A stretch of 26,932 nucleotides of DNA from a virus. The translations under genes and the position numbers were made by a program. This document shows, piece after piece, positions 1 through 26,932 of this stretch; the stretch's first letter is position 1; each line of letters begins with the position of its first letter. The notes below the pieces were generated by a model. It saw only the letters and a list, made by a program, of their open reading frames with translations, was not told where the DNA came from and made no database searches. Where the stretch lies: the IMG/VR virus record IMGVR_UViG_3300022538_000627, positions 1 to 26,932 of that record. The stretch is one strand, 5' to 3'.

Positions 1-78
1 ATTACATTATCTAATATCCTGTTTAAAATTTTAAGCATTATAAAACATCATATTCATATCAGTTACATTACCTACATT
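1..78 (-). pseudogene. Decayed 3' continuation of DUF285 repeat gene
   Basis: Read in the same frame as the gene that stops at 79, this stretch still encodes repeat-like sequence (NVGNVTDMNMMFYNA, then NFKQDIR). It is interrupted by further stop codons where the repeat consensus has Lys or Trp: TAG at 79-81 replaces the Trp of DISKWN, then TAA, TAA follow. The original array was therefore longer and its tail has been lost by point nonsense mutations, not by a clean deletion. The remainder lies outside the window. Confidence 0.75.
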
Positions 79-681
79 CTATTTCCTAATATCCTGATTA
101 AAATCAGTACAATGAGAAAACATATCTCTCATATCAGTTACAATTCTAACATTCCAGGAACTAATGTCCGAATTAAAATCTGAATAAGCAAACATATCTG
201 TCATATCAGTTACCTTACTGACATTCCAAGAACTAATATCCGAATTAAAAATCTTAGCTTTATAAAACATCCTATTCATATCAGTTACATTACCAACATT
301 CCATTTGCTAATATCCTGATTAAAATCAGTACAATGAGAAAACATATAACTCATATTAGTTACTTTACTAGTATCCCAGGAACTAATATCACCATTAAAA
401 TTAGTACAAGAAGCAAACATATCTCTCATATCCTTTACCCTACCAACATTCCATTTGCTTATATCCTGATTAAATTTAGTACAATGAGCAAACATCCATC
501 TCATATTCTTTACTTTACCAACATCCCATTTACTAATATCACCATTGAATTTAGTATTACCAAACACCCATCTCATATCAGTTACATTAGTAACATCAAG
601 ATGATTAAGGTCTACATTATTACCATATTCATCAATTAATGATTTTACGACGTTTTTTATGTTATTGTTAGTTACTTTCAT
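79..681 (-). CDS. DUF285/BspA-like leucine-rich repeat protein (paralogue 1)
   Basis: A 200-residue protein made of an N-terminal cap (about residues 1-27, with SLIDEYGNNVDLNHLDV) followed by about seven tandem repeats of 24-25 residues. The repeat consensus is VTDMxxMFxxCTxFNxDISxWNVxx, the hallmark of DUF285 (Mycoplasma/BspA-type) repeats, which fold as short leucine-rich solenoids and are usually surface or ligand-binding proteins. There is no signal peptide. A paralogue with the same cap lies at 25866-26618 and has a C-terminal tail that this copy lacks. The stop falls inside a repeat and coding-like repeats continue beyond it, so this is a truncated form. The ATG lies one base after the TAA of the upstream gene (683-1156), suggesting translational coupling. 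The role is unknown; host-surface binding or a virion decoration is possible. Confidence 0.85.
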   Translation of the reverse strand: MKVTNNNIKNVVKSLIDEYGNNVDLNHLDVTNVTDMRWVFGNTKFNGDISKWDVGKVKNMRWMFAHCTKFNQDISKWNVGRVKDMRDMFASCTNFNGDISSWDTSKVTNMSYMFSHCTDFNQDISKWNVGNVTDMNRMFYKAKIFNSDISSWNVSKVTDMTDMFAYSDFNSDISSWNVRIVTDMRDMFSHCTDFNQDIRK

Positions 682-682
682 T

Positions 683-1156
683 TTAATACCAAGTAAAGAA
701 TTTATTTTTACTAAGTTCTATAAATCCTTTAATTTGCCCCTTCGTGTAACACTCTTTAGTCTCATTCTTATCAAGAACATATCCAATTTTGCGATTTAAC
801 CTATTTACAAAATCAGGATCAAAAACATAAAGTTCTTTGCCAGCAATTTTAACCATATCAATAACTATGCCGCTTTTATAAAGTTCCCTCTGTGTTACAG
901 AATATTCATAATGAACAAATGTTCGAGGTAACTTATCGCTTATATCAATAAATTTATTTTCAGCAATACCAACCTTAATATTATTTGGTAGAAAATGTGA
1001 ATGAGTATTAATAAAGGTACAATTATTCATTTTTACCATTACCCCGTAATTATCTGAATAATCATAATGGTTAAGTAACATTGAGATATTCGCTATATGA
1101 ATATCCATCTTTTGCACTAGTTCATTAGCTAAAATGTATTTCTTATCTAAAAACAT
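683..1156 (-). CDS. Hypothetical protein, possible N-terminal helix-turn-helix
   Basis: A 157-residue protein of unrecognised family. Residues about 8-30 (ILANELVQKMDIHIANISMLL) have the spacing of a helix-turn-helix of the regulator type, but this is a weak visual impression. The rest is a mix of beta-rich and charged segments with no catalytic motif I can name. The start is supported by an AGAAGGATAAAG ribosome-binding region just upstream of the ATG. It is followed directly (1 bp) by the DUF285 repeat gene, so the two are probably one transcription unit. Confidence 0.6.
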   Translation of the reverse strand: MFLDKKYILANELVQKMDIHIANISMLLNHYDYSDNYGVMVKMNNCTFINTHSHFLPNNIKVGIAENKFIDISDKLPRTFVHYEYSVTQRELYKSGIVIDMVKIAGKELYVFDPDFVNRLNRKIGYVLDKNETKECYTKGQIKGFIELSKNKFFTWY

Positions 1157-1312
1157 ATCTTTATCCTTCTATAATTAGCAAGAATAATAATCTATTATAA
1201 TTGCTTCTGTATTTTATTCCTTTTTTAACAGATTAAATTTGTCTTTTAATCTATTTTTCTACAAGATTTGTTAACTGTAGAACGTTATATTTGTATGTGA
1301 TATTTTTGACTT

Positions 1313-2011
1313 TTATAAATTCCTTTTATTTCCTATTGCATCACCATAAGCTAATGTAAGTGGTAATAATACTCTAATTGGTAAATCAATTGTAAATACT
1401 TTAACTGACATATTTGGATCAATCAAGATACCCGATAAAAATCTGTGATGACCATCAATGATAAAATTATCAGAACTAGCAATAAAAATAGATGACTTTA
1501 AGAAATCAATCGTTCCTTTCACCCCAAAATCATTAGTAGCATTGAGTGATATATCAAAATAAATTTGTTTTTGAATAGGTTTTAGATCTTTAATTTTAAC
1601 CTTTCTCATCGAGGTGTTAACAATATCATCATTTTTTTCAGATTCATCAAACATTGGTAGACCATTCTTTAAGAAGTATTGTGCTTGTTTACCACTTAAA
1701 CCTTCAGGAAATTCATCAATCATTTTCCCTTTCCTATTAATAATATCAATTTCACCTTTGAATAATCTACTCTGTAATAATTTTACATCCTCAGTTTCAA
1801 TAACAGGCATATCTTTTCTTCGTGTTTTACCAAGAGTTGCTGCCTTTTGAGCAAATAAGTAATTCTTATCAAAATTAGGAAGTTCATCATCTAATTTTTT
1901 AGTAAATCTATCCTCGGCATATATTCTGGCATCATATAGTTTTGTTTTAACAATTTCCATTTTTCCTGCTGATTGACCACCAACCTCAATCAAATATTCT
2001 CTAAAATTCAT
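1313..2011 (-). CDS. Capsid-tagged protein with ParB/Srx-like DGHHR domain
   Basis: A 232-residue protein. Residues 1-20 (MNFREYLIEVGGQSAGKMEI) resemble the T4 capsid-targeting sequence of the internal proteins (MKTYQEFIAEARVGAGKLEA in IPIII), including the AGK-[LM]-E segment where the T4 prohead protease cuts. The C-terminal half has KIKDLKPIQKQIYFD followed by IASSDNFIIDGHHRFLSG; the SxDxxIxDGHHR pattern is typical of the ParB/sulfiredoxin-like nuclease superfamily. The inferred product is a protein carried inside the capsid, with a ParB-like fold acting on DNA or nucleotides. Its ATG is about 70 bp from the next upstream gene. The enzymatic activity is not established. Confidence 0.75.
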   Translation of the reverse strand: MNFREYLIEVGGQSAGKMEIVKTKLYDARIYAEDRFTKKLDDELPNFDKNYLFAQKAATLGKTRRKDMPVIETEDVKLLQSRLFKGEIDIINRKGKMIDEFPEGLSGKQAQYFLKNGLPMFDESEKNDDIVNTSMRKVKIKDLKPIQKQIYFDISLNATNDFGVKGTIDFLKSSIFIASSDNFIIDGHHRFLSGILIDPNMSVKVFTIDLPIRVLLPLTLAYGDAIGNKRNL

Positions 2012-2081
2012 TTTAATTATCCTTTTTATAGTTCTTATTGTTTTCTGATAAAATTAATAACACCTATTATAGTGATAGTTA

Positions 2082-2444
2082 TTAATATTTACTTTTCAAT
2101 AGTTTAGTTTCCCATGGGCCGTAAGTTCCATATTCGTCAGCTTTTTCTAAAGCTTCTTTAAATGTATATCTATATGTTATTTTAATATTTCCTAGAGTAT
2201 AATAAAACTTAGTATCTAATGATTTTTGTAAATTTTTAGGTAAAGTCATATCAATAATTTTATTTCCATCTTCACACCAAGCATGACCATAAACTATACC
2301 TTCTAATGCGCCTTGCCCACTAACTAATCCATGAACTAAAGTAACTCTAGGATTATTTAGTATATATTTATACGATACTTCAAAACAATCACCACCTTTG
2401 TGCTTGTCTGATATTGATTCTAGTAAGAATTCTTTAAAATTCAA
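2082..2444 (-). CDS. Capsid-tagged Cys-His-Asp protease-like protein (TTG start)
   Basis: About 120 residues. An ATG at 2462 would give MWKKNK before the conserved tag, but a TTG at 2444 places the tag exactly at the N-terminus (MNFKEFLLES) and lies one base after the TAA of the upstream gene. I prefer that start. After the tag come GDCFEVSYKYIL, a His-Gly (LVHGLVSGQG), YGHAWCED and KIIDMT. The order Cys...His...Asp with GHAW-x-E is what papain-fold or transglutaminase-like hydrolases show, so C (in GDCF), H (in GHAW) and D (in IID) are candidate catalytic residues. The family name is uncertain. As a tagged protein it is a candidate for packaging in the head. Confidence 0.65.
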   Translation of the reverse strand: MNFKEFLLESISDKHKGGDCFEVSYKYILNNPRVTLVHGLVSGQGALEGIVYGHAWCEDGNKIIDMTLPKNLQKSLDTKFYYTLGNIKITYRYTFKEALEKADEYGTYGPWETKLLKSKY

Positions 2445-2445
2445 T

Positions 2446-2844
2446 TTATTTTTCTTCCACATCTGATTTCCAACCAGCGTCTATTTCTTCGAAGAATTTT
2501 TTCTTATCATCATATGATAATTCAGCAGGTGATTCAACATTATATTTCTTTAATATTTTTCTGAAAAATTTCTGGTATTCTTCTTTGTCACCCTTTGCTT
2601 CATTCACTTTGAAAATATCTTTTATTTCATTCTTAGGGTAATTCATATACTTTAACCATTTCATAAGTTTAGATTTATATTGATAAGGAACTCGTATATT
2701 TTTTTCTTTATTTATTAACTCAATATTTTTAATACCTGCATGTTTCAATGTTCTCATATCATCCTCTGGCCAGAGAGTTCGTATTATAAGATAGTCACCC
2801 TTTGCTTCATCTAGATTTTTATTTAAAAATTCTCTGAAATTCAT
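2446..2844 (-). CDS. Capsid-tagged small phage protein with double EAKGD segments
   Basis: A 132-residue protein starting MNFREFLNKNLDEAKGD. The EAKGD segment occurs again near residue 82 (VNEAKGDKEEY), followed by a C-terminal block (NVESPAELSYDDKKKFFEEI, then DAGWKSDVEE) of the kind seen in small structural-like proteins of T4-type and jumbo phages. The two LDEAKGD/VNEAKGD sites are plausible prohead-protease cleavage sites (I/L-x-E type), which would release the tag and split the protein in two. A strong AAGGAG ribosome-binding site and a TATAAATA late promoter lie just upstream. The following gene starts one base after its stop, so the two are probably co-translated. Confidence 0.7.
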   Translation of the reverse strand: MNFREFLNKNLDEAKGDYLIIRTLWPEDDMRTLKHAGIKNIELINKEKNIRVPYQYKSKLMKWLKYMNYPKNEIKDIFKVNEAKGDKEEYQKFFRKILKKYNVESPAELSYDDKKKFFEEIDAGWKSDVEEK

Positions 2845-2863
2845 ATATTTCTATTCTCCTTAT

Positions 2864-2871
2864 TATTTATA
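2864..2871 (-). promoter_or_regulatory. T4-type late promoter (TATAAATA)
   Basis: A perfect TATAAATA on the minus strand, ending 19 bp before the ATG at 2844, with AAGGAG between them. This octamer is the whole of the T4 late promoter recognised by gp55-RNA polymerase. The genome is so AT-rich that chance matches are expected, so the position just upstream of a well-placed RBS and a tagged gene is the main support. Confidence 0.55.
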
Positions 2872-2919
2872 TTTATTCTATTAAGATAGTTGTCTCTTTA
2901 ACTGCCTTAGGACTACCAA

Positions 2920-2970
2920 CTATATTCCAATTGTGTTATTACTTTCATCTAAAAATTCTCTAAAACTCAT
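2920..2970 (-). CDS. Tag-only mini-ORF (16 aa)
   Basis: ATG-initiated 16-codon ORF reading MSFREFLDESNNTIGI, i.e. the shared N-terminal tag and a short tail, then TAG. It has a good ribosome-binding site (AAGGAGAAG) and a TATAAATA at 2992-2999. It is either a truncated relic of a tagged gene or a free copy of the leader. I lean to a relic left when a cargo gene was lost. Confidence 0.45.
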   Translation of the reverse strand: MSFREFLDESNNTIGI

Positions 2971-2991
2971 TTTACTTCTCCTTATTATTAT

Positions 2992-2999
2992 TATTTATA
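2992..2999 (-). promoter_or_regulatory. T4-type late promoter (TATAAATA)
   Basis: TATAAATA on the minus strand, 21 bp upstream of the ATG of the tag-only ORF at 2970, with a Shine-Dalgarno in between. Confidence 0.45.
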
Positions 3000-3074
3000 T
3001 TATAACATAGTTGAATTATAATATTATATTTTATATTTTATTATTCGAATATAATTTAACTATTTTCTCTTAAT

Positions 3075-3341
3075 TTACGTAATTATAAAAATATCCCTGT
3101 CACCTTTAAATTTTACATTAAAATTTTTTAATAATTTTTCAATATCTTCCATTACATAACCTTTAGCAAATGTAATCTGTGTGCCAAATGAAGTGGGTGT
3201 AATTAATTTAATTCTATAACCACTCATGCGTAATATATCCTCGGGTTTTTCAGAACCTTTTTTCTCAAATATTCGCTCAATATGAGATTTTTTAATTGTA
3301 GTATCTGTTTTTATGTTTTTAAGTATTTGTATAAAACTCAT
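3075..3341 (-). CDS. Small tagged hypothetical protein (88 aa)
   Basis: An 88-residue protein starting MSFIQILKNIK, a looser version of the shared tag. The body (residues 25-88) alternates short helices and strands and ends VKFKGDRDIFIIT; I do not recognise a family. It lies 9 bp downstream of the capsid-like gene at 3351-4223, so they are probably co-transcribed. No clear late promoter of its own is visible. Confidence 0.6.
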   Translation of the reverse strand: MSFIQILKNIKTDTTIKKSHIERIFEKKGSEKPEDILRMSGYRIKLITPTSFGTQITFAKGYVMEDIEKLLKNFNVKFKGDRDIFIIT

Positions 3342-3350
3342 TTTAATAAC

Positions 3351-4223
3351 CTATAGTAAAATTTCAAATTTATGTATCATTTCATTTCCACTTTCATTAA
3401 GTGGTGATAGTGTAATACCAAATCTATTATATATATGATAAACATTTTCTCCGGTATCTGGGTCAATGGTATCTATCACTGTAGATCTAAAAGGTGAAAA
3501 TGTGGCACTTGATTTACTAGAATTAGTCATATCTTTCAAACCTACATATGCAGTATTACTCTCAGCATTGGGATTTATATAAAATTTTGTTAAACCTGCT
3601 TTAGTAATAAATAATCCTCTACCTTCTTTTTTATCACCACCAATATAATGACTCAAACCCATAATACCACCTAGTGCCTGATATGGAATAACAGCAAATG
3701 CTTCATATGAACGCATATTTTTACTGTTAATTTTTAGAATTAATTCATGTACCTTTTGTGTAATTTCAAATAAATTTGTTTCAGCATTTAAAGCATCAGT
3801 CAAATGTAAATCAGTAGTTGGTGCGGCTGAAACATCTAGAAATGCTAATGTAGCAGTATTTTCTTGATCATTAGCTAAACCCCTTAAAAGTTTACCAATT
3901 ATACTATTAGCTTCTTTGCCGAATTGAGCTCTTATATCTTGAATAACTTCTTGTGTCAGCCCACTTTTAATTGATTTAGATGGTTCTACTAAAACATCAC
4001 TTCTAACAATTTCAAAATTAGTCGTCCCAGTCTTTTTTCTAATACTAAATAATGCAGCTGTTGGGCCATTCGTCGGAATTACAGAGAAAATCTGTCTACC
4101 AAGTGATGGTATTGAACTTTGTTGGAATATCTCATCAACAGTTATGTTTTCGTCTGTAGTAGCAACATTGGGTGAATTTGGTCCAATTATATTTTCTGTA
4201 ATAACTTTTTTTATTTCTTCCAT
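3351..4223 (-). CDS. gp23/gp24-like capsid or vertex protein homologue
   Basis: A 290-residue protein. The C-terminal third has an order typical of T4 gp23-like (HK97-fold) capsid proteins: RSYEAFAVIPYQALGGIMGL (about residue 166), a tyrosine/glycine segment (AYVGLKDM), ATFSPFRS, DTIDPDTGENVYHIYNRFGI and SPLNESGNEM. In gp23 the equivalent positions are YxPYxPL, the phrase around DP.TG, and RFGI..NP. It is much shorter than gp23 (521 aa) or gp24 (427 aa) and has no obvious N-terminal propeptide, so it is better viewed as a minor capsid paralogue or decoration protein than the main shell protein. A TATAAATA late promoter lies 26 bp upstream. The assignment is by pattern only. Confidence 0.55.
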   Translation of the reverse strand: MEEIKKVITENIIGPNSPNVATTDENITVDEIFQQSSIPSLGRQIFSVIPTNGPTAALFSIRKKTGTTNFEIVRSDVLVEPSKSIKSGLTQEVIQDIRAQFGKEANSIIGKLLRGLANDQENTATLAFLDVSAAPTTDLHLTDALNAETNLFEITQKVHELILKINSKNMRSYEAFAVIPYQALGGIMGLSHYIGGDKKEGRGLFITKAGLTKFYINPNAESNTAYVGLKDMTNSSKSSATFSPFRSTVIDTIDPDTGENVYHIYNRFGITLSPLNESGNEMIHKFEILL

Positions 4224-4249
4224 ATAAATATTCCTATAATTTGTTATTA

Positions 4250-4257
4250 TATTTATA
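4250..4257 (-). promoter_or_regulatory. T4-type late promoter (TATAAATA)
   Basis: TATAAATA on the minus strand, 26 bp before the ATG of the capsid-like gene at 4223. Confidence 0.5.
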
Positions 4258-4273
4258 TATATTTTATATAAGT

Positions 4274-4618
4274 TTAGTTTATTTTACAATATGTTTTATA
4301 TAAGCACCATTCACATAATTTAGTTTCATTTTTCTCAAACAAAACATCACTCTCGACATCACTTATTAATTTATTTAATTCAGAAATATAATTACTAAGA
4401 TATTTTCTTTCTAATGTAATATCATTTTCTAACTCATGTTCAATATAAACATATGAAACTTTAATTTTTTCAATAGTTAAATATCTCTGAAAGAAATAAA
4501 TCGCATAGAACATTAATTGTTCATATTGTTGCCACTTTTGATCTTTATATTTACCTGTTTTACATTACCAGTCCACTAAATAAAGTATAGACTGTTTTTT
4601 CCTAATCTTTACTTTCAT
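4274..4618 (-). pseudogene. Broken RecB/Cas4-like PD-(D/E)XK nuclease
   Basis: A strong ribosome-binding site (AGGAGG) precedes the ATG at 4618. The reading frame gives MKVKIRKKQSILYLVDW, then TAA at 4565-4567, then in the same frame C-KTGKYKDQKWQQYEQLMFY and on to a C-terminus ending KLCEWCLYKTYCKIN. This is the core of a RecB-family nuclease: the catalytic strand normally reads VDWKTGK, followed by Q...YA and C-terminal cysteines (CxxC...C) as in Cas4-like Fe-S nucleases. Here the six bases TAATGT sit between DW and KTGK, stopping the protein inside the active site. Translation could restart at the Met at 4513, but that product lacks the catalytic Asp and Lys. The N-terminal half of the family is also missing. 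Confidence 0.7.
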
Positions 4619-4694
4619 AGTGGACTACCTCCTATTGAATACCAAAATGTACGTTCATTTATATTTAAATTTAAAAAACTCATCATTGTTTAAT

Positions 4695-5483
4695 TTATTT
4701 ATATATATTTTTTAATTCATCATACATTGAATGAATTTCTTTAGGTGTATTTTTCTTAAAGAATAATTCATCATTAATATTATCAATTACTTTCGTTGCT
4801 GAAATATCATTGGTTTTTCTTTTCATTTCCTTAACAGACATTCCGATATTGTTTTTAAGTTGATCCTGATAACCCCTAACCCTATCACTACCTGCAAATA
4901 CAACATTAATATTAATAGGTGATTTTTGTAAAATTCTAATTAAGTTACCTTTTCTTGCATGAATAATATTAACTTCGGGGAATACCATTCTTACCATTTT
5001 CTCACGAATATCCTTTGTTTCTACTGTATTTTTTGAAGTTATAATACAAATAACTACATTATCATTCAAAATTCTTGCTCTTCTTATTAGTTTAGCATGT
5101 CCAGCTTTAGTAAAAACCCTAAATTTTCCAATAATTAACGCATTATTATTACCACGCATTTGTTTAATAATTAACATCTTAGTATTTAATTGAATATCAT
5201 CTTTAATCATAGCTGGTGATTTTTTGCTATGTATGAAATTTATCCTATAACGCTTAATAATATTTGAAATATCACCTAAAATATCTTCAAGTTTTCTTGA
5301 TTTGACTACTATACCATTTGTGATTTCTAATGCAACTGCCTTAACAAATTCCCAATATTTAGATTCAGCACTTAAATCATCTTCTTTATATCTTTGTTTA
5401 ATAATTAACCGTGCATCTTGGTCAGACTGATAATCTTGAACAAATTTTAAAATTTTTTTAACTTTTTTACCATTATTAATCAT
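4695..5483 (-). CDS. NMNAT/cytidylyltransferase-like nucleotidyltransferase
   Basis: About 262 residues from the ATG at 5483, which has a clear AAAGGAG site 5-6 bases upstream; a longer form from 5537 lacks one. The C-terminal half is a HIGH-superfamily nucleotidylyltransferase: strand plus GKFRVFTKAGHAKLIRRA (the GxF...T/KxGH nucleotide-binding motif) and ISATKVIDN in the place of the ISxTxxR motif. This fits the NMN-adenylyltransferase / CTP-transferase-like group used in phage NAD metabolism or RNA/ligase modification. The N-terminal about 120 residues (KILKFVQDYQ... EYWEFVKAVALE region) look like the tail of a ligase-like domain and probably once continued the gene at 5610-6347. The start overlaps the end of a 21-aa leader ORF (5476-5541), suggesting coupling. 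Confidence 0.65.
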   Translation of the reverse strand: MINNGKKVKKILKFVQDYQSDQDARLIIKQRYKEDDLSAESKYWEFVKAVALEITNGIVVKSRKLEDILGDISNIIKRYRINFIHSKKSPAMIKDDIQLNTKMLIIKQMRGNNNALIIGKFRVFTKAGHAKLIRRARILNDNVVICIITSKNTVETKDIREKMVRMVFPEVNIIHARKGNLIRILQKSPININVVFAGSDRVRGYQDQLKNNIGMSVKEMKRKTNDISATKVIDNINDELFFKKNTPKEIHSMYDELKNIYK

Positions 5484-5541
5484 ATTTTTCTCCTTTATAT
5501 AATTTATAATTCTCATGCTTGCACTCATCGCAATCAATCAT
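5476..5541 (-). CDS. Cys-containing 21-aa leader ORF
   Basis: ATG at 5541 preceded by AAGGAGAAG encodes a 21-residue peptide beginning MIDCDECKHENYKLY, with a CxxC pair. Its own sequence contains the AAAGGAG site and its end overlaps the ATG (5483) of the nucleotidyltransferase. It is probably a short leader for translational coupling, or a tiny zinc-binding protein. Confidence 0.5.
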   Translation of the reverse strand: MIDCDECKHENYKLYKGEKYD

Positions 5542-5609
5542 TTTACTTCTCCTTATTTAAATAGTATTATTACATAGTTTAGTTAGAATATTATGGTTTA
5601 TTTTATATA

Positions 5610-6347
5610 CTATTCGTAAACATAAATCACAACACCTTCTTCTCTACCACCATACTTTGATTCTATACCTAAAAATAATTGTTTAATCTCATCTATTAAT
5701 AATGTATAATTATCCCAATTCATCAATAATTTCTGTTGCTCGAATTCTGATTTTAAAATCTTATTCTTAATACCTATACTGAATGTATCTTGGCTTCCCA
5801 TAATACCATGAAAAAGTAATTGTGGAATATCAATTTTTAACTGCTTTGCAAATATATCACGTTTATCAGTTTGCATTCCGCTATTTTTAGTTTTAATCTT
5901 ACCGAATTTTTCTTCCCATATACTATTAGAATATCCAATAAGTACCATCTTATGCTTTTTGATGTAATTGGAAGAAAGTGTAGGTTTTGACATTAGGAAT
6001 TCAATGAATAATTCAGTTCCTACTGGAATATCATTTTTACCTAACTTATTAAAGTGTTGAAATACAGTCTTAAATTGGGAAGCACCAATAGATTCTTTCT
6101 CAATTTTAGTATTTGGTTGATAATCATATTCTGATTTATAAAGTACATTACCCTTATATGCAAATATATAATCATTATCATCTTTCTTAATAACAGTGAG
6201 TTTTACACCATCAGTTTTATGTTCAACTTGCACCACTGACAAAAGAAAATCTTCAACTTTCTTTTCTGATGTTAAATATTTATCTGCTGATTGAATAGAA
6301 ATATCAAGTTGGTCTTTTTCTTTATTTAAATACTCTCTGAAATTCAT
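5610..6347 (-). CDS. Tagged ATP-dependent ligase-like nucleotidyltransferase, truncated
   Basis: A 245-residue protein starting with the tag MNFREYLNKEKDQLD. Residues about 40-55 read VQVEHKTDGVKLTVI, which is nucleotidyl-transfer motif I (K-x-D-G) of the RNA/DNA ligase superfamily. TELFIEFLMSKPTLSSNY is a candidate motif III, and REEGVVIYVYE at the extreme C-terminus is motif IV (EGVV). Motif V (K-x-K) should follow but the protein ends, so this copy probably cannot complete catalysis alone. The next gene downstream (4695-5483) begins with sequence that looks like the missing continuation and then a nucleotidylyltransferase domain, so the two may have been one bifunctional protein. The tag suggests late expression and packaging in the head. 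Confidence 0.65.
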   Translation of the reverse strand: MNFREYLNKEKDQLDISIQSADKYLTSEKKVEDFLLSVVQVEHKTDGVKLTVIKKDDNDYIFAYKGNVLYKSEYDYQPNTKIEKESIGASQFKTVFQHFNKLGKNDIPVGTELFIEFLMSKPTLSSNYIKKHKMVLIGYSNSIWEEKFGKIKTKNSGMQTDKRDIFAKQLKIDIPQLLFHGIMGSQDTFSIGIKNKILKSEFEQQKLLMNWDNYTLLIDEIKQLFLGIESKYGGREEGVVIYVYE

Positions 6348-6559
6348 TTATTACTCCTTATAATTTAACATTGTACTTTTTTTTACTATCTCTTATTTTT
6401 TTATATATATAAATAAAATATATTATGTATATTTGTTACATTACAAGTATCTAATCACCATGTTCACTATAAATTGATCTATTAAACACCTAATTTATAT
6501 TTGTTATGTCCCAATTACTAATTTGAATCATAGAACGCACAAATCAGGTCCTATTTCAA

Positions 6560-7333
6560 TTATTCCGTAACTACTTTAGCATACCAACCATCATACTGTT
6601 TATATCTTTCAATAAATGCTCTTGAACGTCCACCAATTCTATTAAATAATAACTTAGTACTATTCTGATATGACTTTTTGAACGATTCAAATGGTAAATT
6701 ATTCATTATACAAAATAATTTAAACCCATAACTACAATTAAATATTAGTTTATCTTTATTATCGTAGATATTAATGTTTAGTGCATGAGTAATTGATATT
6801 TTTCTCTTTGTTTCATCTGAATGTTTTCTACCTATCCCAGCAATTGACATTTTTCTCTTTGTCTCATCTGATATATTTAATTTAGCAATTGACAATTTCT
6901 TCTTTGTTTCATCTGACATATTTGATTTAGCTGTACTCATTTTCTTCTTTGTTTCATCTGAAACTTTTCTACCTATTCCTGCAACTGATATTTTCCTCTT
7001 TGTCTCATCAGAATGTTTACTACCCAGTGTATTCAATTTACCACTTTTACAACCATTTGATTTATTATACCATAATTCTGAACCTGCAGCATTATTCTCA
7101 GATAGCATTTTGTACTCACCTACATCTGCTTTGATTCTAGTATCAAATAATTCTATTACAGTGTACTTAAAATTAGTTATGTTCTTTTTCTGGTATTTCT
7201 TAGTTAGATATTTTGAAGAACCAAAATACTCAATACCTATATCTTTGATTGGTAAACAATTACAACTATGAACTCCACCATATTTTATTCTATTCTTTTT
7301 ATTTGTAATTATATATGTATAGTGATATTTCAT
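6560..7333 (-). CDS. GIY-YIG homing endonuclease with five NUMOD3 repeats (1)
   Basis: A 257-residue protein. The N-terminal GIY-YIG nuclease domain shows HYTYIITNKKNRIKYGGVHSC (the GIY and YIG strands) and a catalytic Glu region near GEYKMLSENNAAG. About residues 110-190 contain five tandem copies of SDETKRKxSxAxxxR, the NUMOD3 DNA-binding module. The C-terminus (NINIYDNKDKLIFNCSYGFK to GWYAKV) is a NUMOD1-like helix-turn-helix that is almost the same as the end of the endonuclease at 11574-12335. Free-standing enzymes like this (SegA-E type) cut alleles lacking them and spread by repair. It sits between the ligase-like gene and an unknown gene. No clear Shine-Dalgarno is visible. Confidence 0.88.
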   Translation of the reverse strand: MKYHYTYIITNKKNRIKYGGVHSCNCLPIKDIGIEYFGSSKYLTKKYQKKNITNFKYTVIELFDTRIKADVGEYKMLSENNAAGSELWYNKSNGCKSGKLNTLGSKHSDETKRKISVAGIGRKVSDETKKKMSTAKSNMSDETKKKLSIAKLNISDETKRKMSIAGIGRKHSDETKRKISITHALNINIYDNKDKLIFNCSYGFKLFCIMNNLPFESFKKSYQNSTKLLFNRIGGRSRAFIERYKQYDGWYAKVVTE

Positions 7334-7406
7334 TAATTATAAAATATTTATCTTTAATATTTTATTAGTTACTTTAACTTCATTTATTGATCTATTTTCT
7401 AAATAA

Positions 7407-7505
7407 CTAATTATTATTTATATCATTGAGATGTGTTAGATCTATAATATTCTTTGATGAGTGAATAGATTTTGCACACTTTATATTTCTATTGTTTTTT
7501 ATCAT
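7407..7505 (-). CDS. Possible 32-aa peptide
   Basis: An ATG at 7505 behind ATAAAGGAA opens a 32-codon ORF (MIKNNRNIKCAKSIHSSKNI...) ending TAG. It follows a TATAAT-type promoter and AT-rich leader (about 7507-7560) of the same family as those at 13741-13835 and 14798-14912. The Shine-Dalgarno is very close to the ATG, so translation is uncertain; no homology is recognised. Confidence 0.3.
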   Translation of the reverse strand: MIKNNRNIKCAKSIHSSKNIIDLTHLNDINNN

Positions 7506-7506
7506 T

Positions 7507-7560
7507 TCCTTTATTAATCAGTTGTATTATTGCTATTAAATGTAGTTCTATTATAACATA
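7507..7560 (-). promoter_or_regulatory. TATAAT-type promoter with conserved leader
   Basis: Minus-strand sequence with TATGTTATAATAG, then an AT-rich leader containing AGCAATAATACAACTGATTA and AAAGGAA. The same arrangement (TATAAT, leader with a stem-loop, ATTAATAAAAGGAA) recurs near 13741, 14345, 14800 and, inverted, 18780. Confidence 0.4.
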
Positions 7561-7590
7561 AATACGGTAATTTTATTATATTTACAACTA

Positions 7591-8259
7591 TTATAATTTA
7601 ACATTTTTTAATATTGTACCTTTTATATTATCTCTTGTTTTTATATATATAAACTGAGGCAAGGAACCTTTAGACCTTAATTGTAATTTAGATTCATTAC
7701 CGTTAATTTTAACATCAAAAATAGTATCAGTCTCTCCATTTATTTTAATTCTAACTCTTTCAATTTCAATCTTGGGTTTATTATCATTTGAGACATTACT
7801 TATTTTAGAACCTTCAATTTTATAATGAGAACATGAATTTGGTGAAATACACATAGCAGTTAATAAAGCAAATTCAATCATACTATCAAGATTTAAATTA
7901 TTCTCAGCGACAATACTCAGAAATTCAAATGACGGTAAAATACTCTTTGTAAAATTTTCACTTTTTGGCTTAAATTGTTGTATTTGTTTCATTGCAGATA
8001 AACCTTCTTTGTATTCATATACAAGACAAGGAAAATTTAAACACCTTTGTATTTTCTCAAAGTACCTATACATTATTTCTCTACTATATCTATCAAATTT
8101 TTTTCTTGGGAAGGATAATTTAATATTATACTCTTTGACTAAATTAAAAAGTGCAAATGATCCGTGAAGTGATTCACTTGAACTTTTCTTTAATGATATA
8201 CCTATCACATCATTATTGCTCCCAATATATTTATTATATGCTGATATATCAAATTTCAT
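7591..8259 (-). CDS. C-terminal part of a split PD-(D/E)XK-like phage protein
   Basis: A 222-residue protein of uncertain family. Its first 30 residues contain NDVIGISLKKSSSESLHG; the preceding ORF ends with DRWNPSDFYFIKKFNIDEI. Read together, W-N-P-x-D ... I-S-L-K-K is the order seen in a family of phage proteins whose spacing resembles the PD...(D/E)xK nuclease core. The ATG at 8259 lies inside the end of the upstream ORF (11-bp overlap, +1 frame), so either the two halves are made as coupled subunits or one indel has split a single gene. The rest has ILPSFEFLSIVAENNLNLDS and CISPNSCSHYKI with no motif I can name. Confidence 0.5.
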   Translation of the reverse strand: MKFDISAYNKYIGSNNDVIGISLKKSSSESLHGSFALFNLVKEYNIKLSFPRKKFDRYSREIMYRYFEKIQRCLNFPCLVYEYKEGLSAMKQIQQFKPKSENFTKSILPSFEFLSIVAENNLNLDSMIEFALLTAMCISPNSCSHYKIEGSKISNVSNDNKPKIEIERVRIKINGETDTIFDVKINGNESKLQLRSKGSLPQFIYIKTRDNIKGTILKNVKL

Positions 8260-8830
8260 CTATATTAAATTTTTTAATGAAATAAAAATCAGATGGATTC
8301 CACCTATCTTTTGAACTTAAACCCGATAATTTTTTACCAATATGTCTAATAAGTTTATATAATTCATCATTATGATGAATAGTGTATTTTTTTAACGTTT
8401 CATCACCGAATTTATTAACGATAGCAAGTGCCGAATTATTAACAGATTTTAACCACGATTTATTTTCTTTAAGGAAATTAAGAACAATACTAATATTAGC
8501 ATGTGATTTAACTTTATCAGATGGTTTATATGTTTCAAGATTTAATACTTCACCACTATATAGTAATGAATCTATCGCAATCACTACACCAACTTCTTGA
8601 AGTAATGTTTTATTATTTGTGCCTTTCAGATATTTTTTCTTTGTCTCTTCAGATATATTTATTTTACAATTGTTGAAATGGTACCGTTTCATATTTGAGA
8701 TACCACCTTCCATGGAACAACGTGTACAAGTGACTTTTCTTTGTTTTCTACCAACAGATATTTTTTTCTTTGTATAGTCAGTAACTTCATGAGATTTGGA
8801 TATTTTTTCTGAATATTTAAATTTTGCCAT
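8249..8830 (-). CDS. Homing-endonuclease tail fused to N-part of PD-(D/E)XK-like protein
   Basis: A 193-residue protein. Residues about 10-70 look like the DNA-binding tail of a phage homing endonuclease: TKKKISVGRKQRKVTCTRCS, then GGISNMKRYHFNNCK (a C-x2-C ... H-x3-C zinc-binding pattern often following NUMOD3 modules) and SEETKKKYLKG. From about residue 72 it changes to a different protein (TLLQEVGVVIAIDSLLYSGE ... HIGKKLSGL, WNPSDFYF), which continues in the next ORF. This is best explained as a fusion or relic of an endonuclease insertion at the 5' end of the host gene. No clear Shine-Dalgarno. Confidence 0.5.
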   Translation of the reverse strand: MAKFKYSEKISKSHEVTDYTKKKISVGRKQRKVTCTRCSMEGGISNMKRYHFNNCKINISEETKKKYLKGTNNKTLLQEVGVVIAIDSLLYSGEVLNLETYKPSDKVKSHANISIVLNFLKENKSWLKSVNNSALAIVNKFGDETLKKYTIHHNDELYKLIRHIGKKLSGLSSKDRWNPSDFYFIKKFNIDEI

Positions 8831-9209
8831 TTTATTACTGTATTAAAGTCAACTACTTTCTTAATTTTATTATATGTTTCTATTGCCACTATATTGGTTT
8901 TTTTCAACACAGTATTAAACCTGCTTCCAGATTTAGCATGTGATATATTGCGTTTCATTACTCTGTTAACATCAATACTTAAAATCAAATTTTAACTATA
9001 CTTACTTGTGCAATAAATTTGCCACTTTTTGAACGATGCTACTTGAGATATAGCATTACCAATTGATTTACTTGTTTTTTTTTTCAAAATTATCACTTGA
9101 TAATTTTTTTAGTTATAGCATTAACTAATGGAAATTTAAAACTCTTTCTGTATATGTAATTTTTTCCACCTACAGAATCACTTTTTACTAATAAAAAAAT
9201 CTTACATAC
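8831..9209 (-). pseudogene. Frame-disrupted coding remnants
   Basis: Three coding-like pieces lie end to end on the minus strand in different frames. They are 9209-9093 (no start; SDSVGGKNYIYRKSFKFPLV), about 9088-8992 (KSIGNAISQVASFKKWQIYC) and 8988-8831 (DVNRVMKRNISHAKSGSRFN). A run of ten T's at 9075-9084 separates the first two, a likely place for a frameshift. They may be the broken 5' part of the gene continuing at 8249-8830. I recognise no family; the stretch 8989-9213 holds nothing else. Confidence 0.4.
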
Positions 9210-9213
9210 CTAA

Positions 9214-9933
9214 CTAAATTAAATAATTTCTAAAAGACACTATGCGTTTTCCATAATCTCTATAATACATCTCAATATATTTGTTTGAAATATCTTTAAT
9301 TTTTAATTCTTTTATTAGTCTTTGGTATCCATTATTTTTAATCTCAAAGTCAAGTTCAGGATTACCAACTTCTAATTCTTGTCCTCTCTGGGGTTTAAGC
9401 CCCCAAAGTAAATTAATATATCTATCATGTGTTCTTTGAATTGCTAGTACGTCAAGGTGTTTTTTCATTAATTTCAATAAACCAAGAAAAGATTCAAAGT
9501 GTTGGAAATCCGCTTCATTTCCATCTGATTGTTTGAAAGTAAGTTTATAAATCTCAAAAACATTAGTTCTATATGTGCTTTCTATTGATGGTATTTCTTT
9601 ATAAACTTGTTTACCATCCATAACAATAATCCGATTATTAATATTCATCAATGGTTTATATGCTACACGTAAACCTCTTCCAACTGAGAATTTTAACATT
9701 TTTGGAATAGCATGAATTTTAGATTTTGATATTGTGATGTTTTCTGGTGTTGATTTGGTAGTGGCAATAACAATATTATCTCTGATTGAATTGCCACCGA
9801 CAAGAGCCCGTATCAATAATTTGTGCATCACACTTTTTATTCCAATCTTAGCATCTAAGAAACTCGCTGAGTGGCTAAATTTTGCCCATTGTGATGGTTT
9901 CGATGATTTTATTTTAAATCTTATTTTTTTCAT
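9214..9933 (-). CDS. Hypothetical protein (239 aa)
   Basis: A 239-residue basic protein starting MKKIRFKIKSSKPSQWAKFS. No family recognised. Segments such as NRIIVMDGKQVYKEIPSIES, DFQHFESFLGLLKLMKKHLD and RYINLLWGLKPQRGQELEVG look like a folded soluble alpha/beta protein. Base composition is less AT-rich than the flanking phage genes, as in its neighbour 9961-10539, so the pair may have been acquired together. It starts 27 bp after that gene's stop, with the small inverted repeat TTGCC-ACT-GGCAA between them. Confidence 0.55.
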   Translation of the reverse strand: MKKIRFKIKSSKPSQWAKFSHSASFLDAKIGIKSVMHKLLIRALVGGNSIRDNIVIATTKSTPENITISKSKIHAIPKMLKFSVGRGLRVAYKPLMNINNRIIVMDGKQVYKEIPSIESTYRTNVFEIYKLTFKQSDGNEADFQHFESFLGLLKLMKKHLDVLAIQRTHDRYINLLWGLKPQRGQELEVGNPELDFEIKNNGYQRLIKELKIKDISNKYIEMYYRDYGKRIVSFRNYLI

Positions 9934-9960
9934 TTATTGCCAGTGGCAATCATTAGCACT

Positions 9961-10539
9961 TCAAGCGACTTTTTTTTCGTCTTTATAAAAATTGCTTTCT
10001 TTGGCAATAATCTTTCCTATGTAAGTATGGGTATCTCTATTTTTCTCAGCTTGATTATCATTTATCACATGCTGGCTTGGTGTTGTTTGACCTTGTTTTG
10101 TCGTTTTGCTAGACAACAAAAGATTGCCTTGCTCATCTTTCCCGAGTTTAAGAAAAGATCGTAATTTATAAAGTTTATTACCATTGGGTTTAATCTTACA
10201 TAGTAGAGCTACATCGCCAACAACTAGGCTTTCAATTTTACAACTTTTATCTACCAAAACCCTATCATAATCAGCAATATTACCTTTGAATTGTTTAAGT
10301 GAATTTCCCCATACTCGAACAACCTGCATATCCTTATGGTGCGAGCTATAAGTCTCTTTGCCAATATGAAAAAGATACTCGTTTGTTAGTCTAACAACAG
10401 GTAGCGGAGGTTTCATTTGAACGACTCCAGCATAAGCATAAATTTCAGTAGCAAAGTCATTTATATTATCGTCTTCTGCATAGACATATAACAAGAAAAA
10501 GACTAGAACAGTAATTAATAATAAAGAAATAAATATCAT
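9961..10539 (-). CDS. Membrane-anchored S24/S26 peptidase-like protein
   Basis: A 192-residue protein with one N-terminal membrane segment (residues 2-20, IFISLLLITVLVFFLLYVY), followed by a soluble domain. Residues about 75-140 read VVRVWGNSLKQFKGNIADYD, RVLVDKS, VVGDVALLCKI, KLYKLRSF. The order G-x-S ... D-x-V-L-V ... GD-V ... Y-K-L-R is that of S24/S26 (LexA/signal peptidase) folds, with Ser in WGNS and Lys in YKLR as candidate catalytic residues. The region after residue 145 is Gln/Lys-rich and probably disordered. A strong GAGGAG ribosome-binding site lies inside the leader ORF 10536-10592, whose stop overlaps this ATG (ATGA). Composition is less AT-rich than its neighbours. Function is inferred only. 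Confidence 0.5.
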   Translation of the reverse strand: MIFISLLLITVLVFFLLYVYAEDDNINDFATEIYAYAGVVQMKPPLPVVRLTNEYLFHIGKETYSSHHKDMQVVRVWGNSLKQFKGNIADYDRVLVDKSCKIESLVVGDVALLCKIKPNGNKLYKLRSFLKLGKDEQGNLLLSSKTTKQGQTTPSQHVINDNQAEKNRDTHTYIGKIIAKESNFYKDEKKVA

Positions 10540-10592
10540 GTTTTTAACTCCTCTTCAAAATCATTTATCTTGTTGTTTTGGTATAAAATCAT
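10536..10592 (-). CDS. 18-aa leader ORF coupled to the S24/S26-like gene
   Basis: ATG at 10592 behind AAAGGAGAAATAAA encodes MILYQNNKINDFEEELKT and stops in an ATGA overlap with the next ATG. Its last codons contain the GAGGAG site for that gene. A clear case of a short coupled leader. Confidence 0.5.
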   Translation of the reverse strand: MILYQNNKINDFEEELKT

Positions 10593-10618
10593 TTTATTTC
10601 TCCTTTTATTTTTAAAAT

Positions 10619-10795
10619 TTAGATTAGTTGAATTTCTTTCTGTGAAATATTGAATTTTAAAGAATTCTTTTTTGAATCAAACAATGTACCATTTTCATCT
10701 ATATATCCTTCAACTATAGAATCATCAAATGGAACAAATTCAAAATCAACTTGACATTTAGTCATTCTTTTTCTTAAGACTTTAATTTTTTTCAT
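10619..10795 (-). CDS. Small hypothetical protein (58 aa)
   Basis: A 58-residue ORF (MKKIKVLRKRMTKCQVDFEF ... FNISQKEIQLI). The highly charged N-terminus followed by FVPFDDSIVEGYIDENGTLF looks like a small beta-rich protein. No Shine-Dalgarno is obvious upstream (TTTCCTATG), so the start is uncertain. No family recognised. Confidence 0.5.
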   Translation of the reverse strand: MKKIKVLRKRMTKCQVDFEFVPFDDSIVEGYIDENGTLFDSKKNSLKFNISQKEIQLI

Positions 10796-10873
10796 AGGAA
10801 ATAATTGTAATGGCTTAATAGTTAATATTTTAATAAGTATCTAGTTAATTTTATTACTATTTAAAATTATTTG

Positions 10874-10976
10874 TTTAATTGACGTGTTTTTTTATAATAA
10901 ATTTAATAGATTTATAATTCAATTATTTAATTGACGTGTTTTTTATAATAAATTTAATAGATTTATAATTCAATTT
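10874..10976. repeat. Two tandem 52-bp direct repeats
   Basis: Units 10874-10925 and 10926-10976 both read TTTAATTGACGTGTTTTTT..., differing by one T in a homopolymer and at the last bases. They lie in the otherwise empty 229-bp region 10796-11024. Each contains TTGACGTG and ends in TTTATAATTCAATT. They could be a regulatory or replication-related repeat; there is no direct evidence. Confidence 0.75.
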
Positions 10977-11024
10977 AAATTAAACAAATCTACTATTTCA
11001 GTCGAATTAAATTAAGTCAGATAA

Positions 11025-11555
11025 TTAAATAATATTATCAGGATCTATCGATGTAATACCATCAAGTTCAAAATAATTACCATATTCATCAATTAAAATT
11101 TCATCTTTATATGGAAAATCTATAAGAAATACACTATTTATTTGTTCTCCAATACTGGAAATTGTTAATTTATTTGATCCTATATATTTAGCACCATTGA
11201 TAATTTCCTTACTTTCAAGTGAATCTAAATAATCCCAAAGTTCTTCTTTAAGTTGCTCTGGAATCATAATATCTATATCACCAATAATTGGTTTATATTT
11301 CATTACTTCTTCATCACTAAATGATGGGTTCATGATAAAAGAAGTACTACCATTAAATACAAATCCATCATCTAAAATTTTATCATCTGGCCAGATTGAT
11401 TTATTATATAAAGACTTAAATTGACTATTCATTGTTTTAAAGATTTCGATAAATATATTAATAAATTGACTGCGACCAATATCTTTAAGTTGTATCTTTT
11501 GTGCTCTTGTTTCTTCGCCTGTATATTTATTTACAGCTGTTACATTCCCACCCAT
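11025..11555 (-). CDS. Polymerase-beta-fold nucleotidyltransferase-like protein
   Basis: A 176-residue protein beginning MGGNVTAVNKYTGEETRAQK. Residues about 65-100 contain FNGSTSFIMN (a G-S motif) and KPIIGDIDIMIP (D-x-D), the two halves of the pol-beta nucleotidyltransferase active site. The C-terminal part (NSVFLIDFPY...) supplies only a weak candidate for the third acidic residue and the protein is short, so it may be truncated. Homologous phage proteins are usually annotated simply as nucleotidyltransferases. The ATG lies 18 bp downstream of the stop of the GIY-YIG gene at 11574-12335. Confidence 0.55.
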   Translation of the reverse strand: MGGNVTAVNKYTGEETRAQKIQLKDIGRSQFINIFIEIFKTMNSQFKSLYNKSIWPDDKILDDGFVFNGSTSFIMNPSFSDEEVMKYKPIIGDIDIMIPEQLKEELWDYLDSLESKEIINGAKYIGSNKLTISSIGEQINSVFLIDFPYKDEILIDEYGNYFELDGITSIDPDNII

Positions 11556-11573
11556 GATTTAATTCCTCATTTA

Positions 11574-12335
11574 TTATATAATAACTCTAGCATACCAACC
11601 GCTATACTGACTATATTTATCAATAAATGCTCTTGAACGTCCACCACTTAAATTGAATAATAACTTAGTATTTTTCTGATATGTTTTCTTAAATGACTCA
11701 TATGGTAAATTATTCATTGAACAAAATGGTTTAAAACCTCCATTACAGTTAAATATTACTTCATCCTTTTTGTTGTAAATATTTATCTTTATTGCGTTTG
11801 CGTTATTTTCACCTGTTCGTGCAATAGATAAATTTTTCTTATGTTCTTCTGAAAATATTTTACCTTTCTGAGCAATAGATATTTTTTCTTTATGTTCATC
11901 TGAAAATATTCTACCTTTCTTAGCATCTGACATTATTTTCTTTGTCTTATCTGATGTTTTTCTGCCCCTTTGAAATATAGATATTTTTCTCTTTACTTTA
12001 TCAGTATGTTTTATACCAGTCCTATCAAATCCATCACTTGTCTGTTTTGCTCTATTATAGAATGATTCATTTATCCCAACATTAAATTTATTATGTAACT
12101 TAATTTCTAATTTAAGTGCATCTTCTTTAGTTTTAAATGTTTCAATTATAGTATAAGTATAATGCTCTTTATTCAATATTTGGTCTTTCTTAAATTCTTT
12201 ATCTTTGCTACAGCTAAAATATTTAAATCCAATATCATTGATTGGATCACAAAAACAATGCCTATATCCTATATAGTGTTTATTTAATTGTATATTTGTA
12301 ATTCTATATACGTAATAATATTCTTTTAATTTCAT
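11574..12335 (-). CDS. GIY-YIG homing endonuclease with NUMOD3 repeats (2)
   Basis: A 253-residue protein. The N-terminus has YYYVYRITNIQLNKHYIGYR, the GIY (here VYR) and YIG strands with the Tyr/Arg of the active site, and LEIKLHNKFN carrying the catalytic-region Glu. About residues 105-175 hold four NUMOD3-like modules (TDKVKRKISI, SDKTKKIMSD, SDEHKEKISIAQKGK, SEEHKKNLSIA). The C-terminal NUMOD1-like domain (INIYNKKDEVIFNCNGGFKP ... GGRSRAFIDKYSQYSGWYA) is closely related to that of 6560-7333. It lies between the Ntn-hydrolase-like gene and the pol-beta-like gene, a typical intergenic homing position. Confidence 0.88.
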   Translation of the reverse strand: MKLKEYYYVYRITNIQLNKHYIGYRHCFCDPINDIGFKYFSCSKDKEFKKDQILNKEHYTYTIIETFKTKEDALKLEIKLHNKFNVGINESFYNRAKQTSDGFDRTGIKHTDKVKRKISIFQRGRKTSDKTKKIMSDAKKGRIFSDEHKEKISIAQKGKIFSEEHKKNLSIARTGENNANAIKINIYNKKDEVIFNCNGGFKPFCSMNNLPYESFKKTYQKNTKLLFNLSGGRSRAFIDKYSQYSGWYARVII

Positions 12336-12418
12336 GTATTATTGCTAGTTTCGTAGTAATGTTATTGCTATAATGATACACAAGATTAATAACTCAATTT
12401 TGTTTATTATAAATTGAA

Positions 12419-13441
12419 TTATATTAATTTATCTTTAATATCACAAATTTGTATTAAATCTTTAAACGTTTCAAACATTTTAGAATGATGCGGTAAGATA
12501 ACCATATGTGTTTTATATTTAGATGATATTAAATTCTCCTGATTTTTAATATCAAATGAACATGCGATTGGTTTTACTATCATTGTTCCAGATGGGTCAG
12601 TTTGAATAATTGAAGTTGTATAAATTTGAACTTTTTCCTTAATTTTATCATCTTTAATTCTTAATGGTCTAAAGAATGAATTTTTGTCGATATTTTCTCT
12701 CCCCATTTTAGATAAAGAAATAATAAGATCTAAAGGTTCATATGCTTCTTCTTTTAGAATACTAATAGCATAATCCCGTCTCTTCATTGCTGATTTATAT
12801 CCAATACCATCTGTTACCTGATAACCAAATGAATCATCTAAGATACCAGTATTACTCCTAACAATAAGATAGTCTTCCTTAATTTCAAGTACCTTATTAC
12901 TAAATTTTTCTACTGGAACAATATCTTCAAAGCGTTTGTTTGAATGTAGTTTATCCCGATATTCATCCTTTATTTCAATAGGTAATGATTTCTCAATAAT
13001 GAATAATCTATTTCCATTTGTTAGTAAAGTACATCCATCTAATTTTTCATTCTTTAGCAAATTAGATGCGGTTTCAATATCTTTTGATTTTAAAACTTTA
13101 CGAATTACACGCCCATTCTTAGCAACACCTTTATGAATGTTTATATTATTGTTAGATGGTCTTGATTTGCCATCTTTTTTATCGGTATAGTTATTAAGGG
13201 CAGAATTAACTATACTTAAATATGAATCATCCTCAAGTACTGAAAGACCTTCTGTCCAATCAGTATCAATATCAATTAAGAATAATTGAGATGCATTATG
13301 ATCTTGTACTGTATATCTTCTTACCTTATATTTAGCATCATAAATACGGTCACGTATTTTTGCGAGCCGCCATTTTGCATCACTTGTTGGTTTACCTGTT
13401 TTTCTATCTCGTGGCAATTTCATTGCAACTATAATACACAT
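12419..13441 (-). CDS. Ntn-hydrolase-like protein with N-terminal MC
   Basis: A 340-residue protein starting MCIIVAMKLPRDRKTG. An N-terminal Met-Cys followed by a hydrophobic strand is characteristic of Ntn-hydrolases (glutamine amidotransferase class II, acyltransferases), where Cys2 becomes the nucleophile once Met is removed. Later segments such as DIDTDWTEGLSVLEDDSYLS, GCTLLTNGNRLFIIEK and LEIKEDYLIVRSNTGI fit the alternating strand pattern of that fold (NG and N-T-G turns). Substrate unknown. A TATAAATA late promoter and a GGAG site sit just upstream, so it is expected to be a late product. The assignment rests on fold-level pattern only. Confidence 0.55.
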   Translation of the reverse strand: MCIIVAMKLPRDRKTGKPTSDAKWRLAKIRDRIYDAKYKVRRYTVQDHNASQLFLIDIDTDWTEGLSVLEDDSYLSIVNSALNNYTDKKDGKSRPSNNNINIHKGVAKNGRVIRKVLKSKDIETASNLLKNEKLDGCTLLTNGNRLFIIEKSLPIEIKDEYRDKLHSNKRFEDIVPVEKFSNKVLEIKEDYLIVRSNTGILDDSFGYQVTDGIGYKSAMKRRDYAISILKEEAYEPLDLIISLSKMGRENIDKNSFFRPLRIKDDKIKEKVQIYTTSIIQTDPSGTMIVKPIACSFDIKNQENLISSKYKTHMVILPHHSKMFETFKDLIQICDIKDKLI

Positions 13442-13460
13442 ATATTACTCCATTTTTTTT

Positions 13461-13525
13461 ATATTATTTATATTGTGTATTATTAAATTCCTATTATAAC
13501 ATAGATTTTCTACCTATGATTAAGT
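13461..13525. repeat. 65-bp direct repeat, copy A
   Basis: Identical, apart from one base (ATAGATTTT versus ATAAATTTT), to 13822-13886. Both copies hold TATAAATA on the minus strand and CTACCTATGATTAAGT at one end. The repeats bracket the 65-aa gene 13537-13734, so recombination between them could delete or duplicate that gene. Confidence 0.85.
13465..13472 (-). promoter_or_regulatory. T4-type late promoter (TATAAATA)
   Basis: TATAAATA on the minus strand, 23 bp before the ATG at 13441, with TGGAGTA between. It is part of a 65-bp repeat whose second copy (13822-13886) also contains TATAAATA at 13826-13833. Confidence 0.5.
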
Positions 13526-13536
13526 GTTTTTCATTA

Positions 13537-13734
13537 TTACGATTTGTTGAAGAATTTAAAGTCTTCAACTAAACGTAACGGGAAAGTTGTTTTCATATAC
13601 TCTTCGCCTGTATTGTCGTATTTGATAGTTATATTTTTATCTGTTATTGAAAATTTAAATATATTTTCATAAGTAGCGGTAGTTTTTTTACCCTTAACCA
13701 AATGAGTTATTTCTAAATTGTATGTTGTTTTCAT
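13537..13734 (-). CDS. Small hypothetical protein (65 aa), paralogue of 18889-19086
   Basis: A 65-residue beta-rich protein (MKTTYNLEITHLVKGKKTTA ... VEDFKFFNKS). It has about 88% visible identity to the protein at 18889-19086 on the other strand. No family recognised; the length and strand pattern would fit a small single-domain beta protein. It has a good AAAAGGAA site and sits downstream of a TATAAT promoter plus stem-loop leader (13741-13835). Confidence 0.7.
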   Translation of the reverse strand: MKTTYNLEITHLVKGKKTTATYENIFKFSITDKNITIKYDNTGEEYMKTTFPLRLVEDFKFFNKS

Positions 13735-13740
13735 TTTTAT

Positions 13741-13835
13741 TCCTTTTATTAATCAATAGCATTATTGCTTTTGATAATTCTATTATATCATAGTTTTATG
13801 TATATAAATTAGTTTATTTTAATATTATTTATATT
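13741..13835 (-). promoter_or_regulatory. TATAAT promoter and stem-loop leader of the 65-aa gene
   Basis: Minus strand: TATATACATAAAACTATGATATAATAG, then an imperfect stem-loop whose plus-strand sequence is ATCAATAGC-ATTATT-GCTTTTGAT, then ATTAATAAAAGGAA before the ATG. In the related leader at 14798-14912 the stem is ATCAATATC/GATATTGAT, so the arms change together (one mismatch here). That compensatory pattern supports a structured RNA leader or an operator. Confidence 0.5.
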
Positions 13836-13886
13836 GTGTATTATTAAATTCCTATTATAACATAAATTTTCTACCTATGATTAAGT
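13822..13886. repeat. 65-bp direct repeat, copy B
   Basis: Second copy of the repeat at 13461-13525. It overlaps the 3' end of the small membrane-protein gene (13881-14021). Confidence 0.85.
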
Positions 13887-14021
13887 CTTTTTAGTTTTTT
13901 TGATTATTTTCTTTATCAATTTTCTATTCGAGTACAAACGGTAAATTATCTTCCCAATCTCTACAAATATTAATATAATTAATATACCAATAAAAAACCA
14001 CATTAGTTGAATTATATTCAT
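13881..14021 (-). CDS. Small single-span membrane protein (46 aa)
   Basis: A 46-residue ORF starting MNIIQLMWFFIGILIILIFV: one strong membrane helix (residues 3-21) followed by a very basic tail (RKLIKKIIKKTKKT). Positive-inside predicts the C-terminus in the cytoplasm. An AAGGAATAAATAA site precedes the ATG. Small phage membrane proteins of this type include holin/antiholin-like and superinfection-exclusion proteins, but nothing specific identifies it. Confidence 0.55.
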   Translation of the reverse strand: MNIIQLMWFFIGILIILIFVEIGKIIYRLYSNRKLIKKIIKKTKKT

Positions 14022-14116
14022 TTATTTATTCCTTCATTTCAATAACAGAATTGTTAATTATAATTTATTACTTAAATATAGATTTTTTTATAAGCAATGG
14101 TAAATGCTGTTTCATA

Positions 14117-14193
14117 TGGTGGGCCTAGTTGGACTCGAACCAACGACCAATCGATTATGAGTCGATTGCTCTAACCAACTTAGCTATAGGGTT
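14117..14193 (-). tRNA. tRNA-Ile2 (CAU anticodon, probably lysidine-modified), imperfect acceptor
   Basis: A 77-nt cloverleaf with encoded CCA. The anticodon arm is AATCGA-CTCATAA-TCGATT (anticodon CAU) and the T arm holds GGTTCGAGTCC. The anticodon arm CGACTCATAATCG matches that of bacterial tRNA-Ile2, whose CAU is changed by TilS to lysidine-AU to read AUA; this fits a phage with many AUA codons, and T4 also carries such a tRNA. Oddity: the 3' acceptor strand is TAGGCCC but the 5' strand is AACCCTA, so the first three pairs do not form. The 5' end may have been replaced by recombination. Confidence 0.85.
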
Positions 14194-14240
14194 ATTCTAG
14201 GAAACTTTTTTTTATAATTAATTTATGCATCTTTTATATG

Positions 14241-14314
14241 TGGAGACTGGGACCGGAGTTGAACCGGTCTGTAAGGCTTTGCAGGCCCCTGCATAACCGC
14301 TTTGCTACCCAGCC
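14241..14314 (-). tRNA. tRNA-Cys (GCA)
   Basis: A 74-nt cloverleaf with encoded CCA. The anticodon loop is CTGCAAA (GCA), the D arm AGCAAAGCGGTTATGCA and the T arm CCGGTTCAACTCCGG. Acceptor strands GGCTGGG and CCCAGTC pair with one G-U, and the discriminator is U, as expected for Cys. It probably shares a transcript with the tRNA-Ile2 gene. Confidence 0.93.
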
Positions 14315-14344
14315 ATGATAATTGAATTGTAATTATGGTATTCC

Positions 14345-14405
14345 TTCCCTTTTAATAAATAGCGGAATTGCTTTTGATATTTATATTATATCGTTATTTA
14401 TTTTA
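14345..14405 (-). promoter_or_regulatory. TATAAT-type promoter and leader of the tRNA genes
   Basis: Minus strand: ATAACGATATAATATAAATATC, then a leader with GCAATTCCGCTATTTATTAAAAGGGAAGGAATA. This is the same promoter-leader family seen at 13741-13835 and 14798-14912, here placed in front of the tRNA pair. Confidence 0.4.
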
Positions 14406-14464
14406 AATTTTTTCATACTACCCCCTATAACAGGCGTTAAAGAGGCTTAGATTGTAGGTGTAGA

Positions 14465-14489
14465 AAAAGGGGCGTTTCCAACCCCTTTT
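14465..14489 (-). terminator. Rho-independent terminator
   Basis: Minus strand: AAAAGGGG-TTGGAAACG-CCCCTTTT followed by T and CTACACC; an 8-bp stem flanked by A and T runs, placed six bases after the stop of the gene at 14495-14797. The symmetry lets it work in both directions. Confidence 0.8.
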
Positions 14490-14494
14490 ACCCT

Positions 14495-14797
14495 CTAGCC
14501 CTGTATCAAGCGAGACTTTGCAGCCTCTATTTCAGCATCGGTATACTGTTCATTTTCAGGGTTTTCATTCCACACTTTTATAGCCCCATAATCTGGACTT
14601 TTTTGTTGATGTTCAGCCTTGATATACTTTTCATTTTCAGGGTTTTCATTCCACTCACCAACACCCGTAGCATCTGGATTTGCTTTATGATGCTCATCCT
14701 TGGAATAATTATCAACGTTTTCTTTCCTTTCATTCCACAAAAGCATGTCCAAAGCGTTTGGATTTCCATTCTTGTATTCACTTTTTTTCATTTTCAT
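14495..14797 (-). CDS. Protein with three WNE-type repeats (100 aa)
   Basis: A 100-residue hydrophilic protein of three tandem units of about 28 residues: NPNALDMLLWNERKENVDNY, NPDATGVGEWNENPENEKYI and PDYGAIKVWNENPENEQYT, with linkers like KAEHxxxxPD. The conserved WNE and EN-x-x-Y suggest repeated small helical modules. I do not know the family. It has its own terminator and a TATAAT/stem-loop leader, and its composition is less AT-rich than the terminase beside it, so it may be an acquired cassette. Confidence 0.6.
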   Translation of the reverse strand: MKMKKSEYKNGNPNALDMLLWNERKENVDNYSKDEHHKANPDATGVGEWNENPENEKYIKAEHQQKSPDYGAIKVWNENPENEQYTDAEIEAAKSRLIQG

Positions 14798-14912
14798 TCC
14801 TTCCTTTTATTAATCAATATCATTATTGATATTGATAGTTCTATTATAACATAGTTTTATGTATATAAATTAGTTTATTTTAATATAAATAATTATTTAT
14901 ATTATTAAAAAA
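14798..14912. promoter_or_regulatory. Divergent promoter region between the WNE-repeat gene and terL
   Basis: Leftward: TATGTTATAATAG, then the perfect hairpin ATCAATATC-ATTATT-GATATTGAT and AAAAGGAAGGAATG. Rightward: TATAAATT at 14864-14871 (one base off the late octamer TATAAATA), about 41 bp before the terL ATG. A near-copy of the whole region lies at 18772-18888 between an inverted terL fragment and the 65-aa gene. No Shine-Dalgarno is evident before terL. Confidence 0.45.
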
Positions 14913-15440
14913 ATGAGTGAAATTAGAAATATATTCAATGATTCTACGATTAGTGCGTTAAAAGAAAATAAAAATGAAATCACAGAGGAACTTTTAGATA
15001 AATTAAGAGAAGAAAGTAATGATGGCAAAGAGATAGCATTAGAAATTTTAGACTTCGAAAAGGATAATGAACAATATTATCTTGATGCTTATAATAATCG
15101 TATTTCGTTTAATGGTAATAGACGCCTTAAAAAATCATACACTAATCTGCATTTATCACCTATTCATAAAAAAGAAATAGCAAAATGTGCAGCTAGCATC
15201 AGTTACTTTAAAAAAAATTACGTTAAGATTGTTACACCAAATGGTATTTCGTTCCCTAATTTTAGGCAATACCAAGATGATTTTATTGATGTTATTATTC
15301 CTGATGATAATGAATCTATTGTTAGCATTCAACCGAGGCAATGTTGTAGTTCAACTACATCAATAAAAATTTTAAATAATTTAGAACAGAAAGAACAAAC
15401 ATTTGAGGAATTATTTAATGATTGTAAAAATGAAACATAA
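14913..15440 (+). CDS. Terminase large subunit, N-terminal piece + split intein N-fragment 1
   Basis: A 175-residue protein. Residues 1-143 are the N-terminal part of a T4 gp17-like terminase (FPNFRQYQDDFIDVI, then IVSIQPRQ, the start of Walker A). At Cys144 (15342) the sequence becomes an intein N-fragment of only 32 residues (CCSSTTSIKILNN ... FEELFNDCKNET) with block-A character, then TAA. The matching C-fragment begins the next gene (15569), and joining there restores RQ/SGKT. The break so soon after block A is the atypical split known from AceL-TerL. The product must trans-splice to contribute to the DNA-packaging ATPase. The first 39 codons are duplicated, inverted, at 18656-18771. Confidence 0.88.
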   Translation: MSEIRNIFNDSTISALKENKNEITEELLDKLREESNDGKEIALEILDFEKDNEQYYLDAYNNRISFNGNRRLKKSYTNLHLSPIHKKEIAKCAASISYFKKNYVKIVTPNGISFPNFRQYQDDFIDVIIPDDNESIVSIQPRQCCSSTTSIKILNNLEQKEQTFEELFNDCKNET

Positions 15441-15444
15441 ATAA

Positions 15445-15582
15445 TATAGAATTACATTAGCAGAATATTTTTGTGAAAATAACATAAAAAAAACTAAATA
15501 TTTTGTGTTAAATTATAATGGATTTTATACAACAGAATCTTTCAATAAAGATGTATTAATGGAGTTTTATGAAATTATCTAA
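15445..15582 (+). pseudogene. Open remnant in the first terL gap
   Basis: Between the two halves of intein 1 the +1 frame is open for 45 codons (RITLAEYFCENNIKKTKYFV, then LNYNGFYTTESFNKDVLMEF) but has no early start codon. In known fractured genes this place is taken by a homing endonuclease, so it may be what is left of an inserted gene. It carries the GGAG site of the next gene at 15561-15564. Confidence 0.3.
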
Positions 15583-16291
15583 CATAAATAAGAGAAAATT
15601 TATTGAATCATATCATGGTAATGGTAGGAAAATATTAACACCAGATGGATATAAAGAAGTAATTGAAGTTCATAAGACTATACCATATAGAAAATTTATA
15701 ATTACTTTAGAAAATGGGTTAATTTTAAAATGTGCTGGCAATCATGTTATAATTTCCAAAGATTTTACAGAGATATATGCTAAAGATGCATTAAACTATA
15801 TACTTCAAACAGAACGAGGAATTTCAAAAGTGATTTCTGTTTATGATACTGGAATTGAAGAAAACATGTATGATATTTCTATTAATTCAAAAGATGAATT
15901 ATATTATACAAATGGAGTATTAAGTCATAATAGTGGAAAAACTGTAACGCTTGGTATATATCTAGCACATACAGCGATATTTAAGCGAGATATGAATATT
16001 GGCATAGCTGCCAATAAAAGTAAACAAGCAGCTGAATTTCTTGATAAGACAAAAAAAATTTTGATTGAATTGCCAGTTTGGATGCAGGCAGGAATTACCA
16101 CATGGAATAAAACATATATTGAAAATGAAAATGGCATAAGAATTATTACTGATAGTACATCAACTGATAGTTTCAGGGGCTTTTCTTGTCTAGAAAAAAA
16201 TACTCCAATTGAAGTTTTTGACAAGATAGAAAAAAAATATAGGACATTAACGATTGGTGAAATGTATAATAATTGTGATATAATTGTATAA
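15569..16291 (+). CDS. Split intein C-fragment 1 + terminase middle piece + split intein N-fragment 2
   Basis: A 240-residue protein with three parts. Residues 1-121: intein C-fragment with ILTPDGYKEVIEVHK, a block-B-like ENGLILKCAGNHVII, block F YDTGIEENMYDISI and block G YYTNGVLSHN, ending His-Asn before Ser+1. Residues 122-206 (85 aa): terminase middle part SGKTVTLGIYLAH ... GIAANKSKQAAEFLDKTK ... ITDSTSTDSFRGFS, colinear with T4 gp17 after Walker A. Residues 207-240: a second, different intein N-fragment (CLEKNTPIEVFDKIEKKYRT...) of 34 residues. A GGAG site lies 4 bp before the ATG. The protein has to splice at both ends, with two different partners, to be used. Confidence 0.88.
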   Translation: MKLSNINKRKFIESYHGNGRKILTPDGYKEVIEVHKTIPYRKFIITLENGLILKCAGNHVIISKDFTEIYAKDALNYILQTERGISKVISVYDTGIEENMYDISINSKDELYYTNGVLSHNSGKTVTLGIYLAHTAIFKRDMNIGIAANKSKQAAEFLDKTKKILIELPVWMQAGITTWNKTYIENENGIRIITDSTSTDSFRGFSCLEKNTPIEVFDKIEKKYRTLTIGEMYNNCDIIV

Positions 16292-16294
16292 ATA
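16287..16294 (+). promoter_or_regulatory. T4-type late promoter (TATAAATA) inside the second terL gap
   Basis: TATAAATA on the plus strand overlaps the stop codon of the terminase middle piece and lies 25 bp before the ATG at 16320, with TTAGGAG between. It could also drive the downstream terL-C gene. Confidence 0.55.
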
Positions 16295-16319
16295 ATATTT
16301 TATAACTTAGGAGTGCAAT

Positions 16320-16682
16320 ATGTATTTTAGAAAACTTTTAGAAAATAATACTAATGAAAAAGCAATTTCCGAATCTGATACTGTTTTAGGGTTGTTAAAA
16401 AAATTAGTAAAAGATGGAAATGATGCAAATGACTTTGATATAATAAAAGGAAATCTAGTCCACACAAACAAATTCTACTATAATGCTAAAACAGCATTAA
16501 AAGAACTTAAACAATTATGGTCTAAAGGTGGTTATAATTACAAATTTGCTAGAGTCAAATTTCCAGATATATCAAATATCAAAATCATAGATACATCCAC
16601 ATATATTAAGCATCATGGTGATTCTGGTAAAGGGAGTTTTTTCAACGAAGGGAACGTTAGTGTTGTTTTAAAAATAACATAG
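16320..16682 (+). CDS. Tag-bearing hypothetical protein in the second terL gap
   Basis: A 120-residue protein starting MYFRKLLENNTNEKAISESD, a variant of the M-x-F-R-E-[FY]-L tag. The body (VLGLLKKLVKDGNDANDFDI ... FARVKFPDISNIKI ... GDSGKGSFFNEGNVSVVLKI) shows no nuclease motif and no family I recognise. It separates the two halves of intein 2, the place where homing endonucleases sit in described fractured genes. It has its own late promoter (16287-16294) and ribosome-binding site (TTAGGAGTGCAAT). Inference: a head-packaged cargo gene inserted in the gap. Confidence 0.6.
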   Translation: MYFRKLLENNTNEKAISESDTVLGLLKKLVKDGNDANDFDIIKGNLVHTNKFYYNAKTALKELKQLWSKGGYNYKFARVKFPDISNIKIIDTSTYIKHHGDSGKGSFFNEGNVSVVLKIT

Positions 16683-16711
16683 CTAATATTGTGATAAACT
16701 AGAGACGTTTG

Positions 16712-18166
16712 ATGAAAATAAATAAAAGATATTTAATTAGGACAGATTCTGGGTACCAAGATTTTGATGCTATTCAAAAGACAGAAGAAAAAGGTTTAAG
16801 TATCACAACAAATAAGAATGTTATAAATTGCACTAAAACACATAGAATGATGATTGATGGTAAATTTAAATGTGCAATGGATTTAAAAATTGGTGATTTA
16901 ATAGGCGACCAATGTATTTTAAATATAACACCAAGTAATTTAAATGAATATTTTGATCCTATAAATGTACAGGGGGACAATTCTTATTTTTCATTGGGTA
17001 TAAATCATCATAATTGTTCAATAGTAATAGTAGATGAATGCGCGTTCGTCAAACAAAATTTATGGGAGAACTTCTCAGATTCAATTTTCCCTGCTCAATC
17101 AGGTTTTGCTTGGAAAAAGAATATTTTAATTAGTACTACAAATGGTCTAAATCACTTCTATGATATTGTTCAAGGAGCAAAAGAAGGAATAAATGGTTAC
17201 GAAATTTTTGAAGTAGATTGGAAAGATGTGCCACGATTTAAACCAAATGGTTCAATAATACCACCAGAAGAATTTCAAAAGAATATAATTGCAAAACGTG
17301 GTATCTTACATTTTAATCAAAATTACGCTAATGAGTTTCTTGGATCATCACATACGTTGATTACTTCTGAAAAATTACAATCCATGCGAAAAGGTGAAAT
17401 ATGTGAGATTAGAGATGGTAAATTAAATATATATGAATACCCAATAGAAAATCATAAATATATTATGACTGTTGATCCATCTAAAGATGGTATAGATGCA
17501 TTTGCTGTTCAGATTACAGATATTACAGATTATAAATTTAAACAGGTGGCATCTGCCCAGTTACATATAGATTATTTATTAATGCCAGAATTTTTAAATG
17601 AATGGGGTGAGTTTTATAATAAAGCATATTTAATTATTGAAAATAATGAAGGTGCAGGACAATCTATTGCAGATCAAATGTATCAAAATTTTGAGTATGA
17701 AAATCTACATTTTGACAAAATATTTCTTGGTAATATTAGCAGATCAAGAAAGAAAAAATACCCTGGTTTTAGAACAACTGTTAAAACAAGAAAACAAATT
17801 ATACAAACATTGAAATTATTTATTGAAAATGATAAATTAGACATTAATGATAATGCAACTATTAATGAATTTTATCAATTTATTTTAATTAAAAACAAAT
17901 TTCAAGCAGATCAGGGGGCACATGATGATATGATAATGTCATTAGCATTAACATTCGTTCCGTTTTGTAATACTAAGAATTTTGAAGATATGAGAAAATT
18001 AATTAAAAATTTATACAATGATGACATCCCAGATTCTGAAAAAGTTAATTTTAGTGAATTATTAACTATTGGTAGTTTTCAAGATGGAACAGATGAAAAT
18101 GATTTTGATATATCCAATCAAGAAAGTTGGAATAGGCACATAATTGAAGATGGTGGATTTATTTAA
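16712..18166 (+). CDS. Split intein C-fragment 2 + terminase C-terminal piece (Walker B and nuclease)
   Basis: Starts at the ATG at 16712 (a TTG precedes it in frame). Residues 1-101 are an intein C-fragment: RTDSGYQDFDAIQKTE, NVINCTKTHRMMIDGKF (block B), LKIGDLIGDQCILNI, YFDPINVQGDNSYF and SLGINHHN before Cys+1; it closely follows the AceL-TerL C-fragment pattern. The next 383 residues are gp17-like: CSIVIVDECAF (Walker B), ISTTNGLNHFYDIV (coupling motif), and the RNase H-fold nuclease with Asp in IMTVDPSKDG, Glu in LIIENNEGAG and Asp pair in GAHDDMIMSLA, matching T4 D401, E458 and D542. It supplies both the ATPase catalytic acids and the headful nuclease once spliced. Confidence 0.9.
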   Translation: MKINKRYLIRTDSGYQDFDAIQKTEEKGLSITTNKNVINCTKTHRMMIDGKFKCAMDLKIGDLIGDQCILNITPSNLNEYFDPINVQGDNSYFSLGINHHNCSIVIVDECAFVKQNLWENFSDSIFPAQSGFAWKKNILISTTNGLNHFYDIVQGAKEGINGYEIFEVDWKDVPRFKPNGSIIPPEEFQKNIIAKRGILHFNQNYANEFLGSSHTLITSEKLQSMRKGEICEIRDGKLNIYEYPIENHKYIMTVDPSKDGIDAFAVQITDITDYKFKQVASAQLHIDYLLMPEFLNEWGEFYNKAYLIIENNEGAGQSIADQMYQNFEYENLHFDKIFLGNISRSRKKKYPGFRTTVKTRKQIIQTLKLFIENDKLDINDNATINEFYQFILIKNKFQADQGAHDDMIMSLALTFVPFCNTKNFEDMRKLIKNLYNDDIPDSEKVNFSELLTIGSFQDGTDENDFDISNQESWNRHIIEDGGFI

Positions 18167-18185
18167 TTTTCATCTGTTATTCTTA

Positions 18186-18220
18186 TATAAAATTTTATAT
18201 ATGTCGGGCACTAAATATAT
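18186..18220. repeat. 35-bp direct repeat, left copy
   Basis: TATAAAATTTTATATATGTC... identical over 35 bases to 22229-22263 and in the same orientation. Together the copies bracket a 4-kb block that contains the bacterial-type genes. At the right copy it encodes the C-terminus of the gene at 22238-22537; here it lies 19 bp after the terL stop. Confidence 0.85.
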
Positions 18221-18383
18221 TGCCACTGCAACTATAAATAGAGCAGATGTGCTGGTCAGTTGGAATTTCAAACATATTGTAAATTTAGAGAGAATTCATA
18301 GATACAATGCGGTTAATTTAAAGTTAGGTTATCCAATGATTGAAATCAGAACGCCAACGGAGGTATTAAATTATGAAATTTAA
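18210..18383 (+). pseudogene. PIN-domain (VapC-like) toxin, C-terminal fragment
   Basis: The reading frame gives TKYIATATINRADVLVSWNF, KHIVNLERIHRYNAVNL and YPMIEIRTPTEVLNYE. The phrase ADVLVSWNFKHIVN with a later GYP-x-IEIRTPxEV is typical of the C-terminal half of a PIN-domain ribonuclease family, in which the SWNFKH segment carries conserved acidic/nucleic-acid-contact residues. The N-terminal half is missing; the fragment begins exactly where the 35-bp repeat ends. It overlaps the next small gene by 11 bp, the usual arrangement. Confidence 0.65.
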
Positions 18384-18546
18384 AGCAGTTGAATTTATGA
18401 GAGAGGCTAGAAATAGAATCTATGAAGAAACTAAACATTTATCCCATGAAGAGCATAAAAAATATTTAGCAAAACATAGTGAGTGGTTTACACCTAACAA
18501 ATCATTCCAGCCGACCGCTAATGCGGCTGCTGAATTTAAGCGTTAG
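18373..18546 (+). CDS. Small partner protein of the PIN-domain gene (57 aa)
   Basis: A 57-residue protein, MKFKAVEFMREARNRIYEET ... HEEHKKYLAKHSEWF, with a tail QPTANAAAEFKR encoded by an integron attC-like site. Short ORFs of this type (MKxxAVxxMRxxRxxIxEE) commonly sit directly after this PIN-domain family. Whether it is an antitoxin is not known. The end of the gene reading into attC is typical of integron cassettes. Confidence 0.6.
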   Translation: MKFKAVEFMREARNRIYEETKHLSHEEHKKYLAKHSEWFTPNKSFQPTANAAAEFKR

Positions 18547-18548
18547 CC
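18492..18548 (+). other. Integron attC-like recombination site (57 bp)
   Basis: Starts ACCTAAC (fits the RYYYAAC R'' box) and ends GTTAGCC (close to the GTTRRRY R' box). Between them TTCCAGC-CGACCGC-TAAT-GCGG-CTGCTGAA can fold into a hairpin whose L''/L' arms are TTCCAGC and GCTGAA, leaving one unpaired C. An extrahelical base in L'' is a diagnostic feature of attC. One position of R' departs from consensus. No integrase gene is in the window. Confidence 0.7.
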
Positions 18549-18655
18549 TTCAACCCAAGCACGGAGGATATAAACAAAACTCATGAAGGATGCCAATGCA
18601 GTAATCTTTATCAAGTGCAATATTTGTAGCGATTGGGGTTTTACCAGCTGAGCCC
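18549..18655 (+). other. Possible truncated cassette after attC
   Basis: Directly after the attC core: TTCAACCCAAGCACGGAGGA..., then ATG at about 18583 opening a short ORF (MKDANAVIFIKCNICSDWGF) that stops soon after. On the minus strand the same bases read KGSAGKTPIATNIALDKDY, joined in frame to the terL copy, with a P-loop-like GSAGKT. It is a small piece of bacterial-type, less AT-rich DNA between the attC and the inverted phage copy; I cannot name the source. Confidence 0.3.
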
Positions 18656-18771
18656 TTGCCATCATTACTTTCTTCTCTTAATTTATCTAAAAGTTCCTCT
18701 GTGATTTCATTTTTATTTTCTTTTAACGCACTAATCGTAGAATCATTGAATATATTTCTAATTTCACTCAT
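18656..18771 (-). pseudogene. Inverted duplicate of the terL 5' end (38 codons)
   Basis: Identical base for base to 14913-15028, on the opposite strand. It breaks off after GATGGCAA, where the frame runs into foreign sequence and stops at 18550. It cannot make a terminase fragment, since it lacks the extein beyond residue 38 and the intein. Confidence 0.9.
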
Positions 18772-18888
18772 TTTTTTAATAATAAAAAAAATTATTTATA
18801 TTAAAATAAACTAATTTATATACATAAAACTATGATATAATAGAACTATCAAAAGCAATAATGCTATTGATTAATAAAAGGAATAAAA
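18772..18888. promoter_or_regulatory. Copy of the divergent promoter/leader region
   Basis: Near-identical to 14798-14912 (inverted). Rightward it reads TATGATATAATAG, a stem-loop leader (ATCAAAAGC-AATAAT-GCTATTGAT) and ATTAATAAAAGGAATAAAA before the ATG at 18889, so it should express the 65-aa paralogue. Confidence 0.5.
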
Positions 18889-19086
18889 ATGAAAACAACA
18901 TACAATTTAGAAATAACTTATTTGGTTAAGGGTAAAAAAACTACCGCTACTTATGAAAATTTAAATAAATTTTCAATAACAGATAAAAATATAAATATCA
19001 AATACTACAATACAGGTGATGAGTATATGATAACAACTTTCCCGTTAGATATAGTTGAAGACTTTAAATTCTTCAACAAATCGTAA
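18889..19086 (+). CDS. Small hypothetical protein (65 aa), paralogue of 13537-13734
   Basis: A 65-residue protein (MKTTYNLEITYLVKGKKTTA ... VEDFKFFNKS) differing from the paralogue at about eight positions. The substitutions are mostly conservative and the frame is intact, so both copies appear to be under selection or only recently duplicated. The DNA similarity ends a few bases after the stop (AATAATGAAA), marking the edge of the inverted duplicated block. Confidence 0.65.
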   Translation: MKTTYNLEITYLVKGKKTTATYENLNKFSITDKNINIKYYNTGDEYMITTFPLDIVEDFKFFNKS

Positions 19087-19088
19087 TA

Positions 19089-19292
19089 ATGAAAGAGACT
19101 GATAAGGCGTTTTCTTTTAATGTTGTTGCTACATGCACAATAACCGATCAAGTCATGAAGCGTGTTGGTTATGTGCCAAAGTCGCTTATTCAAGATAATG
19201 GTAATATCCCAACTTGGTTTGCTAATAAAAAATTAAGAGAAATTAACGAGCAAATCACCACACAAACCACTTTGCAAATGCAAATAATTTAA
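19089..19292 (+). CDS. Hypothetical protein (67 aa)
   Basis: A 67-residue ORF beginning MKETDKAFSFNVVATCTITD and ending EQITTQTTLQMQII. The first few codons belong to the end of the duplicated block, so the true start may differ; no Shine-Dalgarno is visible. The rest (VGYVPKSLIQDNGNIPTWFA) looks like coding sequence of bacterial composition. No family recognised. Confidence 0.4.
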   Translation: MKETDKAFSFNVVATCTITDQVMKRVGYVPKSLIQDNGNIPTWFANKKLREINEQITTQTTLQMQII

Positions 19293-19311
19293 TCAATAAG
19301 GAGTAAAAATT

Positions 19312-19464
19312 ATGGACGAATATACATTTTATAATTATATGGTAGAAGTTGAAAACGCACACCCGTTTGGTGATGAGTGCAAATGGTTAGCTGTAATGAG
19401 GGGTGTTTATTGGGATAATTTTAAGGCGTATTGTCTAGAAAATCAGTTGGAATCTTGCTTTTAA
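19312..19464 (+). CDS. Small hypothetical protein (50 aa)
   Basis: A 50-residue protein (MDEYTFYNYMVEVENAHPFG ... LENQLESCF), rich in aromatic and acidic residues. It has a strong AAGGAGTAAAAATT site and follows the previous ORF by 19 bp. No family recognised; the size and charge would fit a phage- or plasmid-encoded inhibitor, but this is speculation. Confidence 0.5.
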   Translation: MDEYTFYNYMVEVENAHPFGDECKWLAVMRGVYWDNFKAYCLENQLESCF

Positions 19465-19473
19465 ATAAACTCC

Positions 19474-20010
19474 ATGAGGCTTGGCAACTTAACCCTGAAT
19501 GAAGTTGCACTAATTATGCACACACACAACGAAAAAATTGATTTTCTAGAAATAGCCACTGAAATAGCGGAATGGTTTGAACGAAATTATGGTTATTTTG
19601 TCAACAAAAATAGCGACAAAATCAAAATAATTCAAGATTTTGAAGAACAATTAAAACGATTGCCAATCGGTGCAATGTCATACATTCAACAAGCCAAAAA
19701 TAATTTTATTGATTTTGGAAATAATCGTCCACCTTTGCCTGCGACATTCATTAAAGAATTGAGAATTTGCTTCAACAAAAAAGTACAGCGAATGCAGCCT
19801 GTTTATTTTGATAAAATCAAATTTATGGCGGACAAAATTTACACAATAAATGGCGATAACAACAAAATAAAATACATCGAAAGATTATCTAATCAAGGAC
19901 AATTAATTCCGTTTTTTGGCTACACGAATATTCTTACAGCAGAAATTAAAATGGTTTTAAAAAGAAATAATTTTACTGAAAATAAAATAAGAGAGATAAT
20001 CGGCTCATAG
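19474..20010 (+). CDS. Hypothetical protein (178 aa)
   Basis: A 178-residue protein; the start may be the internal Met at residue 15 (MHTHNEKIDFLEIATEIAEW). It is mostly helical and basic, with FERNYGYFVNKNSDKIKIIQ, DFGNNRPPLPATFIKELR and AEIKMVLKRNNFTENKIREI. I recognise no domain. It and the next gene are less AT-rich than the phage genes and probably belong to the acquired island. Confidence 0.5.
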   Translation: MRLGNLTLNEVALIMHTHNEKIDFLEIATEIAEWFERNYGYFVNKNSDKIKIIQDFEEQLKRLPIGAMSYIQQAKNNFIDFGNNRPPLPATFIKELRICFNKKVQRMQPVYFDKIKFMADKIYTINGDNNKIKYIERLSNQGQLIPFFGYTNILTAEIKMVLKRNNFTENKIREIIGS

Positions 20011-20056
20011 CAAGAGCAAATCCAAAAATAAGATTTTAGAGTCAAGAAAAAAGAAA

Positions 20057-20539
20057 ATGAAAAAATTACAAATATTAGAAACATCTTTAATCAACAAAAA
20101 AACTAAACTTGATGAGCGTTATAAAAATCATTTTGATGATGTAGCATCTGCCAATGGGCAACCCTTGAATGACAAAAGAAATGGGGCTAGCACATTAAAA
20201 AGATGGGATAGACAGTCAGATACTATACATAATTTAAAACAAAGCATAGAGCTAACAGAGAGAGCCATTGAAAGAGAAAAAAGAAGATTGAAAAGACTAG
20301 TTGAGTATAACAAGTCTCTACCTACTCCGATTTTGGAACTATTAGAAACTGGCGAGTTAACGCAATGGAAAAAATACCCAAATTTCTTTTTCATCAAGGG
20401 GGTTAAAAAAGGCAGATTTGTACTTAAAAATGGTGAACTTTGGCACAAATATCGTGATTGTATTTCTAGTGTCAAAGAGTTAAAAATTTTCTCTGATTTG
20501 TATAGAGAATTAAGCGAAAAATTAGGGGGTAAAAAATGA
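20057..20539 (+). CDS. Coiled-coil hypothetical protein (160 aa)
   Basis: A 160-residue protein with long heptad-like helices: residues 1-25 (LQILETSLINKKTKLDERY) and 55-90 (HNLKQSIELTERAIEREKRR). The phrase NGQPLNDKRNGASTLKRWDR between them and a C-terminal beta-rich piece (YPNFFFIKGVKKGRFVLKNG) complete it. Similar proteins occur, as far as I recall, in phages and plasmids of Gram-negative bacteria, with no known function. It is followed by an overlapping 29-codon ORF and a terminator. Confidence 0.5.
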   Translation: MKKLQILETSLINKKTKLDERYKNHFDDVASANGQPLNDKRNGASTLKRWDRQSDTIHNLKQSIELTERAIEREKRRLKRLVEYNKSLPTPILELLETGELTQWKKYPNFFFIKGVKKGRFVLKNGELWHKYRDCISSVKELKIFSDLYRELSEKLGGKK

Positions 20540-20607
20540 TATGTAAAAATTTAAGGGACTTATTACTACGCTCAACAAGTAATTTAATTGTATCACGCAG
20601 TTTGGTT

Positions 20608-20640
20608 AGGGTTTGGTTTTCATAACCCTTATTTTTTTAT
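20608..20640 (+). terminator. Rho-independent terminator
   Basis: AGGGTT-TGGTTTTCAT-AACCCT followed by TATTTTTTTATTTTT on the plus strand, placed about 70 bp after the coiled-coil gene and between convergent genes. Confidence 0.7.
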
Positions 20641-20643
20641 TTT

Positions 20644-20937
20644 TCATGAAGCTATGGACTTGTGCAAAATAGATTTTATCCAAGTTTGATAGGGTATGCC
20701 TTCACGCATGGCTTGGGCTTTTAAGCGCACAAGATCAGTATAAGGAACTCTTAAAGTAATTTGTGTTGTTTTTTCATTCAGCGTATTTTTTGCGGCCTCA
20801 CGAAAAGCCTCTAGGCGTTCAGCCGTGAGGTTGCTAACAGGGGCGTAATCATCTTTGTTGGTAGCACTTTCCATGCTCTCGATAAGGTCTTTTTCCTCAT
20901 CGTCATAATAATCTTTTACATACGGTTCTTTTTTCAT
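20644..20937 (-). CDS. CopG-type ribbon-helix-helix antitoxin (BrnA-like)
   Basis: A 97-residue protein. The C-terminal 40 residues (TTQITLRVPYTDLVRLKAQA, MREGIPYQTWIKSILHKSI) form a ribbon-helix-helix domain of the CopG/BrnA type: a DNA-contacting strand, helix, then G-x-P-Y-Q-T-x-I-x-S-x-L. The acidic N-terminal half (DYYDDEEKDLIESMESAT) should bind the toxin. Toxin first and antitoxin second, with a 4-bp ATGA overlap, is the usual brnTA order. A GAGG site precedes the start. The complex probably represses its own promoter at 21234-21243. Confidence 0.85.
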   Translation of the reverse strand: MKKEPYVKDYYDDEEKDLIESMESATNKDDYAPVSNLTAERLEAFREAAKNTLNEKTTQITLRVPYTDLVRLKAQAMREGIPYQTWIKSILHKSIAS

Positions 20938-21224
20938 GTTTTTTCCTCACCTAAATAAATTGCTGTAAACTTTCTGCTTGGGTATATGGTTTTAAGGAAA
21001 ATTTCCTCATCGGTTTCAACATACGGGACTAGGTATACATAACCGCCAATTTCCAACACGAAAGCCTTTTGATCTGAGTGGTTGCTACTGAGGTTATCAA
21101 TGCTATCTAGTATTTTCCCCGCCTCTATGAGGACAACGCACTCCTCAAAGCCTACACCTCCTCTTTCAGAGCTTACCTTTAGCCACGCAGATTTTTTTAA
21201 GTCCCATTTGATTATTTTGCTCAT
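20934..21224 (-). CDS. BrnT-like toxin (RNase fold)
   Basis: About 96 residues from the Met at 21224 (MSKIIKWDLKKSAWLKVSSE). A longer start at 21260 would overlap the promoter, so I reject it. Motifs fit the BrnT-like/DUF family partnered with CopG antitoxins: a starting strand with W-x-x-x-K, GVGFEECVVLIEAGKILD, AFVLEIGGYVYLVPYV and EIFLKTIYPSRKFTAIYL, with the terminal PSRK typical. Such toxins cleave RNA or block translation. It lies in the bacterial-type island, where it may help keep the element in place. Confidence 0.8.
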   Translation of the reverse strand: MSKIIKWDLKKSAWLKVSSERGGVGFEECVVLIEAGKILDSIDNLSSNHSDQKAFVLEIGGYVYLVPYVETDEEIFLKTIYPSRKFTAIYLGEEKT

Positions 21225-21233
21225 GACATTCAT

Positions 21234-21243
21234 TGTATATACA
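21234..21243. promoter_or_regulatory. Palindromic operator/-10 of the toxin-antitoxin pair
   Basis: TGTATATACA, a perfect 10-bp palindrome, about 10 bp upstream of the toxin ATG and overlapping the likely -10 (TATACAAT on the minus strand). Ribbon-helix-helix antitoxins bind such short palindromes, so autoregulation is expected. Confidence 0.55.
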
Positions 21244-21260
21244 TTGCATGTTTTTATCAA

Positions 21261-21486
21261 ATTTATTTAAAACATTACACAAAATACCTATAATGTGGAA
21301 AGAATGGGCGGATAGCTCATAGTTTTACGGGCTTCTCAGGGGCAAATAGTTAAGCGCCAACCTCTGTAATGTGTAAAGTTTGAATCTATGGAAACACAAG
21401 AAAATCAGTTAGATGGCAAGGGCAGTGTATGGGTATTGTATGGGACTAAACATTTACACAGTTTAATTTATACCCTCGTTGGGTGT
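21261..21486. other. Bacterial-type intergenic stretch
   Basis: This stretch is clearly less AT-rich than the phage DNA. It contains GGGCTTCTCAGGGGC and a possible 38-codon plus-strand ORF from 21388 (METQENQLDGKGSVWVLYGT...) with no Shine-Dalgarno, running into the next gene. The only other pattern is the motif TAATGTGTAAAG. I cannot assign it. Confidence 0.3.
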
Positions 21487-21813
21487 TTATTCAGGGCGGA
21501 CTAAATATTGTTGCACACGGTCTTTCCAAAATGTTTGATATCTTGAGCTCTTTTCTACAATTTTCTTAAATTTCTTATAAGATACAGTGCCTCTTGATTT
21601 TAATGAAAATTCACCAGTTGAATCATCTATCGATACTAAATCATGCTCAACCCTATCGAGAATAAAGTTTAAGATATTTCTCCTTCCTAGAGAGTAGTAA
21701 ATTTCATCCTGCATATCAAGATTAACATGAGATTCAATGTTATCAATTGATAAAATACCTTTATCTATTTTTTCATAAATAGCCATTCTGATGGCATCTT
21801 TGCTAGTACACAT
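21487..21813 (-). CDS. Hypothetical protein (108 aa)
   Basis: A 108-residue helical protein (MCTSKDAIRMAIYEKIDKGI ... LGRRNILNFILDRVEHDLVS ... YQTFWKDRVQQYLVRPE). It has a good AAAGGAATATTTT ribosome-binding site. No family recognised. Base use is intermediate between the island and the phage. Confidence 0.5.
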   Translation of the reverse strand: MCTSKDAIRMAIYEKIDKGILSIDNIESHVNLDMQDEIYYSLGRRNILNFILDRVEHDLVSIDDSTGEFSLKSRGTVSYKKFKKIVEKSSRYQTFWKDRVQQYLVRPE

Positions 21814-22053
21814 AAAATATTCCTTTTTTATTTAACTACATAAATATATCATTTTTTTAATTAGAAAAACAACGCATTTCCCAATGATAGGTGTTCTTTC
21901 CAGTTTTGTAAAAGTATGGTGTGTTTTGTTTAGACATAACCTAATTTGTCTTTTTTTGTTAAGTCTTTACAAGTCACTGTTTAGTTCCATACAATACTCA
22001 CACGGATTGCCTAAAATAGGTTATGTGTTTTCTTATACTCGCTTAAAATTATA
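21814..22053. other. Unassigned spacer before the truncated tagged gene
   Basis: About 240 bp with stretches less AT-rich than the phage (for example ACACGGATTGCCTAAAATAG). Neither strand gives an ORF with an RBS. A plus-strand ORF through it (21884-22216) is hydrophobic and ends antisense to the tagged gene, so I do not accept it. No structure recognised. Confidence 0.4.
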
Positions 22054-22185
22054 TCAGAATAAACCTGATATTTTTTTACAAAATCCTGTGTATCGTTGTT
22101 GGAGGTTAAACATTACCCAATCACCAGGTTTAAATTTATCACGTTCATTCATACTACCATCATTTAAAAATTCTTTAAAACTCAT
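22054..22185 (-). pseudogene. Truncated duplicate of the tagged PGDWV gene
   Basis: Starts MSFKEFLNDGSMNERDKFKP and is identical to the gene at 22238-22537 up to DWVM, then diverges into unrelated sequence (FNLQQRYTGFCKKISGLF) and stops at 43 residues. The identity covers 106 bp of DNA (22109-22214 versus 22461-22566), including the RBS. TATAAATA lies at 22225-22232, so the relic may still be expressed. Confidence 0.75.
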
Positions 22186-22214
22186 TTTACTACTCCTTAT
22201 TATTATAGTGTTAT
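22109..22214. repeat. 106-bp direct repeat, copy 1 (RBS + tag + PGDWV start)
   Basis: Identical to 22461-22566 with an offset of 352 bp. It covers the ribosome-binding site and the first 25 codons of the tagged gene. Confidence 0.9.
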
Positions 22215-22224
22215 AAGATAGATT

Positions 22225-22232
22225 TATTTATA
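22225..22232 (-). promoter_or_regulatory. T4-type late promoter (TATAAATA)
   Basis: TATAAATA on the minus strand, 39 bp before the ATG at 22185. The surrounding 40 bp (TTATAAGATAGATTTATTTA) recur before the tag-only ORF at 22632. Confidence 0.4.
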
Positions 22233-22263
22233 AAATTTTATATATGTCGGGCACTAAATATAT
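22229..22263. repeat. 35-bp direct repeat, right copy
   Basis: Second copy of 18186-18220. Here it encodes the end of the tagged gene 22238-22537 (DIFSARHI and stop), which indicates that this copy is the original and the left one was created when the island arrived. Confidence 0.85.
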
Positions 22264-22537
22264 CATCATATAACTTAAATCTAGACATTGCTAAACTAAT
22301 AGTATTTTTATAGTTATATTTCTTTTGTAATCTTTTCTGTTGAGGATAAACATGTAAATTACTACCATATAAACTATCTACTATAAATACAGTTGCTGTA
22401 TTTATAACATTAGTATTTTTATCATAACCAAAACCACCACTTAAATTTTTATCATTAATTAACATTACCCAATCACCAGGTTTAAATTTATCACGTTCAT
22501 TCATACTACCATCATTTAAAAATTCTTTAAAACTCAT
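22238..22537 (-). CDS. Tagged small beta-barrel-like protein (PGDWV)
   Basis: A 99-residue protein starting MSFKEFLNDGSMNERDKFKP. After the tag comes KFKPGDWVMLINDKNLSGGF, TATVFIVDSLYGSNLHVYPQ and a charged C-terminus. PGDWV followed by alternating strands resembles small SH3-like/KOW-type barrels. Function unknown; late expression and capsid packaging are inferred from the tag and the TATAAATA at 22577-22584. If the island were removed, it would lie convergent to terL. Confidence 0.65.
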   Translation of the reverse strand: MSFKEFLNDGSMNERDKFKPGDWVMLINDKNLSGGFGYDKNTNVINTATVFIVDSLYGSNLHVYPQQKRLQKKYNYKNTISLAMSRFKLYDDIFSARHI

Positions 22538-22566
22538 TTTACTACTCCTTATTATTATAGTGTTAT
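22461..22566. repeat. 106-bp direct repeat, copy 2
   Basis: See 22109-22214; this copy lies in the intact tagged gene. Confidence 0.9.
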
Positions 22567-22576
22567 TACTATAATA

Positions 22577-22584
22577 TATTTATA
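22577..22584 (-). promoter_or_regulatory. T4-type late promoter (TATAAATA)
   Basis: TATAAATA on the minus strand, 39 bp before the ATG at 22537, with AAGGAG next to the start. Confidence 0.5.
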
Positions 22585-22587
22585 TTA

Positions 22588-22632
22588 TTATTTGTGACTT
22601 TTGCCATCATTTAAAAATTCTCTAAAACTCAT
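22588..22632 (-). CDS. Tag-only mini-ORF (14 aa)
   Basis: MSFREFLNDGKSHK then TAA, with an AAGGAGAAG ribosome-binding site and TATAAATA at 22672-22679. Like 2920-2970 it consists of little more than the shared tag. Its DNA from ATTTAAAAATTCT to the RBS matches its two tagged neighbours. Confidence 0.45.
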   Translation of the reverse strand: MSFREFLNDGKSHK

Positions 22633-22670
22633 TTTACTTCTCCTTATTATTATAATGTTATAAGATAGAT

Positions 22671-22895
22671 TTATTTATAAAATTTTTCATTAAGATATTT
22701 TATGTAATAGAAATTCCTAACTAAAATATCAAGATCATTATCTCTAATTTCTTTAATATCTATACCATTTTTCTTATAGTTAGTAATGATTTTCCAACCC
22801 TGCCATTTAGGGAATTTTTTACGATTTATACCGATATAATTACATTGTAATTTAAGTGTATTATATGTAGAATCCTTGTAGTATTTTTCAAACAA
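22671..22895 (-). pseudogene. Fragment, possibly of a GH108-type endolysin or related peptidoglycan protein
   Basis: A 74-residue ORF with FPKWQGWKIITNYKKNGIDI and LVRNFYYIKYLNEKFYK. The W-x-G-W and NFYY-x-KY phrases resemble parts of phage GH108-type lysozymes and peptidoglycan-binding modules, but the catalytic E-x-GGY region is absent and there is no ribosome-binding site. I treat it as a relic of a cell-wall enzyme; the family call is tentative. Confidence 0.35.
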
Positions 22896-22953
22896 AATAT
22901 CTTTAGTTTATTATAATATTTAATAGATATATTTATAATAAAATAATTTGAAA

Positions 22954-23475
22954 TTAACCAGCTTTTCTCCTTAATTTCACCTTATGTTTTCCTTTTTTTA
23001 TAGCTACTTGCCTAGATTTTTGATATTGGGCAATTTTCTTTTTATTTGCTCTATAATTTCTTTTACGAGATGCTTTAGTTGCACGATTTTTTCTTTTGCG
23101 TTTTGCTTTTGATTTTCTTAGTGTCGCGTGCGATTTTTTCATGAATTTTCTTTTCTTTCTATTCATTTTGCTAACTTTCATTCTTCTAGATACACCTTCC
23201 TCTATATCATCCTCATCTGTTTCTAAGTCATCATCTAATAAATCAAGAATTTCAGGCCACATTTCTTTACCTAATTCAGCTATCATATTTTGAATATCTT
23301 CTATTGCGAACTCGTCACCTAAATCATCAAAATCTTCGTCGTCCTCCCCAAAAAATTCATCATAAATATAACTACCAAAATCATTAATTTCTTCATCATC
23401 TAATTCATCTAAAATAGCATTAATTTTAGTTAAATCATCTTCTTCATTCATTAAAAAATCTTTAAATCTACTCAT
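22954..23475 (-). CDS. Tagged acidic/basic protein, prohead-core-like
   Basis: A 173-residue protein with a strong charge split. Residues 1-95 are acidic (MSRFKDFLMNEEDDLTKINA ... LDLLDDDLETDEDDIEE) and residues 96-173 are very basic (GVSRRMKVSKMNRKKRKFMK ... KGKHKVKLRRKAG). The junction DIEE-GVSRRMK would suit a T4-type prohead protease site (hydrophobic-x-E). Similar two-part proteins in T4-type phages are head core or internal proteins; the basic half could neutralise DNA after cleavage. The tag is MSRFKDFL, a variant of the shared leader, and TATAAATA lies 26 bp upstream. Confidence 0.7.
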   Translation of the reverse strand: MSRFKDFLMNEEDDLTKINAILDELDDEEINDFGSYIYDEFFGEDDEDFDDLGDEFAIEDIQNMIAELGKEMWPEILDLLDDDLETDEDDIEEGVSRRMKVSKMNRKKRKFMKKSHATLRKSKAKRKRKNRATKASRKRNYRANKKKIAQYQKSRQVAIKKGKHKVKLRRKAG

Positions 23476-23501
23476 ACTAATTCCTTATTATTATTATAGT
23501 T

Positions 23502-23509
23502 TATTTATA
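23502..23509 (-). promoter_or_regulatory. T4-type late promoter (TATAAATA)
   Basis: TATAAATA on the minus strand, 26 bp before the ATG at 23475 and directly after the stop of the small gene at 23510-23713. Confidence 0.55.
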
Positions 23510-23713
23510 TTATAATATATTTTTTTTAATACCATCAACAGTATCTTGCATAAATTCTTCTACTATTATTATTGCATCTTTCTCAGTAATATTATTATGA
23601 TCCCAATCAAAGGAATATTCTATCCCATTAGACTTCATATTGATATCATATATAATAATATGTTCATTTACGACAAATCTACCTTTACCCACAAGGTTAA
23701 CATTTTTTATCAT
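23510..23713 (-). CDS. Small hypothetical protein coupled to nrdA (67 aa)
   Basis: From the ATG at 23713 (MIKNVNLVGKGRFVVNEHII), which overlaps the nrdA stop in an ATGA arrangement; the upstream Met at 23719 is less likely. The protein is beta-rich with an acidic C-terminal helix (EKDAIIIVEEFMQDTVDGIK). No family recognised. Coupling to NrdA suggests a related role, but that is a guess. Confidence 0.55.
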   Translation of the reverse strand: MIKNVNLVGKGRFVVNEHIIIYDINMKSNGIEYSFDWDHNNITEKDAIIIVEEFMQDTVDGIKKNIL

Positions 23714-24771
23714 GTGCAACTTTCACATACATGATTATCAGTTTCCTTTTGTTGGCGAAGATAATAAAAAGTCTTTAACCCGATAGAGAAACCATACAAA
23801 TGCAAATCTGACATTTGTTTTAATGAATCTGGTTTAGTAATATAAACATTGACAGATTGTGATTGGTCTATCCATTTTTGTCTTACTGCGGCATTTCTAA
23901 GAAGTGCATATTGATCACATTCAAATGATCTCTTATAATATTGATTATTTTTTCTGAAGTTAGGGACTATGGTTGGAACTGTAATGGTGCCCTCTTCCTT
24001 ATAGAAGAAATTATGTATTGGTTCAGTACTTTCAGTACTATTAATTGCCCGCCCAGAAGTTGCTGTTGGAGCAATAGCAAGAAGTTGAGCATTTCTAATA
24101 CCAAACGTTTTAACCCGTTTAGCCAATTTATCCCACTTATCCCAATTAGGTTCATATGTAGTTAATGCTTTTGCATTTTCATTTGCTTTATGAATTGGTA
24201 GAATTCCCTTTGCCCATTGTGTTTCATAAAATTTTGAGAATTTGCCTTTCTCAATTGCTAGATCAACAGATGCACTAATGATTAAATACGAAAGTTCATC
24301 AAATAATTTATCTGTTTCCTCAAGGGCTTCATATGTATCTATAACGATTCCTTTTAAAGCTAAATAATTTGCATAATTTAATACCCCAATACCTAAGTAC
24401 CTATACATTAGGTTAGAATTTTTCCCTTCCTTTACTGGGTAATTAGCAATATCAATAGTATTATCTAGTGATCTTATTAGTATGTTAATTAATTTTACCT
24501 TTTCATCATTATTCATATAAAACCAACGTTCTAGGTTTACCGAACTTAAATTACATAAAGAAATTTCACCTGCTTTATAATTTTTAATAATACGCTTATC
24601 ACCAGATTCTGTTTGAACTAACTCTTCATTAATATTCTTACTTGCACGACTTGGTAGGCAAATCTCTGTACAATTATGCACTAATATATCATTTGCATAA
24701 AAATTATTATTGCCATCTACGGTAATATCATAAACTGGGATTTTTTCTTTTAAATTTTCAATTTTTAACAT
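23710..24771 (-). CDS. Split intein C-fragment + ribonucleotide reductase alpha subunit, C-terminal half
   Basis: Residues 1-33 are an intein C-fragment (MLKIENLKEKIPVYDITVDG, block F; FYANDILVHN, block G) like the short C-parts of gp41-1 and NrdA split inteins. The next 320 residues are class Ia/Ib NrdA from the catalytic cysteine onward: CTEICLP (E. coli Cys439/Glu441 region), GEISLCNLSS (Cys462), the TP-x-ATSGRA-like APTATSGRA phosphate loop, KTFYYLRQQ (Tyr730/731) and a C-terminal VCESCT redox pair. The 320 residues compare with 323 from Cys439 to the end of E. coli NrdA. The N-half with its intein fragment is not in the window, so it lies more than 2 kb upstream. Its start overlaps the GIY-YIG gene by 14 bp. 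Confidence 0.9.
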   Translation of the reverse strand: MLKIENLKEKIPVYDITVDGNNNFYANDILVHNCTEICLPSRASKNINEELVQTESGDKRIIKNYKAGEISLCNLSSVNLERWFYMNNDEKVKLINILIRSLDNTIDIANYPVKEGKNSNLMYRYLGIGVLNYANYLALKGIVIDTYEALEETDKLFDELSYLIISASVDLAIEKGKFSKFYETQWAKGILPIHKANENAKALTTYEPNWDKWDKLAKRVKTFGIRNAQLLAIAPTATSGRAINSTESTEPIHNFFYKEEGTITVPTIVPNFRKNNQYYKRSFECDQYALLRNAAVRQKWIDQSQSVNVYITKPDSLKQMSDLHLYGFSIGLKTFYYLRQQKETDNHVCESCT

Positions 24772-25576
24772 TTTTAAATTTTTTCTTCCTTATTAGAAAC
24801 AGACAACTTTTTTTGTTATGTTCCCCTGAACGTTTTCTACCTTTTAAAGTTTCAGATATTTTTTTCCTATTCTCTTCACTTCTATAGTATGGATTGTATT
24901 GCAAACCAGTTTTTTCTTCAATGATCAAATATAGATTTTTATCTGTAAACCTAAATTTTGTAAAATATTTAGGAATGTTCCTATTGTATTTCTTTTTGAC
25001 ATAGATTCTTAAAATGTTAATTGAAGGAATTCTATTTAAAGTATTAGTCAATTCCAAATAATAATCTATGATTTCCTCATCTGATATACCTGAATAGTTT
25101 GGGTTTTTTGAACCACTGGTAACTTTTGAAATAGCTTTTATAGTTTCTTTTGAAGATTTTGAACCTTTTGAATGATGTGCCCATTCTCCAGATAATACTT
25201 TTAGATGATTTATATCTACACAACCAATCATTTTACCGGTTTTCTGGCATCTTACTGGCATCTTACCTAAAACATTAAAATTTCCACTTTTGAATCCATT
25301 ACATTTATTATACCACAACTCTGAACTAGCAGCATTGTTCTCAATAAGCATTTTACGTTCACCTATTTCTGCATCTAGTCTAGATTTAAATGTCTCTATT
25401 ACAATATAATCAAATTCTGATATGTTCGATTTCTGCTCTTTCTTAGTTAAATGTTTAGATGATCCAAAATAATTAATACCTATATCTTTAACTGGATTAC
25501 CAACACAAGTATGAACTCCACCATATTTCATTTTGTTCTTTTTATTTTCTATGATATAGACATAATGATATTTCAT
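24758..25576 (-). CDS. GIY-YIG homing endonuclease adjoining split nrdA (3)
   Basis: A 272-residue protein with HYVYIIENKKNKMKYGGVHT (GIY and YIG strands) and GERKMLIENNAASSELWYNK with the catalytic-region Glu. The N-terminal about 100 residues are very close to those of 6560-7333, but the rest differs. It has CQKTGKMIGCVDINHLKVLS, a middle domain (DYYLELTNTLNRIPSINILR) of the NUMOD/HTH type and one NUMOD3 (SEENRKKISETLKGRKRSGEH), then a basic tail. It directly precedes the nrdA intein C-fragment, the classic fractured-gene position, so it probably cuts the intact nrdA allele. Confidence 0.88.
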   Translation of the reverse strand: MKYHYVYIIENKKNKMKYGGVHTCVGNPVKDIGINYFGSSKHLTKKEQKSNISEFDYIVIETFKSRLDAEIGERKMLIENNAASSELWYNKCNGFKSGNFNVLGKMPVRCQKTGKMIGCVDINHLKVLSGEWAHHSKGSKSSKETIKAISKVTSGSKNPNYSGISDEEIIDYYLELTNTLNRIPSINILRIYVKKKYNRNIPKYFTKFRFTDKNLYLIIEEKTGLQYNPYYRSEENRKKISETLKGRKRSGEHNKKSCLFLIRKKKFKNVKN

Positions 25577-25600
25577 GAATTATTTATAATATAATTTTAG

Positions 25601-25840
25601 TCAATGTAGATATTTCTTTATATAGAATTTTTTATCATTTATATTCCTTAAAATAAATTTTATTTCCACTATTGAATATATTTTTTTTTCTGTATCATCT
25701 TTATTAAATTTAAATCCATCTATATTATATAATTTATGCTTTTGCCTATTCTCCAACTTCCCATAATTAAACCAAAATGTATTTGGAAGAGAATTATGAC
25801 TAAATTCAAAGTTTAATTTAGATACTATTTTATCTAACAT
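25601..25840 (-). CDS. Hypothetical protein (79 aa)
   Basis: A 79-residue ORF (MLDKIVSKLNFEFSHNSLPN ... RNINDKKFYIKKYLH) between the DUF285 repeat gene and the GIY-YIG gene. No motif or strong ribosome-binding site; the composition is like the phage. Function unknown. Confidence 0.4.
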   Translation of the reverse strand: MLDKIVSKLNFEFSHNSLPNTFWFNYGKLENRQKHKLYNIDGFKFNKDDTEKKIYSIVEIKFILRNINDKKFYIKKYLH

Positions 25841-25865
25841 ATTTTTAGTACAGAATTATGTTATT

Positions 25866-26618
25866 TCAAATAAAATTCTCTGGGTATTTATCTTTGAGAA
25901 CATCAATAATCTTTCCCTTTGGAATAATTCCATTGAAGTATTCTTTAAGAATATCTACATTTTCAAAATTATCATATACAAATATATCTCTCATATTCGT
26001 ATCATTACTAACATTCCAGGAGCTAATGTCACCATTAAAATCTGAATGAGAAAACATCCATCTCATATCAGTTACATTACCAACATTCCATTTACTAATA
26101 TCCGAATTAAAAATAGTACAATGAGCAAACATCCTATTCATATTAGTTACATTACTAACATCCCAGGAACTAATATCACTATTAAATTTAGTACAATAAG
26201 CAAACATCCAACTCATATTCTTTACTTTACTGACATTCCAGGAACTAATATCAGCATTGAACTTAGTACAAGAAGCAAACATATAATTCATATCAGTTAC
26301 ACTACTAACATTCCATTTACTAATGTCACCATTAAAATCTGAATAAGCAAACATATCTGTCATATCAGTTACTCTACTGACATTCCAAGAACTAATATCC
26401 GAATTAAAAATAGTACAATGAGCAAACATCCTATTCATATTAGTTACTTTACTGACATCCCATTTACTAATGTCAGCATTGAACTCAGTACAATTATGAA
26501 ATATAAAACTCATATCTGTTACTTTACTAACATCAAGATGATTAAGATTAACACTACTACCATGTTCATCAATTAATGATGTTATGATACTCTTTATATT
26601 TTTGTTTGTTATTCTCAT
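25866..26618 (-). CDS. DUF285/BspA-like leucine-rich repeat protein (paralogue 2)
   Basis: A 250-residue protein: an N-terminal cap (MRITNKNIKSIITSLIDEHG), about eight 24-25-residue repeats (VTDMxxMFAHCTxFNxDISSWNVSx) and a C-terminal tail of about 35 residues (NVDILKEYFNGIIPKGKIID ...). It is the complete form of the array that is truncated at 79-681. The repeats are near-identical at DNA level, which favours copy-number change by slippage or recombination. AAGGAATTC lies before the ATG. No signal peptide or membrane anchor. The role is unknown; possible in binding of host surface or in the virion. Confidence 0.88.
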   Translation of the reverse strand: MRITNKNIKSIITSLIDEHGSSVNLNHLDVSKVTDMSFIFHNCTEFNADISKWDVSKVTNMNRMFAHCTIFNSDISSWNVSRVTDMTDMFAYSDFNGDISKWNVSSVTDMNYMFASCTKFNADISSWNVSKVKNMSWMFAYCTKFNSDISSWDVSNVTNMNRMFAHCTIFNSDISKWNVGNVTDMRWMFSHSDFNGDISSWNVSNDTNMRDIFVYDNFENVDILKEYFNGIIPKGKIIDVLKDKYPENFI

Positions 26619-26706
26619 CTTTAGAATTCCTTCTTTTTAATCAAAAAAAAATTATATTTGCTAATTATAATTCTATTACTAATCATAGGTAATGTAAATA
26701 TTTTAT

Positions 26707-26932
26707 TTAGCTAATATAATTCTCTTGATGTTTCTTTATTTTATATTCTTTAATATATACTATATTACCACAGTCAAATATTTTTCTAAAGTTATTATTA
26801 AACATATTATCTGTTTCAGTTAATTTAGAATTAAATACTTCTAATTTATCTTTAAGTTTATGTTTTTGAAACATATTTCTACTATAGAGAATATTTTCAT
26901 TCGGTTTAAAATAGAAATAATTAGGTCCACTA
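26707..26932 (-). CDS. C-terminal end of a probable free-standing homing endonuclease-like gene (cut by window)
   Basis: The last 74 codons of a gene that continues past the window edge: SGPNYFYFKPNENILYSRNM, FQKHKLKDKLEVFNSKLTET, NMFNNNFRKIFDCGNIVYI. The phrase FQKHKL ... LTExxNM ... RIxDCGN is found at the end of phage nuclease proteins of the VSR/homing type, which are common in genes fractured by split inteins. The catalytic part is not visible, so the call is tentative. Confidence 0.45.
   Translation of the reverse strand, partial: SGPNYFYFKPNENILYSRNMFQKHKLKDKLEVFNSKLTETDNMFNNNFRKIFDCGNIVYIKEYKIKKHQENYIS

What the first reader, a model, noticed from the sequence alone, without database searches (positions are those of the whole stretch)
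14913..18166. Terminase large subunit split into three genes by two different split inteins
Seen: three ORFs carry consecutive parts of a gp17-like terminase. Each break is bordered by an intein N-fragment beginning with Cys and then, in the next gene, a C-fragment ending His-Asn before Ser or Cys. Removing both inteins gives 143+85+383 = 611 residues, against 610 for T4 gp17, with RQ/SGKT and RGFS/CSIVIVDE restored. Known: split inteins trans-splice, and 'fractured' phage genes with one split intein are described, including AceL-TerL. Inference: two orthogonal trans-splicing reactions in one packaging motor, with a middle protein that must splice at both ends. I know of no described three-piece terminase.
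Basis: partly seen in the sequence, partly recalled or inferred. Interest (0 to 1): 0.95.

Follow-up and report, generated by a model that had tools for sequence, protein, structure and literature searches.

The report
Phage DNA-packaging motor encoded in three pieces
A T4-like virus of bacteria encodes its DNA-packaging motor protein as three separate chains carrying two different pairs of protein-splicing elements that should weld them together, and related viruses repeat the design with up to five chains, so an essential enzyme appears to be rebuilt by serial protein splicing in nature.

Summary
Confirmed and extended. In a 26.9-kb IMG/VR phage contig the T4-gp17-like terminase large subunit (TerL) is encoded by three ORFs (14913-15440, 15569-16291, 16712-18166). 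Both breaks carry cognate intein fragments: site a RQ/SGKT (Walker A) and site b RGFS/CSIVIVDE (before Walker B). The joined exteins (143+85+383 = 611 aa) align with T4 gp17 across both junctions without a gap. Both inteins resemble AceL/Cat/VidaL/gp41-1 inteins, with short 32- and 34-aa IntN; catalytic residues are kept and the C-fragments are under purifying selection.

It is not unique: seven other contigs have two or more split inteins in terL; L083 has three, and five chains. Many relatives have an uninterrupted gene or cis inteins. Cultured Campylobacter phages show the same biology: F379 and CPt10 differ by an endonuclease-like insertion that turns a cis intein into a split one, and in complete phage F341 TerL exists only as two split-intein genes about 24 kb apart on opposite strands.

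Likeliest reading: homing endonucleases fractured the gene, then decayed or were lost, and the motor is assembled by two trans-splicing reactions with a middle chain that splices at both ends. Splicing itself was not tested.

The parts
14884..14891 (+). T4-type late-promoter-like TATAAATA upstream of P1
   Evidence: 25 sites in window against 13.6 expected, 0 of 100 shuffles as many
14913..15341 (+). P1 N-extein: TerL residues 1-143, ends ...SIQPRQ
   Evidence: (phrog_5989 terminase large subunit 3.6e-25)
15342..15440 (+). IntN1: CCSSTTSIKI...FEELFNDCKNET then stop (32 aa)
   Evidence: Cys1, Thr6 and the LF tail conserved in homologues
15436..15443 (+). late-promoter-like CATAAATA overlapping P1 stop, upstream of P2
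   Evidence: HATAAATAAT 14 sites against 5.5 expected
15445..15582 (+). gap with a probable remnant of a homing endonuclease C-terminus (NGFYTTESFNKDVL)
   Evidence: weak match, E 2e-4 in a 14-protein set, to the C-termini of the gap ORFs at the same place in L066 and L078; 0.006 to F379
15569..15931 (+). IntC1 (121 aa): MKLSNINKRKFIESY...YYTNGVLSHN
   Evidence: TIGR01443 intein C-term
15932..16186 (+). middle extein, TerL residues 144-228 (85 aa): SGKT...FRGFS
   Evidence: (PF03237 3.7e-7)
16187..16291 (+). IntN2: CLEKNTPIEVFDKIEKKYRTLTIGEMYNNCDIIV then stop (34 aa)
16287..16294 (+). late-promoter-like TATAAATA overlapping P2 stop
16320..16682 (+). 120-aa ORF of unknown function in the place where relatives hold an endonuclease gene
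   Evidence: no Pfam, PHROG or phage match
16712..17014 (+). IntC2 (101 aa): MKINKRYLIRTDSGY...SLGINHHN
   Evidence: (CatC 2.4e-15)
17015..18166 (+). C-extein, TerL residues 229-611: CSIVIVDE (Walker B), rest of ATPase, nuclease domain

Best explanation
This is a three-piece (doubly fractured) terL gene of a T4-like phage. The three chains are made separately. IntN1 of P1 pairs with IntC1 of P2, and IntN2 of P2 with IntC2 of P3. Two class-1 trans-splicing reactions excise both inteins and ligate the exteins into one 611-residue packaging ATPase-nuclease. Walker A is completed only by splice 1 and the Walker B strand follows splice 2, so unspliced chains should be inactive as ATPase. Origin: homing endonuclease genes invaded two intein sites and separated each intein's halves into different ORFs. 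Here the site-a endonuclease has probably decayed to a remnant and the site-b gap holds an unassigned 120-aa ORF, so the split persists without its mobile gene. Shown: anatomy, homology, recurrence, conservation, insertion polymorphism. Inferred: the splicing reactions, their orthogonality, the order of events, and the absence of another terL in this genome.
For: Gap-free alignment of the joined exteins with gp17. Intein profiles hit solved inteins; models match intein folds, P2 to VidaL, gp41-1 and Cat, P3 to gp17 plus Cat. Conserved Cys1, block-B His and terminal HN. Purifying selection: IntC1 of window against five viral contigs dN/dS 0.09-0.32; IntC2 0.22-0.38 for three of four loci, dS mostly near saturation; CP21 vs IBB_35 IntC2 0.15 at unsaturated dS. 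Same sites empty, cis or split in relatives. F379 and CPt10 are 96-97% identical on both sides of the break while F379 carries ~1.16 kb with an endonuclease-like ORF where CPt10 has 47 nt. Same two sites split in L026 and L066, with an ORF in each gap. No other TerL match in the 235-kb L078 record or complete CP21, nor in four complete Fletchervirus genomes beyond their two halves. No Rfam intron in the window.
Against: No biochemical or proteomic data. The contig is a fragment, so an intact terL elsewhere in this genome cannot be excluded. IntN fragments are too short for a firm selection test (one IntN1 pair gives a ratio near 1), and IntC2 against IBB_35 gives 0.85. Structure confidence is moderate (mean pLDDT 64 and 70), lowest around the junctions.
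Confidence: 0.88

Rival explanations
1. Genes in pieces: the three chains assemble non-covalently into an active motor and the intein fragments only hold them together, with little or no ligation.
For: A break with no intein signature at TerL residue ~284 (an insertion loop) is seen in L024, L029, L077, L078, L083 and L084, so this family seems to tolerate two-chain forms. A genes-in-pieces phage ribonucleotide reductase is described (cited in PMC10448857).
Against: Nucleophiles, block-B His and terminal HN are conserved in the intein fragments, which mere pairing would not need; breaks a and b lie inside the ATPase core, at Walker A and just before Walker B.
Confidence: 0.07
2. Decaying pseudogene: terL is broken here and an intact copy exists outside the contig.
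For: The contig is a fragment; a 228-nt inverted duplicate of the terL 5' region lies at 18656-18883.
Against: All three exteins stay open and conserved (up to 72% identity to intact relatives), IntC regions are under purifying selection, and the L078 record, CP21 and four Fletchervirus genomes show no other TerL match.
Confidence: 0.04
3. The gaps are removed at RNA level (intron) or bridged by frameshift, so that the inteins splice in cis.
For: The IBB_35 authors read a similar gap as an intron (PMC3322345); in L012 the first two ORFs overlap in different frames.
Against: No Rfam intron in the window; gaps shrink to a few or negative nucleotides in L009 and L012; the F341 halves lie on opposite strands about 24 kb apart.
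Confidence: 0.02

Closest known systems
Fractured genes with split inteins and free-standing homing endonucleases (Dassa et al. 2009, cited in PMC10448857 and PMC7090010; paper itself not held)
   Same: Essential phage gene broken inside an intein, endonuclease gene between the halves in several relatives
   Different: Two (up to three) split inteins in one gene, a middle chain spliced at both ends, endonuclease decayed or absent here. I could not read the 2009 paper to check whether any gene there has two split inteins.
AceL-TerL, GOS-TerL and engineered Cat atypical split inteins (PMC11766414)
   Same: TerL host gene, short IntN (25-37 aa) and ~104-115-aa IntC; intein 2 profile hits CatC at 2.4e-15
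   Different: One split per gene as described; apparently a third TerL site (from memory); intein 1 here sits in Walker A with Ser+1
Campylobacter phages CP21, vB_CcoM-IBB_35, CPt10, CP220, F379
   Same: Inteins at the same TerL sites; CP21 site b split with an endonuclease gene; F379 site a split
   Different: Site a is cis in CP21, IBB_35 and CPt10; no isolate examined has both a and b split. IBB_35 probably has a middle chain with an 8-aa extein, but its last fragment carries a frameshift.
Engineered three-segment tandem trans-splicing (PMC12707363)
   Same: Three chains joined by two orthogonal split inteins
   Different: Engineered; here the arrangement is natural

Membership tests
T4 gp17-type terminase large subunit | Walker A, Walker B and nuclease acidic residues in one colinear protein | tested here: met
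   Joined exteins align to gp17 over 54-540 with RQSGKT, VDE, VDPSKD, IENNE, HDD in register
Split intein (class 1) | Cys1, block-B His, terminal HN and Cys/Ser+1 | tested here: met
   +1 is Ser at site a, Cys at site b
Split intein (class 1) | Hint (intein) fold | tested here: met
   Profile hits and fold hits for the IntC parts; the reassembled N+C complex was not modelled
Split intein (class 1) | Trans-splicing activity | not testable with these tools
   needs co-expression or proteomics
Atypical (AceL/Cat-like) split intein | IntN about 25-37 aa | tested here: met
   32 and 34 aa
Fractured gene with homing endonuclease between halves | Endonuclease gene between the intein halves | tested here: not met
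   In the window gap 1 holds only a probable remnant and gap 2 an unassigned ORF; endonuclease-type ORFs are present in gaps of relatives such as L026, L066, L012, F379
Fractured gene with homing endonuclease between halves | No intact copy in the same genome | tested here: inconclusive
   none in the contig, genome incomplete; met in CP21 and Fletchervirus

The most novel reading that the evidence does not exclude
T4-like phages repeatedly end up with packaging motors that can be made only by serial trans-splicing of three or more chains; the most extreme case here (L083) has three split inteins and five chains. Endonuclease insertion splits an intein, loss of the endonuclease leaves the split behind, and further sites are hit in the same gene, so fragmentation ratchets up while the enzyme stays essential. 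Window-type genes are a natural counterpart of engineered tandem protein trans-splicing.
Probability: 0.75. Interest if true: 0.82.

Novelty: new variant of a known kind. Interest (0 to 1): 0.78.

Why it matters
Split inteins and fractured phage genes are known, but I found no held paper describing a natural gene joined by two split inteins. It makes directly testable how far an essential enzyme can be fragmented and still be rebuilt, gives a polymorphic series (empty, cis, split with endonuclease, split with remnant, split without), and supplies natural, probably orthogonal split-intein pairs with short IntN that are useful for protein engineering. It also warns that terL, a common phage marker gene, can be missed or miscounted when it is in pieces.

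Tried and rejected
RNA-intron reading: no Rfam hit. 120-aa gap-2 ORF as an endonuclease remnant: only weak hits (E 0.004 in a 14-protein set), no phage or family match, left unexplained. Bacterial genome contigs hold no relative of P2. The automatic break table gave spurious overlaps at junctions for L012, L077, L078 and L083, resolved by reading the ORFs. Phylogeny: quick tree of 69 TerLs; the state 'two or more split inteins' needs at least 7 changes for 8 rows, but several forks are open, no shuffle control was run and the count cannot tell gain from loss, so I use it only as a sign of scatter. L014 is counted 'empty' there although its contig starts inside the intein. Dassa 2009 could not be read.

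Full report
Observation. The three ORFs, the intein borders and the 143+85+383 = 611 extein count are as reported. P3 is best started at ATG 16712. The joined exteins match T4 gp17 (3ezk_A, E=1.7e-64) in one alignment from residue 54 to 540, running through both junctions without a gap; Walker A (RQSGKT), Walker B (IVDE) and the nuclease motifs (VDPSKD, IENNE, HDD) are in register. PHROGs calls the pieces terminase large subunit. The window is the whole IMG/VR record, 26,932 bases, and holds one TerL.

The inteins. I concatenated each IntN with its IntC, aligned them with homologues and searched solved structures. Intein 1 hits gp41-1 (1.2e-7), VidaL and CatC; intein 2 hits CatC best (2.4e-15). 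Cys1, the block-B His and the terminal HN are invariant in both sets. AlphaFold models of P2 and P3, with alignments of natural homologues, are of moderate confidence overall (mean pLDDT 63.6 and 70.4) but better in the IntC parts; P2 matches VidaL, gp41-1 and Cat, P3 matches gp17 and Cat. The two intein profiles are related (hhalign probability 98%) but only 21% identical, with Ser+1 at site a and Cys+1 at site b; this makes cross-splicing less likely, but orthogonality is not shown. IntC1 of the window compared with five viral contigs gives dN/dS 0.09-0.32, with the distant CP21 0.41; IntC2 gives 0.22-0.38 for three loci and 0.85 for IBB_35, with dS mostly near saturation; the close pair CP21-IBB_35 gives 0.15 at unsaturated dS.

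Recurrence. A scan of viral contigs with the TerL C-part returned 70 loci. Reading breaks against intact references gives intein sites a RQ/SGKT (and a' RQSGK/T), b RGFS/C (and b' two residues on), c VDE/C, and d before CEFLGS. Many loci are uninterrupted. Two or more split inteins occur in the window (a,b), L009 (a,b', plus a cis intein at d), L012 (a,c), L026 (a,b), L066 (a,b), L027 (a,d, with b cis), L078 (a',b) and L083 (a',b,d): seven contigs besides the window. L083 also has a break without an intein at residue ~284, making five chains; L078 has four. L026 and L066 hold an ORF in each gap; the site-b gap ORFs match T5orf172/MUG113 endonuclease domains above cut-off, whereas the site-a gap ORFs get no Pfam match and are called endonuclease-like only from their resemblance to the F379 gap ORF, itself a sub-threshold T5orf172 match.

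How the split arises. Campylobacter phages F379 and CPt10 are 96.6% and 95.9% identical on either side of the site-a break; F379 has about 1,160 nt there, containing an endonuclease-like ORF, where CPt10 has 47 nt and one continuous intein. CC_R7 lacks the intein. L011's gap ORF is an internally deleted relative of the L026 gap ORF (37% over the N-terminal part, 68% over the last 31 residues). The window's gap 1 keeps only a C-terminus-like stretch, a weak match. In L009 and L012 gap 1 is gone. This is a plausible order of steps, not a proven direction.

Cultured phages. In complete CP21 the only TerL matches are the pieces at 90.5-94.7 kb. In four Fletchervirus genomes TerL is found as two parts only. 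I read both ORFs in F341: the N-part ends FIDE/CVAGDTKITV...YNRIG-stop, an IntN, and the C-part starts with an IntC ending VSHN/CAFIDK; they lie on opposite strands of the 131,680-base circular record, about 24 kb apart. 39 phage records carry the N-part at 90% identity or more. The IBB_35 authors described an intein and an intron in terL (PMC3322345); I re-read the region as a cis intein at a and split inteins, with a frameshift in the last fragment that may be a sequencing error.

Expression. TATAAATA, the T4-type late promoter core (general knowledge), is enriched in the window (25 against 13.6) and lies before P1 (14884) and at the P2 stop (16287); a CATAAATA lies at the P1 stop (15436). 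This is consistent with separate late transcription, not proof of it.

Mechanism and status. Shown: anatomy, homology, conservation, recurrence, polymorphism. Inferred: two trans-splicing reactions, their orthogonality, the decay order, and lack of an intact terL in this genome. The main rival is non-covalent assembly, made conceivable by the intein-free break at ~284 but disfavoured by conserved splicing residues and by break points in the ATPase core.

Novelty. Fractured genes and TerL split inteins are known kinds; a natural gene needing two or more split inteins, with a middle chain spliced at both ends, I did not find described in the held library, which lacks the key 2009 paper. I therefore call it a new variant of a known kind.

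Noticed in passing
window 23710-24771 (-), 24758-25576 (-): NrdA C-terminal part begins with a 33-aa intein C-fragment (...FYANDILVHN/CTEICLPS; TIGR01443 1.4e-8, above cut-off) with a homing endonuclease (phrog_314) just upstream; its N-part was not found in the contig. Probably a third split intein in the same phage.
   Followed up: partly
window 14801-15028 and 18656-18883: 228-nt inverted repeat, 97% identical, of the terL upstream region plus its first 39 codons; the ~110-nt upstream part recurs at 13740-13848 (89%) and partly at 7506-7560. Cause unknown.
   Followed up: partly
L024, L029, L077, L078, L083, L084: TerL broken into two ORFs at residue ~284, in an insertion loop, with no intein signature: perhaps a non-covalent two-chain form.
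   Followed up: partly
L098 1489-2817 and L114 1550-2266 (phage F341): TerL halves with split-intein ends lie about 24 kb apart on opposite strands; in the NCTC12673 record neither half is annotated.
   Followed up: partly
L018 4529-9775 (IBB_35): Published 'intron' in terL looks like split inteins; the middle chain would carry only an 8-residue extein CNIIVVDE.
   Followed up: partly
window 6560-7333 (-) and 11574-12335 (-): Two further phrog_314 homing endonucleases, not next to an intein that I could detect.
   Followed up: no
window 16320-16682 (+): 120-aa ORF with a GGAG motif before its start in the site-b gap, without any family or phage match.
   Followed up: partly
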